The position numbers and the translations under genes were made by a program. Shown in pieces: positions 1 through 64,000 of a stretch of 64,000 nt of DNA (position 1 is the first letter of the stretch; each line of letters opens with the position of its first letter). The notes under the pieces are model-generated. The model had not been told where the DNA came from, did not search any database, and saw only the letters and a program-made list of their open reading frames with translations. The DNA comes from Sphaerisporangium sp. TRM90804 (GTDB lineage: Bacteria > Actinomycetota > Actinomycetes > Streptosporangiales > Streptosporangiaceae), in contig NZ_JARWAC010000007.1 in the NCBI RefSeq assembly GCF_029846175.1, positions 62,001 to 126,000 of the forward strand, in the 5' to 3' direction.

Positions 1-8
1 GGACTCTC

Positions 9-1652
9 ATGTACGAGATGAACCGGCGTCAGGCGCTGGTGGCCATAGGCGCGTTCGTCGCACTGGCCGGATGCGGCAGTGACGAGCCCAAGAAGCAGGG
101 TGAGAGCTCGACGGCGAACCGGGCCGGCGCGATGCCGAACTACGGCGTCGGCACGCAGTTCAAGGCGACCGCGCCGCTCACCTTCAGCGTCCTGTACAAC
201 AACCACCCCTTCTACCCGATGAAGAAGGACTGGCTGTTCTGGTCGGAGCTGACGAAGCGGACCAACGTGACGTTCCAGCCGAGCGTGGTGCCGCTCAGCG
301 ACTACGAGAACAAGCGCAGCCTGGTGATCGGCGCCGGCGACGCCCCGCTCATCATCCCCAAGACCTACCCTGCCCAGGAGACGCCCTTCGTCGCCTCCGG
401 CACGATCCTGCCGGTCAGCGACTACATGGACCTGATGCCGAACTTCTCGGACAAGGTCGCCAAGTGGAACCTCAAGGCGGAACTGGACACGCTGCGGCAG
501 GCGGACGGCCGCTTCTACCTGCTCCCGGGCATCCACCAGGACCACTGGGTGGACTACTCCCTGGCGGTGCGCGCGGACGTCCTGGAGGACCTCGGGCTGG
601 ACGTGCCCGAGACCTGGGACGAGCTGACCACCGTGCTCAGGGCGATGAAGAAGAAGTACCCGGACCTGTATCCCATGACCGACCGGTGGGGGGTCCCCAC
701 CCCCGGCGGCAACCTGCTGAACATCCTCGGCACGGCCTACGGGGCCCCGGGCGGCTGGGGCTACCGCAACGGCGCCGTCTGGGACGCGTCCACCCAGAAG
801 TTCCTGTTCACCGGCGCGACGCCCCAGCAGAAGCAGGTGCTGCAGTACCTGCGCACGCTGGTGGAGGAGAAGCTCCTCGACCCGGAGAGCTTCACGCAGC
901 CCGACGACCAGGCGATCCAGAAGATCGTCTCCGGCAAGTCCTTCGTGATCAGCTCCAACGCGCAGACGCTGGTCAACGAGTACCGGCCGCCGCTGGCGAA
1001 GGAGAACCCGAAGGCCAGGCTCGTCAAGATCCCCTGGCTCATCGGGCCGCTCGGGCCGATCAAGTCCACCGCGGAGATGACCCGCCTGGAGAACGGCATC
1101 ATGATCTCCAAGAAGGCCCTCGACAGCCCGAACTTCGTCGCGATGATGCAGTTCGTCGACTGGCTCTGGTACTCCGACGCGGGCCAGGTGTTCGCCAAGT
1201 GGGGCGTCGAAGGCGTCACCCACACCAAGGAGGGGAACAAGTTCAAGCTGGCGTCGGACGTCGACTACGTCGGGCTCAACCCCGGGGCGCCCAAGCACCT
1301 GCAGAAGGACTTCGGCTTCGGCAACGGCGTGTTCGCCTACGGCGGGCCCACCGAGCTTCTCCAGTCGACCTTCTCCGAGGAGGAGCTGGAGTTCCAGAAG
1401 GTGATGAACGCCAGGTCGGCCACGCCGGTGGCGCCGCCGCGCCCGCTCACCGACGAGGAGCGCGAGCAGGCGACGCTGTGGGAGACGCCGCTGAAGGACC
1501 ACGTCACCCAGAACACGCTCAAGTTCGTGCTCGGCCAGCGCGACCTCGGCGAGTGGGACGCCTACGTCAAGGAGCTGGAGGGGCAGAACATGACGTCCTA
1601 CATCAACCTGCTGAACACCGCCTACGAGCGGTACAAGAAGGAGCACGGCTGA
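9..1652 (+). CDS. Extracellular sugar-binding lipoprotein of an ABC importer (LplA/AguE-like)
   Basis: Probably binds an oligosaccharide outside the membrane and hands it to ABC permeases. The N-terminus is a lipoprotein signal peptide: a short basic start (NRRQ), a hydrophobic stretch and the lipobox LAGC with the acylated cysteine at residue 22. The 547-residue length fits the large family 1 solute-binding proteins that serve LplA/YtcQ-type importers of uronate-containing oligosaccharides. ATG at 9 is taken as the start; ATG at 18 gives an equally good signal peptide, and the window begins too close to judge the ribosome site. Permease genes would be expected upstream, outside the window. 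The next two genes on the same strand (YesL-like protein, GH67 alpha-glucuronidase) suggest the ligand is an aldouronic acid from glucuronoxylan. The ligand is inferred from context. Confidence 0.85.
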   Translation: MYEMNRRQALVAIGAFVALAGCGSDEPKKQGESSTANRAGAMPNYGVGTQFKATAPLTFSVLYNNHPFYPMKKDWLFWSELTKRTNVTFQPSVVPLSDYENKRSLVIGAGDAPLIIPKTYPAQETPFVASGTILPVSDYMDLMPNFSDKVAKWNLKAELDTLRQADGRFYLLPGIHQDHWVDYSLAVRADVLEDLGLDVPETWDELTTVLRAMKKKYPDLYPMTDRWGVPTPGGNLLNILGTAYGAPGGWGYRNGAVWDASTQKFLFTGATPQQKQVLQYLRTLVEEKLLDPESFTQPDDQAIQKIVSGKSFVISSNAQTLVNEYRPPLAKENPKARLVKIPWLIGPLGPIKSTAEMTRLENGIMISKKALDSPNFVAMMQFVDWLWYSDAGQVFAKWGVEGVTHTKEGNKFKLASDVDYVGLNPGAPKHLQKDFGFGNGVFAYGGPTELLQSTFSEEELEFQKVMNARSATPVAPPRPLTDEEREQATLWETPLKDHVTQNTLKFVLGQRDLGEWDAYVKELEGQNMTSYINLLNTAYERYKKEHG

Positions 1653-1692
1653 CCGGCCCGGGGCCGGCCGGATGCGACAGGAGGCCGGTGTG

Positions 1693-2379
1693 GTGAGCGA
1701 CGCCACGGCGGAGCGCCGGTTCGGCGAGGGGCCCCTTTCCCGCGTCTCCGCGTTCGTCTACACCCTGCTCGTGGTCGAGTTCCTCCTGCTGGCCGCCGCC
1801 TCGCCCGGCCTGGCCGGGCTCGTCCTGCTGGAACGCGACGCCGCCAACGTGCCGCTGGCGGCGGTGTGCCTGCTGCCGGCCGGGCCCGCGCTGTCGGCCG
1901 CGTTGTACGCGTTGCACCACCGCCGGCTGGATCTCACCGATCTTCATCCCGCGGCGGCGTTCTGGCGCGGCTACAAGGCCAACGCCGCCGGGGTGCTGAA
2001 GCTCTGGGTCCCGTGGCTGGCGTGGCTGGCCGTCATCGGGGCGAACCTCGCGAACTTCGCCGTCGCCGGCGTTCCGGGGTGGTGGGGCGTGCTGTCGGTC
2101 CTCATCGCGGTGGCGGCGACGCTGTGGGTCGCCAACGCACTGGTGATCACGTCCCTGTTCGCGTTCCGGGCCAGGGACGTGGCCCGCCTGTCCGTGTACT
2201 TCCTCACCCGCTCCCCCCGCGCCACGCTCGGCAACACCGGGCTGCTGGCGGTGGCGGCCGTCGTCACGCTGGTCGCCTCAGAGGCGGTGCCGGCGCTGCT
2301 GGCCTCGGTGTTCGCGGCGGCGATCCTGCTGAACAGCCGGACGATGATCGCCGAGGTGCGGGAGAGGTTCACGGCCTGA
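1693..2379 (+). CDS. DUF624/YesL-like integral membrane protein
   Basis: A small membrane protein of the YesL (DUF624) type, often encoded beside oligosaccharide ABC importers and polysaccharide-degrading enzymes. Its biochemical role is unknown. About 228 residues with five to six hydrophobic helices and a family-like segment (FWRGYKANA) between helices two and three. I prefer the GTG at 1693 because AGGAGG at 1679-1684 sits 8 bases before it; the ATG at 1672 would place that ribosome site inside the gene. It lies 40 bases behind the solute-binding lipoprotein gene and 73 bases before the GH67 gene, all co-directional, so one operon is likely. Confidence 0.75.
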   Translation: MSDATAERRFGEGPLSRVSAFVYTLLVVEFLLLAAASPGLAGLVLLERDAANVPLAAVCLLPAGPALSAALYALHHRRLDLTDLHPAAAFWRGYKANAAGVLKLWVPWLAWLAVIGANLANFAVAGVPGWWGVLSVLIAVAATLWVANALVITSLFAFRARDVARLSVYFLTRSPRATLGNTGLLAVAAVVTLVASEAVPALLASVFAAAILLNSRTMIAEVRERFTA

Positions 2380-2452
2380 ACCCCGGGGCCGGCCGGCGAC
2401 CCCATGTCCGGGCCGGCCGCCCCGGCGGGCCCGCACGCGACCGAGGAGCCTC

Positions 2453-4660
2453 GTGACCATACCCGAACCGGCCGGCGTCCACCCGGCGTGGCTGCCGCCG
2501 GAGGCCTTCCGGCCGATCGGCACGCGCCGCACGCTCGTGCGCGGCGACGGCCCGCTCGCCGGCACCGTGCGGGAGGAGGTGGCGTGGGCGCGCGCCCGGT
2601 ACGGCGGCGACGCGCGCCGCCCGGCGCCGGACGCGACCGGCGGCCGGGAGGCACGCGGTGACCGGGCCGCCGGGCGACCGTTCGACCTCGTGCTCACCCT
2701 CGCCGCGGCGGAGCCCCTTCCGGCCGTCGCCCGGATGGTCCTGGCCGAGTTCCGGTCGCGGCCCGGACGGGCCGGCCACCCGATCGGCGACGAGGGCTTC
2801 GTGATCGGCCGCCGCGACGGCGTGACCGTGGTGCTCGCCGACGACGCGGCCGGCCTGCTCTACGGCCTGTTCCACGTGGTGCGGCTCGGCGAGGGCGCGT
2901 TCGGGGCCGCACGCCCGGTGGAGCACCACCGGCCCGCTATGCGCCGGCGCATGCTCGACCACTGGGACAACGTGGACGTGCACCCGGTGATGGGCCAGGT
3001 CGAGCGCGGCTACGCGGGCGGCTCGATCTTCTGGCACGACGGCGCCCGGCGCGACGACCTCACCCGGGTACGGGCCTACGGGCGGCTGCTCGCCGCGTGC
3101 GGGGTCAACGCGGTCGCGGTGAACAACGTGAACGTGCACGCCACGGAGGCGCGCCTGCTGACCGACCGGCTGGGCGACGTCGCCGCGATCGCCGGCGAGC
3201 TGCGGCCGTACGGGATCAGGGCGCACCTGTCGGTCACGTTCGCCGCGCCCATCGTGCTGGGCGGGCCGCCGACCGCCGACCCGCTCGACGAGGACGTGCG
3301 CGGGTGGTGGGCGCGCACCACCCGGCGGGTGTACGAGACCATCCCCGACTTCGGCGGCTACGTGGTGAAGGCCGACTCCGAGGGGCAGCCCGGCCCGTTC
3401 GCCTACGGCCGCGACCACGCCGACGGCGCGAACGCGCTCGCCGACGCGCTGGCGCCGTTCGGCGGCGTCGTCCACTGGCGCGCCTTCGTGTACGACCACC
3501 GGCAGGACTGGCGCGACCGCTCGACCGACCGGGCCCGGGCGGCCCACGACCACTTCGTCCCGCTCGACGGGCGGTTCAGGGACAACGTGGTCCTCCAGGT
3601 GAAACACGGCCCGATCGACTTCCAGCCGCGCGAGCCGGTGTCGCCGGTCATCTCGGCCATGCCGTCCACCCGCCTGGCCGTGGAACTGCAGGTGACGCAG
3701 GAGTACACCGGCCAGCAGCGGCACGTGTGCCACCTCGCGCCCATGTGGAGCGAGCTGCTCGGCTTCCGCCCGTGGGGCCCGGCCGGACCGGCCGTGGCGC
3801 ACCTCGCCGCCGGCACGGCGCACGTCGACAGGCCGGGCGGCGACACGGCGGACGGCCACGTGACCGACGGCTACGCGGCGGACGGCGACACGGCGCCGGC
3901 TCCGGGTGCGGGCGGCGGCCTGACCGGGGTCTCCAACGTGGGCGACGACGCCTACTGGACCGGCCACCCGCTCGCGCAGGCCAACCTCTACGCGTTCGGC
4001 CGGCTCGCCTGGGCGCCGTGGACGGCCCCGGCCGCGATCCTCGACGAGTGGATCGACCTCACCTTCGCCCCCGTGGCGACCGTCGTGCCCGAGCGGCTGC
4101 GGCGCACCCTGCACGCGATCATGGACGACTCCTGGCGCACCTACGAGATGTACACCGCGCCGCTGGGCGTCGGGTTCATGGTCCGCCCGGGGCATCACTA
4201 CGGACCCGACGTGGACGGGTACGAGTACACGCCGTGGGGCACCTACCACTTCGCCGACCGCGACGGCGTCGGCGTCGACCGCACCCGCGCCACCGGCACC
4301 GGCTTCACCGGCCAGTACCCGCCGCCGTGGTCGGAGGTGTACGAGCGGCTCGACCGGTGCCCCGACGAGCTGCTGCTGTTCTTCCACCACGTGCCGTACG
4401 GGCATGTGCTGCGCGGCGGATCCACCGTCATCCAGCACATCTACGACACCCACTTCGCCGGCGTCGAGCGGGTGGCCGAGGCCAGGTCGCTCTGGCGGGA
4501 GCTCGCCGGCACCGGATCGGCGCCGGCGGCCCTGCACGCCCGGGTCGAAGAGCTGCTCGACGAGCAACTGCGCTGCGCGGAAGAGTGGCGCGACCAGGTC
4601 AACGCCTACTTCTTCCGCAAATCAGGGGTGCCCGACGCCCGCGGCCGTCACATCCCGTGA
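2453..4660 (+). CDS. GH67 alpha-glucuronidase
   Basis: Removes 4-O-methylglucuronic acid from the non-reducing end of aldouronic acids released from glucuronoxylan. GH67 hallmarks are visible: RMLDHWDNVD and ERGYAGGSIF near residues 165-190; KADSEGQPGP with the likely general acid E310; IDFQPRE with D389; TQEYTG with E417. D389 and E417 are 28 residues apart, as are the D365/E393 pair of the Cellvibrio enzyme. There is no signal peptide, so it acts in the cytoplasm on imported oligosaccharides. GTG start with GAGGAG six bases upstream. At roughly residues 459-488 an Asp/Gly/Ala-rich, internally repetitive insert interrupts the fold and looks like a recent in-frame expansion. At 735 residues it is somewhat longer than usual. 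It fits the upstream importer as one operon. Confidence 0.93.
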   Translation: MTIPEPAGVHPAWLPPEAFRPIGTRRTLVRGDGPLAGTVREEVAWARARYGGDARRPAPDATGGREARGDRAAGRPFDLVLTLAAAEPLPAVARMVLAEFRSRPGRAGHPIGDEGFVIGRRDGVTVVLADDAAGLLYGLFHVVRLGEGAFGAARPVEHHRPAMRRRMLDHWDNVDVHPVMGQVERGYAGGSIFWHDGARRDDLTRVRAYGRLLAACGVNAVAVNNVNVHATEARLLTDRLGDVAAIAGELRPYGIRAHLSVTFAAPIVLGGPPTADPLDEDVRGWWARTTRRVYETIPDFGGYVVKADSEGQPGPFAYGRDHADGANALADALAPFGGVVHWRAFVYDHRQDWRDRSTDRARAAHDHFVPLDGRFRDNVVLQVKHGPIDFQPREPVSPVISAMPSTRLAVELQVTQEYTGQQRHVCHLAPMWSELLGFRPWGPAGPAVAHLAAGTAHVDRPGGDTADGHVTDGYAADGDTAPAPGAGGGLTGVSNVGDDAYWTGHPLAQANLYAFGRLAWAPWTAPAAILDEWIDLTFAPVATVVPERLRRTLHAIMDDSWRTYEMYTAPLGVGFMVRPGHHYGPDVDGYEYTPWGTYHFADRDGVGVDRTRATGTGFTGQYPPPWSEVYERLDRCPDELLLFFHHVPYGHVLRGGSTVIQHIYDTHFAGVERVAEARSLWRELAGTGSAPAALHARVEELLDEQLRCAEEWRDQVNAYFFRKSGVPDARGRHIP

Positions 4661-4747
4661 CGCCCGGCCCGCGTCACCGGCTCCCCGATCGAGCCGAACC
4701 CGGCGGGTGCGGGCGCATGGATAGGCTGGAGGGGGAGGTGAGGCACC

Positions 4748-5137
4748 GTGACGGCGGAACCACCCCGGGACGCCGCGCTCTCCCCGGCCGAGCGGGAGAC
4801 CCTGCGGCGGCTGCTCGGGGACGACCGTGAGCGGACCATGGAGCGCATCGCCTCGCTGACGCGCGACTGGGACGCCATGGTCGAGTCGTCCGCGCTGGTG
4901 GCGACCGACGACGAGCACGATCCCGACGGGTCGTCGACGGCCTTCGAACGCGCCCATGTGCAGTCGCTGCTCGACCAGGCGCGGAGCCATGTCGCCGATC
5001 TCGACACGGCGCTGGAACGGCTGCGCGGCGGCGCCTACGGGGTGTGCGAGGGCTGCGGGTCCCCCATCGCCGTCGAACGCCTGATGGTCCGCCCGGCGGC
5101 CAGGACGTGCGTCGGCTGCGCGGCCGCCCGGCGGTGA
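4748..5137 (+). CDS. DksA/TraR-type C4 zinc-finger protein
   Basis: 129 residues with a predicted coiled-coil N-terminal half and a C-terminal C4 zinc finger made by CEGC (about residues 99-102) and CVGC (near 122). This is the layout of DksA/TraR proteins, which reach into the RNA polymerase secondary channel. Actinobacterial versions are short and their target is largely untested. GTG start preceded by a strong purine-rich ribosome site at about 4728-4740. It stands alone between the GH67 gene and a hydrolase gene, with no operon partner. The acidic coiled-coil tip residues of classical DksA are not clearly conserved, so ppGpp-linked function should not be assumed. Confidence 0.8.
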   Translation: MTAEPPRDAALSPAERETLRRLLGDDRERTMERIASLTRDWDAMVESSALVATDDEHDPDGSSTAFERAHVQSLLDQARSHVADLDTALERLRGGAYGVCEGCGSPIAVERLMVRPAARTCVGCAAARR

Positions 5138-5204
5138 ACCCGATTGTCGGTGGCGGTGGTTACGTTGGGCTCGCACAGGAGTCCGGCGTGAGCAGGGGAA
5201 CACC

Positions 5205-5765
5205 ATGACCACACTCGAGAACCGGCCGAACACCGCGCTGCTCGTCGTCGACGTGCAGAACGGCGTCGTCGAGGGCACTCACGAGCGCGACGCCGTGGTC
5301 GCGAACATCGCGAGCCTGGTGGAGCGGGCGCGGGCGGAAGGGGTGCCCGTCGTGTGGGTGCGGCACTCCGGCGAGCAGCTCGTGCGGGGGAGCGACCGGT
5401 GGCTGATCGTCCCGGAGCTGTCTCCGGGCGACGCCGAGCCGCTCGTCGAGAAGCACTACGCCGACTCCTTCGAGGAGACCACCCTCGAAGAGGTGCTGGC
5501 GGGCCTGGGGGTCGGGCGCCTGATCCTCGCCGGCGCGCAGACCGACGAGTGCATCCGCTCGACGCTCCACGGCGCGTTCGTCAGGGGCTACGACGCCACC
5601 CTGGTCGGCGACGCCCACACCACCGAGGACCAGACGGCGTGGGGGGCGCCGCCGCCCGCCCTGGTCATCGCGCACACGAACCTCTACTGGAGCTACCACA
5701 CCGCGCCGGGGCGCACGGCCGGCACGGTCGAGACCAAGGCCGTCGACTTCGGCCCCGCGTCCTGA
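5205..5765 (+). CDS. Isochorismatase-like cysteine hydrolase
   Basis: A cysteine hydrolase of the isochorismatase superfamily, 186 residues. The expected catalytic triad can be read directly: D16 in VVDVQN, K83 in EKHYADS and C116 in TDECIRST. The family includes nicotinamidases, N-carbamoylsarcosine amidases and isochorismatases; the sequence alone does not separate these. No signal peptide. ATG start, with the purine stretch GCAGGGG about 6 bases upstream. No neighbour gives a metabolic clue, so the substrate stays open. Confidence 0.85.
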   Translation: MTTLENRPNTALLVVDVQNGVVEGTHERDAVVANIASLVERARAEGVPVVWVRHSGEQLVRGSDRWLIVPELSPGDAEPLVEKHYADSFEETTLEEVLAGLGVGRLILAGAQTDECIRSTLHGAFVRGYDATLVGDAHTTEDQTAWGAPPPALVIAHTNLYWSYHTAPGRTAGTVETKAVDFGPAS

Positions 5766-5804
5766 GGCCGTCCGCCCCGCTCGGGCCGGCGCGGGGGCCG
5801 CCCG

Positions 5805-6515
5805 TCAGCTCGCCACGTAGACGGTGTTGGTGGACTCCCGTCCCTGGAGGAAGTTGTGGAAGGGGACGACGTGCGCCCGCGAGCTGCCGAAGACCTCGGC
5901 GAGCGCGGCGGTGAAGTCGTCGTCCGGGGGGTCGTTCGACCACAGGGCCAGCACACCGCCCGCGCGAAGATGGGCGGCCACCCGGCGCAGGCCCGCCGGG
6001 GTGTAGAACGCGGCGTGGCTGGGGTGCAGCACGTGGCGCGGCGAATGGTCGATGTCCACGAGTATCGCGTCGAAGCGGGCGTCCGGCGCCCGGGGGTCCA
6101 GGCTCGGGGAGGAGGCCGCCATCGCGAAGAAGTCGCCGTCGACCAGCCGGCAGCGGGGGTCCGACGTCAGCCGGGCGCCGATCGGCAGCAGCTTCGCCTC
6201 GTGCCACTCGATCACCTCGTGCAGCGCCTCCACGACGACGAGCGATCGCACGCGGGCGTGTTCCAGCACGGCCTGCGCCGTGTAGCCCAGGCCGAGCCCG
6301 CCGACGACGACGTCGAGATCCGCGCCCGGCAGCGCCGCCAGGCCGAGCCGGGCGAGCTCGATCTCGGCGACCGTGAACAGGCTCGACATGAGGTAGTCGT
6401 CGTCGAGCTTGATCTCGTAGACGTCGACGTCGAGCGAGGGTTCCCGCCGGCGCCGCAGGCTGAGCTCTCCGATCGGCGTCGCGCGCCAGTCGAGCTCCTC
6501 GAAGCGCGCGCTCAT
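5805..6515 (-). CDS. Spermidine-synthase-fold protein (SAM-methyltransferase-like)
   Basis: 236 residues with a Rossmann fold of the spermine/spermidine synthase type: glycine-rich motif VVGGLGLGYTAQAV near residues 69-82, acidic strand end VVVEALHEVIEW, and the motif ILVDIDHSPRHVL that in polyamine synthases carries the active-site aspartate. Members of this group in actinomycetes are often annotated spermidine synthase without evidence for polyamine production. No aminopropyl-donor gene (speD/speE operon) is nearby, so the substrate is unknown. Start ATG preceded by GGAAGG. Convergent with the isochorismatase-like gene, only 39 bases between stop codons. Confidence 0.75.
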   Translation of the reverse strand: MSARFEELDWRATPIGELSLRRRREPSLDVDVYEIKLDDDYLMSSLFTVAEIELARLGLAALPGADLDVVVGGLGLGYTAQAVLEHARVRSLVVVEALHEVIEWHEAKLLPIGARLTSDPRCRLVDGDFFAMAASSPSLDPRAPDARFDAILVDIDHSPRHVLHPSHAAFYTPAGLRRVAAHLRAGGVLALWSNDPPDDDFTAALAEVFGSSRAHVVPFHNFLQGRESTNTVYVAS

Positions 6516-6766
6516 CGTCGACCTTCCCGCCGGGATACGTGGTCCCCACCGTATCCGGCGCGGCGACGGGGAGACGCCTCCGTCACCGAGGCGTGGCGTT
6601 TCCCGCCGTGCTGACCGTCTGCCACACCGTCCAGCGGACCGTGTCGTCGGGCGGGCATTTTGGAGCCTTTTGTTATTGATCGTCCTGCTTGCCGTTCAAG
6701 CTGCGTTCGGCCGGCGCCCCAAGACTGGTCCATCGCACCCTCAGGCAGTGGACGAAAGGCGTCACC

Positions 6767-8263
6767 ATGCACGACGGCAACATCGAGGACCCCGAGAGCG
6801 CGGCGGTCTCGCGACGCCAACTGGCCAAGTTCGTCGGCCTCGGGGCCACCCTCGTGGCAGCGAACTCCGTCCTGGGCGCCGGGCCCGCGGCGGCCGACGC
6901 CGAGGACGAGCGCGGGAGCCGGGGCAACGACCGCAACCGGGCGTGGCGGGCCGGCGACCACCACGTGCACTCCGAGTACAGCGGCGACTTCGACACCTCC
7001 ACCAACCCGCCGAAGTTCACCAAGGGCGCCGACGCGGTGTACCCGATCGTCACCAACGCCATCATGGCCAAGCACTTCGGCCTGAGCTGGGCGATGTGCA
7101 CCGACCACGGCGGCCCGACGCACTCGAAGGTGAACCTGGAGCAGGCCTACCCCGACCTGCTGCGCTCGCGTGTGCTGGTGCCCGAGGTGCTGCAGTTCTG
7201 GGGCATGGAGTTCGACGCCCCGGCGCTGGACCACCACACCCTGATGATCCCGCGCCACGACGGTGAGGCGCAGCAGCTGTTCGAGCTGGAGAGCCGCTTC
7301 GCCAAGCACGACGCCTTCCCCGCCGACCCGGGGCGTGACACCGAGGCCAAGATGATCGAGTTCCTGAAGGCCGCGCGTGCCATGCCGCACAAGCCGCTGG
7401 TGCTCGGCCACCACACCTCGCGGTCGGCGACCGGTCTCGGCGTCTACGGCCAGGACACGCCGAAGGAGCTCCGCAACGGCAACAACGCCGCGCCCGACAT
7501 CTACGTCGGTTTCGAGGGCGCGCCCGGCCACCAGGCCGGCCCGCTGAACGGCGGCGCACGCGGCGGGTACGGCAACCACCCCACCTACGGCGGCTACGAC
7601 CAGATGACCGCCAGGGTCGGCGGCCTGTGGGACTCGCTGCTCGGCGAGGGCCGGCGCTGGTGGATCACCGCCACCTCCGACTCCCACGTGCACTGGACGC
7701 GCGGCGGCTCCGACTTCTGGCCCGGCGAGTACAGCAAGACCTACGTGCACGCCCGCCAGGACTACGCCGACATCATGGACGGCCTGCGCAACGGGCGGAT
7801 CTGGGTCACCACCGGCGACCTGATCACCAGCCTCGACCTCACCGCGAGCGGCCAGGGCCGCCAGGCGGCCATGGGCGAGACGCTGACGGTGAACCGCCGC
7901 AACCGCGGCGACGTCGAGATCGAGATCAGGTTCCGCTCGCCGAACGGCGAGAACGGCAACGGCGACCGCCCCGAGGTGCGGCGCGTCGACCTGATCGTCG
8001 GCCAGGTCACCGGCCCCAGCGCCGACCTGGGCTCCGACACCAACCCCACCACCAAGGTGGTCGCGCGGTTCGGCCCCCGCGACTGGCGCCGGTCCGGCAA
8101 GGACCACGTCATCAGGCACACGCTGCGGAACGTCGAGGCCGACTGCTACGCCCGGGTGCGCGGCACGAGCACCGACGAGCAGGAGCCGCTCGCCGACGGC
8201 AAGGAGAGCCCCTGGGACGACCTGTGGTTCTACTCCAACCCCGTCTTCGTGCGCGTCCGCTGA
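6767..8263 (+). CDS. Tat-exported PHP-domain metallophosphoesterase-like protein
   Basis: About 498 residues. The N-terminus has a twin-arginine motif (SRRQLAKFVGLGA) and a hydrophobic stretch ending in AAADA, so export as a folded, metal-loaded protein is likely. PHP-domain metal ligands are visible: DHHVHSEYSGDF, CTDHGGPTHS, GHHTS and SDSHVHW. The domain is shared by DNA polymerase-linked phosphatases and many secreted phosphoesterases; the substrate cannot be told. I chose the ATG at 6767 because AAAGG lies 8 bases before it and the twin-arginine motif then falls near residue 17; an in-frame ATG at 6689 would add 26 residues with no signal-peptide character. Transcribed divergently from the gene at 5805-6515 across about 250 bases. 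Confidence 0.82.
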   Translation: MHDGNIEDPESAAVSRRQLAKFVGLGATLVAANSVLGAGPAAADAEDERGSRGNDRNRAWRAGDHHVHSEYSGDFDTSTNPPKFTKGADAVYPIVTNAIMAKHFGLSWAMCTDHGGPTHSKVNLEQAYPDLLRSRVLVPEVLQFWGMEFDAPALDHHTLMIPRHDGEAQQLFELESRFAKHDAFPADPGRDTEAKMIEFLKAARAMPHKPLVLGHHTSRSATGLGVYGQDTPKELRNGNNAAPDIYVGFEGAPGHQAGPLNGGARGGYGNHPTYGGYDQMTARVGGLWDSLLGEGRRWWITATSDSHVHWTRGGSDFWPGEYSKTYVHARQDYADIMDGLRNGRIWVTTGDLITSLDLTASGQGRQAAMGETLTVNRRNRGDVEIEIRFRSPNGENGNGDRPEVRRVDLIVGQVTGPSADLGSDTNPTTKVVARFGPRDWRRSGKDHVIRHTLRNVEADCYARVRGTSTDEQEPLADGKESPWDDLWFYSNPVFVRVR

Positions 8264-8325
8264 GCCCGGCGGCACGACCGTCACTGCGGCGCGCTAGGTC
8301 GCCGGTGGCGGGGTAGTGCGGAGTC

Positions 8326-8799
8326 ATGGTCATCGCCGAACGTCCCCGCCGCTGGGCGGTACTGCCGCTGTTCGTCATCGCCGTCGCCGTGGTGGCCGTG
8401 GTCGGGTCGCTGGCGGCGGTGGACGCCGGCGGCGAGTACCTGGCCCTGCGGCGGCCGGACTGGGCGCCGCCGCAGTGGCTGTTCGGGCCGGCCTGGACGG
8501 TGCTCTACGTCATGATCGCCGTCTCCGGCTGGCTCGCCTGGTCCGCCGGAGCCCGACCACGGGCGCTCACCGTCTACGGGGTGCAGCTCCTGCTGAACGC
8601 CCTGTGGACCCCGCTGTTCTTCGCCGCCGGCCTATACGGTCTGGCCTTCGCGGAGATCTGCCTGATGTGGGTCGCGATCGTGGCCAACATCCTGGTCTTC
8701 CGGCGCGTCAGCCGCACGGCCGCGGCGCTCCTGGTCCCCTACCTGCTCTGGGTCACCTACGCCGGTGCGCTGAACCTCGCCATCTGGCTGCTGAACTGA
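8326..8799 (+). CDS. tspO: TspO/MBR family tryptophan-rich sensory protein
   Basis: 157 residues, five predicted transmembrane helices, with the family signatures RPDWAPPQWLFGPAWTVLY, NALWTPLFF and PYLLWVTYAGALN in the right order. TspO proteins bind tetrapyrroles and cholesterol-like ligands; bacterial members have been tied to porphyrin handling and stress responses. The gene stands alone, 62 bases behind the PHP-domain gene and followed by about 180 non-coding bases. Photolyase or carotenoid genes, common neighbours elsewhere, are not present here. Confidence 0.93.
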   Translation: MVIAERPRRWAVLPLFVIAVAVVAVVGSLAAVDAGGEYLALRRPDWAPPQWLFGPAWTVLYVMIAVSGWLAWSAGARPRALTVYGVQLLLNALWTPLFFAAGLYGLAFAEICLMWVAIVANILVFRRVSRTAAALLVPYLLWVTYAGALNLAIWLLN

Positions 8800-8979
8800 C
8801 AACCGCTTGGATTCCACCAGAAACGCACAGGCCGCACGGAGATTGCACAATCACCAGGAATCAGGCTATTCCTCCCATCTCACAATCGGTATATGGTCAC
8901 GATGCGATAAACAGGACCACCTGCTGACGCGAACCACCGGGGGGATTCAGGCCGGCTCGTTCCTCGTCTAGGAGCTGAG

Positions 8980-11739
8980 ATGTTCCGATTCTCTGGTTGG
9001 TCCCGCCGGGTCGCGGCGGCGCTGGTCCTGTGCGCGGCGACGCTCGCCGCGCCGTCGCAGATCCAGCCGAGCGCGGCGCAGGCGGCGGCGCCCCCGCTCA
9101 CCACTCCCTGGACCGCCCAGGTGAGCCCAGCGAACGCCCTGCCCGAGTACCCCCGGCCGCAACTGGTACGGACCGAGTGGCAGAACCTCAACGGGCTGTG
9201 GCAGTTCGCGGCCACCGGGGCCATCGACGACCCGCCGGTCGGGCAGAACCTCGCCGAGCAGGTGCTGGTGCCGTATCCCATCGAGTCCGGGCTGTCGCGC
9301 ATCCAGCGGCACGAGGACCGGATGTGGTACCGGCGGACCTTCACGGTGCCGAGTTCCTGGTCGGGCCGCCGGGTGAAGCTGAACTTCGGCGCGTCGAGCT
9401 GGGAGACCAGGGTGTGGGTCAACGGCACCCGCGCCGGCACGCACACCGGCGGTTACGACCCCTTCTCCTTCGACGTCACCAGTGCCCTGCGCGCCGGCGC
9501 CAACGAGATCATCGTCGGCGTCTGGGCGCCGGTGGACGCCGCCGGCCATCCCATCGGCAAGCAGCGCCGCGCTCCCGGCGGCATCTTCTACACCGCCCAC
9601 TCGGGCATCTGGCAGACCGTCTGGCTGGAGCCCACGGCCGCCGCCCACATCACCCGCCTGGACACCGTCCCTGACGTGGCGGCGGGGCAGCTCGACCTGG
9701 TGGTGCAGGCGGCGGGCGTCTCCGGCCAGGGCGTGCGCGCCGAGGTGCTCACCGGCGGGCAGGTGGTGGGCAGCGCAACCGGTTCGGCCGGCGCCCACCT
9801 TCGCGTCCCCGTGCCCAACGCCCGGCTGTGGTCGCCGGACGACCCCTTCCTGTACGACCTGCGCGTCACGCTGACCGGCTCGGGCGGCGGCGACGCGGTC
9901 ACCGGGTACTTCGGCATGCGGTCGGTGGGCAAGGCGATGGTCGGCGGCGTCCTGCGCCCCACCCTCAACGGCCGGTTCCTGTTCCAGATGGGCACCCTCG
10001 ACCAGGGGTACTGGCCGGACGGCATCTCCACCGCGCCCACCGACGCGGCGCTCCGCTTCGACCTGGAGCAGCAGAAGGCGCTCGGCTTCAACACCGTGCG
10101 CAAGCACGTGAAGGTCGAGCCCGCCCGCTGGTACTACTGGGCCGACCGGCTCGGGCTGCTGGTCTGGCAGGACATGCCCTCGATGCGCACGGGCGCCTCC
10201 CCCTCGGCGGGCGACCGCGCCAACTTCGAGAGCGAGCTGCGCCGTATGGTCGACCACCTGCGCGGCGTCACCTCGATCGTGCAGTGGGTCCCGTTCAACG
10301 AAGGCTGGGGCGAGTACGACCCGGCCCGCATCGCCGACCTGGTGAAGAGCTGGGACCCGACCCGCCTGGTGAACAACAACTCCGGCTCCAACTGCTGCGG
10401 CTTCGACGGCGGCAACGGCGACGTCGTCGACGACCACATCTACGTCGGCCCCGGCAGCCCGCAGCGGCCGTCCGCCACCCGGGTCGCGGTGCTCGGCGAG
10501 TTCGGCGGGCTGGGCCTGCGCACCCCCGGTCACGAGTGGCCGGGAACCGGCTTCGCCTACGAGATGACCCCGAACGCCGCCACGCTGACCTCCCGCTATG
10601 TGGCGATCAACGAACAGCTCAAGCCGCTGATCGTGAACAACGGGCTGTCGGCGTCCATCTACACGCAGCCCACCGACGTCGAGAACGAGGTCAACGGCCT
10701 GTGGACCTACGACCGGCAGGTGCGCAAGATCGACGCGGCCCGGGTGCTCGCCGTCAACCGCTCGGTGATCGCGTCGGCGACCGGCCTGGTCACCGGGAGC
10801 CTGGTCTCCCTCCGTGTCACCACGGCGGGCTTCACCGACCGCTTCCTGCGGCACGCCGACTCGCTGGCGCGGACCGACGTGGTGACCGCGAGCAGCCCCG
10901 ACGCGCTCAAGCAGGACGCGACCTTCGTGGTGCGGCCCGGCCTGTCCAACTCCGCCTGCCACTCGTTGGAGTCACGCGACTTCCCCGGGCACTTCCTGCG
11001 CCACGCCGGCTTCCGGGTGCGCAAGGACGCGCGGGACGGCTCGGCGCTGTTCGACCAGGACGCCACCTTCTGCGCCCGCGCCGGGCAGGGCGGCACCGGC
11101 GTCTCGCTGGAGTCGGTCAACCTGCCGGGTCACTTCCTGCGCCACCACGCCGAGGCGGTGTACGTGGCGCGCGGCGGAGGCCCGAACGTCTGGGACACCC
11201 CCGCGTCCTTCGCGGCCGACGTGACCTGGCTGCCCGCCACGCCCTGGTGGCGCAGCGGCGCCGACCTGACGGTCGGCGCGGCCCAGTCGCTCCGCGTGAC
11301 CACGGCCGGCTTCACCGACCGCTTCCTGCGCCACAGCGACTCGCTGGCGCGGACCGACGTGGTCACCGCCAGCAGCCCCGACACGCTCAGGCAGGACGCG
11401 ACGTTCGTGGTGCGGCGCGGCCTGGCCGAGGGCAGTTGTTACTCCTTCGAGTCGCGCAACTTCCCCGGCCACTACCTGCGCCACGCCGACTTCCGGGTGC
11501 GAAAGGACGCCCGGGACGGCTCGGCGCTGTTCGACCAGGACGCCACCTTCTGCGCCCAGCCGCCCCGCGCGGGAACGACCGGCGTCAGCCTGGCCTCCTA
11601 CAACATCGCGGGCCATCACATCCGCCACTACGCCGAGGCCGTGCACATCGCCGTACCCGGCGGCCCGCACGCCTTCGACAGTCCCGCCTCCTACGACGCC
11701 GACGTGACCTGGGCCGTCGCGGCCCCTTGGGCGCCCTGA
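8980..11739 (+). CDS. Secreted GH2 glycoside hydrolase with two CBM42 (AbfB) domains
   Basis: 919 residues. Signal peptide at 1-35 (arginines, hydrophobic core, cleavage near AQAAA). Residues about 45-250 are the GH2 sugar-binding jelly roll (NLNGLWQFA, MWYRRTF, WVNG). The TIM barrel carries the acid/base E441 in FNEGW and the likely nucleophile E507 in LGEFGG. Residues about 608-755 and 769-918 are two AbfB-type arabinofuranose-binding CBM42 modules, each with FTDRFLRH, FPGHFLRH-like and FLRHHAEA-like lobes. Start ATG with AGGAG upstream. GH2 holds beta-galactosidases, glucuronidases and mannosidases; the module pairing suggests an arabinose-bearing substrate such as arabinoxylan or arabinogalactan, which is inference. 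The adjacent GH10 xylanase supports a plant-cell-wall role. Confidence 0.9.
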   Translation: MFRFSGWSRRVAAALVLCAATLAAPSQIQPSAAQAAAPPLTTPWTAQVSPANALPEYPRPQLVRTEWQNLNGLWQFAATGAIDDPPVGQNLAEQVLVPYPIESGLSRIQRHEDRMWYRRTFTVPSSWSGRRVKLNFGASSWETRVWVNGTRAGTHTGGYDPFSFDVTSALRAGANEIIVGVWAPVDAAGHPIGKQRRAPGGIFYTAHSGIWQTVWLEPTAAAHITRLDTVPDVAAGQLDLVVQAAGVSGQGVRAEVLTGGQVVGSATGSAGAHLRVPVPNARLWSPDDPFLYDLRVTLTGSGGGDAVTGYFGMRSVGKAMVGGVLRPTLNGRFLFQMGTLDQGYWPDGISTAPTDAALRFDLEQQKALGFNTVRKHVKVEPARWYYWADRLGLLVWQDMPSMRTGASPSAGDRANFESELRRMVDHLRGVTSIVQWVPFNEGWGEYDPARIADLVKSWDPTRLVNNNSGSNCCGFDGGNGDVVDDHIYVGPGSPQRPSATRVAVLGEFGGLGLRTPGHEWPGTGFAYEMTPNAATLTSRYVAINEQLKPLIVNNGLSASIYTQPTDVENEVNGLWTYDRQVRKIDAARVLAVNRSVIASATGLVTGSLVSLRVTTAGFTDRFLRHADSLARTDVVTASSPDALKQDATFVVRPGLSNSACHSLESRDFPGHFLRHAGFRVRKDARDGSALFDQDATFCARAGQGGTGVSLESVNLPGHFLRHHAEAVYVARGGGPNVWDTPASFAADVTWLPATPWWRSGADLTVGAAQSLRVTTAGFTDRFLRHSDSLARTDVVTASSPDTLRQDATFVVRRGLAEGSCYSFESRNFPGHYLRHADFRVRKDARDGSALFDQDATFCAQPPRAGTTGVSLASYNIAGHHIRHYAEAVHIAVPGGPHAFDSPASYDADVTWAVAAPWAP
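10804..11736 (+). repeat. 480-bp tandem duplication encoding the two CBM42 modules
   Basis: Copy 1 spans about 10804-11283 and copy 2 about 11284-11736. The offset is exactly 480 bases, 160 codons, so reading frame is kept. Long blocks match almost base for base, for example the stretch beginning tcgctggcgcggaccgacgt at 10861 and again at 11341. Similarity falls off only toward the ends and in the linker. Confidence 0.9.
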
Positions 11740-12060
11740 GGCCGGCCCGGCAGAGAGCGACTTCCGCGCGGGGACGAGGGCCGATCCGTCTTCTCCCCGG
11801 CGGCCTACCTCGTCGAACCGCTCAGAATTCAGCGCGCCGCCACCCGCCCAGCGCGTCCGGGTCTTCTACTCCTTCCGCAACCTCAGTCAGGAGTGGGTGC
11901 CGGCCCCCGACCACCAAGCTCAGGCGATCAACGCCGCGCTGAGGCCCGGCGATCTGGACGGCAGGATGGGCCCCTTCCACTCCCAGGTCACCCCCGGCGG
12001 CGGCCTGAAAGTTTCCTCCCGGTCGTTCCCGTGGGCGGGGGGCGTACGGTGCGGCAACAT
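11740..12060. other. Intergenic stretch between GH2 and GH10 genes; possible gene relic
   Basis: No convincing gene. From about 11833 to 12054 the + strand frame is open and reads like protein (RVRVFYSFRNLSQEWV, then IN.ALRPGDLDGRMGPFHS), but there is no start or ribosome site at the front and no family is recognised. It may be the decayed remnant of a small gene or chance in GC-rich DNA. Confidence 0.3.
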
Positions 12061-12072
12061 GATTGTGGCGTC

Positions 12073-12098
12073 CGAAACGTTTCGACATTTCTTTGACA
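12073..12098 (+). promoter_or_regulatory. Palindromic operator and -35 element upstream of the xylanase
   Basis: CGAAACGTTTCG at 12073-12084 is a perfect 12-bp palindrome. A TTGACA hexamer follows at 12093-12098, with a weak -10 (CAGACT) at 12117-12122. The site resembles the CGAAA..TTTCG elements reported upstream of Streptomyces xylanase genes, from memory of that literature. Binding by a LacI-type repressor is inferred. Confidence 0.6.
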
Positions 12099-12147
12099 CC
12101 TTTCCATCACCCTCCTCAGACTGGGGCGTCAACCGAGGAGGAGCAAC

Positions 12148-13215
12148 ATGATCGGGAATGTCGTCACGGACACGGCGCGTCAGGCGCGCCGGCCGGGTCT
12201 GCGGACCGCGCTCGTCGTCGGCATCGCCGGCGTTCTCGGCGCAGGCCTGATGGCGGGCCCCGCCGATGCCGCGAGCACCCTGGGCGCCTCGGCCGCGCAG
12301 ACGGGCCGCTACTTCGGCGCGGCCGTGGCCGCCCACCACCTGGACGAGCCGGCGTACGTCGCCACGCTCGACCGGGAGTTCAACTCCGTCACGCCCGAGA
12401 ACGAGATGAAGTGGGACGCCACCGAGCCGGTGCGCGGCTCGTTCCGCTACGCCGCCGCCGACCAGATCGTCGCCCACGCACGCGGCCAGGGCATGCTGGT
12501 GCGCGGCCACACCCTGGTGTGGCACTCGCAGCTGCCGAGCTGGGTGCGGGGCCTGTCCACCGCCGCCGACGTGCGAACCGCGATGACCGGCCACATCAAC
12601 GCACTGATGAGCCACTGGCGCGGCCAGATCCACTCGTGGAACGTGGTGAACGAGGCCTTCCAGGACACCGGCGCCCGCCGCAACACGGTGTTCCAGAGCC
12701 GCATCGGCGACGACTACATCGAGCTGGCGTTCCGCACCGCCCGGGCCGCCGACCCCGACGCCAGGCTCTGCTACAACGACTACTACATCGACGACGCGAA
12801 CCACGCCAAGACCCGCGCCGTGTTCGATCTGGTCCGCGACTTCAAGACGCGCGGCGTCCCGATTGACTGCGTCGGCCTGCAGTCGCACTTCAACGCCACG
12901 TCGCCGGTTCCCGACAACTATCGGCAGACCATCGAGCGGTTCGCCGCCCTCGGCGTGGACGTCCAGATCACCGAGCTCGAGATCCCGGGCTCGGGCGCCG
13001 CGCAGGCCGACGACTACCGCAAGGTCGTGAACGCCTGCATGGCGGTGGCCCGCTGCACCGGCATCACGGTGTTCGGCATCCCCGACCACTACTCCTGGCG
13101 CCCGTACGCCACCCCGCTGCTGTTCGACAGCGAGTACAACAAGAAGCCCGCCTACGAGGCCGTGCTCAGCGCCCTCAACGCCGGCGGTCCCGGCCCGGTG
13201 CCCGCCCGCTCCTGA
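12148..13215 (+). CDS. Secreted GH10 endo-1,4-beta-xylanase
   Basis: 355 residues. A signal peptide (arginines then a hydrophobic run ending GPADA) covers about residues 1-41. The rest is one GH10 TIM barrel: NSVTPENEMKWD, RGHTLVWHSQLP, acid/base E169 in WNVVNEAF and nucleophile E276 in ITELEIPG, then a late tryptophan loop (DHYSWR). It hydrolyses internal beta-1,4 bonds of xylan. Unlike many actinomycete xylanases it has no CBM13 or CBM2 module; the protein stops soon after the barrel. Strong ribosome site GAGGAG before ATG. Its products would feed the alpha-glucuronidase/importer system at the window start. An upstream palindrome suggests repression in the absence of xylan products. Confidence 0.95.
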   Translation: MIGNVVTDTARQARRPGLRTALVVGIAGVLGAGLMAGPADAASTLGASAAQTGRYFGAAVAAHHLDEPAYVATLDREFNSVTPENEMKWDATEPVRGSFRYAAADQIVAHARGQGMLVRGHTLVWHSQLPSWVRGLSTAADVRTAMTGHINALMSHWRGQIHSWNVVNEAFQDTGARRNTVFQSRIGDDYIELAFRTARAADPDARLCYNDYYIDDANHAKTRAVFDLVRDFKTRGVPIDCVGLQSHFNATSPVPDNYRQTIERFAALGVDVQITELEIPGSGAAQADDYRKVVNACMAVARCTGITVFGIPDHYSWRPYATPLLFDSEYNKKPAYEAVLSALNAGGPGPVPARS

Positions 13216-13289
13216 TCACCCCGTGCCCGCTCCCATCCCGGGGGCCCGCACGACGCCGTCACGGCGATCGCCGGAGGTGCTCGCGCGAC

Positions 13290-13946
13290 CTACTCCGCCG
13301 GTGAGACGAGGCCCGACTGGTAGGCCAGGACGACGAGCTGGGCGCGGTCGCGCGCGTGGAGCTTGGTCATCGACCGGCTGACGTGCGTCTTGGCCGTGGC
13401 GGGGCTGATCACCATGTGGGCGGCGATCTCGTCGTTCGACAGGCCCTGGGCGACCAGCGCCATGACCTCGCGCTCGCGGTTGGTGAGCGTGCCGAGGCCG
13501 GGGGGTGACGTCCGGGGGCGTCGGGCGACGAACTCGCCGATCAGCCTGCGGGTGATGGCCGGCGCGAGCAGCGCGTCGCCGCGGGCCGCCACGCGGACGC
13601 CGTACAGAAGGTCGGCCGGCTCGGTGTCCTTGACCAGGAAGCCGGTCGCGCCCGCGCGCAGGGCGTCGAAGACGTACTCGTCGAGACCGTAGTTGGTGAG
13701 GATCACCACGTGGACGCCGCTCAGGGCGGGGTCGGCGGCGATCCGCCGGGTCGCCTCGATGCCGTCCACGACCGGCATCTGCACGTCGACGAGCGCGACG
13801 TCGGGCAGGTGCCGGCGGGCCAGCGCGAGGGCCCGCTCGCCGTCGGCGGCCTCGGCGACCACCTCGATGTCGTCCTCCGCCTCCAGCAGGGCACGGAACC
13901 CGCCGCGGATGAGTGCCTGGTCGTCGACGAGCAGCACACGGATCAT
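13290..13946 (-). CDS. NarL/FixJ-type response regulator
   Basis: 218 residues. The receiver domain has the acidic pair in VLLVDDQ and the phospho-acceptor D54 in LVDVQMPVVDG. After a linker comes a LuxR/GerE helix-turn-helix (LTNREREVMALVAQGLSNDEIA, split here as LTNREREVM and QGLSNDEIAAHM) at about residues 150-212. It overlaps the upstream histidine kinase gene by four bases (ATGA), so the two are translationally coupled partners. Regulated genes are not evident; the ABC exporter downstream on the same strand pair is a plausible but untested target. Confidence 0.93.
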   Translation of the reverse strand: MIRVLLVDDQALIRGGFRALLEAEDDIEVVAEAADGERALALARRHLPDVALVDVQMPVVDGIEATRRIAADPALSGVHVVILTNYGLDEYVFDALRAGATGFLVKDTEPADLLYGVRVAARGDALLAPAITRRLIGEFVARRPRTSPPGLGTLTNREREVMALVAQGLSNDEIAAHMVISPATAKTHVSRSMTKLHARDRAQLVVLAYQSGLVSPAE

Positions 13947-15082
13947 GAGGGGTCCTTCACGGGGAGTTCGGCGCGGACGGTGAAGCCGCCCCCGGGCCGG
14001 GGCGCGGCGCGCAGCCGGCCGCCGAGCGCGGTGACGCGCTCGCGCATGCCGGTCAGGCCGATGCCGGGGACGGCGCAGGCGTCCGGGCCGGCGTCGCCGT
14101 CGTCGTCGACCTGCACGATCAGCTCGCCGGGAGCGTAGCCGATGCGCACCGACGCCGACGCCCGGCCCGCGTGCCGGGTGATGTTGGTGAGCGCCTCCTG
14201 CACGATGCGGTAGGCGGCGCCGTCGACGGCGGCGGGCAACGGCCGCGGCTCGCCGGTGATCGTGACGGTGGCGGGCAGGCCCGCCGAGCGGGCCCGGTCG
14301 ACCAGGTCGCCGAGCCGGTCCAGCCCGCTGCCGCGCGACGCGCCGGCGTCGTCGCGCAGCACCTCCAAGGTGGCGCGCAGCTCGCGCATGGCCTCGCCGC
14401 TGGCCTCCTCGATGGCCAGCAGCGCGCCCGGCACCTCCTCCCCGCGTTTGCGGGCGAGGTGGACGGCCACCCCGGCCTGCACCTTGATGACCGAGATGCT
14501 GTGGGTGAGCGAGTCGTGCAGTTCCCTGGCGATGCGCAGCCTCTCCTCACCCGCGCGCCGCAGCGCGGTCTCCTCCCGCGTGCGCTCGGCCTCGGCGGCC
14601 CGCTGCTCGGCCTGGTGCACGAAGGCCAGCCGATGTCTGCTGACCGTCCCGGCGACGGCTGCGGCCAGGAACCAGCCGAGCAGCAGCACCGTGCGGTCCA
14701 TCAGATCCTGGACGGGCCGTTCGGTGGCCCCGGCCAGGCCGGCCAGCACGGCGCCGCCCAGGAACGCGGCGGCGGCGACCACCGTGGGCACCCGGTGGCC
14801 CGCCCGGGCGGTGGCGTAGATCGCGACGAGCACGGGGAAGGCGGCCGGCGGCCCGGGGTTGGTGCGGATCGCGAAGAAGAGCATGCACGCCGTGGTGACG
14901 ACCAGGACGGTCGCCGGGGCCCTGCGCCAGGCGACGAGCGCGAGCGAGGCGACCGCGATGGCGAGGTGGTCGAGGGGGCGCGTGTCGGGGGCCGACAGCG
15001 CGCCGGCCGTCAGCAGCGCGCCGACGCCCGCCGCGAGGGTCACGTCGGCCGCCAGTGGTCGCCAGGCGAGCTCAGGCCTCAT
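13943..15082 (-). CDS. Sensor histidine kinase (HisKA_3 type)
   Basis: 379 residues. The N-terminal part is membrane embedded with about five to six helices and no sizeable extracytoplasmic domain, so a membrane-borne signal is likely. The dimerisation segment has the phospho-accepting H189 in ARELHDSLTHS. The ATPase domain shows the N-box VQEALTNITRHAG and a glycine-rich GIGLTGMRERV near the C-terminus. This is the kinase class that pairs with NarL-type regulators such as the one downstream. Start ATG with GCAGGG close before it. Confidence 0.92.
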   Translation of the reverse strand: MRPELAWRPLAADVTLAAGVGALLTAGALSAPDTRPLDHLAIAVASLALVAWRRAPATVLVVTTACMLFFAIRTNPGPPAAFPVLVAIYATARAGHRVPTVVAAAAFLGGAVLAGLAGATERPVQDLMDRTVLLLGWFLAAAVAGTVSRHRLAFVHQAEQRAAEAERTREETALRRAGEERLRIARELHDSLTHSISVIKVQAGVAVHLARKRGEEVPGALLAIEEASGEAMRELRATLEVLRDDAGASRGSGLDRLGDLVDRARSAGLPATVTITGEPRPLPAAVDGAAYRIVQEALTNITRHAGRASASVRIGYAPGELIVQVDDDGDAGPDACAVPGIGLTGMRERVTALGGRLRAAPRPGGGFTVRAELPVKDPS

Positions 15083-15348
15083 CCCTGCACAGTAGGGCTC
15101 GATCGGACCGTCCTCTTCGGCGCCGGGTCGGATCCCGCGCTACTCGCCGCGTGGTAGTCACGCCCGCGCCTGCGCTCGGTGACGTAGCCGAGGGAGCCCT
15201 CCCCGGCCCGACGACCGGGGACGGCCGCCCGGGGGACGATCGCCCCATGCAGTCGCCCCATGGCGTCGCCGCGCGCCGCGCCCCGCACGGACGCGGGGCT
15301 CTTGCCGTGGGCGTGCCCTTCCCTCCCGCCCGCACAGGAGACCCCCTC

Positions 15349-15900
15349 ATGGTCCGGTCCGTCAAAACGCTGACGCTGCTGTTCTTCGGCCTGCTCACCG
15401 GCGCGTTCTTCTACGGCGCCGTGAACGTCGTGTACGCGTTCCACGCCGTCCCGCTCGACGTGCGCCTCACCTTCCACTCGGCGCTGATGGAGGTGAACGG
15501 CTACGTCATGCAGGCGCTGATGGCGGTGACGGTGCTCAGCTCCCTCGCCCTCGCCGTCGTCACCCGCGGCGTGCCGCGTCTGCTGGCCGCCGGCGCGACG
15601 GCCCTGGCCGTGGCCGTGTTCCTGATCACCCGCTTCGGCAACGTGCCGCTGCACGCCCGGATCAAGGAGTGGTCCCTCACCTCGGCCCCGCCCGGCCACG
15701 AGCTGGTGCTGCAACGGTGGGAGACGCTGCACGCGGTGCGCACCGTCGTCGTACTGGTCGCGTTCCTGCTCGTCATCGCCGTCACCGTCTTCGGCGACCG
15801 CTTCGACCGCTTCGGCCGGTCCGGCGCCGCCGGGGCGGGCGCCGGGTCAGTCGGGGCGGGGGGCCGGGTTCGCGGTGACCGAGCGAAGCAGGGGGCGTGA
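15349..15900 (+). CDS. DUF1772 / anthrone-oxygenase-like membrane protein
   Basis: 183 residues with four hydrophobic helices and the pattern seen in DUF1772 proteins: an N-terminal helix (LLFFGLLTGAFFYG), then FHSALMEVNGYVM, a polar segment with NVPLHARIKEW, and WETLHAVRTVVVL before the last helix. Some relatives act as anthrone oxygenases in polyketide pathways; most have no known function. Start ATG chosen because AGGAG sits nine bases upstream; the longer open frame from 15055 has no ribosome site. The Gly/Ala-rich tail overlaps the 3' end of the convergent permease gene by 54 bases, so one of the two C-termini may be freer to drift. Confidence 0.75.
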   Translation: MVRSVKTLTLLFFGLLTGAFFYGAVNVVYAFHAVPLDVRLTFHSALMEVNGYVMQALMAVTVLSSLALAVVTRGVPRLLAAGATALAVAVFLITRFGNVPLHARIKEWSLTSAPPGHELVLQRWETLHAVRTVVVLVAFLLVIAVTVFGDRFDRFGRSGAAGAGAGSVGAGGRVRGDRAKQGA

Positions 15901-17829
15901 GAGGGCGCCCGCGCCGACGACCCCGGCGAAGCCCACGGCCACCGTTACCAGCAGCGTGAGCGCGCCGGTCACGTTCATCACCGCGGGGACGAACGGCAGC
16001 GCGCAGAACATGCCGGTCACGATGGAGCCGCCGCCCATCACCGCGAGCGGGACGAGGGTCTCGGCGCGCCTGGCCCTGTCGAGCACTTCGAGCGGGGTGC
16101 CGGCCAGGTGCAGCAGCGCGTAGGCCTGGCGCCGGTCGAGCACCGAGGAGGCGGCGGTGATGCCGGCGCTCGCGATCGCCACCAGAAAGGAGACGCCGAG
16201 CACGATCAGCGTCCCGGTGCGGACGTCGTCGAGCAGCTGGTCGCCCAGGACCCGCTCGTCCACCGGCGAGGTGGCGATCCGCCCGGGCACCAGGCCGGCG
16301 AGCGCGGTACGGGCGGTGTCGGTCCGCGCGGCGCCGGCGGCCGGGGGCAGGGTGATCGTGAGCATCCGCCGCCCGGAGTCGCCGGAGTCGCCGGAGCTGC
16401 CGGAGACCTCGACGCGGGCGTCGATCCCGGCCCCGGCGAGCCGGTCCTCGGCCTGCCCGGCGAGGGCGGGCGCCTGGGCGGCGGGGACCGTCAGGCGCAG
16501 GCCGGTCGTGGCGGGCGGCTCGCCCAGCAGGTCGGACGACGGGCTCAGCAGGCCGATGAACCCGGCGACGAAGCCGGTCAGCGCCACCCCGCTGACGGTC
16601 CGCCAGGCCGACTTCGGGTCGTCGACCAGGCGGCGGCCGGCCAGCAGCCGGGCGGGGCTCCGGGCCGTGCGGGTGGTGGTCCTGCCGATGACGCCCACCA
16701 CCCAGGGGCCGACCAGGTTGAGGGCGAGGAACGCCAGCGCGAGCACGATCGCGACGACCGCCGCCGAGGTGTTCCGGAAGGCCGCCGGGACGGCGGCCAG
16801 GATCGCCAGCAGCGCGACCACCCGCACGAACCGCATCGCGGGCGGCGTCTGACGTCGCGCCACCCCGAGCGGGCTGACCACCACCCGCCGAAGCCCGACC
16901 ACCGCCGACAGGCCCACCAGCAACGGCACGGCCAGCAGCACGCCGAGCACGGGCAGCACCCCCGGCCACAGGTCGGCGGCGAACCACGACCCGCCGGCCA
17001 TCCGGATCCGCCCCAGCAGGGGGGCGGCCGCGCCGTACAGCGCCAGGCCCAGCACGGCGCCGCCGAACGCCGTGATCACCGCCTCGGCGACCGTCATCAG
17101 GACGACCTGCCCCGGTGTCGCCCCCACCAGCCGCAGCGCGGCCAGCCGCTGGTCGCGGCGCGCCACCGTCAGCCGGGCCGCCGCGCCGCCGAACACGAGC
17201 AGCGGGACGACCATCAGCACGCTCGCGATCAGCGCCATGATCCGGTACACGGTGATCTCGTCGCCGGCCTTCCCCGCGAAGTCGGCGATCTTCGTCGGCG
17301 AGGTGGTGGTCAGCGGCTGGTCGGCCCGGGAGGCCGTCATCGCCGGGTCGGCGGGCGTGCGTCCGACGACGGCGACCAGCTCGCCCGGGTACAGCAGCCC
17401 GTCGTCCCCGAGCGTGCCGGCCACCTTGCCGGGGAAGCGCTCGGCGAGCTGCTTCGCCGGCAGGCCGGCCATCAGCTCCGCGAGCCCCGGGGACACCCAC
17501 ACCTCGCCGGGCCTGGGCATGCGGCTCATGCCGGGCGGCCGCACCCCCGCGGCCTCGCGCAGCGGCGCGACGTCCACGATCGTGATGATCCGGTCTCGTA
17601 CGTGGTCCTGGGACGTGGCCTCGATCGCGACGGGCGTTCCCGCCGCCGCCACCGGGTGACGCCACGCCTCGCGGTCCGCCCTCGCCCCGAAGGCCACGTT
17701 GGCGGCCACCGCGAACAGCAGCAGCGCCGACGACACCGCCACCGCCGCGGCCGTCAGCCACGTCCCCAGCATCGCCTGCCGCCCGCCGCCACGAAGCAGC
17801 CGCCAGCTCAGCTCAAGCAGGTTCCTCAC
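15847..17829 (-). CDS. FtsX-like ABC transporter permease
   Basis: 660 residues. One N-terminal helix (AMLGTWLTAAAVAVSS), a large extracytoplasmic domain, then two blocks of helices with FtsX/MacB features (LTVARRDQRLAALRLVGATP; later DRRQAYALLHLAGTPLEVL). Such permeases export or release lipids, peptides or antibiotics by mechanotransmission rather than import. Start GTG at 17829 with GGGGAG upstream; its first base overlaps the ATPase stop codon in GTGA, showing coupled translation. Substrate unknown. It converges on the DUF1772 gene with a 54-base overlap. Confidence 0.88.
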   Translation of the reverse strand: MRNLLELSWRLLRGGGRQAMLGTWLTAAAVAVSSALLLFAVAANVAFGARADREAWRHPVAAAGTPVAIEATSQDHVRDRIITIVDVAPLREAAGVRPPGMSRMPRPGEVWVSPGLAELMAGLPAKQLAERFPGKVAGTLGDDGLLYPGELVAVVGRTPADPAMTASRADQPLTTTSPTKIADFAGKAGDEITVYRIMALIASVLMVVPLLVFGGAAARLTVARRDQRLAALRLVGATPGQVVLMTVAEAVITAFGGAVLGLALYGAAAPLLGRIRMAGGSWFAADLWPGVLPVLGVLLAVPLLVGLSAVVGLRRVVVSPLGVARRQTPPAMRFVRVVALLAILAAVPAAFRNTSAAVVAIVLALAFLALNLVGPWVVGVIGRTTTRTARSPARLLAGRRLVDDPKSAWRTVSGVALTGFVAGFIGLLSPSSDLLGEPPATTGLRLTVPAAQAPALAGQAEDRLAGAGIDARVEVSGSSGDSGDSGRRMLTITLPPAAGAARTDTARTALAGLVPGRIATSPVDERVLGDQLLDDVRTGTLIVLGVSFLVAIASAGITAASSVLDRRQAYALLHLAGTPLEVLDRARRAETLVPLAVMGGGSIVTGMFCALPFVPAVMNVTGALTLLVTVAVGFAGVVGAGALSRPLLRSVTANPAPRPD

Positions 17830-18629
17830 GCGTCGCTCCCCTCGAACCCGGGCAGCACACGCGTACGCCCCTGCTCCCGGCCCCCGGCGTGACCGGAGCT
17901 CCCCATCCCCTCGCGGCCCTCCACGTGACGGGAAAGGCCCATACCGTCCCGGCCCACGGCGTGACCAGGGAGGATCATGCCGTCGCGGACCTCGGCGACG
18001 CGGTCGCACCAACGGGCGACCTCGGGGTCGTGGGTGACGACGACGAGCGAAGCGCCGTTGTGCTTGGTGGCCTCGACCAGGATGCGCATGATCTCGTGGC
18101 CGGTGGCCTGGTCGAGCGCGCCGGTGGGCTCGTCCGCGAAGATCACGGCGGGCCGGGTGACGAGCGCGCGGGCGATCGCCACCCGCTGGGCCTGCCCGCC
18201 GGACAGCTCGCCCGGCCGCCGCCCCTCCATCCCGCCGAGACCCAGCGGCCCGAACCACTCCCGCGCCTCACGCACGGCCCGCGCCCGCGCCGTGCCGCCG
18301 AGCATGAGCGGCAGCGCGACGTTCTCCTCGGCGGGCAGCTCCGGCAGAAGCTGCCCGAACTGGAACACGAACCCGAACTTTGTGCGCCGCAGCGCGCTGC
18401 GCTCCCGCTCGCGGACGGTGTCGATGCGCTGGCCCAGCAGATGCACCTCGCCGGAGTCGGGCTTCATGACGCCCGCGAGGCAGTGCAACAGGGTGGACTT
18501 GCCCGACCCGCTCGGCCCCATGATCGCCAAGGCCTCCGCGCGCCCGATGGCGACGTCCACCCCCGCGAGAGCGACGGCCGGCCCGAACCGCTTGGCCAGC
18601 CGCCGTCCAGAAAGCACGATCTCACTCAT
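17826..18629 (-). CDS. ABC transporter ATP-binding protein (LolD/MacB-type)
   Basis: 267 residues. Walker A GPSGSGKST at 38-46, Q-loop FVFQFGQLLPEL, signature LSGGQAQRVAIARAL, Walker B AVIFADEPTGALD, and the H-loop VVVTHDPEVA. This is the ATPase class that works with FtsX-like permeases. The last 50 residues lie beyond the domain and are low-complexity with a repeated GREGMG/GRDGMG pattern, which looks like an in-frame expansion. Start ATG at 18629; the ribosome site is weak. The four-base overlap with the permease gene defines an operon. The non-coding DNA upstream holds several DnaA-box-like 9-mers. Confidence 0.9.
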   Translation of the reverse strand: MSEIVLSGRRLAKRFGPAVALAGVDVAIGRAEALAIMGPSGSGKSTLLHCLAGVMKPDSGEVHLLGQRIDTVRERERSALRRTKFGFVFQFGQLLPELPAEENVALPLMLGGTARARAVREAREWFGPLGLGGMEGRRPGELSGGQAQRVAIARALVTRPAVIFADEPTGALDQATGHEIMRILVEATKHNGASLVVVTHDPEVARWCDRVAEVRDGMILPGHAVGRDGMGLSRHVEGREGMGSSGHAGGREQGRTRVLPGFEGSDA

Positions 18630-18750
18630 ACACACGACCCTGGCCCGCCCAGCCCCACTCCCGAATCGGCCGACCGGCCCAAAACCCCGGCGCGTATCAG
18701 CCGAAAGTCCACCCAGGATGAGCCCGGCTTTCCGCCCGGGGTTCGAGAAG

Positions 18751-18824
18751 TTATCCACAGTATCCACAGAGTCGTACACAGGTTCGAAACCCTGTACACA
18801 AGCGCCCTCCACCCCTGTGGACAA
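18751..18824. promoter_or_regulatory. Cluster of DnaA-box-like 9-mers
   Basis: Within 74 bases: TTATCCACA at 18751-18759 (the exact E. coli consensus), GTATCCACA directly after it at 18760-18768, TCGTACACA at 18772-18780, TGTACACAA at 18793-18801 (reverse TTGTGTACA) and TGTGGACAA at 18816-18824 (reverse TTGTCCACA, the preferred Streptomyces box). The middle also forms a loose dyad around TTCGAA at 18783-18788. No dnaA, dnaN or parAB gene is near, so this is not oriC. Confidence 0.55.
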
Positions 18825-18930
18825 CACCGCCAGTCGATGACCTGACCGGGTCGCCAAGCTCCACAGAAGCCCTCCACGGCCATCCACCCCGCCTCAGGCG
18901 AAGATCCCCCCGAGCGCCCGCCCTTCCCGA

Positions 18931-19125
18931 GGCGCCGGTACGCCCGGTCGCGGAACAAAGAAGCCGACGCCGCATACTGCGCCCCACCCGCGACCACCAC
19001 CCCCAGCCACCACACCGAGACCCCCGCCCCCAGGGGCTACCACCCGGCGCCGGTACGGCGGGTCGCGGAACGGCGAAGTCGGCGCCGCGTACGGCGCCCG
19101 GCCCATGACCACCGACCCCAGGCGC
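18931..19125. repeat. Degenerate 115-bp tandem duplication in non-coding DNA
   Basis: A block of about 80 bases beginning ggcgccggtacg at 18931 recurs from 19046, a period of 115. Both copies share cggtcgcggaac-like and gccgacgccgc-like cores and end in gaccacc..cccca. Copies are diverged. Read on the minus strand, both give a peptide-like pattern (YAA..S.FRD..YRR), but no start or ribosome site supports a gene. Together with the flanks, 18630-19311 holds no recognisable gene. Confidence 0.5.
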
Positions 19126-19168
19126 ACACGAAGGTCCACCCCATCTCTCACAGGCCGACCGCCGCCTC

Positions 19169-19256
19169 GAAATGGTGCCTTCGGCACGCTTTCTAAAGGC
19201 GACCCTCACTCAGCTCGACGGGCGCCCCTGACAAAGCGCGCCGAAGGCACCATTTC
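19169..19256. repeat. 24-bp inverted repeat, 40-bp spacer (hairpin or mobile-element relic)
   Basis: The arm at 19169-19192 starts GAAATGGTGCCTTCGGC and is matched in reverse complement at 19233-19256 with a single mismatch. Each arm also contains the small palindrome GTGCC-TTC-GGCAC or its near match. It lies just beyond the 3' end of the minus-strand operon (stop at 19312), so it may act as its terminator; a miniature transposon relic is the alternative. Confidence 0.5.
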
Positions 19257-19311
19257 CGGGGGCGGACGAATGAGCGTCAGGCAGCGTGGAAGATACCGCG
19301 CGATCGGCTGG

Positions 19312-20379
19312 TCAGTGGCGGTGGTGGTTGTCCGGCTGGGCGGGGTCGCCGGGGTGTTCGAGGCCGGGGACGGAGCGGAGCCGGTGGGCGCGGGCGTGGT
19401 CGAGCCAGCGGACGAAGGCGAGGCGGCGGGCCGCCTCCAGGAGGTGCCGGTCGTGGGGCGGCGGTTCGGCCTGGGGACGCCGCGTTCCGAGGAAGGTGAC
19501 GGTGTCGCCGTCCACGGTGACGGTCGCGCCGGGGCCGGCCGCCGCCAGCGCGTCCGCCAGCCGTCCGGGCAGCGTGCCGGGCGCCGCGTCGAACTCGCCG
19601 CCTGGCGTGGACAGGCGCCACTCCACCGGGCCCTCGGGGCGGCTGACGGCCGCCGCGTACACCGCCACCTGCTCCGGGGGAACGGTCACGTCGGCGGTGA
19701 CCGCCTCGTACACGGCCCGTACGGCGGCGCTGCCCTCGAAGGCGGCGGCGGTGATCGAGCCGAGCTCCACGGCCGCGCGCTGGTCGAGGCGCACCGGCGC
19801 CGCAGCGTCCGTGTCGAGCCCCCGCTCGGCGGCCTCGGCCCGGCACAGCAGCTCGGTGAGCATGACCTGGGCGACCCAGCGGGTGAGCTGGCGGTCCTCG
19901 GCACTCCCCGGCTCGGGCAGCGCCGACGCCCGGGGCCCGCCGCGCAGAGCGGCGAGCCGCCGCTGCAGGTCGCCGCGCCCCAGCGGCCGCCCGTCGAGCC
20001 ACCCGAGCAACCGCCCGTCGTCGAAGCCGAACGGCTCACCGCCCAGCGGGCCGGTGACCGTGACTGACGGGTCGCCGTTCAGCGCGTCCGTGCTCGTGAG
20101 GGACGGGTCACCACCCACCGGACCGGGGGCCCGGGCGGCCGGGTCGCGGCGCGCCGGGGGGACGCCGGCCGGGGCGGCCGGATCGCGGGGCCCCGGGTCG
20201 GCGGACGTGCGGTCCGGTGGGGGTGGCATGGAGGGGAGGTGGGCGGCGGTCACGGGGCCGCCACCTCCACGGTGGGGGAGGTGGGCGGAAGCCATGGGGC
20301 CGCCACCTCCACGGTGGGGGAGGTGCACGGAAGCCATGGGGCCGCCACCTCCACGGCAGGAGAGGTGCGCGGGGGCCAT
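19312..20379 (-). CDS. Unknown protein downstream of alpha-mannosidase, PpiC/SurA-N-like features
   Basis: Up to 355 residues; function not established. A middle region (WLDGRPLGRGDLQRRLAAL, then a helix RQLTRWVAQVMLTELLC) resembles the N-terminal part of SurA/PpiC-type chaperones, and FEGSAAVRAVYEAVTADV recalls their prolyl-isomerase entry; this is only a loose resemblance. I recall database relatives in actinomycetes beside GH38 genes, some misnamed malonyl transacylase. The true start is uncertain: three in-frame ATGs (20379, 20337, 20295) and a GTG (20253) each carry their own GGAGGTGG because the region is a 42-bp tandem repeat encoding 14-residue units such as MASVHLPHRGGGGP. No signal peptide. 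Last gene of the probable N-glycan operon. Confidence 0.7.
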   Translation of the reverse strand: MAPAHLSCRGGGGPMASVHLPHRGGGGPMASAHLPHRGGGGPVTAAHLPSMPPPPDRTSADPGPRDPAAPAGVPPARRDPAARAPGPVGGDPSLTSTDALNGDPSVTVTGPLGGEPFGFDDGRLLGWLDGRPLGRGDLQRRLAALRGGPRASALPEPGSAEDRQLTRWVAQVMLTELLCRAEAAERGLDTDAAAPVRLDQRAAVELGSITAAAFEGSAAVRAVYEAVTADVTVPPEQVAVYAAAVSRPEGPVEWRLSTPGGEFDAAPGTLPGRLADALAAAGPGATVTVDGDTVTFLGTRRPQAEPPPHDRHLLEAARRLAFVRWLDHARAHRLRSVPGLEHPGDPAQPDNHHRH

Positions 20380-20421
20380 GGAGCCGCCACCTCCACGGCC
20401 GGAGAGGTGGGTGGGGTCATG
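20236..20421 (-). repeat. 42-bp tandem repeat, each unit carrying a ribosome site and start codon
   Basis: Units begin with gaggtg at 20236, 20278, 20320, 20362 and 20404, exactly 42 bases apart. On the minus strand each of the four full units reads GGAGGTGG, about eight bases, then a start codon (GTG or ATG). The fifth unit has lost one base and contains the mannosidase stop codon overlapping an ATG (ATGA, 20417-20420), which is therefore out of frame with the downstream gene. 42 is a multiple of three, so the other starts are in one frame. Confidence 0.85.
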
Positions 20422-23400
20422 GGGCCACCACCACCTTCACGGTCGGGGCGTACTGGCAGCGGCCGAACCACATCACCTTGGCCAGCGCCCAGTAGGAGCC
20501 GGGGTCGGCGTCGCGCGGAACCGTGACGTCGAAGGTGACGGTGCCTTCGGCGCCCGCCGCGAGCGTGAACCCCCGGACGGGGGCGGCGATGGCGTCCCAC
20601 GTCCCCCAGGGGGAGACGACCTGGAGCTCGCCCCTGATCTCACCGCGGGTCCAGTTGGCCAGCGTCACGCCGAGCGCGCCCCGCCCGCCCGGCTCGACGC
20701 GCACGGACGTGGAGACGACGTCGACCGACAACCCGGTGTCCCGTGCCATGCCCGCGGTCGTCCCCTGCGCGGCCGCCCAGTCCTCGGGGATGGCGCCGGG
20801 CACCGGCAGCAGCCCGGGGAGGTCGCCGACGGCGATCGTCGCGACGTCCTCGACGCTCTGGCCGTCGTGCTCGATGCGGGTGGCGAGGAAGTACAACCCG
20901 GGCTCCACGCCCGGGGGCGGCGTGAGCGTCACCGGGAAGCGCAGGTGGCCGTCCGGTTCGAGCCGGTACGGACGGCGCGCGGGGGTCGCCGTCCAGCCCT
21001 CGGGCGCGACGAGCACGACGGCGCCCTCCACGGCGGCGTCGCGAAGCTGCGAGCTGATCACCACCGACGCCTCGACCGGCTCGCCGCCCGTGGCGCGCGC
21101 CAGCCCGGGCGACACCGCGACCGAGACCGGCAGGTAGCCCAGCGGCGCCGGGCCCCGGTTGTGCAGCCAGTACCGCGCGTGCACGGGCTGGGCGATCTCG
21201 GCCACCGGCCCGAGCCGGCCGCCCTCGGCCACCGATCTGAGCTGGGCGCCCTGGGTCACCGGCCCGAGCGTCCCCCCACCACCACCCCCGGAGGCCGGGT
21301 CGCCAGCATGCGCCGCCGAAGCGGGCGCCCCATGGCCCGGCTCGCCGGGAACGCCGTGCTGCGGGGGCGCCGGTACACCGTGGCCCGGAGCGGGCGGGGT
21401 GCCGTCGACCGGGGTGGGCGCGCCGGGGCGGGGAGTGCCCGGGACGGCGATGACGGTCGCGACCTCCGAGCCGGTGAGCTCGATGGGGCCGGTGAGCGGG
21501 TCGCCGGGGCGTTCCAGGAGGTCGGCGGTGCGTAGGGCGGTGAGGTCGAGGGCGCCGGTGAGGCGGGTGGTCGTCGCCAGGCCGGTGGACTCCATCAGTC
21601 GCAGCGTGACGCCGCGCGAAGGGTCGACGGGGGCGGCGGAGCCTTGGGCGATCGGGTCGCCGGTGGGCTTCACCGTGCCGAGCAGCACGTCCCGGGCGGG
21701 TTCGACCCGGAGGTATGACCTGGTGGGCGGCAGCGGGCCCTCGTGCGCGTCGGTGAGCACCGCGTAGAGGGGGTGGTTGAACTCCTGGCCGCGCGCGGGC
21801 AGGGTGGCGGCGCGCCAGTCGCCGTCGCCGGAGACGAGGGCGTAGGAGAAGTCGTGCGTCCAGTGCTGTAGCTGGAACGACGTCCCGTCGGGCGCGGTGC
21901 GCTTCGGCGGGTCGATCCACACGCCCGACGGCCACCCGGTGCACGACCGCATCAGCGACAGGTGCATGGCGCCGGTCGGGTCGACGGCGAATCCGGGCAG
22001 CCCGAAGGTGAGCAGCCCGACCGTGTGGTCGGTCAGCACCTCCGGCTCGGGCACCGGCCCGGGGCACACCGCCGAGACCCGCGCGTCGGCGAGGTCGGCC
22101 GCGAGCGCCGCCGCGTCGGTGACCACCAGCGCCGGCAGCGCCCGCAGGTCGCGCAGGTCGGCGTTGGGCCGCCACACCTCGTGCAGCGGCTTCCCGGCCG
22201 GAACCCACACACGTCCGTGCCTGGCCAGCGTCTCGGCGTACTCCGCGCCGGCGGCCTGGAGCAGGTCGCGCGCCGCCTCGTTGGTCTGCGGCCCGCCGAT
22301 CACGATCCGGAAGTCCGGCAGGTTGGAGTCGACGTCGAGCCAGCCGTACCGGGCCCACCCGGCGCTCGCGGTCGTCGCGGTCACGCCCACCCGGGCCAGC
22401 GCGACCACCAGGTCGCGGGCGTCGGCGGCGTCGTCCAGGGCCGGTACGACGACCTCGGCGACGCCGAGCGCCCGGTCGCCCAGCGGCGTACCGCCGGGGT
22501 CGGCGAGCGAGACGCGGGCCGTCGAGCTGAGCCCGAACCAGGTGTTGGCCGGGTTGTCCAGCGTCCACGGCGCTTCGGCGGAGTCGACGTCCGGCAGCGC
22601 GAAGCCGCGCCCGACGACGGCGCCCGCGACCTCGCTGACCGGCAGCGCGCCCGGCAGGTCGACGGGGAAGCGCACGCGCAGCAGGCGGTCGGCGCCCGCG
22701 TGGTCGACGACCCGGGTGCCGAAGTCGACCCGGTCGACGCCGTGCCACAGGGTGACGGTCTGCCGGTAGCCGATGCCGTCCACGGTGCCCGTGACGACCA
22801 GGCGCGAGCCCAGCGGGCTGGTCTCGGCCCGCACGGTCGCCGGCGACTCCGACGACCCGACGACCGGCCCGCGCGGGATCAGGTGCCACGGCCCCTCGCC
22901 GAAGTCCGGGTGCGCCGGGTACTCCTCGTACACCCGCAGCTCGTTGCCGACGTGACCGTCGCGGACCAGCTCGCGGCCGGACGCCTTGTCGTAGACACTG
23001 CGCAGCCCGCCGCCCCGGGCGGGGTCGGCGGTGACGACGTAACGCTCGTTCTCGATGACGGCGCCGCCGGCCGGAGCCCACGCCGGCTCCTCGGCGGACG
23101 TCCCGGGCAGCAGCCGCCAGGTGCGCCACCCCATGGCGGGCACGTCACGCGCGTGGAACCGCAGCGTGCCCCGGTCGACCACACAGGCGACCTCCGCGCC
23201 GGAGTCGTCGACGACCCGCCCGCCCTCCAGGCCGTCCGGGAGCCGCACGGCGACCAGGGCCGAGCGGTCGAACGACAGCGTGTTGGCGACGACGACCGGG
23301 ACCCCGTCCCCGGTGGTGTCCACCCGCCCGGCGAGCGCGGCGAGCGCGGCGTCCCGCACTCCGGCGGCCAGGTCGTGCGCCTCGCGCCAGCCCGACAGCA

Positions 23401-24814
23401 GGTCGATGTACACCTGATCGGACTCCGACCCGGTGATCGCGTCGTGGTGCGCGCCGTAGGCGAGCTGGCGCCACACCTTGTCCAGCGCCGCGCCGGGGTA
23501 GGTCCCGAGGTCCTCCAGCGCGGCGAGGGTGGCGAGCTTCTCGGCGTCGACGGCCGCGACCTCGCCGGCCCGCTGCGCCTGCTTGGTGTCGATGTACGAC
23601 ACGTCCTTGCCGGTGTACACGGGGTTCATGTCGCGGGTCTGCGGGCTCGGCCGCCGCCCGGTCGCCGCCAGCTCGGCCCGGACGGCGTCCAGGAAGTCGC
23701 GCGGCGTGCCGCAGACGAACCTCGGCCACACGTACTTCTCCGCCCACGACCGGTGGACCTCGGTGACCCACTTGTTCGGCGGCGTGTAGTCGGTGCCGAC
23801 CGGCAGCAGCAGGTTCCTGGTCGCTCCCACCGGCTTCAGCTTGGCGTACAGCTCGTAGACGGCCTGCTCGGCCGACGGCAGGTCCGGCGAGGAGTCCATC
23901 CACCACCCGGCCGAGTAGTGGTGCGGCATGAAGTGGGTGAGCACGCCGCGGCCGGACGGCGAGATCCACTCGAACTCGCTCGGGAACTGCATGACCCGGG
24001 CGTCGTTCTTCGACTCGCGGAAGTTCTTCTGGATCGGGCCCCACTGGTGGAACGGCCCGCGCGCCCAGGCCGAGCCGGTCAGGCCGGCCGCGTCGAGATA
24101 GCCGGGGAACTGCGGGTCGTGGCCGAAGACGTCGAGCTGCCAGGCGGTGCGCGGGTCGCCGCCGAGGATGTCGCGCTGGTACCCGACGCCGTAGACGATG
24201 TTGCGGATCGTGGTCTCGGCGCCGGTGAGGTTGGTGTTCGGCTCGTTGTACGTGCCGCCGACCAGCTCCACCTGGCCGCGCTCCATGAGCAGGCGCAGGT
24301 CGGCGCGGCGCTCGGGGTGCAGGTCGAAGTACGGCTTCAGGTAGTCGATCTCGGCGAGCACGAACCGGTACACCGGGTCGCGCAGCGCCAGGTCCAGGTG
24401 CGCGTCCACCAGCGCGAAGCCGTTGCGCTCCCACAGCGGCCGGGTGGTCGCGTCGCCCGACAGCAGCTCCCAGGGCGAGGTGTAGGCCGCCTGGGTGTTC
24501 CACCACACCGGGTCGTAGTGGAAGTGCGAGACCAGGAACATCGTCCAGCCCGGCTCGGCCACGGTCACGACGGCCTCGGCGCTCGCCTCCCCGGCGGTGA
24601 CGGTCACCGGCAGCTCGGCGCCGGTGACCGGGGCGGCGACGTCGAGCGGCACCTCGACCACTCCCGTGCCGGTCGCCTCGCCCGCGACCCCGGGGCCGGT
24701 CACCGTGACGCGGACGGGCGGGCCGTCGAGGGTCACGCGGAGCACCTGGCGGGCGGCGTCCTCGGTGCCGACGAACAGGTCGGTGGATTCTACGGCGGTG
24801 ATGGTGACCGGCAC
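20417..24814 (-). CDS. GH38 alpha-mannosidase
   Basis: 1465 residues, about 1.5 times the usual length. The GH38 core has the zinc-site entry SHFHYDPVWW near residue 95, the nucleophile D228 in QLDVFGHD, and GTYNEPNTNL, a family motif. It is followed by the beta-rich central and C-terminal domains of retaining mannosidases. About residues 1165-1220 are a Pro/Gly/His-rich linker with a GGGGGG run; the last 100 residues (ANWTRGEIRGEL, GSYWALAKVMWFG) look like an NPCBM-associated/NEW3 beta-sandwich. No signal peptide, so it likely trims imported mannose oligosaccharides inside the cell. GTG start at 24814; a much longer open frame upstream is read-through of the GH85 gene region in another frame. 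Follows GH5 and GH85 genes in one minus-strand operon. Confidence 0.93.
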   Translation of the reverse strand: MPVTITAVESTDLFVGTEDAARQVLRVTLDGPPVRVTVTGPGVAGEATGTGVVEVPLDVAAPVTGAELPVTVTAGEASAEAVVTVAEPGWTMFLVSHFHYDPVWWNTQAAYTSPWELLSGDATTRPLWERNGFALVDAHLDLALRDPVYRFVLAEIDYLKPYFDLHPERRADLRLLMERGQVELVGGTYNEPNTNLTGAETTIRNIVYGVGYQRDILGGDPRTAWQLDVFGHDPQFPGYLDAAGLTGSAWARGPFHQWGPIQKNFRESKNDARVMQFPSEFEWISPSGRGVLTHFMPHHYSAGWWMDSSPDLPSAEQAVYELYAKLKPVGATRNLLLPVGTDYTPPNKWVTEVHRSWAEKYVWPRFVCGTPRDFLDAVRAELAATGRRPSPQTRDMNPVYTGKDVSYIDTKQAQRAGEVAAVDAEKLATLAALEDLGTYPGAALDKVWRQLAYGAHHDAITGSESDQVYIDLLSGWREAHDLAAGVRDAALAALAGRVDTTGDGVPVVVANTLSFDRSALVAVRLPDGLEGGRVVDDSGAEVACVVDRGTLRFHARDVPAMGWRTWRLLPGTSAEEPAWAPAGGAVIENERYVVTADPARGGGLRSVYDKASGRELVRDGHVGNELRVYEEYPAHPDFGEGPWHLIPRGPVVGSSESPATVRAETSPLGSRLVVTGTVDGIGYRQTVTLWHGVDRVDFGTRVVDHAGADRLLRVRFPVDLPGALPVSEVAGAVVGRGFALPDVDSAEAPWTLDNPANTWFGLSSTARVSLADPGGTPLGDRALGVAEVVVPALDDAADARDLVVALARVGVTATTASAGWARYGWLDVDSNLPDFRIVIGGPQTNEAARDLLQAAGAEYAETLARHGRVWVPAGKPLHEVWRPNADLRDLRALPALVVTDAAALAADLADARVSAVCPGPVPEPEVLTDHTVGLLTFGLPGFAVDPTGAMHLSLMRSCTGWPSGVWIDPPKRTAPDGTSFQLQHWTHDFSYALVSGDGDWRAATLPARGQEFNHPLYAVLTDAHEGPLPPTRSYLRVEPARDVLLGTVKPTGDPIAQGSAAPVDPSRGVTLRLMESTGLATTTRLTGALDLTALRTADLLERPGDPLTGPIELTGSEVATVIAVPGTPRPGAPTPVDGTPPAPGHGVPAPPQHGVPGEPGHGAPASAAHAGDPASGGGGGGTLGPVTQGAQLRSVAEGGRLGPVAEIAQPVHARYWLHNRGPAPLGYLPVSVAVSPGLARATGGEPVEASVVISSQLRDAAVEGAVVLVAPEGWTATPARRPYRLEPDGHLRFPVTLTPPPGVEPGLYFLATRIEHDGQSVEDVATIAVGDLPGLLPVPGAIPEDWAAAQGTTAGMARDTGLSVDVVSTSVRVEPGGRGALGVTLANWTRGEIRGELQVVSPWGTWDAIAAPVRGFTLAAGAEGTVTFDVTVPRDADPGSYWALAKVMWFGRCQYAPTVKVVVAP

Positions 24815-24924
24815 GGGGTCTGTTCCTCTCTTTCCTGACCGGCCGCCCCTGGCTCGTGGGGCGGCCGGCGTCGTGCGTCGCGTCCGGGTGCGCCGGCCGG
24901 GGGTGGCCCCGGACGGCGTCGCCC

Positions 24925-26928
24925 CTACCAGGTCACGGTGGTCCTGGCGGCACGCGAGCGGCCGTACTCGGCCGACACGGCCTCCACCTCGATCGTGGTG
25001 GCGGTCTCGGCGCCGGCCCGGTCGAGCCGGGGGACGAAGTAGACGTGGTTGGGCGTGCCGCCGAGGTACGCGCGCGTGCCGTCGGGGTAACGCCGGTACA
25101 CGTCGTAGTGGTGCACGGACCCGTGCCTGGGCGGCGTCCACGACAGGCGCACCGACTTGCCGGCGGGCGTGAGGTCGGCCGTGCCGAGGACGGACGGCCT
25201 GATCGGCGGGCTCGGCCGCTCGACCGCGCCGTCGTAGACGGCGATCTGGCCGACGCGCACGTCGTAGGAGGCGACCGTGGCGGGCGCGGAGGCTCGCAGG
25301 CCGATCTGCGCGATCGTCTTCCCGCGGTGGGCCGACAGGTTCAGCGTCCTGCGCTCCCAGCCGGCGCCGCGGGTGGGGCCGAGGTCGATCGTGGTGAACT
25401 TCGTGGGCGCGTCGGTGAAGGCGACGGCGGCCTTGAGGTTGGTCGCGCCGGCCCGCGGCGTCTTCACCACGACGGACAGCTTGGTGTCGGCGGCCACCGG
25501 CAGCCGGGTCTGGTAGAGCCGCACGGTGTTGGGCGCGTCGAGCCGCCCGGACAGGCGCAGCGAGGAGCCGCCCTCGTAGGCGTCGCCGAAGTCGATCGAC
25601 GGGGTCAGCCTGGTACCACTCGACGACACCACCCAGCGGTAGGTGGGCAGCACGTCCTGCAGGGACAGGTTGTTCCAGCCGCCGGTGCCCACCCGCGCGC
25701 CGGCCACGTTGTAGAAGTCGCCCTGGCCGGTGTTGAAGCCGGTCACGAACGGCTTGGCGGTCACCGGCGTCGACTCGGCGACGTAGGAGGCCAGGCCCTT
25801 CCAGGGCGAGGTGGTCTCCGTGTTCGAGGGGTCGGCGTTGGCGCCGACCCAGTAGCGCGAGTCCCTGGCGTAGAAGTCGGCGCGGCCGCTGGACGACTTC
25901 CACGTCCACTCGGGCCGGTAGAGGCCGAGCGAGGTGACGTGCGGCCGGCCGGGCGGGAACAGGGCGTCCCAGGCGACGGGCGTGTCGTATCCCCTGGACT
26001 CGGTGTCGATGCCGGTGAACAGGTCGTACTCGCTGCGGCCGAGCGCCCTGGCGCGGTCGCGCGAGGCGGCCAGGCCCTCCTGAGTCCACCAGAAGTTGAG
26101 GAACATCGAGTGCGAGACGGGGGCGGGGTCGGCCAGGTAGGCGTCGTTGGCCGGGGTGAGCGCGTTCTGCCAGTCGACCGGGCCGTCCTCGGTCATCGCG
26201 TCGTACCACATGAAGTCGAGCTTCGGGCTCTCGGCGCGGGCGTACTTGATCAGGTCGCGCATGGACGTGGCCAGCTCGGCGTCCGCGCCCTCGGTCTCCT
26301 GGTTGATGAACCAGCCGTCGAACCCGTAGTACTCGGCCACCTCGGCCAGCTTGTCGGCGACCGGGAAGCGCGAACCGTCCTTCTGGACGAAGTCGCGGAC
26401 CCACCGCAGCTCGCCGCCGTACACGGTCGGCGGGAAGAAGACGTTGCCGTAGACCTTCACGCCGTTGCGGTGCGCGGCGTCGATCACCGTGGCGTTCGGC
26501 GCGAGGATCAGCCCTTCGCTGGCCGACCCGCCCCAGAAGACGAGCTTGTCGACGTACTGCCAGTGCCCGAACGCGTAGTAGTCGGAGTCGGGCGAGCCCT
26601 GGGAGGGGTTGCCCGACGTGGGCCCGAACGAGACCAGCGAGGCGATGCGGCCCTCGCCCGCCCGGGCGCCGGCGTTCGCCTTGAGCGCCGGGTCGGCGGC
26701 GCGGGGCCGCAGCGGCGTGAACGAACGGTTGAAGCGGGCGTCGGGGTCGGTGGCGGGGTCCCAGCGCAGGAGCGTGTCCGGGTACCAGTACGAGGCGAGC
26801 GGCTGCCCGCCCGGGGCGGGCGCCGTGGCCGTGCCGTCCTGTCCGGACGGCCGGGCCTGCGCGGGCGCGGCGGCGAGCGCCGTGACCGTCAGCGCCGCGG
26901 CCAGCACGGATGACACTCTTCGTCGCAT
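24925..26928 (-). CDS. Secreted GH85 endo-beta-N-acetylglucosaminidase
   Basis: 667 residues. Signal peptide MRRRVSSVLAAALTVTALAA with cleavage near AQA. The GH85 barrel shows PLASYWYPDTLL, FTPLRPR, KVYGNVFFPP and, around residues 205-213, YGFDGWFINQETEG: the Asn-x-Glu pair used for substrate-assisted hydrolysis of the chitobiose core of N-glycans. A jelly-roll-like region follows (about 430-590), then a C-terminal fibronectin-III-like domain (LSWTPPRHGSVHHYDVYRR). ATG preceded by AAGGAG. This enzyme would free high-mannose glycans from glycoproteins outside the cell, leaving one GlcNAc on the protein, before uptake by the nearby importer. Confidence 0.92.
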   Translation of the reverse strand: MRRRVSSVLAAALTVTALAAAPAQARPSGQDGTATAPAPGGQPLASYWYPDTLLRWDPATDPDARFNRSFTPLRPRAADPALKANAGARAGEGRIASLVSFGPTSGNPSQGSPDSDYYAFGHWQYVDKLVFWGGSASEGLILAPNATVIDAAHRNGVKVYGNVFFPPTVYGGELRWVRDFVQKDGSRFPVADKLAEVAEYYGFDGWFINQETEGADAELATSMRDLIKYARAESPKLDFMWYDAMTEDGPVDWQNALTPANDAYLADPAPVSHSMFLNFWWTQEGLAASRDRARALGRSEYDLFTGIDTESRGYDTPVAWDALFPPGRPHVTSLGLYRPEWTWKSSSGRADFYARDSRYWVGANADPSNTETTSPWKGLASYVAESTPVTAKPFVTGFNTGQGDFYNVAGARVGTGGWNNLSLQDVLPTYRWVVSSSGTRLTPSIDFGDAYEGGSSLRLSGRLDAPNTVRLYQTRLPVAADTKLSVVVKTPRAGATNLKAAVAFTDAPTKFTTIDLGPTRGAGWERRTLNLSAHRGKTIAQIGLRASAPATVASYDVRVGQIAVYDGAVERPSPPIRPSVLGTADLTPAGKSVRLSWTPPRHGSVHHYDVYRRYPDGTRAYLGGTPNHVYFVPRLDRAGAETATTIEVEAVSAEYGRSRAARTTVTW

Positions 26929-27038
26929 GGGGGGCTCCTTCGCGATGCCGGGGAGGGGGGTTGCCGGGGTCGGGGCCCGCCGCCCGCGTGAACCGGGCGG
27001 CGTCGCCCGGGGTCGCCCGGGGGACGGCACGAGCGGGA

Positions 27039-28277
27039 TCAGGCCGGGGTCAGGACGGCGTCGATGCCGCGGGCGGCGAGGTAGGCGGGGTCGGCCGCGC
27101 GGTCGGCGCCGACGATGGCGAGCGGCCCGACCTGGCGCAGCCGCACCCACTCGGCGTGGAACTCACTGCCGGGCGCCACCTCGCCCCGCCGCTCGGGCTG
27201 GGTGCGCAGGTCGACGCCGCACACCAGCGCCGGGCGGGGCGCCGGCGCCGGCCGGCCGGCGCGCGACTCGGCGACGACCGCCGCGAGCTCCCGGGTGGCC
27301 GGCTTGATCTCGTGGTCGACGGTGAACAGGCCCAGGTCGTACTCGCGGTCGGGGAAGTCGGCCAGGCTCCGGTCGAGGTCGTGCGAGCACCACCAGGTGA
27401 CGCCCCACAGCGCCGGGTTGGGGGTGACCGCGTCGAGCAGCCCCCGGACGAACGCCGGCGCGTCGCGCTCGCCGATGTCGGGGCGCGGGGCGCCGACCTC
27501 CTGCAGCCAGACCGGCCGCGCCGGGTCGAGCGCGCTCGCCGCCGCCAGCTCCACGAGGTAGTCGGCGTGCGAGACGGTGGCCGGGCCGAGCGGCCCGTCG
27601 ACGGCCGAGACGCCGTTGAACACCCAGGAGTGGACCGTCGTCAGGCCGCCGAGGTCGGTGGCGTCGACCGGCCGGAACGGGTGGCCGGGGTCGTACCACG
27701 TCGCGTCGTAGACCGAGTGCAGGGCGAGCAGGCGCGGCGCGGCGGAGCGGGCGACGTCGAGCAGCTCGGCGGCCCAGCGGGTGGAGTCCTCGGGGGTGGT
27801 GGGGTTGGACGGCCACAGGTTGTCGACCTCGTTGCCGAGCGTCACGGCGAACACGTTGTCGCGGGTCGCCACCTCCCGGGTCAGCCGGTCGACGTACGCG
27901 GCGACGCCGTCGCGCACCGCCGGGTCGGTGAACAGGCTGCGCCGGTGCCAGGTGAGCACCCAGGACGGCAGGAAGTCGAAGCTCGACAGGTGGCCCTGCA
28001 GCAGGTCGACCGAGACGCCGAGGCCGAACTCGGCGGCGACGTCGACGAGGCTGAGCAGGTCGTCGACGCCGCGCTGCCTGATCAGCGTGCGGTTGGGCTG
28101 GATCCACGGCCAGATCGGGAAGACGCGCACGTGGTCGAGCCCGATGCCCGCGAGGTCGGCGAGGTCGCGGCGGGCGTCGTCCGCCGAGAAGTCGAGCCAG
28201 CTGTAGAACCACCCGGCCGACGGCACGTAGTTCGCCCCGAAGCGGAGCGGGGCTTGGCTGGGCGGTTGCGGTGTCAC
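27039..28277 (-). CDS. GH5-family beta-mannosidase-like enzyme (GH5_18-like)
   Basis: 412 residues, no signal peptide. A clan-A barrel with FGANYVPSAGWFYSW at the start, acid/base E150 in TLGNEVDN and nucleophile E260 in WLQEVGAP, plus FPIWPWIQPNRT and LQGHLSSFDFLPSW. These strings recall GH5_18 enzymes of bifidobacterial N-glycan loci, which cleave Man-beta-1,4-GlcNAc; the subfamily is my reading, not a computed result. A cytoplasmic enzyme that splits the last mannose from the core GlcNAc fits with GH85 and GH38 in the same operon. GTG start; GGAGGA lies only three to four bases before it, closer than ideal. It is the first gene after the LacI operator at 28337-28350. Confidence 0.85.
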   Translation of the reverse strand: MTPQPPSQAPLRFGANYVPSAGWFYSWLDFSADDARRDLADLAGIGLDHVRVFPIWPWIQPNRTLIRQRGVDDLLSLVDVAAEFGLGVSVDLLQGHLSSFDFLPSWVLTWHRRSLFTDPAVRDGVAAYVDRLTREVATRDNVFAVTLGNEVDNLWPSNPTTPEDSTRWAAELLDVARSAAPRLLALHSVYDATWYDPGHPFRPVDATDLGGLTTVHSWVFNGVSAVDGPLGPATVSHADYLVELAAASALDPARPVWLQEVGAPRPDIGERDAPAFVRGLLDAVTPNPALWGVTWWCSHDLDRSLADFPDREYDLGLFTVDHEIKPATRELAAVVAESRAGRPAPAPRPALVCGVDLRTQPERRGEVAPGSEFHAEWVRLRQVGPLAIVGADRAADPAYLAARGIDAVLTPA

Positions 28278-28336
28278 ACGTCCTCCGGCGGCAGGGCGGC
28301 GCGGGGCGGACGTCCGCCGCGCTCGGCCCTGGCAGC

Positions 28337-28350
28337 CTAAACCGCTTTAG
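28337..28350 (-). promoter_or_regulatory. LacI operator overlapping the lacI stop codon, upstream of the GH5-GH85-GH38 operon
   Basis: On the minus strand CTAAAGCGGTTTAG: arms CTAAA and TTTAG around GCGG. It is built from the last four codons and stop codon of the lacI gene (encoding TKAV then TAG). It differs by one base from the site at 29563-29576 in front of the importer operon. It lies about 60 bases before the GH5 start codon. Confidence 0.75.
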
Positions 28351-29377
28351 TTGAATCTGCCAAGGGCGGCGGCGAGGTGCTCTCGCGGACGGTGAGCCGG
28401 GGGGTGGGCGTCTTGCGGTTCACCCGCCGGGCGGGGTCGGCGACCAGGGCCAGCATGGCCTCGGCCACCTCCCGGCCGAGCGCGAAGGTGTCGCGCGACA
28501 TCGCGGTCAGGGCGGGGTGGACGATGCGCGTGAGCACCGAGTCGTCGAAGGCGACGATCGACAGCTCGGCCGGGACGGCGACCCCCATCTCGGCGGCCAC
28601 CCCGAGCCCGGCCACGGCCATGAGGTCGCTGTCGTAGACGATCGCGGTGGGCCGCTCGGCGCGCGACAGCAGCGTGCGGGTGACCGCCGCCCCCTCGGCG
28701 TCGCTGAAGTCGGTCGGCAGCGAGGCGACGCCGGTCAGCCCGAGCCGCCGCGCCGAGTCGCGCAGCGCGCGCATGCGGCGCTGTGTGTGCTGGAACGCCG
28801 GCAGCCCCGCCACGTGGGCGATGCGCCGGTGCCCCAGCGCGGCGAGGTAGTCGACGATCGAGAGCATCGCCTCGCGGTCGTCGGCCCACACGCTGGACAG
28901 CGTCCCGTGGGCCCCGGGGCCGCCCAGGACGACCGCCGGCACGCCGAGGTCCTCGACGACCTTGGGGCGCGCGTCGCGGAGCTTCAGGTCGACCAGGATG
29001 AAGCCGTCCACCCGGTGCTCGGAGGCCCAGCGCCGGTAGACCTCGATCTCGGCCTCGGTGTCCTCGACGACCATCAGCTCCAGCGCGACCGAGCTGGCCG
29101 ACAGCTCCGCCTGCAGGCCGGACAGCAGTTGGGCGAAGAACGGCTCCACCCCGATGGCGCGGGCGGGCCTGGCGATGACGAGGCCGACGGCCCCGGCGCG
29201 CGCGCCCCCGAGGGCGCGGGCCGCGGTGTGCGGGCGCCAGTTCATCTCCTCGGCGGCCCGCAGGATGCGGGCCCGCGTCGCCTCGCTGACGCCGGGCCGG
29301 CCGTTGAGCGCGAACGACACCGCGCCTTTGGAGACCCCGACGCGGCGGGCGATGTCCTCGATCGTCGGTCGCGCCAC
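28337..29377 (-). CDS. LacI-family transcriptional repressor of the N-glycan locus
   Basis: 346 residues. N-terminal LacI helix-turn-helix: ARPTIEDIARRVGVSKGAVS followed by a second helix and the hinge (RPHTAARAL). The rest is the periplasmic-binding-protein-like effector domain that would sense an imported sugar. GTG start with AAAGGTGA upstream. It lies between the importer operon, transcribed the other way, and the glycosidase operon, transcribed the same way. Near-identical 14-bp dyads occur at its own stop codon and within the importer promoter, so it very probably controls both. Whether lacI mRNA reads into the glycosidase genes is open, since only 59 bases separate its stop from the GH5 start. 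Confidence 0.92.
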   Translation of the reverse strand: MARPTIEDIARRVGVSKGAVSFALNGRPGVSEATRARILRAAEEMNWRPHTAARALGGARAGAVGLVIARPARAIGVEPFFAQLLSGLQAELSASSVALELMVVEDTEAEIEVYRRWASEHRVDGFILVDLKLRDARPKVVEDLGVPAVVLGGPGAHGTLSSVWADDREAMLSIVDYLAALGHRRIAHVAGLPAFQHTQRRMRALRDSARRLGLTGVASLPTDFSDAEGAAVTRTLLSRAERPTAIVYDSDLMAVAGLGVAAEMGVAVPAELSIVAFDDSVLTRIVHPALTAMSRDTFALGREVAEAMLALVADPARRVNRKTPTPRLTVRESTSPPPLADSTKAV

Positions 29378-29523
29378 GACTCACCTTTCCCAACTCTTCC
29401 AGGGGTGCCGGGTCGCACGGGCCCGCCGGGCCCGCGCCTCGCCCGGCGTGCGGCGGCGGGCCCGGCCTCGCCTGCGGCCCGTCGCACCGAAGGGTCTCGG
29501 AACCCGGGGGTTCGTCTCAACCC

Positions 29524-29576
29524 TTGACATCGGAGTCTAGTGAGGTGGATAGTCCCCAGTCACTAGAGCGGTTTAG
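29524..29576 (+). promoter_or_regulatory. Promoter and LacI operator of the sugar importer operon
   Basis: TTGACA at 29524-29529, an 18-base spacer, and GATAGT at 29548-29553 as a plausible -10. Directly downstream, over the expected transcription start, is CTAGAGCGGTTTAG at 29563-29576, one base different from the operator at 28337-28350. A repressor bound here would block initiation. The remaining 120 bases to the first gene form a leader with no clear structure. Confidence 0.7.
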
Positions 29577-29708
29577 TAACCGAGGTGACCGGCGGGCTGT
29601 GAACGGTGGCCGGTTCACCCGTCACAGGTTCCGTGGCCGGGCTCGCGGAGCGGGAACCCGCGGCGGGCCGGGCGCCCGCACGGCGGACCGGTCATGGCAG
29701 GAGAGGTC

Positions 29709-30989
29709 ATGGGAAGAAACTGGGTAGGGCTGGCGGCGGCCGCGGTGGCGCTGTCGACGCTGGCGGCGTGCGGGCTCGGCGGCCCCGAGACCTCCAGCGC
29801 TCCGGCCGCGAGCGCCTCGGGCGAGGTGAAGGGCAAGGTCAGCCTGCAGACGTGGGCGCTGAAGCCGAAGTTCACCGACTACGTGCAGGGCGTCATCGAC
29901 TCCTTCGAGAAGAAGTACCCCGGGGTCGAGGTGCAGTGGCTCGACCAGCCCGGCGACGGGTACTCCGAGAAGGTCCTGACCCAGGCCTCCGGAGGCAGCC
30001 TGCCCGACGTGACCAACCTGCCGCCCGACTTCGCGCTGCCGCTGGTCAAGAACGGGCTGCTGGTCGACGTCGCCGCCGCCGACCCGAAGGTCGCCGAGGA
30101 CTACGTCCCCGGCGGCGTGGAGGGCTACCGCTACGCCGGCTTCGACGGCGTGTACGGGTACCCGTGGTACCTGAACACCGACGTCAACTACTGGAACACC
30201 GAGCTGCTCACGAAGAACGGGCTCGACCCCGAGGCGCTCCCCACCGACCTCGACGGCCTCATCGCCCAGGCGAAGGTCATGAAGGAGAGGTCCGGCGGCA
30301 AGGCCTACCTGATGAGCCGCAAGCCCACGCTGATCGACCTGACCAACGCGGGTGTGCAGGTCATGGCGCCCGACGGGAAGAGCTTCACGTTCAACACCCC
30401 CGAGGCCGCGGCCATCCTCGACAAGTACCGTGACGCGTTCAAGCAGGGCCTCATGCCCCGCGACGTGCTTACCACCAAGTACGCGGGCAACACGGCGCTG
30501 TTCAACTCCCGGACGGTCGCCTGGACGACGGCCGGCGGCAACTACATCACCAGCCTGGCCACCGACAACCCGTCGCTGGCCCCGAAGGTCGTCCCCTCGC
30601 CCGCGTTCGGCACTCCGCCGCTCTACGTGCAGGGCCTGTCGATCCCCAAGAGCACCAAGAACCTGCCTGCGGCCATCGCGCTCGCGCGGTGGGTCACCAA
30701 CGCGGAGAACCAGGCGGCCTTCGCCCACCTCGTCAACATCTTCCCCAGCACCAAGGCGTCGGCGAGCGACCCGTTCTTCAGCCAGAGCGACGGCACGCAC
30801 TCGGGCGACGCGAAGGTCATCGCGTTCACCTCGCTGGCCAAGGCGAAGATCCTGCAGCCCGTGCAGGTCACGCAGGCGATGAGCGACTTCGTCGACCAGC
30901 AGTTCGCGCTAGCGATCAGCGGCGACGAGTCCTCACAGAAGGCGCTCGACGACGCCGTCGCCAAGTGCGACCAGCTTCTCAACGGCTGA
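29709..30989 (+). CDS. Sugar-binding lipoprotein of the ABC importer
   Basis: 426 residues from the ATG at 29709, which is preceded by AGGAGAGG; an ATG five codons earlier would include that ribosome site. Lipoprotein signal peptide with lipobox LAAC (cysteine about residue 21), then an Ala/Ser-rich linker. The mature part is a family 1 extracellular solute-binding protein (MalE-like; LQTWALKPKF, AFAHLVNIFPS). It presumably captures the N-glycan or mannose oligosaccharide released by the GH85 enzyme. First gene of a three-gene importer operon lacking its own ATPase; such systems usually share a common MsiK-type ATPase encoded elsewhere. Confidence 0.9.
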   Translation: MGRNWVGLAAAAVALSTLAACGLGGPETSSAPAASASGEVKGKVSLQTWALKPKFTDYVQGVIDSFEKKYPGVEVQWLDQPGDGYSEKVLTQASGGSLPDVTNLPPDFALPLVKNGLLVDVAAADPKVAEDYVPGGVEGYRYAGFDGVYGYPWYLNTDVNYWNTELLTKNGLDPEALPTDLDGLIAQAKVMKERSGGKAYLMSRKPTLIDLTNAGVQVMAPDGKSFTFNTPEAAAILDKYRDAFKQGLMPRDVLTTKYAGNTALFNSRTVAWTTAGGNYITSLATDNPSLAPKVVPSPAFGTPPLYVQGLSIPKSTKNLPAAIALARWVTNAENQAAFAHLVNIFPSTKASASDPFFSQSDGTHSGDAKVIAFTSLAKAKILQPVQVTQAMSDFVDQQFALAISGDESSQKALDDAVAKCDQLLNG

Positions 30990-31048
30990 CGTAGATCCGC
31001 GACGGGTGCGGGGCCGGGCGGCCCCGCACCCGTCGCGCAGGAGATGAA

Positions 31049-31921
31049 ATGACGCACAAGCGCTGGTTCACCCCGTGGGTGCTGATCGCACCGGCCGCCG
31101 TCTGGCTCGTGGTCTTCTCCGCCTTACCGGCCGTGAACACGGTGATCCTGTCGTTCACCGACGCCAAGCCGCTCGGCGGCGGCGGCTTCGTGGGCCTGGA
31201 CAACTACACGCGGATGCTGGACGACCGGCAGCTCGTCGACGCGCTGGTCAACAGCATCGTCTACATGGCGGTCTGCCTTCCGCTGCTCACGTTCCTGCCC
31301 CTGCTGCTCGCGGTGCTGGTCGAGAAGAGGCTGCGCGGGATCACGTTCTTCCGCATCGCCTTCTACACCCCGGTGATCGCCTCTGCCGTCGTGGTCGGGC
31401 TCATCTGGGGCTGGCTGCTCGACGACCGCGGCCTGGTGAACGGCATGGCCGAACGGCTCGGCTTCCTGAGCGGGCCGCTGCCGTTCCTCACCGACCGCTG
31501 GCTGCTGCTGTTCAGCGCGATCAGCCTGACGGTCTGGAAGGGCCTGGGCTACTACATGGTCATCTACATGTCGGCGCTCGGCAACGTCAACCGGGAGCTG
31601 CACGAGGCCGCCGCCGTGGACGGCGCCGGCCGGGTGCGCCGGTTCGTCTCGGTCACCGTGCCCGGGGTGCGCAACACGATGCTGCTCATCTCGGTGCTGA
31701 TCGCCGTCTTCGGCCTGCGGGTCTTCTCCGAGCTGTACATCCTCTCCAACGGCACGGGCGGCCCCGGCGGCCGGGACATGTCGCTCGTGATGCTCATCCA
31801 GATGTACGGCCAGGGGCTGACCGGGCAGCTCGGCTACGCCTCGGCGCTCAGCGTCCTGCTGTTCGTGGTCACCGTCGGCCCGATGCTCGTGCTGATGCGG
31901 CTCAACCGGAAGGGGGCATGA
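31049..31921 (+). CDS. ABC sugar importer permease (MalF-type)
   Basis: 290 residues, six transmembrane helices, with the EAA coupling loop ELHEAAAVDGAGRVRRFVSVTVP between helices three and four (written here as EAAAVDGAG). Starts with AGGAG six bases before ATG and overlaps the next permease gene by four bases (ATGA). It forms the membrane heterodimer with the following protein. Confidence 0.92.
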   Translation: MTHKRWFTPWVLIAPAAVWLVVFSALPAVNTVILSFTDAKPLGGGGFVGLDNYTRMLDDRQLVDALVNSIVYMAVCLPLLTFLPLLLAVLVEKRLRGITFFRIAFYTPVIASAVVVGLIWGWLLDDRGLVNGMAERLGFLSGPLPFLTDRWLLLFSAISLTVWKGLGYYMVIYMSALGNVNRELHEAAAVDGAGRVRRFVSVTVPGVRNTMLLISVLIAVFGLRVFSELYILSNGTGGPGGRDMSLVMLIQMYGQGLTGQLGYASALSVLLFVVTVGPMLVLMRLNRKGA

Positions 31922-32772
31922 TGGCCGGCGGTGGTCGCGGGTTCAACGGCGTCTCGCCTGTGGAGAAGGTGGTCCGCTACACGCTGCTGGTGTTCGTGCT
32001 GGTCATCACCATCGGGCCGTTCCTGTGGCAGCTCTCGACGTCGCTCAAGGGCATCGGCGAGGACGTCTACACGCAGACGCCGAGCTTCATCCCCCAGCAG
32101 CCGACCCTCGGCAACTACGCCGAGGTGACCGAGACGATCCCCGTGTGGGCGTACGCCGGCAACTCGCTGTTCGTCGCCTTCATCGTGGTCGCCGGCAACG
32201 CGGTCGGGGCGACGCTCGCGGGCTTCGCCCTGGCCAAGCTGCGCTTCCGGGGGTCCAAGCCGGCGCTGGGGCTCTTCCTCGCGACGCTGGTGCTGCCCGG
32301 CGAGGTCACGATCATCTCCCAGTACGTCATCGTCCGGGGCCTCGGCTTCGCCGACTCGCTGGTCGGGGTGGCGCTCCCGGGGGCGCTCCAGATGCTCAAC
32401 GTGCTGCTGATGCGCACGGCGTTCCTGTCGATCCCGAAGGACATCGACTCCGCCGCGATCATCGACGGCGCCACGGTGTGGCAGCGCCTGGTGCACATCG
32501 GGCTGCCCAACGTGCGCGGCATGCTCAGCGTCGTGGTGATCTTCTCGTTCATCTACGCCTGGGACGACTTCCTGTGGCCGCTGATCGTGCTGACCGACCC
32601 CGACAAGTACACCCTCACCGTCGGCCTGCAGTACCTCAACGGCACCTTCACCTCCAACCCCCGCCTCATCGCCGCCGGCACCATGATCGCCTTCCTGCCG
32701 ATCGTGGCCGTCTTCGCCGTCCTGCAACGCTTCTTCTTCAAGGGCGTCGAAGCCGGCGCGATCAAGGGCTGA
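31918..32772 (+). CDS. ABC sugar importer permease (MalG-type)
   Basis: 284 residues, six transmembrane helices, EAA-like loop with SAAIIDGATVWQRLVHIGLP and the C-terminal FFFKGVEAGAIKG typical of MalG/LacG permeases. ATG at 31918 overlaps the upstream stop (ATGATG lets either ATG serve). Last gene of the importer operon; no ATPase gene follows. Confidence 0.92.
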   Translation: MMAGGGRGFNGVSPVEKVVRYTLLVFVLVITIGPFLWQLSTSLKGIGEDVYTQTPSFIPQQPTLGNYAEVTETIPVWAYAGNSLFVAFIVVAGNAVGATLAGFALAKLRFRGSKPALGLFLATLVLPGEVTIISQYVIVRGLGFADSLVGVALPGALQMLNVLLMRTAFLSIPKDIDSAAIIDGATVWQRLVHIGLPNVRGMLSVVVIFSFIYAWDDFLWPLIVLTDPDKYTLTVGLQYLNGTFTSNPRLIAAGTMIAFLPIVAVFAVLQRFFFKGVEAGAIKG

Positions 32773-32782
32773 TGAGCGCTAC

Positions 32783-32797
32783 AACCGGTCACCGGTT
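32783..32797. promoter_or_regulatory. Short palindrome after the importer operon
   Basis: AACCGGT and ACCGGTT flank one central base, 10 bases after the permease stop codon and about 90 bases before the alpha/beta hydrolase gene. It could be an operator for that gene or part of a weak terminator; no T-run follows. Confidence 0.35.
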
Positions 32798-32888
32798 CAT
32801 CCGGCCGGCGGCGACCACCGAGGGGTGGAGGCGAGGGGGGCGGCGAGCCGGTCTGGGGCGCGGTTGGCGGGAGTGAGATCATCGCGGC

Positions 32889-33665
32889 ATGACGGAGAGC
32901 GCGGACGCGGTGGTCCTGTTGCATGGGTGGCCGGGGGGCACCTCGGACTACCGGCTGGTCGTACCGCTGATCGAGGGGTCGGCGCGGGTGTTCGTGCCCG
33001 ATCTGTTCGACTTCGGGTCCGGGGCGCCGGAGCGGGAGGCGGCGGCGGACGCCCACGCGGAGCGGCTGCTGCGAATGCTGCGGGAGAACGACGTCCAGAG
33101 TCCGGTGATCGCCGGTTACGACATCGGCAGCCGCATCGCGCAGGCGCTGGCGCGGCGCGCCCCCGACGCCGTGCGGGGTCTCGTCGTCACGCCCCCCTAC
33201 CCCGGGGTCGGCGACCGGCCGTTCCAGCCGGCGCACCAGGCGCAGTTCTGGTACCAGCACTTCCACCGCCTCGACGTCTCCAACCGGCTCCTCGACGGCG
33301 ACGAGCCCGCGATCCGTGCCTACCTGGCCCACTTCTGGCGCACCTGGTCACGGGACGAGGGCATGGCCGCCGGCGACGCGTTCGAGGCGCTGGTCGCCGC
33401 CTACTCGCGCCCCGGGGCCTTCACCAGGAGCGTCGCCTGGTACCGCGCCAACCGCAGCTACGCCGCCGACCAGCCCGTGCGGGTGCCGACCGTCATGCTC
33501 TGGCCCGAGCGGGACCCGCTGTTCCCGGTGGAGTGGTCCGACCGGGTGAACGAGTGGTTCTCCGACGTCAGACTGATCACCGTCCCCGGCTCCGGGCACT
33601 TCGTCCCCCTGCAGGCCCCCCGGGCCTTCGCCGACGCGGTGTCCACCCTGGCCGGAGGCCGCTGA
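32889..33665 (+). CDS. Alpha/beta hydrolase, epoxide-hydrolase/dehalogenase-like
   Basis: 258 residues. Oxyanion motif HGWPG near residue 12, nucleophile elbow GYDIGS with D78 instead of serine, acid D209 in WPERDPLFP, and catalytic H237 in GSGHFV. An aspartate nucleophile places it with epoxide hydrolases and haloalkane dehalogenases; a cap domain of about 70 residues separates the strands. No signal peptide. Substrate unknown. It follows the importer operon by 116 bases with its own likely promoter, so a link to glycan use is not implied. Confidence 0.85.
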   Translation: MTESADAVVLLHGWPGGTSDYRLVVPLIEGSARVFVPDLFDFGSGAPEREAAADAHAERLLRMLRENDVQSPVIAGYDIGSRIAQALARRAPDAVRGLVVTPPYPGVGDRPFQPAHQAQFWYQHFHRLDVSNRLLDGDEPAIRAYLAHFWRTWSRDEGMAAGDAFEALVAAYSRPGAFTRSVAWYRANRSYAADQPVRVPTVMLWPERDPLFPVEWSDRVNEWFSDVRLITVPGSGHFVPLQAPRAFADAVSTLAGGR

Positions 33666-33790
33666 GCCCGCTCGCCCCGACCAGCCTGGAGGCGTAGACC
33701 TCACCCGTGCCCGGCCGGTGGGCCGACGGGTCGGGACCACCGGTGCGGGCCCCGTTCGCGTCCGCGACGTGACCTGTGTCATCACCAGGC

Positions 33791-34120
33791 CTATATCTCC
33801 TCCGCGCCCACCTCGGCGCCCTCCCCCGGCACCCGCGCCGCCGCGACGATCCTCTCCAGCGCCGCCGCGTGGCGCTGGAACGCCCGCCGTCCCTGGGAGG
33901 TGAGTCGCACGTGGGTGCGCCGCCCGACGGTGTCCCGGCCCTTGCGCACCGAGACGTATCCGGCGCCGGCGAGCGCGGAGATCTGCTTGGACAGCGCGGA
34001 GTCGCTGGTGTCGACGCTGTCGCGCAGGAAGGCGAACTCCACCCAGCCGGCCGGGGCCAGCAGCGCGAGGATCGACAGCCGCGCCGGGACGTGCAGGAAC
34101 TCGTCGAAGGAGGCGTCCAT
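33791..34120 (-). CDS. Winged-helix transcriptional regulator (MarR-like, HTH_34 type)
   Basis: 109 residues. The DNA-binding helix-turn-helix is LRDSVDTSDSALSKQISAL followed by a wing (YVSVRKGRDTVGRRTHVRLT). Small one-domain regulators of this kind often pair with a membrane protein and bind palindromes upstream of their own operon. The gene overlaps the preceding membrane-protein gene by one base (TGATG). Two strong palindromes at 34596-34645 in front of this operon are the obvious target sites. Confidence 0.85.
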   Translation of the reverse strand: MDASFDEFLHVPARLSILALLAPAGWVEFAFLRDSVDTSDSALSKQISALAGAGYVSVRKGRDTVGRRTHVRLTSQGRRAFQRHAAALERIVAAARVPGEGAEVGAEEI

Positions 34121-34575
34121 CAGCCGCGGTCGCCCTCACGCCGCATGATCGCCTCGAAGACCCGGCGCCCCGGGCGCGCCGCCGCCACGCTCGTCAGGGC
34201 CAGAGCGGCGGCGGCGATGACGTTCGGCGCCGGCAGGCCGAGCGCGAAGGCGCCGATCTGGAAGGCGGAGAAGATCGTCAGCAGGACCGCGGCGGCGCCC
34301 ACGTAGAACAGCAGCTCCAGGCCGGTGGGCCTCCTTCGGACCGCGGCGCGGAGCTGGTGGACGACCAGCAGGGCCACCGCCAGCACGAGCACGACCATGC
34401 CGACGACCGCGTTCCAGGGGCGCGGGAGATCGGCGGAGGCGAACATGACGAAGAGGAGCACCGCCGAGACCAGCACGTAAGGGCGGGCGAAGCCGTGGCG
34501 GCTGTACTCCTCGCGGGTCCGGTTCTGCATCCGGCGGATGTCGTCGAGTGATGCATGGGCGTCGTGCTGGGTCAT
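34120..34575 (-). CDS. Membrane protein co-transcribed with winged-helix regulator
   Basis: 151 residues with four hydrophobic helices in two pairs (LVSAVLLFVMFASADLP, VVGMVVLVLAVALLVV, YVGAAAVLLTIFSAFQIG and IAAAALALTSVAAA) and a soluble N-terminal segment. No known catalytic motif. First gene of a two-gene operon; the twin palindromes lie 21-70 bases upstream of its start. Function unknown; neighbourhood suggests autoregulation by the winged-helix partner. Confidence 0.75.
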   Translation of the reverse strand: MTQHDAHASLDDIRRMQNRTREEYSRHGFARPYVLVSAVLLFVMFASADLPRPWNAVVGMVVLVLAVALLVVHQLRAAVRRRPTGLELLFYVGAAAVLLTIFSAFQIGAFALGLPAPNVIAAAALALTSVAAARPGRRVFEAIMRREGDRG

Positions 34576-34595
34576 CGGCCGTCTCTCGTCGTCCC

Positions 34596-34645
34596 GGTAC
34601 TTTCCTCACAGGAAAGTACCAGCTACTTGCCTCACAGGAAAGTAG
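34596..34645. promoter_or_regulatory. Two adjacent palindromic operators
   Basis: Site 1, 34596-34620: arms GGTACTTTCCT and AGGAAAGTACC around CAC, perfect. Site 2, 34623-34645: arms CTACTTGCCT and AGGAAAGTAG around CAC, one mismatch. Dyad centres are 26 bases apart. They lie between the membrane-protein/regulator operon (minus strand) and the penicillin-binding protein gene (plus strand). Confidence 0.75.
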
Positions 34646-34725
34646 GTTGCCGAGGTCAACGGGCCGCATGGGAATCCCCTAACCTTTTGCCCATGTTGGA
34701 ACGGGGCGAGAATCAGCCGGGGGTC

Positions 34726-36945
34726 ATGTCGAAGATCGGTCGCCTGGTCGCCGTGGGGGCGGCCGCGGGCGTGCTGGTCGCGGGGATCGCCTTCCCGGCC
34801 GTGGGGGGCGCGGGGTTCGGCTTCATGGCGGCGGCGAACGAGGTGAACCTCAAGCCGGAGGACCTCACCGAACCTCCGCCGGCGGAGGTCACGATCGTGC
34901 AGGACGTGAGGGGCAACGAGATCGCCCGGTTCTACGAGGAGTACCGCGAGGTCGTCGGGCTGCACGAGATGGCCGACGTCATGAAGACGGCGATCCTCTC
35001 GATCGAGGACTACCGGTTCTACGAGCACGGCGCGATCGACCTGGAGGGAACCCTTCGCGCGTTCGCCAGGAACCTGAGCGCCGGCGGGGTGAGCGAGGGC
35101 GGTTCGACCATCACGCAGCAGTACGTCAAGCAGGTGCTGCTCAACTCCGCCGACACCACCCAGGAGAAGAACAAGGCGCTGGAGGCCAGCTACGCGCGCA
35201 AGCTCAGCGAGCTGCGGCACGCGATGGCCATCGAGCAGAAGTACACCAAGGACCAGATCCTGGAGAAGTACCTCAACATCGCCTACTTCGGCGCGAGCGC
35301 CTACGGCGTCGAGGCGGCGGCCAAGCGTTTCTTCGGCGTCAAGGCGAACGAGCTGACGCTGCCGCAGGCGGCGACGCTGGCGGGGGCCGTGCAGGATCCC
35401 AACGCCACCGACCCCAACCTGGGCAGGAAGCACCGTGAGCGGCTGCTGAAGCGGCGCAACGTCGTGCTCGACCGCATGGCCGAGCTGGGCGAGATCACCC
35501 CGGCCCAGGCCACCGCCGCGAAGGCCGCCAAGCTCGGTTACAAGGGCACGAAGCTGCCCGGCGGCTGCGAGGCCGGCAGGTATCCGTACTTCTGCATGTA
35601 CGTCCGCAACGAGATCCTGAACAACGCCGACTTCGGCGCGACGTCGCAGGCCCGTCTCGAGTTCCTCAACCGCGGCGGCCTGACGATCAGGACGACGCTC
35701 GACCCCGGCATGCAGGCGGCGGCCGACAAGGCCATCAGGAAGTGGGTCCGCCGCTCCGACGGCCCGGCGGCGGCCGAGGCCCTGGTGCAGCCGGGCACCG
35801 GGGCGATCAAGGCCATGGCCGCCAGCCGGGTGTTCGGCCGGAGCAAGGCGAAGAACGAGGTCTCCTACAACCTCGTCGCCGACGCCGCGCACGGCGGCGC
35901 CGTCGGCCTCCAGGCCGGCTCCACCTTCAAGACCTTCACCCTGCTCAACGCCCTGAACAAGGGCATGAAGCTCGACGACGGCTTCAACGTCGGCGCGGGC
36001 TTTCGCGCGGCGGGCTACTCCTCGTTCAAGAACTGCCAGGGTGGCAACATCGGCGACCCGACGCACACCGTCACCAACGACGAGGGCACTCCTGGCTGGA
36101 AGACGCTGCGCACCGGCACGTGGGGCTCGGTGAACACCTTCTTCATGACGCTGGAGCAGCGGGTCGGGCTCTGCGACACGATCAAGATCGCCAAGTCGCT
36201 GGGGATCCACCGGTCCGACGGGCTCAAGCTCCAGGAGTACGAGACGTTCACGCTCGGCATCAACGAGATGGACCCCGTGACCGTGGCCAACGCGTACGCC
36301 GCGATCGGCGCGCGCGGCAGGTACTGCGAGCCGATGGCGATCACCCGCATCACCGACCGCGACGGCAAGGCCACCACCTACCGGCCCGAGTGCCGCCAGG
36401 CGCTCGACCCCCAGGTGGCCGACGCGGCGGCCGACGTGCTGTCCGGCGTGTTCACCAAGGGCACCATGCGCGCCGCCGGCGGCATCGGCCGCGACGCGGC
36501 GGGCAAGACCGGCACCACCGACGGCTACGCCAGCGCCTGGTTCGCCGGGTTCACCCCCGATCTGGCCGGTGCGGTCAGCCTCGGCGACCCGCGCGGCTCC
36601 CAGGAGCACAAGCTGATCGGCGTCACGATCGGCGGGCGTTACTACGGCTCGGTGTTCGGCGGCAGCATCCCGGGCCCGATCTGGCGGGACACGATGATCG
36701 CGGCGCTGCGGAACGTCGAGCCGACGCCGTTCACCCCCGTCGACAAGGAGCGCTTCGGCGGCTGCGGCGAGAGCTGCCGCCCCGCGCCTCCCCCGTCGGC
36801 CGACGACCCCGCCGGCGAGGACGCCCCCGACGCCGACGCCGACCGTGGCACCACGACCCCCGGCACCCCCCGCCCCGGCACCACCGGCACGCCCGGCCCC
36901 GGCACGCCCGGCCCCGGCACCACCGACGCCAAGCCGGAGGACTGA
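34726..36945 (+). CDS. Class A penicillin-binding protein (GT51 transglycosylase/transpeptidase)
   Basis: About 739 residues. An N-terminal membrane anchor (AVGAAAGVLVAGIAFPAV) is followed by the GT51 glycosyltransferase domain with catalytic E94 in EDYRFYEHG and GGSTITQQYVKQ. The transpeptidase has S399 in STFK, the SVN motif in GSVNTFF and KTGT at about 594. It polymerises and crosslinks peptidoglycan outside the membrane. The tail after about residue 690 is disordered, rich in Pro/Gly/Thr with repeated PGPGT units. ATG at 34726 or 34693 (11 residues longer); neither has a clear ribosome site. The twin palindromes upstream may touch its promoter. Confidence 0.92.
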   Translation: MSKIGRLVAVGAAAGVLVAGIAFPAVGGAGFGFMAAANEVNLKPEDLTEPPPAEVTIVQDVRGNEIARFYEEYREVVGLHEMADVMKTAILSIEDYRFYEHGAIDLEGTLRAFARNLSAGGVSEGGSTITQQYVKQVLLNSADTTQEKNKALEASYARKLSELRHAMAIEQKYTKDQILEKYLNIAYFGASAYGVEAAAKRFFGVKANELTLPQAATLAGAVQDPNATDPNLGRKHRERLLKRRNVVLDRMAELGEITPAQATAAKAAKLGYKGTKLPGGCEAGRYPYFCMYVRNEILNNADFGATSQARLEFLNRGGLTIRTTLDPGMQAAADKAIRKWVRRSDGPAAAEALVQPGTGAIKAMAASRVFGRSKAKNEVSYNLVADAAHGGAVGLQAGSTFKTFTLLNALNKGMKLDDGFNVGAGFRAAGYSSFKNCQGGNIGDPTHTVTNDEGTPGWKTLRTGTWGSVNTFFMTLEQRVGLCDTIKIAKSLGIHRSDGLKLQEYETFTLGINEMDPVTVANAYAAIGARGRYCEPMAITRITDRDGKATTYRPECRQALDPQVADAAADVLSGVFTKGTMRAAGGIGRDAAGKTGTTDGYASAWFAGFTPDLAGAVSLGDPRGSQEHKLIGVTIGGRYYGSVFGGSIPGPIWRDTMIAALRNVEPTPFTPVDKERFGGCGESCRPAPPPSADDPAGEDAPDADADRGTTTPGTPRPGTTGTPGPGTPGPGTTDAKPED

Positions 36946-36975
36946 CCCCTCACGAGCAGCCGTCCCAGCGGCACC

Positions 36976-37008
36976 GTCACGGCCGTGACCTCACCCTCAC
37001 GGCCGTGA
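36976..37008. terminator. Palindromes between convergent genes
   Basis: GTCACGGCCGTGAC at 36976-36989 is a perfect palindrome, and its core TCACGGCCGTGA recurs at 36997-37008. They lie between the converging penicillin-binding protein and TetR genes, where a bidirectional terminator is expected; there is no T-run, and the palindromes have no loop, so this is tentative. Confidence 0.3.
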
Positions 37009-37022
37009 CCGCCGCCGCCGTG

Positions 37023-37892
37023 TCACCCGTCCTGGCGTCTGCGGTACGCGCGTTGCTGGCAGGCGCGTGAGCAGTACACGCGGGGCCGGCCCGAAGTGGG
37101 GCGGTCGACCGGCCTGCCGCACACGCGGCAGGGTGCGCCACTACTTTCGCCGCTAGTTTCGTCACCCATTTCGTCACGCTGGCGGTCGATGAGCGCCTCG
37201 ATGCCGTCGAGCACGCGTGCGAGGCCGAACTCGAAGGAGTCCTCCGGGCGGTCGTAGCCGCCGGCCTCCCACAGGGCCGTGAGCGTGGGGAAGCGGTCGA
37301 GCCGCTGGTAGAGCGAGTCGCGGGCGCCCCACCACTCCTGCTCGCTCACCCCGCTGCTCCGTTCGAGCCGCGCGGTCTCCACCAGGGTGAGGGCCTCGGC
37401 GTCGACGAAGCGGCCGACCAGGTTCACCGCGGCGATCATCTGCGCGGGGGCGAGGCCGGTGCCCGCGACCGCGCCGAGCATGTGGTCGTAGTAGGCGATG
37501 GCGTTGGGGCCGGGCAGGCGGCGGCTGCCGCGCACCTCGGCCACCCACGGATGGCGCCTGCGCAACTCCCAGCCGTCGCGGGCGCAGGCCTCCAGCCGCG
37601 CCCGCCAGCCGTCCCCGCCGGTCGGGAGCGGGCGCTCCCCGCGCACGGCGTCGAGCATGAGGTCGAGGAGCTGCTCACGGCCGGGCACGTGGCGGTAGAG
37701 CGACATGGTGGTGAAGCCGAGCCGCTCGGCGACCTTGCGCATCGACAGCCCTTCGAGGCCCTCGGCGTCGGCCAGCTCGACGGCGGCGCGCACGATCCTG
37801 CCCGCGCTGAGCCCTTGCCGGGGCTCCTCGCCGGTCTCGCGCCACAGCAGCTCCACACCGTGGTCGGGATCCTCCGCACCGCCTCTGGCCAT
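37023..37892 (-). CDS. TetR-family regulator with C-terminal zinc-binding tail
   Basis: 289 residues. TetR helix-turn-helix (LSMRKVAERLGFTTMSLYRH) at about residues 45-70, then the helical ligand/dimer domain of the TetR_C class (LDLMLDAV, WVAEVRGSRRLPGPNA). Residues about 255-289 form an extra module: C..C, then YCS..C and a basic end (AYRRRQ), which looks like a small zinc ribbon. I start at ATG 37892, five bases from AGAGAGG; a GTG two codons earlier is possible. Divergent from the beta-helix gene with an inverted repeat between the two starts, so it probably represses that gene and itself. Confidence 0.85.
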   Translation of the reverse strand: MARGGAEDPDHGVELLWRETGEEPRQGLSAGRIVRAAVELADAEGLEGLSMRKVAERLGFTTMSLYRHVPGREQLLDLMLDAVRGERPLPTGGDGWRARLEACARDGWELRRRHPWVAEVRGSRRLPGPNAIAYYDHMLGAVAGTGLAPAQMIAAVNLVGRFVDAEALTLVETARLERSSGVSEQEWWGARDSLYQRLDRFPTLTALWEAGGYDRPEDSFEFGLARVLDGIEALIDRQRDEMGDETSGESSGAPCRVCGRPVDRPTSGRPRVYCSRACQQRAYRRRQDG

Positions 37893-37908
37893 CGCCACCT
37901 CTCTCGTC

Positions 37909-37936
37909 TATGGTGTTATATCTTGTGTACACCATA
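37909..37936. promoter_or_regulatory. TetR operator candidate in divergent promoter
   Basis: TATGGTGT at 37909-37916 and its reverse complement ACACCATA at 37929-37936, 12 bases apart. The whole 65-base gap between the TetR start (37892) and the beta-helix gene start (37958) is AT-rich for this genome, and the site sits in its middle. Confidence 0.6.
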
Positions 37937-37957
37937 AACAGAAAAGAGGGCTCTCTC

Positions 37958-39772
37958 GTGACGGAGTTCCACGTCGATCCGCAGGGTGACGACTCCTGGC
38001 CGGGGACCGAGCACCGGCCGTACGCCACTCTCGCGCGGGCCGCGCGCGCCGCGCGTGAGGCGGCCGGCGCGGTGGTCGTCCACCTCAGGGCGGGCACGCA
38101 CGTGCTGGAGGAGACGCTCGAAATCACCGGGGGGAACGTCGTCTTCCAGGCCTACGACCACGGCACTCCGGGCCGGGAGCGGCCGGTCGTCAGCGGCGGC
38201 CGCCGCGTCACCGGCTGGCGCGTCCTCGACGGCGTGTGGGTGGCGGACGTCGGCGACCTGGACACCCGCCAACTCCACGTCGGCGACCGCCGGGCCGAAC
38301 GCGCCTCCATCGGCGCGCTGCCCGGCACCGTGACCGGCACGGAGACGGGTTACGTCACGGACGTCACGCTCGGCTGGCACAACCCCGCCGACGTCGAGTT
38401 CGTCTACCGGGGCGTCTACCCGTGGACCGAGGCCCGCTGCCCCGTGGCGTCCGCCGTCACCGCCCGCGATGCCGCCGACGGAGGTGCCGGCGACGGCGAC
38501 GCCTCAGCCGAGGGAGACGACGGCGACGCCTCAGCTGACAGCGACGCCTCAGCCGACGGCGGGAGCGGCGCCGTCGTCCCCGGGTCCACCGTCGTCACCA
38601 TGGCGCAGCCCGCGTTCGCCCGGGCGCGAGACCTGTACAACTACTCCTATGGCGGGCACTCCTCGCGCGGCCCCGGCCTGCCCACCCGGGTGGAGAACGA
38701 CACCGCCTTCCTCACCGAGCCCGGCACCTTCGTGCTCGACCGCTCACGCCCGGGCCACCACGTCCTGCGTTACCTGCCCCGCCCCGGCGAGCATCCCGAG
38801 CGCACCCCGGTGATCGCGCCCGTGCTGGAGACGCTGCTGCGTGTCACGGGCGCGGCCGGCGTCACGTTCAAGGGGCTGGTCTTCGCCGACGCCACGTGGC
38901 TGCGTCCCAGCGCCGACGGGTTCCTGCACTACCACGGCGGCGGTTACTACGAAGGCGGCCCGGTCGACAAGGTCACCATCGTCGAGGGCGAGGCGTGGGT
39001 GACGGTCCCCCGTGAGTCGGCCCTGATCCCCGCTTGCGTCCGCGTCGACGACAGCACGGGCGTGCGGGTCGAGGACTGCCGTTTCACCCGGCTGGGAGCC
39101 ACCGGGCTCGGGCTCACCGGCGGCGCGGACCTCACCGTGCGCGACTGCGACTTCGACACGCTCGCCGCCTCCGCCGTCACCGTCACCGGCGGCCGGGCCG
39201 TGCTGGTCGAGGGCAACCGCGTCCAGCACGTCGGCCTCGACTACTCCGGCTCCCCCGGCATCGCGGTCGGCGGCACCCGCGACTGCACCGTGACGCGCAA
39301 CCACGTCTCGGACGTCCCGCACTGCGGCATCGTGGCCGGGCCCGCGCACGGCACCCGGATCGTGGGCAACCTCGTCACCGGCAGCATGGGGGTCCTCGCC
39401 GACGGCGGCGGCGTCTACCTGTCGGGCCCGCAGGGCGACGGCCCCGACGACGGCGCGCTCATCAGCGGCAACGTCATCAAGGACACCCGCACGCCCTACA
39501 ACTTCGCCCTCTACACCGACTACGGGGCCCGCTGGGTGACGGTCGAGCGGAACGTCGTCATGCGCGCGGACAACACCGCCGTCCTTCAGGTCACGCCTCC
39601 GCTGGAGAACGTCGTCTACCGGGGCAACTTCTGGGACGCCGACCCGGTGGGCGCGAAGGACGTACCGGCGGGCGTCACCTACGAGGACAACACCACGATC
39701 CCCGAAGCGAGCGCCCTGGACGCCGCCACCCGGGACATCCAGGCACAAGCGGGCCTGGCGCGGCCACGCTGA
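37958..39772 (+). CDS. Right-handed parallel beta-helix protein
   Basis: 604 residues, no signal peptide. The N-terminus (FHVDPQGDDSWPGTEHRPYATL) is the usual entry of beta-helix polysaccharide enzymes related to GH141 and pectate-lyase-like folds. Repeated helix rungs follow (VEDCRFTRLGATGLGL, VRDCDFDTLAASAVTV, VEGNRVQHVGLDY, VTRNHVSDVPHCGI). A glycosidase or lyase acting on imported oligosaccharides is likely; catalytic residues cannot be named. Start GTG with AAGAGGG seven bases upstream; the longer frame from 37910 runs through the operator. At about nt 38473-38571 an Asp/Ala/Gly/Ser-rich insert with repeated gacgcctcagc units interrupts the fold. Confidence 0.78.
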   Translation: MTEFHVDPQGDDSWPGTEHRPYATLARAARAAREAAGAVVVHLRAGTHVLEETLEITGGNVVFQAYDHGTPGRERPVVSGGRRVTGWRVLDGVWVADVGDLDTRQLHVGDRRAERASIGALPGTVTGTETGYVTDVTLGWHNPADVEFVYRGVYPWTEARCPVASAVTARDAADGGAGDGDASAEGDDGDASADSDASADGGSGAVVPGSTVVTMAQPAFARARDLYNYSYGGHSSRGPGLPTRVENDTAFLTEPGTFVLDRSRPGHHVLRYLPRPGEHPERTPVIAPVLETLLRVTGAAGVTFKGLVFADATWLRPSADGFLHYHGGGYYEGGPVDKVTIVEGEAWVTVPRESALIPACVRVDDSTGVRVEDCRFTRLGATGLGLTGGADLTVRDCDFDTLAASAVTVTGGRAVLVEGNRVQHVGLDYSGSPGIAVGGTRDCTVTRNHVSDVPHCGIVAGPAHGTRIVGNLVTGSMGVLADGGGVYLSGPQGDGPDDGALISGNVIKDTRTPYNFALYTDYGARWVTVERNVVMRADNTAVLQVTPPLENVVYRGNFWDADPVGAKDVPAGVTYEDNTTIPEASALDAATRDIQAQAGLARPR

Positions 39773-39855
39773 ACGCGACGGGCCGGGGGCTCGCTGTTCA
39801 CAATGTGTCCGGATTCCTCGTGAGCGGGTGTCTTTCGTCACGGCTGTGCGCGGTG
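39773..39855. other. Non-coding DNA between beta-helix gene and tRNA-like element
   Basis: Nothing recognisable. The whole gap from 39773 to 40086 has no supported gene; the tRNA-like fold occupies 39856-39995 and nothing is seen in 39996-40086. Confidence 0.4.
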
Positions 39856-39995
39856 TGGGGGCGGAAGGACTCGAACCTTCGAGAGCCCTCCGAGTGAACG
39901 ACCTGGGCGGCGCGTCGAGGTATTCGATTGGGTGTGAACTCGACGCGCCGGCCGTTCAACGGAGTTGTCGGCCCATCTTCCGTTTGTTCGCCCCC
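39856..39995 (-). ncRNA. Candidate structured RNA with tRNA-like T-arm and acceptor stem
   Basis: Read on the minus strand, the 3' end is a canonical tRNA T-arm, stem GAAGG/CCTTC around loop TTCGAGT (39864-39880), followed by CGCCCCC and an A. A matching GGGGGCG stands at 39989-39995, so a 7-bp acceptor-like stem closes about 140 bases. Inside are an 11-bp perfect hairpin (GGCGCGTCGAG and CTCGACGCGCC, 39909-39949), a 6-bp stem AACGGA/TCCGTT whose loop GGCCG can pair with CGGCC beyond it (pseudoknot), and GCCC/GGGC before the T-arm. No anticodon arm is evident, so it is not an ordinary tRNA. Alternatives: a tRNA 3' fragment left by an integration event, or chance pairing. Confidence 0.35.
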
Positions 39996-40086
39996 GGGAA
40001 AGGCGGAGCGACGGCGACAGAAAGGGAAGGAATAGCCCTGATCCGGTTGACCGCGACATAAGCCGAAGGGTCGTTGAGGTACCGCG

Positions 40087-40827
40087 TCAGGAGGGGGCGA
40101 GGACGCAGAACTCGTGGCCCTCCGGGTCGGCCAGGCACGTCCATGGGACGTCGCCCTGGCCGAGGTCGAGGCCGGTCGCGCCGAGAGCGCGCAGCCGGGC
40201 CACCTCCGCCGCCTGGTCGTCACCGGGATACGGCAGCAGGTCGAGGTGGACGCGGTCGGGCACGGTCTTCAGGCCTGGCGTGCGGAGGAACTCAAGGTAC
40301 GGGCCGCCCCCCTTGGCGGAGCGCAGCACCGCGTAATCGTCGGTCACCTCGTGCGTGGCCCAGTCGATCGCCTCGCCCCAGAACCGTGCCATGGCCCGCG
40401 GGTCCGCGCAGTCGACCACCACCGCGGCGATCGGCCCGGTGTCCCGGTAGACCTCCCGGGGCTCCAGCACGCAGAACTCGTTGCCCTCCGGGTCGGCCAG
40501 GACCGTCCACGGCACGTCACCCTGGCCGACGTCGGCGGGCGTCGCACCGAGCGCCTGGAGACGCGCGACCAGCTCCGCCTGATGGGCCGCCGAGGTGGTG
40601 GCGAGATCGAGGTGCACACGGTTCTTCGTCGCCGTCTTGGGTTCGGGGACGGGAACGACGTCGACGCCGACGGCGACCGGGTCTGGCCAGACGAATTCGC
40701 CGACCGGCCCGACGTAGGTGGTCACGCCGGGGCTGTGGGCACTCCAGCCGAGCGCCTGCGCCCAGAACCGGCCGACAGCCGAGGCATCGAGAGCCTTGAT
40801 GTTCACCTGGACAGGTCGCAGCGCCAT
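40087..40827 (-). CDS. VOC-family protein with two glyoxalase-like domains
   Basis: 246 residues built from two similar halves (about 1-125 and 130-246). Each half ends in the same pattern: LGQGDVPWTCLADPEGHEF in the second and VGQGDVPWTVLADPEGNEF in the first, a feature of glyoxalase/bleomycin-resistance (VOC) proteins. Such proteins bind small molecules or act as metal-dependent enzymes; the ligand is unknown. Some metal positions are replaced (VHLDL kept in both halves). It is the nearest coding gene to the tRNA-like element and lies 11 bases from the 3' end of the ATP-binding gene, on the same strand. Confidence 0.88.
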   Translation of the reverse strand: MALRPVQVNIKALDASAVGRFWAQALGWSAHSPGVTTYVGPVGEFVWPDPVAVGVDVVPVPEPKTATKNRVHLDLATTSAAHQAELVARLQALGATPADVGQGDVPWTVLADPEGNEFCVLEPREVYRDTGPIAAVVVDCADPRAMARFWGEAIDWATHEVTDDYAVLRSAKGGGPYLEFLRTPGLKTVPDRVHLDLLPYPGDDQAAEVARLRALGATGLDLGQGDVPWTCLADPEGHEFCVLAPS

Positions 40828-40837
40828 GCCGGCGACC

Positions 40838-41296
40838 CTATGCGCCCCGCTCCGCGACGACGTCCGCGGGTGGCTCCCGCCGCCGGGGGACCGCCCGCGC
40901 GCTCGCGCGGGCGTACTCCACCTGGAACCACACCGTGCGGCAGCCGGGCCCCTCGCGCACGTCCCACCGGGCCGCGAGAGTCTGGACGATCGCCAGGCCG
41001 TGCCCTCCCTCGCCGCCCGCGTCGTCGCGGACGTGCGGCACCGTGTCGCCCCCGGCGTCCACGACGTCGACGTGCACGAAATCGTGGCAGTCGGCGAGCG
41101 CCACAGTGATCTTCCCGCCGTTCGCGGAGTCCGAGTGGATCAACGAATTCGTGACGACCTCGGAGACCAGTAACGTGACGTCGTCCAGCGCCGGATGTCC
41201 CGCGCCGAGTTTCTCGCCCGCGAAGACACGCGCGAGTTTGGCCGATTCGGGAGTACCGGCCAGTTCTATGACGCCCAGCAGTCTTCCTATACGCAT
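40838..41296 (-). CDS. ATP-binding (HATPase) regulator of a whiJ-type system
   Basis: 152 residues from ATG 41296, which has AAAAGG eight bases upstream; a longer frame to 41407 lacks a ribosome site. It is a GHKL ATPase of the anti-sigma/RsbW-like class: LLVSEVVTNSLIHSDSANGG (N-box), VVDAGGDTVPHV, and GGHGLAIVQTLA (G-box). In actinomycetes such small kinases are encoded beside a DUF5753 helix-turn-helix protein and a DUF397 protein, as here in divergent orientation, and the set modulates development and antibiotic production. A partner sigma factor is not in the window. Confidence 0.88.
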   Translation of the reverse strand: MRIGRLLGVIELAGTPESAKLARVFAGEKLGAGHPALDDVTLLVSEVVTNSLIHSDSANGGKITVALADCHDFVHVDVVDAGGDTVPHVRDDAGGEGGHGLAIVQTLAARWDVREGPGCRTVWFQVEYARASARAVPRRREPPADVVAERGA

Positions 41297-41401
41297 GCGC
41301 TCGCCTTTTCGTTCGCCCGAAGGAACGCGCGTCTTGAGGGACTTCGCCTTACCAGAGTGGCGGCTGGTGGTTACGATGAGAAGAGAATGACCCTCACCTA
41401 A

Positions 41402-41420
41402 ACTCACACCTTATGTGAGT
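41402..41420. promoter_or_regulatory. 7-5-7 inverted repeat between divergent whiJ-type genes
   Basis: ACTCACA and TGTGAGT separated by CCTTA, perfect arms. It lies 106 bases before the ATP-binding gene and 48 bases before the helix-turn-helix gene, so it is well placed as the autoregulatory operator of the HTH protein. Confidence 0.6.
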
Positions 41421-41467
41421 GCGTTAGTGAGTCCTGATCTGTCGATATTCGGATAGGGAGGTATGAT

Positions 41468-42289
41468 TTGTCCCCCCGAAAAGAGCTGGACCCCAACGAA
41501 TCCCCGCGCGCCCTGTTCGCCGCCGAACTGCGCCGCTACCGGCACGCGGCCAGGCTCTCCCAGAAGGCGCTGGCCTCCCGCATGGGGTACTCCGACTCCC
41601 TGGTGGCCATGGTCGAGACCCTTACGCGGTCACCGACGGACGACTTCGCCAAAGCATGCGACAAGGCCCTCTGCCTGGACGGCACGATGTACGGCCTCTA
41701 CGTCGCCACGAGGTGGGACAAAGCGCAGGCGCACCTTCGACCGTGGCTGGTAGAAGAGGAAGAGGCGCATGTTCTTCGGAGCTGGGAGCCGTCGATCGTC
41801 CCCGGCCTTCTCCAGACCGAGGCGTACGCTCGCGCGATGTTCATGACAGCCCCCGGCCTCACCTCGGAACAAGTTGAGGAGCGCCTGGCAGGCCGCATGC
41901 GGCGCCAGTCGATCCTGCACCGGGCCGATGCCCCCCTTGTCACCTTCGTTATAGATGAAGGGGTGATCCGTCGTCGTGTCGGAAGCGCGGAAATCATGCG
42001 GGAGCAACTGGGGTTCCTGTTGGATGTCGCTCAGCATCGGAACGTGACCCTGCAGATCGTGCTCCACGACGCTGGGGAGCACTGTGGGCTGGCTGGCGGG
42101 TTCATCGTCGCCGAACGGAACGGGTCGGTCTTCGCCGCTTATACGGATGCGCAGCCCAATGGACGGACGATCGACGACCGGCGGGTAATCGCGGAGCTCG
42201 CCGCCCGATATGACGCGATCCGGTCTGAGGCCCTACCGTTCAAACAGTCACTCCGACTCATAGAGGAAGTGGTGAATCAAAGTGGGTGA
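41468..42289 (+). CDS. Helix-turn-helix regulator with DUF5753 domain (whiJ-type)
   Basis: 273 residues. N-terminal XRE helix-turn-helix (ELRRYRHAARLSQKALASRM, then DSLVAMVETLTRSP) at about residues 20-70; residues about 90-265 are the DUF5753/Scr1-type effector domain (PSIVPGLLQTEAYARAM, LAGRMRRQSIL, VTLQIVLHDAGEH). TTG start with a strong AGGGAGG six bases upstream. It overlaps the following DUF397 gene by eight bases. Proteins of this pair act together: the HTH protein binds DNA and the DUF397 partner relieves or modulates it. The nearby divergent ATPase completes the usual set. Confidence 0.92.
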   Translation: MSPRKELDPNESPRALFAAELRRYRHAARLSQKALASRMGYSDSLVAMVETLTRSPTDDFAKACDKALCLDGTMYGLYVATRWDKAQAHLRPWLVEEEEAHVLRSWEPSIVPGLLQTEAYARAMFMTAPGLTSEQVEERLAGRMRRQSILHRADAPLVTFVIDEGVIRRRVGSAEIMREQLGFLLDVAQHRNVTLQIVLHDAGEHCGLAGGFIVAERNGSVFAAYTDAQPNGRTIDDRRVIAELAARYDAIRSEALPFKQSLRLIEEVVNQSG

Positions 42290-42482
42290 CCTTCGGAGCG
42301 CACAGTGGCGCAAGAGCACCTACAGCACAGACAACGGCAACTGCGTCGAGGTCGCCGCCAACCTGCCGGGTGTCGTCGCCGTCAGGGACAGCAAGACCCC
42401 GACCACCCCGGCCCTGGCCTTCACGCCGGGAACGTGGTCCGCGTTCGTGAGCGGCATCAAGGACGGCACCCTGAGCGCCTGA
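42282..42482 (+). CDS. DUF397 small protein (whiJ-system partner)
   Basis: 66 residues, typical of DUF397: AQWRKSTYSTDNGNCVEVA, then VAVRDSKTP and a C-terminal helix WSAFVSGIKDG. GTG start inside the end of the HTH gene, an eight-base overlap implying coupled translation. In Streptomyces such proteins act with the upstream-encoded HTH protein in developmental control. A strong terminator hairpin follows 20 bases after the stop. Confidence 0.92.
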   Translation: MGDLRSAQWRKSTYSTDNGNCVEVAANLPGVVAVRDSKTPTTPALAFTPGTWSAFVSGIKDGTLSA

Positions 42483-42502
42483 ACCCGGGCCTCAGGCAGA
42501 CA

Positions 42503-42534
42503 GAAGGGCCCTCACCCGACGGCGAGGGCCCTTC
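42503..42534. terminator. Strong bidirectional terminator hairpin
   Basis: GAAGGGCCCTC at 42503-42513 and GAGGGCCCTTC at 42524-42534 form a perfect 11-bp stem with a 10-base loop. It sits between the convergent DUF397 and PPOX genes and can serve both. Confidence 0.85.
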
Positions 42535-42541
42535 GAACGGC

Positions 42542-42937
42542 TTAGACGTTGCCCAGCACGCGGGTCACGCGGATCTCCAGGACCACGCGCTGGGGGTTGG
42601 GGCGGGGCGGTTTGTAGCGTTCGGTGTAGCGCTGTTCGGCCGCGGTGACCTCGTCGGGGGTGTCGCGCACGGTCGCGCGGCCTTCCAGCGTCGACCAGCG
42701 GCGGCCGTCGACCTGGCAGACGGCCACGGGGACGCCTTCGGCTCCGGCCGCGGCGGCCAGGCGGGCCTTCACCGAGCCGGCGGAGGTGATCACGCGGGCG
42801 ACGCCCTCGGCGACGTCGAGCGTGACCCCTACGGGCACGACGTGCGGGGTGCCGTCGGGGCGGACGGTGGTCAGCGTGGAAAGGTGCCGCTCCCGCCAGA
42901 AGTCGGCGAACGCCGCCCCGCGCTGCTCAAGGTCCAC
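42542..42937 (-). CDS. PPOX-class F420-dependent oxidoreductase-like protein
   Basis: 131 residues in the split-barrel flavin/F420-binding fold: FWRERHLSTLTTVRPDGTPHVVPVG, split here as HLSTLTTV and DGTPHVVPVG, then ITSAGSVKARLAA and a basic C-terminal segment (YTERYKPPRPNPQRVVLEI). This matches the TIGR03618-like group that commonly uses coenzyme F420 in actinobacteria. Substrate unknown. GTG start with AGGGAG eight bases upstream. Confidence 0.85.
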   Translation of the reverse strand: MDLEQRGAAFADFWRERHLSTLTTVRPDGTPHVVPVGVTLDVAEGVARVITSAGSVKARLAAAAGAEGVPVAVCQVDGRRWSTLEGRATVRDTPDEVTAAEQRYTERYKPPRPNPQRVVLEIRVTRVLGNV

Positions 42938-42989
42938 GCCATGGCTCCCTTCCCGGTGTCCCGCACCCGTGCCCCGTGCCCGTGCCAGG

Positions 42990-43601
42990 TTACGCGGCCG
43001 GGGCCTCGCCGAAGCAGATGCCGTCCAGACGGTCGGCGGTGGCGCGTTCGAGCAGGTGGGCGCTGGCCGCCGGGGCCGTCCTGCCCGCGCGGACCTCCGC
43101 GACCAGGCTCGTCCAGCGGCGGCTGTGACGCTGGAAGGTCGCCGGCGCCACGACCCGGCCCCGGGCGTACTGGCCGACCAGCGCCGCCTCGGGGTGGGCG
43201 TCGAGCATCAGCAGGTGCAGGCCCGCGCCGTTGCGGCGGGCCAGGCAGGCCATGACCCGCAGCACGATCGGGCCACAACCGCGGTTGTGCGCGACCACCG
43301 GCCGCCCTCCGCGCAGCGCGCCGCGGATGCGCCACAGGTGGGTGACGAACACCACGCCGGTGCGGGCCCGCGCCGGCGCCCACCGCAGCCTGCCCGCCCA
43401 GTGCGCACGCGACTGGGCGGAGTCGATCACCACGACCGTGCCCGCCACCACGGGCGCGACCTCGGCCCCGTCGAGGCCGTACAGGCGGCGCAGCAGGGTT
43501 GACTTGCCGGCCCCCGGCAGGCCGGTGAGCATCACCAGGGAGGCGGCCGGGTACCACAGCGTCTCCGCCGTCTTTCCGGCGATCGGCACCACGATGGCCA
43601 A
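42990..43601 (-). CDS. P-loop AAA/zeta-like kinase or NTPase
   Basis: 203 residues. Walker A GLPGAGKST at 27-35, then VVVIDSAQSRAHW, which could be the Walker B aspartate region, and a basic C-terminal part. The size and layout resemble zeta-toxin-like or polynucleotide-kinase-like NTPases, but no epsilon antitoxin gene is next to it, so a toxin role is not supported. TTG start at 43601, seven bases from AGGAGGAG. An inverted repeat at 43656-43674 lies in its promoter region. Confidence 0.75.
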   Translation of the reverse strand: MAIVVPIAGKTAETLWYPAASLVMLTGLPGAGKSTLLRRLYGLDGAEVAPVVAGTVVVIDSAQSRAHWAGRLRWAPARARTGVVFVTHLWRIRGALRGGRPVVAHNRGCGPIVLRVMACLARRNGAGLHLLMLDAHPEAALVGQYARGRVVAPATFQRHSRRWTSLVAEVRAGRTAPAASAHLLERATADRLDGICFGEAPAA

Positions 43602-43655
43602 CGGACATCTCCTCCTGCGGACTCGCTCGCTGCGGGCTAATCGCAGCATACGTCC

Positions 43656-43674
43656 CGATCACCCTTAGTGATCG
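43656..43674. promoter_or_regulatory. 7-5-7 inverted repeat upstream of the P-loop NTPase gene
   Basis: CGATCAC and GTGATCG around CCTTA, 55 bases before the TTG start. It has the same arm length and the same five-base centre as the repeat at 41402-41420, though different arms. Likely an operator of unknown regulator. Confidence 0.5.
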
Positions 43675-43778
43675 AGACGGTAGCGGTCACTCCCGCCGGC
43701 CGGCGACCGGTTCGGTCCCCGGCCTGGCCGCCGGAGCCCCCGAAGATGATGCCGTTTCCCCAGGTACGGCGGTCGCGG

Positions 43779-44402
43779 TCAGGCGGAGGCGTCCGGGGCG
43801 AACTGCGCCAGCGAGGCTTCGGACGCGGCTGCGATCTCGTCGGGGGTGGCGGTGCCCGAGGCCTCGATCGCCGCGACCCACGCGTGCACCGCCTGCCGGG
43901 AGAACTCCTGGCCCTCCGGCGAGCCGGCCGCCGCGACCGGGTCGTCGGCCACCTGGCCGTCGAGGAACAGGCCCAGCGCCATGAGGGCGCCGTCCCATCC
44001 AGGGCCGACGTAGAGCGCGCCCGCGCCGCTGCCGGCCATCTCCAGGGGGACGGCGTGCTCGAACTCCAGGGTGGTGGCGCGGTCGCCCTCGGTGGACAGG
44101 CGCAGCTCGACCACGCTGGTCTCGGCGCCGAACGTCACCTTCAGCAGGCGCGGCGCCTCGCACCGCAGGATGCGGCCGCCGGCATTGCCTTCGAGCTGGA
44201 AGTCGCCGCCGACGCGCAGCTCGCCGCTGACGGGCAGGAACCACCGCCTCAGGCGGGCGGGGTCGGTGACGGCGTCCCACACGTCCTGGGCCGGTGCGTC
44301 GTAGCCGCGCCGCAGCACCACGGCGACGCTCTCGGCGCCGTCGGCCGACCGGCGGACGACGTCACGGTGAATGGCTTTGATCTGGTCGCTTATGTCGATC
44401 AC
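43779..44402 (-). CDS. SRPBCC/AHSA1-domain protein
   Basis: 207 residues from GTG 44402; a GTG eight codons earlier lies right against an AT-rich TTATATAA box likely to be its promoter, so it is less likely. The fold is START/SRPBCC: DAPAQDVWDAVTDPARLRRWF, GELRVGGDFQLEGNAGG, and WDGALMALGLFLDG in the final helix. Such proteins bind hydrophobic ligands or aid Hsp90-like chaperones. Divergent from the ArsR-AHSA1 operon, hinting at common control. Ligand unknown. Confidence 0.8.
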   Translation of the reverse strand: MIDISDQIKAIHRDVVRRSADGAESVAVVLRRGYDAPAQDVWDAVTDPARLRRWFLPVSGELRVGGDFQLEGNAGGRILRCEAPRLLKVTFGAETSVVELRLSTEGDRATTLEFEHAVPLEMAGSGAGALYVGPGWDGALMALGLFLDGQVADDPVAAAGSPEGQEFSRQAVHAWVAAIEASGTATPDEIAAASEASLAQFAPDASA

Positions 44403-44471
44403 GGCGGAGACTGTAACAGTTTCCACTTATATAAGGCAAGGCTGCCATATATGCCGGCGGACTCGTGACGG

Positions 44472-44521
44472 TTGCACTCTCCGGCCGTCGCCGTTATGGT
44501 ACTAACAGGTTCCGGAACCTG
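44472..44521 (+). promoter_or_regulatory. Promoter and palindromic operator of the ArsR operon
   Basis: TTGCAC at 44472-44477, a 17-base spacer, TATGGT at 44495-44500, then the 16-bp perfect palindrome CAGGTTCCGGAACCTG at 44506-44521 over the expected start site and just before the ribosome site. Position and symmetry fit autorepression by the ArsR protein. Confidence 0.7.
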
Positions 44522-44531
44522 GAGGTTCTCA

Positions 44532-44894
44532 TTGGAGAGTGACCCGCTCAGCGCGGCGTTCGCGGCACTCGCCGACCCCACGCGGCGGGCGATCCTCGCC
44601 CGGCTGCGGAACGGTGACGCCTCGGTCGCGGAGCTCGCCGAACCGTTCGCCATGACCCCGCGCGCCGTCTCCAAGCACATCGCCGTGCTGGAGGCCGCGG
44701 GGCTCGTCACACGCGGCCGGGACGCCCAGCGCAGGCCCAGCCGGCTTCGGGTGCAGCCGCTCGCCGACATCGACGAGTGGCTCGACTCCTACCGGCGGCT
44801 CTGGCAGGAGCGCTTCGACCGGCTCGACGGGCGCCTCGCCCGGCTGCGTGAGCAGGAGGAGCGGCCCTCCGACGACGAAGACAGGAGAGCATGA
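44532..44894 (+). CDS. ArsR-family winged-helix repressor
   Basis: 120 residues. LADPTRRAILARLRNG, VAELAEPFAMTPRAVSKHIAVL (helix-turn-helix) and the wing VTRGRDAQRRPSRLRVQPL are the marks of the ArsR subgroup that pairs with AHSA1 proteins. No metal-binding cysteines. TTG start six bases from GGAGG. It overlaps the next gene by four bases (ATGA). A perfect 16-bp palindrome lies in its promoter. Confidence 0.92.
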   Translation: MESDPLSAAFAALADPTRRAILARLRNGDASVAELAEPFAMTPRAVSKHIAVLEAAGLVTRGRDAQRRPSRLRVQPLADIDEWLDSYRRLWQERFDRLDGRLARLREQEERPSDDEDRRA

Positions 44895-45358
44895 TGACCC
44901 CACACGACGACCCGGCCCGATCGATCTCGATCGTCCGTCTCTTCGACGCCCCGCGCGCCCTCGTGTTCCGCACGTGGGTGCGGGCCGAAGACCTCGGCGC
45001 GTGGTTCGCGCCGGAGGGGTTCTCGGTCACCGACTGCGAGGTCGACCCCCGGCCGGGCGGCCGGTGGCACGTCCACTACCGGTCGGCCGAGGGCGAGCTG
45101 TTCCGGGAGTCCGGCGAGTTCCGCGAGGTGGTGGAGCCCGAGAGGCTGGTCTTCACGCTCCTCCAGCAGCCCCCCGACGGCTACCTCGGCGCCGACACGC
45201 TGGTGACCGTCGCCTTCGCCGAGCGGGGCGCGAAGACCGAGATGGCGTTCCTGCAGACGGGTTTCGACTCGGCCGCCCTGCGCGACGGCGTCGCCGAAGG
45301 CTGGCAGGGGTGCTTCGGCAAGCTCGACGAGCGGCTGAGCGCGAACGCCCGGCCGTGA
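44891..45358 (+). CDS. SRPBCC/AHSA1-domain protein of the ArsR operon
   Basis: 155 residues. The AHSA1 fold shows RLFDAPRALVFRTWVRAEDLG, FSVTDCEVDPRPGGRW and a C-terminal helix EGWQGCFGKLDERL. It is co-translated with the ArsR repressor through a four-base overlap. In many genomes this pair is followed by a third small enzyme; here a SnoaL-like gene follows. A role in binding a small hydrophobic molecule sensed indirectly by the repressor is inference. Confidence 0.88.
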   Translation: MMTPHDDPARSISIVRLFDAPRALVFRTWVRAEDLGAWFAPEGFSVTDCEVDPRPGGRWHVHYRSAEGELFRESGEFREVVEPERLVFTLLQQPPDGYLGADTLVTVAFAERGAKTEMAFLQTGFDSAALRDGVAEGWQGCFGKLDERLSANARP

Positions 45359-45389
45359 CCACGACAGGACGACCCGGAAAGGACCCATC

Positions 45390-45848
45390 ATGAGCACGAC
45401 CCCCGAAGAGGAAGTGCGCGCGACCTTCGAGGAGTGGTTCAGGGACTCCTCGGCCAAGGATCTGGACGCCGCGATGTCGAAGATCGCCGATGACGCGGTC
45501 TCCTACGAGCACGGCATCCCGCTCGTGTACACCGGAGTGCCCGCCATCCGCGAAGTCTGCCGTGAGGGCTTCGAACTCATGACGGGCGACTTCCGGTGGG
45601 ACATCCCCGACCTCCAGGTCATCGTCCGCGGCGACATCGCCGTCACCTGGGGCCTGAACCACATGCGCGCGCAGGAGCCCGGCGGGCGGACGGTCGAGTC
45701 GTGGTCCCGCGGCACGCGGGTGTTCCAGAAGATCGACGGCGAGTGGAAGATGATCCACCAGCACGTGTCCTACCCGTTCGACCCGGCCACGGGCCAGGCC
45801 CGCACCGACCTCCGGCCCGAGCCGGCGGGCGCTCAGCAGTTCTTGTAG
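45390..45848 (+). CDS. SnoaL/NTF2-like protein
   Basis: 152 residues in the cone-shaped NTF2 fold: EEWFRDSSAKDLDAAMSKIA, TGVPAIREVCREGF, WGLNHMRAQ and FQKIDGEWKMIHQHVSYPF. Such proteins include polyketide cyclases, ketosteroid isomerases and many of unknown function. It lies 31 bases behind the AHSA1 gene and is probably the third gene of the ArsR operon. Its last 16 bases overlap the 3' end of the convergent lamin-tail gene. Confidence 0.85.
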   Translation: MSTTPEEEVRATFEEWFRDSSAKDLDAAMSKIADDAVSYEHGIPLVYTGVPAIREVCREGFELMTGDFRWDIPDLQVIVRGDIAVTWGLNHMRAQEPGGRTVESWSRGTRVFQKIDGEWKMIHQHVSYPFDPATGQARTDLRPEPAGAQQFL

Positions 45849-46279
45849 TCGTATCGGGTGCTGTCGTAGGAGCAGGAGTCGACCAGCTTGCCGTCGGCGC
45901 GGCGCAGGTAGGCGGTGTCGGTGTCGTTGTTCCACACGTAGGCCCGCCGCCCCCAGTAGACGGTGCTGGTGCCGCCGTCCCCCTGGCCGGTGCGCACGGT
46001 GACGGTCCTGCCGGGCTTGATGACCATCGCGCCGAAGGTGTACCGGTAGCCGGTCCTGTCGCGCAGGGTCCAGTCCTCCACGCTGACGGTCTTCTTCGTC
46101 ATGTTCTTCACGACCACGTACTCGCCGTTCAGGCTGGCGTTGCCGCGCCGGTCGACGCCCGGGCTGTCGTAGTACACCTTGGTGATCTGCACCGCGGGGG
46201 CGGCGGCCTGCGCCGGCTGGGCGACGACGGCCAGGCCGCCGGTCAGCAGGACGGCGGCGATGAGGGAACGGCGGCGCAC
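45833..46279 (-). CDS. Secreted lamin-tail-domain protein
   Basis: 148 residues. Signal peptide (RRRSLIAAVLLTGGLAVVA, cleavage near AQAAA), then one lamin-tail immunoglobulin-like domain: VQITKVYYDSPG, NGEYVVVKNMTKKTVSVEDW, LRDRTGYRYTF, VRTGQG and VWNNDTDTAYLRRADG. Such small exported domains are common in actinomycetes; their role, perhaps in adhesion or binding nucleic acid or carbohydrate, is unproven. GTG start with GAGGAG six bases upstream. The 225-base gap behind it (46280-46504) shows only its promoter region. Confidence 0.85.
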   Translation of the reverse strand: MRRRSLIAAVLLTGGLAVVAQPAQAAAPAVQITKVYYDSPGVDRRGNASLNGEYVVVKNMTKKTVSVEDWTLRDRTGYRYTFGAMVIKPGRTVTVRTGQGDGGTSTVYWGRRAYVWNNDTDTAYLRRADGKLVDSCSYDSTRYDYKNC

Positions 46280-46504
46280 GGGGACTCCTCGTGTGGGGGA
46301 TGAGACACCAGAGGAGACGGGTGAGGAATCACCACCGTTGGCGCGTTCCACATCTGGTGCTCCAATTACTGCTTAAGCCCCCGAAACCATGGCAGTTCCT
46401 AGCATCAGGTCGCCTATGCGGGGCTGGTGTCGGTGATGCGGCCGGCCGAGCACTGCGGTCCGGACGGGCGGGTGGGCGGGCACGCGGTGGCACCGGCCCG
46501 CGTC

Positions 46505-47119
46505 TCACTCGTCGAGGGCGGGGGTCAGGTAGGCCGCCAGCATCGTCTTCAGTTCGGCGATGAGCTCGGCAGAGCGCTGCGGCGGCGCCGAGGCGACAAG
46601 CGGCATGACGGCCTTCACCGTCGCCAGCGACATGGTGGCCAGCGTGAGACAGCGCTCCTGGTCGAGGTGCGGGGCGCGTGTGGAAAGGACCTGCGCGACG
46701 CGCGTGGCGATGTCCGTGTGGAGCTGCTCGGAGGCCCAGGCCAGGCGGTCGCCGGTCGCCGAGCCGTGCAGCAGTGCCCAGTAGGCGGGGCGGCTGCGCT
46801 TGAAGTCGGCGATCTCATCGACGAGTTGGTCGATCAGCTCGGTCAGCGGTATCCGCGTCACGTCGCCGGTCAGCCGCTCGTTCCAGTGCTGCCGCCTGCC
46901 GTCGGTGAACCGGGCGAGCAGGGACTCCAGGATCTCTTCCTTGTTGTGGAAGAACTGGTACAGCGAGCCCGGCGACATCCCGGCTCGCGCGGCGATCGCG
47001 TTGGTGGTCGCCTCGGCGTAGCCGATGTCGGCGATCACCTCCTCCGCCGCGTCGAGGATCTCCTCCATGCGTTTGAGGCCGCGCGCCTGGCGGCGTACAG
47101 GCTTGCGTGTCTCGACCAT
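46505..47119 (-). CDS. TetR-family regulator, divergent from MMPL transporter
   Basis: 204 residues. TetR helix-turn-helix ATTNAIAARAGMSPGSLYQF at about residues 38-57, preceded by EEILDAAEEVIADIG. The C-terminal helical domain (TELIDQLVDEIADFKRSRPAYW) would bind the inducer. ATG start. It is divergent from the MMPL gene with a 95-base gap containing two similar AT-rich motifs, so it most likely represses the transporter and itself. Confidence 0.92.
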   Translation of the reverse strand: MVETRKPVRRQARGLKRMEEILDAAEEVIADIGYAEATTNAIAARAGMSPGSLYQFFHNKEEILESLLARFTDGRRQHWNERLTGDVTRIPLTELIDQLVDEIADFKRSRPAYWALLHGSATGDRLAWASEQLHTDIATRVAQVLSTRAPHLDQERCLTLATMSLATVKAVMPLVASAPPQRSAELIAELKTMLAAYLTPALDE

Positions 47120-47134
47120 GGATCACCGTCCACC

Positions 47135-47194
47135 TTGACAAATGCGAGCGTTTACTTGTATTTCTCAGTTCATCGCTAAATACGAGTAGTTTAC
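47135..47194. promoter_or_regulatory. TetR/MMPL divergent promoter with two similar motifs
   Basis: TTGACA at 47135-47140 with an AT-rich -10 (around 47157-47163) for the transporter. Two related motifs follow the pattern AAAT.CGAG..GTTTAC at 47140-47155 and 47178-47194, 38 bases apart and partly dyadic. They are likely TetR half or full sites. Confidence 0.55.
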
Positions 47195-47214
47195 CGACTT
47201 CGGGGTTGATCAAG

Positions 47215-49407
47215 ATGATCGTCCGCGCCCATACCCCTCCGGTGACCGCGCCGCCGGCGCCCCCGCTGCGCCGCCTCGGCTACCTGCTGGTACGGCGCCG
47301 CCGCCTGGTGATGATCCTGGCCCTGCTCGGCACGGTCGTCATGGGCACGCTGGCGGCGGGCACCGTGAGCGGGCTGTCCCTCGCCCGCTACGACGCGCCG
47401 GGCTCGGAGTCCGACCGGGCGCAGAACGAGCTGGCCGAGCGGTTCGGCACGGGTAGCGCCGACCTCGTCCTGCTCGTCACCGCCAAGGGCGGAAACGTGG
47501 ACGACCCCGCCGTGGCCGCCGCCGGCCGGGAGCTGACGAGCCGGCTGGCCGCCTTCGACGGCGTGGCCGAGGCCGCCTCCTACTGGTCGCGGGGCACCCC
47601 CGCGACGCTGCGCAGCGAGAACCGCGCGCACGCGCTCGTGCTCGCGCGTATCCCGGGGGACGCCAATGTGGTCAGGGGACGGATCCTGCCGCGAATCATC
47701 CCCGAGCTGACCCGAGACGATGACACGATCACCGTTCGGGCGGGCGGCGGGGAGGAGGTCTACCGCCAGACCGTCCCGCTGGCCAGGCAGGACTTCGTGC
47801 GGGCCGAGATGGTGATCTTTCCCCTGGTGTTCATACTGCTCTGGATCTTCCTGCGCCGCCTGGTGGCGGCCGTGGTGCCCATCGTGCTGGGCGTCTTCGT
47901 GATGGTGGTCTCGCTGGCTCTGATCCGCCTGCCGCTGCTCTACTCCGATGTCTCCACCTTCGCGCTCAACCTGACGCTGGCGCTCGGCCTCGGCCTCGGC
48001 ATCGACTACGCGCTGTTCATCGTCTCGCGGTTCCGCGAAGAGGTACGGCTGGGCCATGACCGGCACGAGGCGGTCGCCAGAAGCGTCGAGAAGGCAGGCC
48101 GTACGGTGATCTTCAGTGGAGTGACCGTGGCGGCCTCGCTCGCGGTGCTGCTGCTGATGCCCTTCGACTTCTTCCGGTCCTTCGGCTACGCGGGGATCGC
48201 GGTGGTCATCGGGGGAGTGGTCGGCGCCGTGATCGTCCTGCCCGCGGTGCTCGCCGCGATCGGTGACCATGTGCTGCCCCGGCGTACGAAGGAGGAGGAC
48301 GGCACGTTCTGGCGCGGCCTGGCCACGCGCGTCATGCGCAAGCCGCTGATCTTCGGCGGAGTGGCGACGGTGGTGCTCCTGCTGCTCGGCTCGCCCTTCC
48401 TCGGGCTCAACTTCGGCGTCGCGGACGATCGCATCCTGCCCACCTCGGCGCCGGCGCGGCAGACCTCCGAGGTGATCCGGGCGGAGTTCCCCGCGGAGGA
48501 GAGCGACGCGCTGCAGGTCGTCTCCGCCGGGACCGCCGACGCGGCGGCGGTGCCCGGCTACGCGGCCGCGCTGTCGCGGCTGCCCGGGGTCGCCCAGGTG
48601 GACTCGGCGGCGGGATCCTATGCCGGGGGGCAGCGGGTCGGCGACGGCGATCCCGGGCGGTTCCAGGGCGACGAGGGGACCTGGCTGTCCGTGGTGCCGT
48701 CCGCGGAGCTTATGGAGCGTGATCCGGTGGGCCTGGTGCGGGACGTGCGGGCGCAAGCGGCGCCGTTCGAGGTGCTGGTCGGCGGCTACCCGGCAGAGCT
48801 CGGCGACTACCGGCAGGCGGTGGTGGACCGGCTCCCGCTGCTGCTCGGGCTGATCCTCGTGGTGACGTTCGTCATCCTGTTCCTGATGACGGGAAGCCTT
48901 CTGATCCCGTTGAAGGCCACGGTGCTCAACCTGCTGAGCCTGTCGGTGATGCTGGGCGCGCTCGTGTGGATCTACCAGGATGGGAACCTGTCGGGCCTGC
49001 TCGGCTTCACCGCGACGGGCACCCTCGATCCGAGCATTCCCATCCTGATGTTCTGCATCGGGTTCGGGCTCTCGATGGACTACGAGGTGTTCCTGCTGTC
49101 GCGGATCAGGGAGGAGTACGACCGCACGGGCGACACCGCCGCCGCCGTCACGGCAGGGCTCCAGCACAGCGCCCCGCTGATCACCGCCGCCGGTGCGATC
49201 CTGGCGATCTCCTTCGCGGCCTATGTCACCGCGGGCGTCTCCTTCGTGCAGATGCTCGGCGTAGGGATGGCGGTGGCGATCCTGGTGGATGCCACGATCA
49301 TTCGGGCGATCATGGTTCCGGCCTTCATGCGGCTCGCGGGCCGGGCCAACTGGTGGGCGCCCAGCCCCCTGCGGCGGGTGCACGCGCGGATCGGGCTGAG
49401 CGAGTGA
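47215..49407 (+). CDS. MMPL-family RND transporter
   Basis: 730 residues, about 12 transmembrane helices in two repeats, each an extracytoplasmic domain followed by five helices. LGLGLGIDYALFIVSRFREE in the first half and IGFGLSMDYEVFLLSRIREE in the second are the paired MMPL signatures with the proton-relay D-Y dyads. Export of lipids or drugs is the family role; substrate unknown. The ATG at 47215 has a poor ribosome site, but earlier in-frame starts would run through the promoter. Controlled in all likelihood by the divergent TetR gene. Confidence 0.93.
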   Translation: MIVRAHTPPVTAPPAPPLRRLGYLLVRRRRLVMILALLGTVVMGTLAAGTVSGLSLARYDAPGSESDRAQNELAERFGTGSADLVLLVTAKGGNVDDPAVAAAGRELTSRLAAFDGVAEAASYWSRGTPATLRSENRAHALVLARIPGDANVVRGRILPRIIPELTRDDDTITVRAGGGEEVYRQTVPLARQDFVRAEMVIFPLVFILLWIFLRRLVAAVVPIVLGVFVMVVSLALIRLPLLYSDVSTFALNLTLALGLGLGIDYALFIVSRFREEVRLGHDRHEAVARSVEKAGRTVIFSGVTVAASLAVLLLMPFDFFRSFGYAGIAVVIGGVVGAVIVLPAVLAAIGDHVLPRRTKEEDGTFWRGLATRVMRKPLIFGGVATVVLLLLGSPFLGLNFGVADDRILPTSAPARQTSEVIRAEFPAEESDALQVVSAGTADAAAVPGYAAALSRLPGVAQVDSAAGSYAGGQRVGDGDPGRFQGDEGTWLSVVPSAELMERDPVGLVRDVRAQAAPFEVLVGGYPAELGDYRQAVVDRLPLLLGLILVVTFVILFLMTGSLLIPLKATVLNLLSLSVMLGALVWIYQDGNLSGLLGFTATGTLDPSIPILMFCIGFGLSMDYEVFLLSRIREEYDRTGDTAAAVTAGLQHSAPLITAAGAILAISFAAYVTAGVSFVQMLGVGMAVAILVDATIIRAIMVPAFMRLAGRANWWAPSPLRRVHARIGLSE

Positions 49408-49453
49408 TCCGGGCCCCGCCCTTTCGGGCCGGGCCCGGGGTGCCGGAGGGGCG

Positions 49454-51751
49454 TCAGACCAGTTCGGACGCGGCGGGGAAGCGGGCCCAGACGCGGTGGT
49501 GCTCCAGGAGGCGGACGGTCTCCCCGAGGATCGCCTCGGGGGCGTCGCCGAGGAGGACGCCGGGGGCGCCCTCGGGGACGCCCGCGGCGGTGAGGGCCGC
49601 GTCGGCGCCGCCCCAGCCGCCGAGGGGCTTGGCGTGGCGGTAGGCCTCGGCGAGCATCAGCGCGACCCGGGGATCCACCACCGCCCCGGCGGAGGCGCCG
49701 TTCGCGGCCTTGGCGTCGCGGGCGCCGTAGGCGTCCGCGCCGGGCGCGGGCGCGCCGGCCACCAGCAGGGCGTCGAACTCCACCGACCGCGCCGTGGCGA
49801 AGGTGCGCTGCACCACGACGGGCTCGCCGTCGGCCGTCCCGAGCACCCCGCCGGTCGGCGCGACGACCAGCGGCACCATGCCGCCGTCCAGGATCGCCTG
49901 GCGGACGGTCGCGACGGCGTCCAGGTCGCTGCCGGGGCCGGCGACGATGCCGATGACCCGCCCCGCGGTGGGCCAGGTGTCGCCGAGCTGCGAGAGCGCC
50001 GGGCTCGGGTCGGCCTGCGGCAGCGGCCCGGAGGGCTGGGGCGCCGGCAGGCCGAGGCCGGCCGCCACCTGCTCGCACAGGTAGGGGTCGATCTCGGCGA
50101 GCGTCCTCAGCGTGCGCTCCTTGATCACCTGCTCGTAGACCTTGCCCAGCTCGAAGGTGTACGCCGCGATGATGTGCTCGCGCTCCACCGGCGTCATGCT
50201 CAGCCAGAACAGCCTCGCCTGGCTGAAGTGGTCGGCGTACGAGGCGGGCGCCTCGCGCACCTTCCGCGCCGCCGGCACCGGAACGGGCACCTCGACGTAC
50301 CCGCCCTCCTGCGCGCCCGCGAAGAAGGGGCAGCCGCCGTCGAGCGTGTTGGGCTTGTAGGGGGCCACACCGGTGTGCACCGCGGTCTGGTGCATCCCGT
50401 CGCGGAGCATGTCGTTGACGGGGGCGTGCGTGCGGTTGATCGGGATCTGCCCGAAGTTGGGGCCGCCGAGCCGGCTGATCTGGGTGTCGAGGTAGGAGAA
50501 CAGCCGCCCGGCCAGCAACGGGTCGTCGGTGACGTCGATGCCCGGCACCAGGTGGCCCGGGTGGAAGGCGACCTGCTCGGTCTCGGCGAAGTAGTTGCTC
50601 GGGTTGGCGTCGAGGGTGAGCAGGCCGATCGGCTGGACGGGCGCCAGCTCCTCCGGGACGATCTTGGTCGGGTCCAGCAGGTCGATGCCCTGGAAGGTCT
50701 GCTCGGGGGTGTCGGGGAAGATCTGGATGCCGAGTTCCCACTCGGGGTACGCGCCGGCCTCGATGGCGTCGGCCAGGTCGCGCCGGTGGAAGTCGGGGTC
50801 GACGCCGTTGATGATCTGCGCCTCTTCCCACAGCAGGGAGTGCACCCCGGCCTTGGGCTTCCAGTGGAACTTCACCAGCGTCGTGCCGCCCGCCGCGTCG
50901 ACCAGCCGGAAGGTGTGGACGCCGAAGCCCTCCATCGTGCGGTACGAGCGCGGGATGCCGCGGTCGGACATGTTCCACAGGGTGTGGTGCGTCGCCTCGG
51001 TGTGCAGGGAGACGAAGTCCCAGAAGGTGTCGTGCGCGCTCTGCGCCTGCGGGATCTCCCGATCGGGATGCGGCTTGCCCGCGTGGATGACGTCGGGGAA
51101 CTTGATCGCGTCCTGGATGAAGAACACCGGGATGTTGTTGCCGACCAGGTCGAAGACGCCCTCGGAGGTGTAGAACTTCGTGGCGAACCCCCGCGTGTCG
51201 CGTACGGTGTCCGCCGAGCCCCGTGAGCCCAGCACCGGCGAGAAACGGACGAACACCGGCGTGCGCACGTCCTTGGCGAGGAACGCCGCCTTGGTGATGT
51301 TGGCGGCGGAGCCGTAGCCGCGGAAGACGCCGTGCGCCGCGGCGCCGCGGGCGTGCACGACACGCTCGGGGATGCGCTCGTGGTCGAAGTGCATGATCTT
51401 CTCGCGCAGGTGGTGGTCCTGCAGCAGGACCGGGCCCCGGGGGCCCGCCTTGAGCGAGTGGTCGGTGTCGGCCAGCCGCAGCCCCTGGGCCGTGGTCAGG
51501 TACTGCCCGCCCTGCGCCCTGGCGGCGGGCGGGACGTCCGTGCGCTGCCCCGTGGGCGAGTACGGCCCGGGCCCGCGCTGGTCGGGCTTCGGCGGCAGAG
51601 GCCCCCGGGGCGCGGTCGGCTCGTCGACCGGCGGCGGCTCGGGAGCGGGCCCGCCGGGCGCGACACCGGCCTTGCCGTCACCGGAGACCGCCTCGGCCAT
51701 CTTGCCGGCGACCTTCTCCACCGCCGCCTTCACCGGATGGGACTCTTCCAT
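49454..51751 (-). CDS. katE: Large-subunit (clade 2) catalase, HPII/KatE-like
   Basis: 765 residues. A disordered Pro-rich N-terminal arm (about 1-75), then the catalase core: catalytic H133 in [12 protein letters not shown], the asparagine in VGNNIPVFF, and the haem-ligand tyrosine in [13 protein letters not shown]. Residues from about 600 are the flavodoxin/class I amidotransferase-like C-terminal domain found only in large catalases ([16 protein letters not shown]). Decomposes hydrogen peroxide. AAGGAG before ATG. Alone on the minus strand, convergent with the MMPL gene. An inverted repeat 61-85 bases upstream may be a regulatory site. Confidence 0.94.
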
Positions 51752-51811
51752 CGTTCTCCTTCGACATGAGATCAGGGGCGGTCCGCGCGAACCCTCGGAC
51801 ACCGAGAGCCA

Positions 51812-51836
51812 TCGGCCACTCACGTGGAGTGACCGA
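51812..51836. promoter_or_regulatory. Inverted repeat upstream of the catalase gene
   Basis: Arms TCGGCCACTC and GAGTGACCGA, one mismatch, around ACGTG. It lies 61-85 bases before the catalase start. A second hairpin (TTCACCCGG/CCGGGTGAA, 51904-51949) nearer the DUF2795 gene may terminate that gene. Nothing else is seen in the 233-base gap. Confidence 0.5.
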
Positions 51837-51984
51837 CGAAGGGCGCAGGGCCCCAGCGGGAAGATGCCCTGGAACGGGCGGCCAGAACCGGCACGTGGAG
51901 CAGTTCACCCGGCTCGGCCGCCCTGGTCGTCGGACCGGCACCGGGTGAAGCTCACCCGCGCCGACCGGCGACCGCGGTGGACGG

Positions 51985-52278
51985 CTACGCGTGCTGCTCG
52001 CCGCCGCTGAGGCCGAGCTCCGCGGCGACGTCCTCCATGTTGTCGAACGTGCGATCCGGCAGGGACCGGACGACGGCCAGGACACCGTCGGGCGCCCCCT
52101 CCGACCGCGCCCGCTCCAGCAGCGTCGCCCGGTCGGCGGGGAACACGTGGGTGCCGCTGATCCACTTGGCGAGCTCGCTGCGGCTCTCCACCTCGCCCGA
52201 GCTCATGCCCTCCGGCGAACCGGGCTCGTGCGCCTCATCGTGTCCGGCACCGTCGGTGCCGGGTATCCGCTGTTCCAT
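51985..52278 (-). CDS. DUF2795 small protein
   Basis: 97 residues. The C-terminal 55 (LAKWISGTHVFPADRATLLE, APDGVLAVVRSLPDRTFDNMEDV) match the DUF2795 pattern, a short helical domain widespread in actinomycetes and of unknown function. The first 40 residues are polar and disordered. ATG at 52278 has AGGTGG five bases upstream; a GTG three codons earlier is possible. Not in an operon. Confidence 0.75.
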   Translation of the reverse strand: MEQRIPGTDGAGHDEAHEPGSPEGMSSGEVESRSELAKWISGTHVFPADRATLLERARSEGAPDGVLAVVRSLPDRTFDNMEDVAAELGLSGGEQHA

Positions 52279-52354
52279 ATGACCCACCTCTCGTATGGAT
52301 CAACAGCTATCCCGGCTGGGGACCGGCAAACATCCGGCGTGGCGAAGTGGCTGC

Positions 52355-53755
52355 TCAGACCTGGTGGAGGTCGACGTCCAGCAGGTCGGCGAGGGCCTTG
52401 AGGTCGGCGGTGCGGTGGCCGGTGCCGAGGGCCCAGTGGTGGGAGACGCCGGTGGCGCTCCACTCGTCGGTCCACTCGCCGGGGTCGCGGCCGAAGTCCA
52501 CGCGGGAGGTGGTGTTGCCGATCCGCAGGAGCGGGCCCGCCACGGTGCGGCCTTCGGAGGCGAGGAAGGCGAAACGGCCGTCGGGGCGCTGGATGAGGCC
52601 GAACGCGGTGACCGGGCCGTGCCTGACGTCGAACTCCACCGACACGCCGTAGCCGCGCTTGCCGTGGTAGACGCCGAGGCCGCGCAGCAACGGCTTCCCG
52701 GCGCTGATGGCCAGGTGGGCGGGGCCGTCGTGGCCCATCTCGACGTGGCCGCGCTCGAAGTCCAGCGCCTGCAGCTCGGTGAAGGAGCCGCCGGCGCCGA
52801 GTCGGTCCATGATGAGCATGGCCAGGCTGGTGCGCAGCTCGTACTCGCCGGTCGCGGGCACGCCGCGGGCGGTGAGCAGCGAGGCGCCCAGGATCATGCC
52901 CGCGCCGAGCCGTTCGTGCACCTCGCCGTCGAGCCCCCGGTGGTAGTAGGCGAGGCTGTCCAGCTCGAAGTCGGCGACCAGCCGGTCGAGCCCGACGGCC
53001 ACCCGGGCGGCCCAGTCGAGGTCGGCCCCCTTGACGGTGTCGGCGAGCTCGAAGACCTCCTCGGCCTCGGCGCGCTTGGCTGCGGCCTCGGCGTCGGTGA
53101 CCTTCTCCACCCGCACGCGCAGGTCGTCGAACTCCAGCACCTCGACGTGCCCGCCGAAGTTGGACGACACCAGCGTGAGGTCGGTGGACACGTCGAGCAT
53201 GCCGGGGTACAGGTGCCCCATCAGGCCGTGCCGGCCGTGGCGCAGCGTCGCGCGCACGCCCGCGGCGCGCACCCAGCGCCCGATGCGCGCCCACGCCCGC
53301 TCGTCCTCCAGGTACCCCGAGACCGAGCGGAACGGGACGCCGCAGCGCTGGAAGGTGTTGGCCATCTCCGGCAGCGGGCAGGCGCCGCAGTACGCCAGCC
53401 ACTGGCCGGTGTCGAAGGTGGCGTGGTCCATCGACGGCGTCGGCTGCAGGTTGACCAGCAGCACCGGCGCGCCGCTGCGCTGGGCGATCGGCAGCAGCAT
53501 GGTGGCGGTCATGTACGTGGTGAGGAAGCCGACGATGAGGTCGCAGCCGGCGACACGCAGTTTCTCGGCGGCGGCGGCCCCCTCCTGGGCGTCGGAGACG
53601 AACCCGACGTCGACGATCTCGGCGTCGAAGCCGCGCATGCGCTCGGCGACGCGGCGAGCGGACTCCTGGAGCTGCGGGAGCAGGCCGGGGAACTGGGGCC
53701 AGTAGGCCCCCAGCCCGCCCGCGACGAGCCCGACGCGTACCTTCTTGCCTGCCAT
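52355..53755 (-). CDS. L-fucose/L-arabinose isomerase-family protein
   Basis: 466 residues of the arabinose/fucose isomerase superfamily: VGLVAGGLGAYWPQFPGLLP at the start, GFLTTYMTATMLLPIAQRSG, LVNLQPTPSMDHATF and a C-terminal acidic/His pattern (GNTTSRVDF, SHHWALGTGH). The protein is at the 3' end of the rhamnose operon although a dedicated L-rhamnose isomerase gene is already present, so it probably handles another sugar (for example L-arabinose or L-fucose) or a related intermediate. The assignment of substrate is open. ATG start; 39 bases separate it from the aldolase/dehydrogenase gene. Confidence 0.75.
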   Translation of the reverse strand: MAGKKVRVGLVAGGLGAYWPQFPGLLPQLQESARRVAERMRGFDAEIVDVGFVSDAQEGAAAAEKLRVAGCDLIVGFLTTYMTATMLLPIAQRSGAPVLLVNLQPTPSMDHATFDTGQWLAYCGACPLPEMANTFQRCGVPFRSVSGYLEDERAWARIGRWVRAAGVRATLRHGRHGLMGHLYPGMLDVSTDLTLVSSNFGGHVEVLEFDDLRVRVEKVTDAEAAAKRAEAEEVFELADTVKGADLDWAARVAVGLDRLVADFELDSLAYYHRGLDGEVHERLGAGMILGASLLTARGVPATGEYELRTSLAMLIMDRLGAGGSFTELQALDFERGHVEMGHDGPAHLAISAGKPLLRGLGVYHGKRGYGVSVEFDVRHGPVTAFGLIQRPDGRFAFLASEGRTVAGPLLRIGNTTSRVDFGRDPGEWTDEWSATGVSHHWALGTGHRTADLKALADLLDVDLHQV

Positions 53756-53794
53756 GCTGGTTGTGCCTTTCCGTGCTGGTCGCGCCTTTCGGTC

Positions 53795-55825
53795 TCAGCG
53801 CAGGAACGCGGCCGCGACCCCGGCGTCCACCGGGATGTGCAGGCCGGTGGTGTGGGAGAGCTGGGTCAGGTGGAAGACGGCCGCCGCGACGTGCTCGGGC
53901 AGCACCTCCCGCTTGAGCAGCGTCCGCCGGGCGTAGAACTCGCCCAGCTCGGACTCCTCAACCCCGTACACGGCGGCCCGGTTGGCGCCCCAGCCGGAGG
54001 CGAAGATGCCCGAGCCGCGCACCACCCCGTCGGGGTTGACGCCGTTGACGCGGATGCCGTGCCCGCCCAGCTCGGCCGCCAGCAGCCGCACCTGGTGGGC
54101 CTGGTCGGCCTTGGCCGCCCCGTAGGCCAGGTTGTTCGGCCCCGCGAACACCGCGTTCTTGGAGGAGATGTAGACGATCTCGCCGCCCAGGCCCTGGTCG
54201 ACCATCACCCGGGCGCTCTCGCGGGAGACGAGGAAGGAGCCCCTGGCCATCACGTCGTGCTGCAGGTCCCAGTCGGCGACCGTGGTCTCCAGCAGCGAGC
54301 GCGACAGCGACAGGCCCGCGTTGTTGACGACCAGGTCGACCCCGCCGAAGGCGAGCACCGCCTGGCGCACGGCCTCGGCGACCTGCTCCTCGCTCGTGAC
54401 GTCCGCCTCCACGGCCACCGCCGCGTCGCCGGGCAGCAGCGCCCTGGCGCCGATCTCGGCGGCGACCTTCTCGGCCGCGCCGAGGTCGCGGTCGGCGACG
54501 ACGACGCAGGCGCCCTCGGCGGCGAGCCGGCGCGCGGTCGCCGCGCCGATGCCCGAACCGCCCCCGGTGACCAGCGCGACGCGGGTGGCGAGCGGCTTGG
54601 GAGCTGGCATCCGGCGCAGCTTCGCCTCCTCCAGCTCCCAGTACTCGATGCGGAACTTCTCCGACTCCTCGATCGGCCGGTACCGGGAGACCGACTCGGC
54701 GCCGCGCATCACGTTGATCGCGTTGACGTAGAACTCGCCGGCCACCCGGGCGGTCTGCTTGTCCTTGCCGAAGGAGAACATGCCCACGCCCGGCACCAGC
54801 ACGATCGCCGGGTCGGCGCCGCGCATCGCGGGCGAGCCCGGCACCACGTGCCGCTCGTAGTAGGCGCGGTAGTCGTCGCGGTAGGCGGCGTGCAGCTCGC
54901 GCAGCCGGGCGACCGCCTCCTCCAGGGGAGAGTCCGGCGGCAGGTCGAGCACCATCGGGGCGACCTTGGTGCGCAGGAAGTGGTCGGGGCAGGAGGTGCC
55001 CAGCGCGGCCAGCTCGGGGTGCCGGGCGCGGGACAGGAAGTCGAGCACCTCGGGCGTGTCGGTGTAGTGGCCGACCTGCCGGGCGTCGGTGCTCGCCAGG
55101 CCGCGCAGCACCGGGAACAGCGCGGCGGCGCGGGCGTGCCGCGCGGCCTCCTCCAGCGGGGCGTGCACGACCGGGCCGAACGGGTCGGGGCGGCCGTGCT
55201 CGGCCAGGTACCGCTCCGCGGTGCGGATGATCTCCAGGGAGCGGGCCTGGCACTCCCCGGAGGTCGCGCCCCACGCGGTGATGCCGTGGCCGCCGAGGAT
55301 CACGCCGATCGCCTGCGGGTTGGCCTCCTTGATGGCGGCGATGTCGAGGCCGAGCTGGAAGCCGGGGCGCCGCCAGGGCACCCACAGCACGCGGTCGCCG
55401 AAGACGCGACGCGTCAGCTCGGGCCCGTCCTCGGCGGCGGCGACGGCGATGCCGGCGTCGGGGTGCAGGTGGTCCACGTGCGCGGCGTCGACCAGGCCGT
55501 GCATGGCGGTGTCGATCGACGGCGCCGCGCCGCCGCGCCCGTGCAGGCAGTAGTCGAACGCGGCGACCATCTCGTCCTCGCGCTCGACGCCCGGGTACAC
55601 CTCGCGCAGGGCGAGCAGCCGGTCGAGGCGCAGGACGGCCAGGCCGTTCCCGGTCAGCGTGCCGAGGTCGCCGCCGGAGCCCTTGACCCACATCAGCTCG
55701 ACGTCGGCGCCGGTGACCGGGTCGTGGCCCGGGCCCTTGGCCGAGGCGTTGCCCCCGGCGTAGTTGGTGTTGCGCGGGTCCGCGCCCAGCGTGTGACAGC
55801 GGCCGAGCAGCTCGTCGACGTCCAT
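53795..55825 (-). CDS. rhaD: Bifunctional rhamnulose-1-phosphate aldolase / lactaldehyde dehydrogenase
   Basis: 676 residues, two fused enzymes. Residues about 1-400 are a class II aldolase domain with the zinc-ligand pattern (TAMHGLVDAAHVDHLHPD, GGHGITAWG) that splits L-rhamnulose 1-phosphate into dihydroxyacetone phosphate and L-lactaldehyde. Residues about 420-676 are a short-chain dehydrogenase: nucleotide motif TGGGSGIG, VNNAGL, active-site serine in YISSKNAVF and Y.xxK in YGAAKAD. It presumably oxidises the lactaldehyde. ATG overlaps the isomerase stop by one base (TGATG). Confidence 0.93.
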   Translation of the reverse strand: MDVDELLGRCHTLGADPRNTNYAGGNASAKGPGHDPVTGADVELMWVKGSGGDLGTLTGNGLAVLRLDRLLALREVYPGVEREDEMVAAFDYCLHGRGGAAPSIDTAMHGLVDAAHVDHLHPDAGIAVAAAEDGPELTRRVFGDRVLWVPWRRPGFQLGLDIAAIKEANPQAIGVILGGHGITAWGATSGECQARSLEIIRTAERYLAEHGRPDPFGPVVHAPLEEAARHARAAALFPVLRGLASTDARQVGHYTDTPEVLDFLSRARHPELAALGTSCPDHFLRTKVAPMVLDLPPDSPLEEAVARLRELHAAYRDDYRAYYERHVVPGSPAMRGADPAIVLVPGVGMFSFGKDKQTARVAGEFYVNAINVMRGAESVSRYRPIEESEKFRIEYWELEEAKLRRMPAPKPLATRVALVTGGGSGIGAATARRLAAEGACVVVADRDLGAAEKVAAEIGARALLPGDAAVAVEADVTSEEQVAEAVRQAVLAFGGVDLVVNNAGLSLSRSLLETTVADWDLQHDVMARGSFLVSRESARVMVDQGLGGEIVYISSKNAVFAGPNNLAYGAAKADQAHQVRLLAAELGGHGIRVNGVNPDGVVRGSGIFASGWGANRAAVYGVEESELGEFYARRTLLKREVLPEHVAAAVFHLTQLSHTTGLHIPVDAGVAAAFLR

Positions 55826-56982
55826 CAGGCCCCCCAGCCCGCCTGCGTGCCGCCCACCCGGGCAGCGACGATCTTCTCCTGGTATCCCGAGGCCTGGTAG
55901 GCGGCGATCGGGTCGCCGTCCAGGCCGCGGCCGCTTCGCCACTCGGCGAGCAGCGGGCGCACGTCGGTGTCGTACGCGTCCATCAGCACGGCGTTGGCGC
56001 CGAGCACGTCCCCGGCCTCCTGGGCGGCCCGCAGCGCCGCCGCGTCCACCAGCAGGGCCTTGGCGGTCGCCTCCTGGGCGTTCATCACCGAGCGGATCTG
56101 TCCCTGGATCTTCGGCTCGATGTTGTGGCACTGGTCGAGCATGAACGCCACGCCCGTGGACGGCTCAAGGCCGCCGCCGCGCACCACCTCGTGCATGATG
56201 CGGAAGAGCTGGAACGGGTCGGCCGCGCCGACCATGAGGTCGTCGTCGGCGTAGAAGCGGGAGTTGAAGTCGAAGCCGCCGAGCCGGCCCTCGCGCAGCA
56301 GCAGGGCGACGATGAACTCGATGTTGGTGCCCGGGGCGTGGTGCCCGGTGTCCACCACGACCCGCGCCTTGGGGCCGAGCTTGAGGCAGTGCGCGTAGGC
56401 GGTGCCCCAGTCGGGCACGTCGGTCATGTAGAAGGCGGGCTCGAACAGCTTGTACTCCAGCAGCATCCGCTGGTCGCCGCCGAGCCGCGCGTACACCTCG
56501 CTCAGCGCCTCGGCCAGGCGGTCCTGCCGGGCGCGGACGTCGTCCTGGCCGGGGTAGTTGGTGCCGTCGGAGAACCACAGCTTCAGGTCGCGCGAGCCGG
56601 TGGCGTCCATGATGTCGACGCATTCGAGCAGGTGGGCGAGGGCCTTGCGGCGCACCCGAGGGTCGGGGTTGGTGACCGACCCGAGCATGTAGTCGTCGTC
56701 CTGGAACACGTTGGAGTTGATGGTGCCGATCGCCACGCCCAGGTCGCGGGCGTGCGCGGCGAGCGCGGCGTAGTCGTCCACCCTGTCCCAGGGGATGTGC
56801 AACGCCACCGTGGGCGCGGCCCCGGTGAAGGCGTGCACCTGGGCGGCGTCGGCGAGCTTCTCCCTGGGGTCGCGCGGCACGCCCTTCTGCGCGAACACCT
56901 TGAACCGGGTGCCGGAGTTGCCGTAGGCCCACGAGGGCGTCTCGATCGCCAGGCTCGCCAGCCCGGCGTGCAGGTCACTCAT
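55825..56982 (-). CDS. rhaI: L-rhamnose isomerase
   Basis: 385 residues, TIM-barrel sugar isomerase of the Pseudomonas stutzeri RhaI type. It converts L-rhamnose to L-rhamnulose. Readable family features: ALHIPWDRVDDY, GTINSNVFQDDDYMLGS, LKLWFSDGTNYPGQDD, VDTGHHAPGTNIEF and GGFDFNSRFYADDDLMVG, which include the metal-binding acidic and histidine residues. No signal peptide. It is coupled to rhaD and follows the mutarotase gene by 59 bases. Confidence 0.92.
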   Translation of the reverse strand: MSDLHAGLASLAIETPSWAYGNSGTRFKVFAQKGVPRDPREKLADAAQVHAFTGAAPTVALHIPWDRVDDYAALAAHARDLGVAIGTINSNVFQDDDYMLGSVTNPDPRVRRKALAHLLECVDIMDATGSRDLKLWFSDGTNYPGQDDVRARQDRLAEALSEVYARLGGDQRMLLEYKLFEPAFYMTDVPDWGTAYAHCLKLGPKARVVVDTGHHAPGTNIEFIVALLLREGRLGGFDFNSRFYADDDLMVGAADPFQLFRIMHEVVRGGGLEPSTGVAFMLDQCHNIEPKIQGQIRSVMNAQEATAKALLVDAAALRAAQEAGDVLGANAVLMDAYDTDVRPLLAEWRSGRGLDGDPIAAYQASGYQEKIVAARVGGTQAGWGA

Positions 56983-57041
56983 GTGTCGTATCCCCCCGGG
57001 ATCAACAGGTTCGGTTCCGTCCAGTGCGGGTCGCCCGCCGG

Positions 57042-57362
57042 TCAGGGCAGGTGGAACACCTCGGTCAGCGGCGTCATGCCGGAGTCGGGGGCGCCGCCGT
57101 CCAGGCCTTCGAACATGGGCGCCATCTCCGCCTGCCAGCGGGCGTTGACCTCGGTCGCGGCCATCGCGCGCTGGGCCGCCTCGAAGTCGTCGGTCTCCAG
57201 GTAGCCGACCAGGAGGCCGTCCTCGCGCAGGAATAGCGAGTAGTTGCGCCAGCCGGTGTCGCGCAGCGCGTCCAGCATCTCGGGCCACACGGCGGCGTGC
57301 CGCTCGCGGTACTCCGCCAACCGGTCCTGGCGTACTTTCAGCAGGAAGCAGACGCGCGGCAT
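57042..57362 (-). CDS. rhaM: L-rhamnose mutarotase
   Basis: 106 residues, a complete RhaM/YiiL ferredoxin-like fold: RVCFLLKVRQDRLAEYRERH, AVWPEMLDALRDTGWRNYSL and GYLETDDFEAAQRAMA. It interconverts alpha and beta anomers of L-rhamnose, supplying the form used by the isomerase. ATG preceded by GGAGGG. Confidence 0.95.
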   Translation of the reverse strand: MPRVCFLLKVRQDRLAEYRERHAAVWPEMLDALRDTGWRNYSLFLREDGLLVGYLETDDFEAAQRAMAATEVNARWQAEMAPMFEGLDGGAPDSGMTPLTEVFHLP

Positions 57363-57420
57363 GCGGCCCTCCGGGATGAGGGGTACGGCGCGGTCCGCGC
57401 GCCGTACCCGGGGCTGTCGG

Positions 57421-58509
57421 TCAGAAGTCGAACTCGTCGATGTTGTCCTTGTCGAAGGTGAACGGCGGGCCGAGGATGATCTCGCCGTCCTTGCCGATGG
57501 TGCGCTCGCCGAGCTTGCCCGCCTTCAGCGTCTCGCCCTCGGCGCCGGTGATCTGGCCGGAGACCAGGGCCGCTGCGGCGTAGGAGGCCAGGTAGCCGAG
57601 GTCCTTGGGGTTCCACAGGGCGAACTTCTCGACGGTGCCGTCCTTGACGAACTGCCGCATCTGGTTGGGGGTGCCGAGGCCGGTCAGCGCGACCTCGCCC
57701 TTGTAGTCGGTGCCGGAGATGTAGCGGGCGGCGGCCGAGATGCCCACCGTGGTCGGCGAGATGATGCCTTTCAGGCCGGGGTACGCCTGCAGCAGGCCCT
57801 GGGTCTCCTGGAAGGACTTCTGGTCGTCGTCGTCGCCGTAGGCGACCTTGACCAGCTTGAGGTCCTTGTACTCGGGCTTGGTGAGCTCGTCCTTCATGAA
57901 CTCGATCCAGGTGTTCTGGTTGGTCGCGTTCGCGGTCGCCGACAGGATCGCGATCTCGCCCTTGCCGCCGACCAGCTCCGACATGAGCTTGACCTGGCTG
58001 CGGCCGACCTCTTCGGAGCTGGCCTGGTTGATGAACAGGTCGCGGCAGTCCTTGGCGGCGTCGGAGTCGTAGGAGACGACCTTGATGCCCTTGGCCATGG
58101 CCTGCTTCAGCGGCCCGCACACCGCGTTGGCGTCGTTGGCGGCGATGAGGATGGCGTCCTGGCCCTGCTGCGTCAGCGTGTTGATGTAGGACACCTGCGA
58201 GGACGCCGAGGCGTCCGACGGGCCGACCTCCTTGGCCTCGCCCTTGTACTCGGCCGCGGCCTCGATGCCGGCCTTGTCGACGATCGTCTCGTAGGGGTTG
58301 TTGATCGCCTTGGGCAGGAAGGCGATCTTGAGGCCCTCCTTGATCGGGGCGTTCGGGTCGGCGGCGGCCGGCGCGGCCGAGGAGACGGCGGCGGAGGGCG
58401 CGGCGGAGGCCGAATCCTTGGTGGTGCCACCGCCGCAGGCGGCCAGGCCCAGGCACAGCAGGCCGGCCAGGGCCGCCGCGGGGGCGAGCCGTCGCGAAGA
58501 AGTCATCAT
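57421..58509 (-). CDS. rhaS: Rhamnose ABC importer, substrate-binding lipoprotein
   Basis: 362 residues. Lipoprotein signal peptide with lipobox LAAC, an Ala/Ser-rich linker, then a periplasmic-binding-protein type 1 fold of the RbsB/XylF class (KIAFLPKAINNPYETIV, ANDANAVCGPLKQAMAKG, ASSEEVGRSQVKLMSEL). Two adjacent ATGs (58509, 58506). It lies 14 bases behind the second permease gene and belongs to the carbohydrate uptake class 2 importers. Rhamnose specificity is inferred from the operon. Confidence 0.92.
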   Translation of the reverse strand: MMTSSRRLAPAAALAGLLCLGLAACGGGTTKDSASAAPSAAVSSAAPAAADPNAPIKEGLKIAFLPKAINNPYETIVDKAGIEAAAEYKGEAKEVGPSDASASSQVSYINTLTQQGQDAILIAANDANAVCGPLKQAMAKGIKVVSYDSDAAKDCRDLFINQASSEEVGRSQVKLMSELVGGKGEIAILSATANATNQNTWIEFMKDELTKPEYKDLKLVKVAYGDDDDQKSFQETQGLLQAYPGLKGIISPTTVGISAAARYISGTDYKGEVALTGLGTPNQMRQFVKDGTVEKFALWNPKDLGYLASYAAAALVSGQITGAEGETLKAGKLGERTIGKDGEIILGPPFTFDKDNIDEFDF

Positions 58510-58523
58510 GGATAACGCCGCTT

Positions 58524-59570
58524 TCAGGAGGTGGGGACGGTGAGAGGTGGGCGTCCGCGTCGCCGGAAGGCCGACACCAGGCGCGGGGTGAGCACGGAGA
58601 CGATCAGAAGCAGGCCGGTGACGATCGACTGGATCTCGGTGGACACGTCGTTGAGCATCAGCAGGTTGCGCAGCAGGCCGATGAGCAGCACCCCGGCGAT
58701 CACCCCGCCGAGCGTGCCCTTGCCGCCGTCGAAGTCGACCCCGCCGAGCAGCACCGCGGCGATGACCGCGAGCTCCAGCCCCACGCCGTTGTCGGCGCGG
58801 GCGCTGCCGTAACGCAGGGTGTAGACGACGCCGGCGAACGCGGCGACCGTCCCCGACAGCACGAACAGGATGAGCTTGACGCGCTTGACCCGGACGCCGG
58901 CGAAGTAGGCGGCCTCCTCCTGCGCGCCCATCGCGAACAGCGACCGGCCGAACCCGGTGGCGTGCAGCAGCACCGCGGTCGCGGCGGCGAGCAGGACGAA
59001 CAGCATGACCGGGTACGGGATGGGCGTGCCGGGCACGTGCCCGACGGCCAGGTCGGTGAACTGCTGGGGGTACTCGGCGACCGCGCGGTCGCCCAGCACC
59101 ACGTAGGCCAGGCCCCGGTACAGGGCCAGCGTGCCGATGGTGACGGCGAGGGAGGGCAGGCCGAGCCGGGTCACCAGCAGGCCGTTGACCAGCCCGCAGA
59201 CGGCGCCGACGACGACCACCAGCGGGATGATCGTCTCGATGGCCCAGCCTGCGTCCCACAGCGCGCCGACCAGCGCGCTCGACAGGCCCAGCACCGAGGC
59301 CACCGACAGGTCGACCTCGGCCGCGACGACCAGCATGGTCATCGCCAGCGCGATGAGCGCGATCTCGCCGAGGTCGCCCAGCGCGAACGACAGGTTTCCG
59401 ACGGTGGCGAAGCCCGGCGACAGTCCGGCGCCGCCCAGGAACACGACGACCAGCAGCACGCCGACCAGCACGTCCCAGCGCAGGAACCGGCCCAGCGGGT
59501 TGCCGGCCACGCCCGCGCCGCCCGGGACGGCGCGGGTCGCGGCCGGCCCCGCGGTGGTGTCAGGAGCCAT
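58524..59570 (-). CDS. rhaQ: Rhamnose ABC importer permease 2
   Basis: 348 residues, RbsC/BPD type 2 permease with about eight to ten helices. Signatures [40 protein letters not shown] and GGVDFDGGKGTLGGVIAG. Its ATG falls inside the end of the first permease gene (11-base overlap). Confidence 0.92.
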   Translation of the reverse strand: MAPDTTAGPAATRAVPGGAGVAGNPLGRFLRWDVLVGVLLVVVFLGGAGLSPGFATVGNLSFALGDLGEIALIALAMTMLVVAAEVDLSVASVLGLSSALVGALWDAGWAIETIIPLVVVVGAVCGLVNGLLVTRLGLPSLAVTIGTLALYRGLAYVVLGDRAVAEYPQQFTDLAVGHVPGTPIPYPVMLFVLLAAATAVLLHATGFGRSLFAMGAQEEAAYFAGVRVKRVKLILFVLSGTVAAFAGVVYTLRYGSARADNGVGLELAVIAAVLLGGVDFDGGKGTLGGVIAGVLLIGLLRNLLMLNDVSTEIQSIVTGLLLIVSVLTPRLVSAFRRRGRPPLTVPTS

Positions 59571-60591
59571 GACGGGCGTTCCTCTTCCTCAGGGCCCGGG
59601 CCACGCGCGCCGCGAGCAGCCGGTCGACGCTGATCGCCAGCAGCAGGAGAGCCCCGGTGACGGCCTGCTGCCAGAACGGGTTGACCTTGAGCGCCACCAG
59701 GGCGCTGGTGATCGTGGTGAGCAGCAGCGCGCCCAGCGCCGCGCCCCACACGGTGCCGACGCCGCCGGTGATCGCCACCCCGCCGACCACCACCGCGCTG
59801 ACCACCTGCAGCTCCCAGCCGTTGGCCGCGTCGGCGACCACGGTGCCGAACCGGGCCAGCCACAGCACGCCGGCGAGGCCGGCGAGCGCGCCGCTGAACA
59901 GGTAGGCGGAGAAGACGCGGCGGCGCACCGGGATGCCGGCCAGCCGGGCGGCCTCCGGGCTGGAGCCGATCGCGTAGAACTCGCGGCCCGACCGGTAGGA
60001 GCGCAGGTAGTAGCCGACCAGGCCCATCGCCACGACGGCGATGATCGGCAGGTACGGGACGCCCAGGATGGTGCCGTTGCCCATCGCCAGCATGGCGGGC
60101 GGCAGGTCGACGGCGTTGATCTGACGGCCGTGCGCGATGTAGTGGCCGAGGCCCTGGATCACGTACAGCGTGCCCAGCGTGACCACCAGGGCCGGCACCC
60201 GGCAGAAGCTCACCAGCAGCCCGTTGACCAGGCCGCACAGGGCCCCGATGCCCACCCCCGCCAGCACCGCGAAGGTGACGCCGCGGCCGTGGTCGGCCGC
60301 GAGCAGGTCGCCGACCGTGAAGGCCACCAGGCCGACCACCGAGCCGACCGACAGGTCGATGTTGCGGGTGATCACCACCACGGCCTGGCCCACGGCGAGC
60401 AGCACGAGGATCGAGGCGTTCAGCGAGATGTCGGTGAGCCCCTGGGCGGACAGGAAGTTGCCGTTCACCCCGGCCGTCACCGCCACCAGCACCACCAGGG
60501 CGGCGACGATGCTCAGCTCGCGGGCCCGGAAGACGACGTCCACCAGGTTGCGGGCGCTGCGCGCCTCGGGCGGGGCCGTGACCGCGGTCAT
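59560..60591 (-). CDS. rhaP: Rhamnose ABC importer permease 1
   Basis: 343 residues, same class and similar motifs ([59 protein letters not shown]). ATG at 60591 overlaps the ATPase stop codon by four bases (ATGA). With rhaQ it forms the transmembrane heterodimer. Confidence 0.92.
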
Positions 60592-62087
60592 GCCGCGCTC
60601 CCGGTCGCGGCGGTCATCACGCTCTCCTCGGTGGCGTCGGCACGGGCGATCTCGGCGACCAGGCGGCCCTCGTGCATGACGAGCACCCGGTCGGCCATGC
60701 CCAGCACCTCGGGCAGGTCGGAGGAGATCATGAGCACCGCGAGCCCGTCGGCGGCCAGCTGCGACAGCAGCCGGTGCACCTCGGCCTTGGTGCCGACGTC
60801 GATGCCGCGGGTGGGCTCGTCGACGATCAGCACGTCGGGACGGGTGGACAGCCACTTGGCCAGCACGACCTTCTGCTGGTTGCCGCCGGACAGCACGCCG
60901 ACGGCGTCCGACAGGCGGCCGAACCTGAGCCGCAGCCGCACCGCCCAGTCCCTCGCCCGGTCGCGCTCGGCGGAACGGGAGATGACCGGGCCCCTGCGCA
61001 GCGCCTTGAGGCCGGTCAGGCCGATGTTGCGCTCGATCGACTGCTCCATGACCAGGCCCTGCTGGCGGCGGTCCTCCGGCACCAGGGCCAGGCCGGCCGA
61101 CATCGCCGCGGTGGGCGAGGCGGCGGGCAGCCTGCGCCCGTTGACCTCGACCGAGCCGGCGTCCCAGCGGTCGATCCCGAAGACGGCGCGGGCGACCTCG
61201 CTGCGCCCGGCCCCGACCAGCCCGGCCAGCGCGACGATCTCGCCGCGCCGCACCTGGAACGACACGTCGGTGAACACGCCCTCCCGGGTGAGCCGGTCGA
61301 CCTTCAGCGCCGTCTCGCCGGGCGTGCTCTCCTGCTTGGGGTACAGGTCGCCGAGGTCGCGGCCGACCATGCGGCGGATCAGGTCCTCCCGGGTGATCTC
61401 GGCCACCAGGTCGCCGGCCACCCAGGCGCCGTCGCGCAGCGTGGTGACCCGCCGGCACAGCTCGAAGATCTCGTCCAGCCGGTGGGAGATGAACAGCACG
61501 GCGCTGCCCTCCTCGCGCAGGGCCTTCACCACCTTGAACAGGCGGTCGACCTCGTTGCCCGACAGCGCCGCGGTCGGCTCGTCCATGATGAGCACCCGCG
61601 CGTCGCGCGACAGCGCCTTGGCGATCTCCACGAGCTGCTGGTCGGCGATGGACAGCCCGCGCGCGGGCTGGCCGGGGTCGAAGGCCACGCCGAGCCGGGT
61701 GAACAGCTCGCGGGCCCGCGAGCGCATCGCGGCGCGGTCGATGCGGCCCAGCGCGGCGCGGGGCTGGCGGCCCATGAAGATGTTCTCGGCGACCGACAGG
61801 TCGGGGAACAGCGTCGGCTCCTGGTAGATGACCGCGACGCCCGCGTGCTGCGCGTCGGCGGGCCCGGCGAAGACGACCGGCTCGCCGTCGAGCAGGATCC
61901 GCCCCTCGTCGGGGCGGTGCACGCCGGAGAAGGTCTTCACCAGCGTCGACTTGCCCGCGCCGTTCTCGCCCGCCAGCGCGTGCACCTCCCCGGCGTACAG
62001 CTCCAGGTGCACGTCCCGCAGGGCGCGCACGGCGCCGAACGACTTGCTCACGCCGGCCAGGGCCAGCACGGGGGTGGGATCGCTCAC
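60588..62087 (-). CDS. rhaT: Rhamnose ABC importer, duplicated ATP-binding protein
   Basis: 499 residues with two fused ATPase domains as usual for CUT2 importers. First domain: Walker [10 protein letters not shown], signature [15 protein letters not shown], Walker [14 protein letters not shown]. Second domain: degenerate Walker [10 protein letters not shown], signature [15 protein letters not shown] and Walker [16 protein letters not shown] start with AGGAG upstream; a longer frame would run through the operator. First gene of the minus-strand rhamnose operon, which runs through to the isomerase-like gene at 52355. Confidence 0.94.
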
Positions 62088-62123
62088 CTGCCGTCTCCTG
62101 ACATCATCCGCGGGTCCCTCGTG

Positions 62124-62137
62124 TAAAAATCGTTTTA
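62124..62137. promoter_or_regulatory. LacI-type operator in the divergent rhamnose promoter
   Basis: TAAAAATCGTTTTA: arms TAAAA and TTTTA around ATCG. It is 37 bases before rhaT and 142 bases before the LacI gene. A TTGACA at 62212-62217 with nearby AT-rich CGATTTAACG could be the promoter of the LacI gene. Confidence 0.65.
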
Positions 62138-62278
62138 AGGTCTGGTTACCGTGGACCGTAGATGTCACTCAACGCATGCGTCAATACCTCCCCCGAAGCC
62201 GAAATCGAAGGTTGACACGATTTAACGCAACGGTCAGGGTGGGGGGCCTGTCGCATCTCTCCCCCGCGAGGAACACCC

Positions 62279-63346
62279 ATGGCGCCATCGGACACCCGCC
62301 CCCGTGCCGGTTCGCGGGGTGCGCGGGGTTCGGCGCGGGAGGGCACCCGCGACGGCACTGTGGGCATCAAGCAGGTCGCCGCCGCCGCGGGGGTGTCGGC
62401 GGGCACGGTCTCCAACGTGCTGAACCGGCCCGAACGGGTCAGCCCGGCCACCCGGGCGCGGGTGCTGGCGGCCATCGGCGAGCTCGGGTTCGTCCGCAAC
62501 GGCTCGGCCTCCAGCCTGCGGGCCGGGCAGGGCCGCACCGTCGGGCTCATGGTGCACGACCTGCTCAACCCGTTCTTCACCAGCCTGGCCGCGGGCGTCG
62601 AGGACGTCATGAGCGAGCGCGGGCACGCCGTCATCATGTGCAGCTCGGGCAGCTCCCCCCAGCGCGAGGAGCGCAACCTGCGCATGCTCGCCGAGCAGAA
62701 GGTGCGCGGCGTTCTGGTCACCCCGCTGGAGGAGGGCCCCGACCGGCTGCGGCTGCTGCGCGAGCGTGGCATCGCCACCGTCATGCTCGACCACGCGGCC
62801 ACCCGCCCCCAGCAGTGCTCGGTGAGCGTCGACGACGTGGCGGGCGGGCAGATGGCGGTGCGGCACCTGCTGGAGCGCGGGGCCCGCGACATCGCCTACG
62901 TCAGCGGCCCGCTGTCCATCCGCCAGTGCGCCGACCGGCGGGCCGGCGCGGCCAGGGCCATAGCGTCCGCCGGGTTCGGCGCCCTGCGTGAGGTCACCAT
63001 GGCCGAGATGACGCCGCGCGCCGGGCAGGAGGCCGGCGAGCACCTGCTCGCCGAGCTGCCCGACGCCGTCTTCTGCGCCAACGACCTGCTCGCGATGGGC
63101 GTCCTGCGGGCGCTGCTGCGGCAGGAGGTGCGCGTGCCCGAGCGGGTGCTGCTCATCGGCTACGACGACATCGAGTACGCCACCGCCTCGGCCGTCCCGC
63201 TCAGCTCGGTGCGCCAGCCCACCTACCAGCTCGGCCGCATCGCCGCCACGCAGCTGCTCGACGAGTGCGACGACCCCGGCGGGCACGCCCACCAGCAGAT
63301 CATGTTCCAGCCCGAGCTGGTCGTCCGGGAGTCCACCACCCCGTGA
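62279..63346 (+). CDS. LacI-family regulator of the rhamnose operon
   Basis: 355 residues. A disordered, Arg/Gly-rich stretch of about 28 residues precedes the LacI helix-turn-helix (GIKQVAAAAGVSAGTVSNVL) and hinge; the effector domain follows (TVGLMVHDLLNPFFTSLAAG, LIGYDDIEYATASAVPLSSV). ATG with GAGGAA upstream. Divergent from rhaT with a palindrome between them; rhamnose or a downstream intermediate is the probable inducer. The rhamnulokinase gene follows on the same strand after 148 bases with no obvious gene. Confidence 0.92.
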   Translation: MAPSDTRPRAGSRGARGSAREGTRDGTVGIKQVAAAAGVSAGTVSNVLNRPERVSPATRARVLAAIGELGFVRNGSASSLRAGQGRTVGLMVHDLLNPFFTSLAAGVEDVMSERGHAVIMCSSGSSPQREERNLRMLAEQKVRGVLVTPLEEGPDRLRLLRERGIATVMLDHAATRPQQCSVSVDDVAGGQMAVRHLLERGARDIAYVSGPLSIRQCADRRAGAARAIASAGFGALREVTMAEMTPRAGQEAGEHLLAELPDAVFCANDLLAMGVLRALLRQEVRVPERVLLIGYDDIEYATASAVPLSSVRQPTYQLGRIAATQLLDECDDPGGHAHQQIMFQPELVVRESTTP

Positions 63347-63494
63347 CGACCGCCTCCCCCGCCACCCCGCCCGGCGTCCCCCCGCCCCGGCCCACCACCG
63401 CCCGCGACGAGGCCGCCGTCCCCCCGCCCCGGACCGCCGGCACCCGGCGCTCCAGCCCGGCCGCCGCACGTCCCCGCTCCGAAGGTGGTGCCGC

Positions 63495-64000
63495 ATGACC
63501 GCGACGATCGCCGCGATCGACCTCGGAGCGTCCAGCGGACGCCTCATCACCGCGCGCGTCGGCGACGGTTCGCTGCACCTGACCGAGGTCCACCGCTTCG
63601 CCAACCAGCCGGTCGCCGTCGCCGGCAGGCTGCACTGGGACGTGCTCGGCCTGTACCGCGAGATCCTGCACGGCCTGCGCCTGGCCGGGCCCGGCCTCGC
63701 CTCGGTGGGCGTCGACGGCTGGGCCGTCGACTACGGCCTGCTGGACGACGCAGGCCACCTGCTCGGCAACCCCGTCCACTACCGCGACGAGCGCACCGCC
63801 GCGGTGATCGGCGCCGTGCACGACCGCGTCTCCCCCGAACGGCTGTACGCCGTCAACGGCCTGCAGTTCCTGCCGTTCAACACCCTGTACCAGCTCGCCG
63901 CCGAACCGCTGCTCGATCGGGCGGGCACGTTCCTGCTCGTCCCCGACCTGATCTCCTACTGGCTCACCGGCGAGCGCGGCGCCGAGCACACCAACGCCTC
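63495..64000 (+). CDS. rhaB: Rhamnulokinase, 5' part (cut by window end)
   Basis: First 168 residues of a FGGY-family sugar kinase. AAIDLGASSGRLI is the ATP-binding start, VGVDGWAVDYGLLDDAGHLL and NPVHYRDERT are typical of rhamnulokinases, as is NGLQFLPFNTLYQLAAE. It phosphorylates L-rhamnulose to the 1-phosphate used by the aldolase. ATG with GAAGGTGG eight bases upstream. The remaining two thirds lie beyond the window. Confidence 0.93.
   Translation, partial: MTATIAAIDLGASSGRLITARVGDGSLHLTEVHRFANQPVAVAGRLHWDVLGLYREILHGLRLAGPGLASVGVDGWAVDYGLLDDAGHLLGNPVHYRDERTAAVIGAVHDRVSPERLYAVNGLQFLPFNTLYQLAAEPLLDRAGTFLLVPDLISYWLTGERGAEHTNA

Follow-up and report, generated by a model that had tools for sequence, protein, structure and literature searches.

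A gene for a LacI-type repressor ends inside a 14-bp palindrome in a stretch of 64,000 nucleotides of Sphaerisporangium sp. TRM90804 (contig NZ_JARWAC010000007.1, positions 62,001 to 126,000; "the window" from here on), and an almost identical palindrome lies before the divergent genes of an ABC importer. What is a putative operator doing on the stop codon of the repressor gene, and does it serve the end of that gene or something else?

The locus and the two palindromes

The genes and sites of the locus are the following:

20417..24625, - strand, GH38 alpha-mannosidase (Pfam PF01074, E 1e-51; approximate start codon)
24925..26928, - strand, GH85 endo-beta-N-acetylglucosaminidase (Pfam PF03644, E 2e-86; start codon picked by eye)
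27039..28277, - strand, GH5_18-type exo-beta-1,4-mannosidase, which opens the downstream operon (best PDB match 7lr7, ScGH5_18, E 4e-123)
28337..29377, - strand, lacI-type repressor gene, 346 aa (Pfam LacI PF00356 and Peripla_BP_3; PDB LacI-family matches)
28337..28350, - strand, predicted operator 1, CTAAAGCGGTTTAG, which contains the lacI stop TAG, the codons for KAV and the two final bases of the codon for T
29563..29576, + strand, predicted operator 2, CTAGAGCGGTTTAG, at the expected transcription start of the importer
29694..30989, + strand, ABC importer solute-binding lipoprotein (Pfam SBP_bac_8/SBP_bac_1)
31049..31921, + strand, ABC importer permease 1 (Pfam BPD_transp_1)
31930..32772, + strand, ABC importer permease 2 (Pfam BPD_transp_1; approximate start)

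The lacI product carries both an N-terminal LacI helix-turn-helix (PF00356) and a sensor domain (PF13377) above cut-off, as in the LacI/GalR family. The GH5_18, GH85 and GH38 genes lie 3' of lacI on its own strand and the importer is divergent; the GH5_18-type gene begins with GTG at 28277, and a Pfam search of it gave no match. GH38 together with GH5_18 has been proposed as a cytoplasmic pathway of N-glycan core degradation in Cutibacterium acnes (PMC6160142, available excerpt), therefore the locus likely has a role in N-glycan degradation by analogy. It shares this pair of families with the C. acnes loci as that excerpt describes them, and differs from them in adding GH85, the ABC importer and this LacI. 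In relatives the first gene 3' of lacI varies: it may be GH5_18, GH85 by itself (a GH5_18 relative then lying next to the importer), or something else.

The earlier note on this DNA had read an operator into the lacI stop codon and a near-identical twin about 1.2 kb away, and both are there. CTAAAGCGGTTTAG forms the final 14 nt of the lacI-type reading frame (28337-28350, - strand), which ends in ...STKAV-TAG, and CTAGAGCGGTTTAG lies at 29563-29576 (+ strand), downstream of the importer promoter. The common pattern CTARAGCGGTTTAG has two exact matches within the window, and these are also the only ones in the whole genome of 8,318,024 bp, where 0.018 would be expected from base composition and the reversed control gave 0. 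With up to 3 mismatches allowed, the window contains 4 matches against a mean of 1.57 in shuffled sequence (8 of 100 shuffles reach 4), a control that has little bearing on the exact matches.

Conservation among orthologous loci

We retrieved 80 loci, of which 79 had a lacI stop (L089 has none and was dropped); together with the window they make 80 rows, from Planotetraspora, Nonomuraea, Kitasatospora, Streptomyces, Kribbella, Catenulispora, Actinoplanes and other genera. All 80 rows have the upstream site if 3 mismatches are allowed, and 77 still have it with no more than 2. For the downstream site we counted matches with at most 2 mismatches lying from -60 to +300 of the lacI stop; 65 of the 80 rows have one, and 64 of these 65 share the same right arm, TTTAG. 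Random 350-nt windows of the same loci gave 0/800 matches at up to 2 mismatches and 2/800 at up to 3.

The downstream site goes with the glycosidase genes. All 53 rows in which GH5_18 or GH85 follows on the strand of lacI, no more than 2.5 kb downstream, have it, as do 12 of the 27 remaining rows. The 15 rows without it by our counting rule include L090, whose contig stops about 100 nt past the lacI stop and is too short to judge, L094, with a 2-mismatch site at about +308, beyond the counting range, and L103, L104 and L108, where the site on the lacI stop has 3 mismatches. The earlier note would have counted it against the operator if orthologues lost the dyad and kept the cluster. The dyad is indeed lost in these 15 rows, and at least L059, L111 and L112 among them keep the importer, but none has GH5_18 or GH85 downstream.

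In the three Catenulispora loci L103, L104 and L108, two GAACCGGTTCA palindromes stand 21-22 bp apart after lacI, the first of them on the stop codon. They may be a diverged operator pair or sites of another regulator.

Position of the sites in the predicted promoters

Three promoter features, called by consensus, were placed around the two sites:

28358..28363, - strand, predicted -35 of the promoter of the glycosidase operon, TTGGCA, within the lacI coding sequence
28334..28339, - strand, predicted -10 TAGGCT, whose TAG is also the end of the operator and the lacI stop codon
29524..29553, + strand, predicted importer promoter TTGACA-N18-GATAGT (TTGACA 29524-29529, GATAGT 29548-29553)

Site 1 of the window is straddled by a predicted promoter on the - strand, with TTGGCA at 28363-28358, 18 nt of spacer and TAGGCT at 28339-28334. 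The same arrangement is found across the rows. In 58 of the 65 rows the downstream site has both promoter elements around it, TTG[ACG]C as the -35 and TAGNNT as the -10; the -35 stands at offset -12 from the operator in 47 and at -13 in 11, matches to TTG[ACG]C at other offsets averaging 0.1 in the 65 sites, and TAGNNT coincides with the terminal TAG of the operator in 59. Since the site fills the 17-18 nt spacer between -35 and -10, it reads as the operator of the promoter of the next operon. Six promoter-bearing downstream sites have no GH5_18 or GH85 behind them (in L092 there is an alpha-amylase-family gene), so the regulated operon varies. The earlier note was right about a putative operator at the stop codon and missed its promoter, which lies on the strand of lacI itself and serves the downstream operon.

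Regarding the other site, it had been placed over the expected start of the importer promoter, and reading by eye agrees with this: site 2 begins 10 nt past the importer -10, at or just after the expected transcription start. A promoter of the importer type was recognised in 68 of the 80 rows and not in the remaining 12. Of these 68 rows, 67 have the upstream site 6-13 nt past the -10 and one has it 25 nt past. The palindrome is even, has a central CG and is conserved at both promoters across the rows. Both sites are kept and each is fixed relative to its own promoter, as would be expected if one repressor controlled both divergent units, and this comparison supports that proposal of the earlier note. 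In the spacer of the importer promoter an AGTNTA element (29534-29539 in the window) occurs in 46 of the 68 recognised promoters and is perhaps a further half-site.

Judged from the DNA and its conservation, we consider it quite probable that the 14-bp palindromes are LacI operators of an N-glycan locus, and that the downstream one belongs to the promoter of the next operon and has repeatedly been captured as the lacI stop. The LacI-type repressor would bind both palindromes and so control the importer and the GH5_18/GH85/GH38 operons. Because the downstream operator fills the spacer between -35 and -10, a repressor bound there would occupy it and exclude RNA polymerase; an N-glycan-derived sugar would presumably act as the inducer that releases the repressor. 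The predicted operator has become the lacI stop codon several times because the palindrome, CTAAA..CG..TTTAG, has stops in two of the three frames and lacI abuts the promoter. In the window the TAG appears to have three roles, as stop codon, as end of the operator and as first half of the -10.

Where the lacI gene ends

Bases 2-4 of the palindrome, in its left arm, read TAA or TGA, and bases 12-14, in its right arm, read TAG. According to the position of the lacI stop relative to the site, the 65 rows fall into four groups:

i) Stop at -11, formed by the TAG of the right arm. This is the case of the window and we found 24 rows.

ii) Stop at -1, formed by the TAA or TGA of the left arm, in 14 rows.

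iii) Stop directly ahead of the site (+3), in 5 rows.

iv) Stop well before the site, which then lies at +16 to +224, in 22 rows, 20 of them at +26 or more.

On the tree of LacI proteins the stop has changed position repeatedly. Counting well-supported branches, 9 or more changes are required for each of the overlap classes. There are 28 changes in all; 17 are needed for overlap versus no overlap and 6 for -11 versus -1.

In the last four codons of the 24 right-arm rows only 24 of 96 third positions are G or C, against 8112 of 8464 in the same genes outside the operator, and this reversal argues that the DNA is kept and not the peptide. Chance, or conservation of the protein C-terminus with no operator at all, has the shortness of the motif as its one argument and is hardly credible, given that the pair is unique in the genome, that random windows gave 0/800, that the DNA is conserved in two frames as well as outside the gene, and that codon usage is reversed.

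The earlier note had also proposed that its own DNA site limits what the C-terminus of the protein can be. One half of this stands, as in one frame the operator dictates the last residues (KAV, KSV, EPV, KAI, KEL or KTV). The other half does not: lacI ends before the site in 27 of the 65 rows and uses the other frame in 14, therefore TKAV is not conserved as protein. LacI length ranges from 336 to 401 aa over the rows, and the residues dictated by the operator are few and dispensable. In L063, L070 and L071 LacI has an extra tail of up to some 60 residues, with much Pro, Ala, Gly and Ser, which reaches the TAG of the operator and encodes the -35 on its way. Thus promoter and operator DNA can fix the end of a gene and its last amino acids, and a reading of the protein only would misjudge them.

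As a control we shifted the reading frame by 1 or 2 after the VREST-type motif, leaving out L051, which has no such motif. In the real frame 38 of 64 genes end in the operator, 26 before it and none beyond it; for the two shifted frames the respective figures are 46, 37 and 45 of 128. The difference in genes running past the operator (0/64 versus 45/128) gives p=7e-10 with related rows counted as independent, which they are not, and suggests that lacI is kept from running beyond the operator. Ending inside rather than before the operator, with rows again taken as independent, is no commoner in the real frame (38/64) than in the shifted ones (46/83, p=0.74). The simplest account of the overlap would be capture by the built-in stops, without extra selection for overlap.

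Comparison with E. coli lac and possible autoregulation of lacI

Overlap of an operator with the stop codon of its regulator is known from E. coli lac; in the present case the predicted site is placed inside a downstream promoter. The E. coli lacI TGA stop lies within GGGCAGTGAGCGCAACGCAATT, a stretch that we take to be O3, ahead of the lacZ promoter. What the two have in common is that the regulator gene has its stop codon within an operator of that regulator (a predicted one here), in the right arm in 24/65 rows and in the left arm in 14/65. They differ in that O3 is auxiliary and weaker and lies upstream of the lac promoter, whereas the predicted site here sits within the downstream promoter core, filling the spacer in 58/65 rows and having its TAG in common with the -10; furthermore, a second operon, on the opposite flank of lacI, would be controlled here. 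SsrA tagging of LacI is reported in a primary paper by Abo et al. 2000.

In E. coli, LacI bound at O3 acts as a roadblock to the transcription of lacI, and the truncated product is SsrA-tagged (PMC3711431, available part). The repressor might likewise halt lacI transcription before the stop here, giving a non-stop mRNA whose tmRNA-tagged product is destroyed, in which case the overlap would be the whole point of the site; this can coexist with the role in the promoter. Such autoregulation as the main purpose seems to us possible, though somewhat doubtful. In 43 of the 65 rows the stop falls within the site or immediately precedes it, so that a block would remove it, and the genome of the window contains a tmRNA gene. 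In the other 22 rows, those of group iv), a blocked mRNA probably keeps its stop. Ending inside the site is, as said, no commoner than in shifted frames, and the site is absent from 15 of the 27 rows without GH5_18 or GH85 downstream (L090 and L094 included). If the operator is primarily that of the downstream promoter, as we prefer to think, a block of lacI ahead of its stop, as at lac O3, might be a secondary, unproven effect. The loci form a natural series, in which the stop falls within the operator (in one or the other of two frames), shortly ahead of it or far ahead of it, and this makes the lac O3/tmRNA model of repressor autoregulation testable outside E. coli.

A survey of LacI-family regulons based on RegPrecise places less than 1% of sites in coding regions (PMC4052901, available part). 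The local sugar regulons in that part resemble this one in their even palindrome with a central CG and the divergent target operon. The low share of coding-region sites differs from the present case, where 24 of 65 sites extend over sense codons of the regulator gene and another 14 over its stop codon. Open-licence papers contained none of five 14-mers searched as typed; among the matches listed, we recognised no paper on this regulator and none with the phrase of operators overlapping a stop codon.

Sites on the stop codon without a promoter

The promoter pattern is missing from seven of the 65 downstream sites, those of L053, L057, L064, L076, L088, L106 and L109. In four of them, L053, L057, L064 and L109, the site is on the lacI stop, both -35 and -10 are absent and there is no GH5_18 or GH85 downstream, so the promoter does not account for every site. 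The first three form one well-supported clade and L109 is elsewhere on the tree. The 3' ends of these four lacI genes align as far as the site and the DNA behind does not; the 6 kb downstream of L053 gave no blastn match in L064, L057 or L109.

A search of 54 Nonomuraea genomes, which left out L151, L155, L158 and L160 (not parsed), gave 18 distinct parsable lacI genes, all 18 with the site. Thirteen have the promoter and 5 do not; all 5 are on the stop, and 4 of them come from strains already seen. The one locus thereby added, L165, has the same setting as L057, adjoining a convergent 5'-3' exonuclease gene. Its palindrome CTAAATCGATTTAG is perfect, lacI ending in ..AKSI and the exonuclease in ..PKSI. 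In three loci, L165, L057 and L053, the stop codon of the convergent gene is also within the site, the convergent gene of L053 being a reading frame without Pfam match.

The strongest indication that the site can have a role beyond the promoter comes from these promoter-less sites, which remain on the stop in L053, L057, L064, L109 and L165 and count in favour of autoregulation. One could go further and see in the operator on the stop an autonomous device of non-stop autoregulation that outlives its promoter, with one complex blocking two convergent genes in some Nonomuraea; we regard this as unlikely.

As a separate observation, L176 has CTAAATCGATTTAG at 4970-4983 as stored (6019-6032 of the reverse complement), with the stops of a lacI paralogue and of a convergent 5'-3' exonuclease, both K-S-I-stop.

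Proposed looping between the two sites

Two like sites about 1.2 kb apart and kept together could also be joined by a DNA loop across lacI, as lac O1 with O2 or O3, and the earlier note had suggested so. We found no support for this and consider it very improbable. Each site is tied to its own promoter, and the PDB match covers residues 4-332 of the 360 of E. coli LacI, with no C-terminal tetramerisation segment of the kind carried by lac-type looping repressors seen here. The tetramerisation helix of E. coli LacI presumably lies beyond residue 332, so that its region has no counterpart in this protein; the three long tails examined (L063, L070 and L071) are those rich in Pro, Ala, Gly and Ser described above.

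Similar palindromes at other LacI genes

We also surveyed other LacI genes for palindromes shared between both ends, in 60 loci, 13 of which were not found by the script. The survey was uninformative because GC-rich palindromes are common: 20 of 47 orientable genes passed, against 613 of 2162 mismatched pairs. Among the passing genes, pairs of the CTAAA type occurred only in close orthologues and in the gene of the window.

When one mismatch to CTAAANCGNTTTAG was allowed, the genome gave one additional place, CTAATACGATTTAG at C38:6583-6596 (genome G000, locus L143), 95 nt ahead of a LacI-type helix-turn-helix (C38:6691). It is possibly a related operator or a point of cross-talk.
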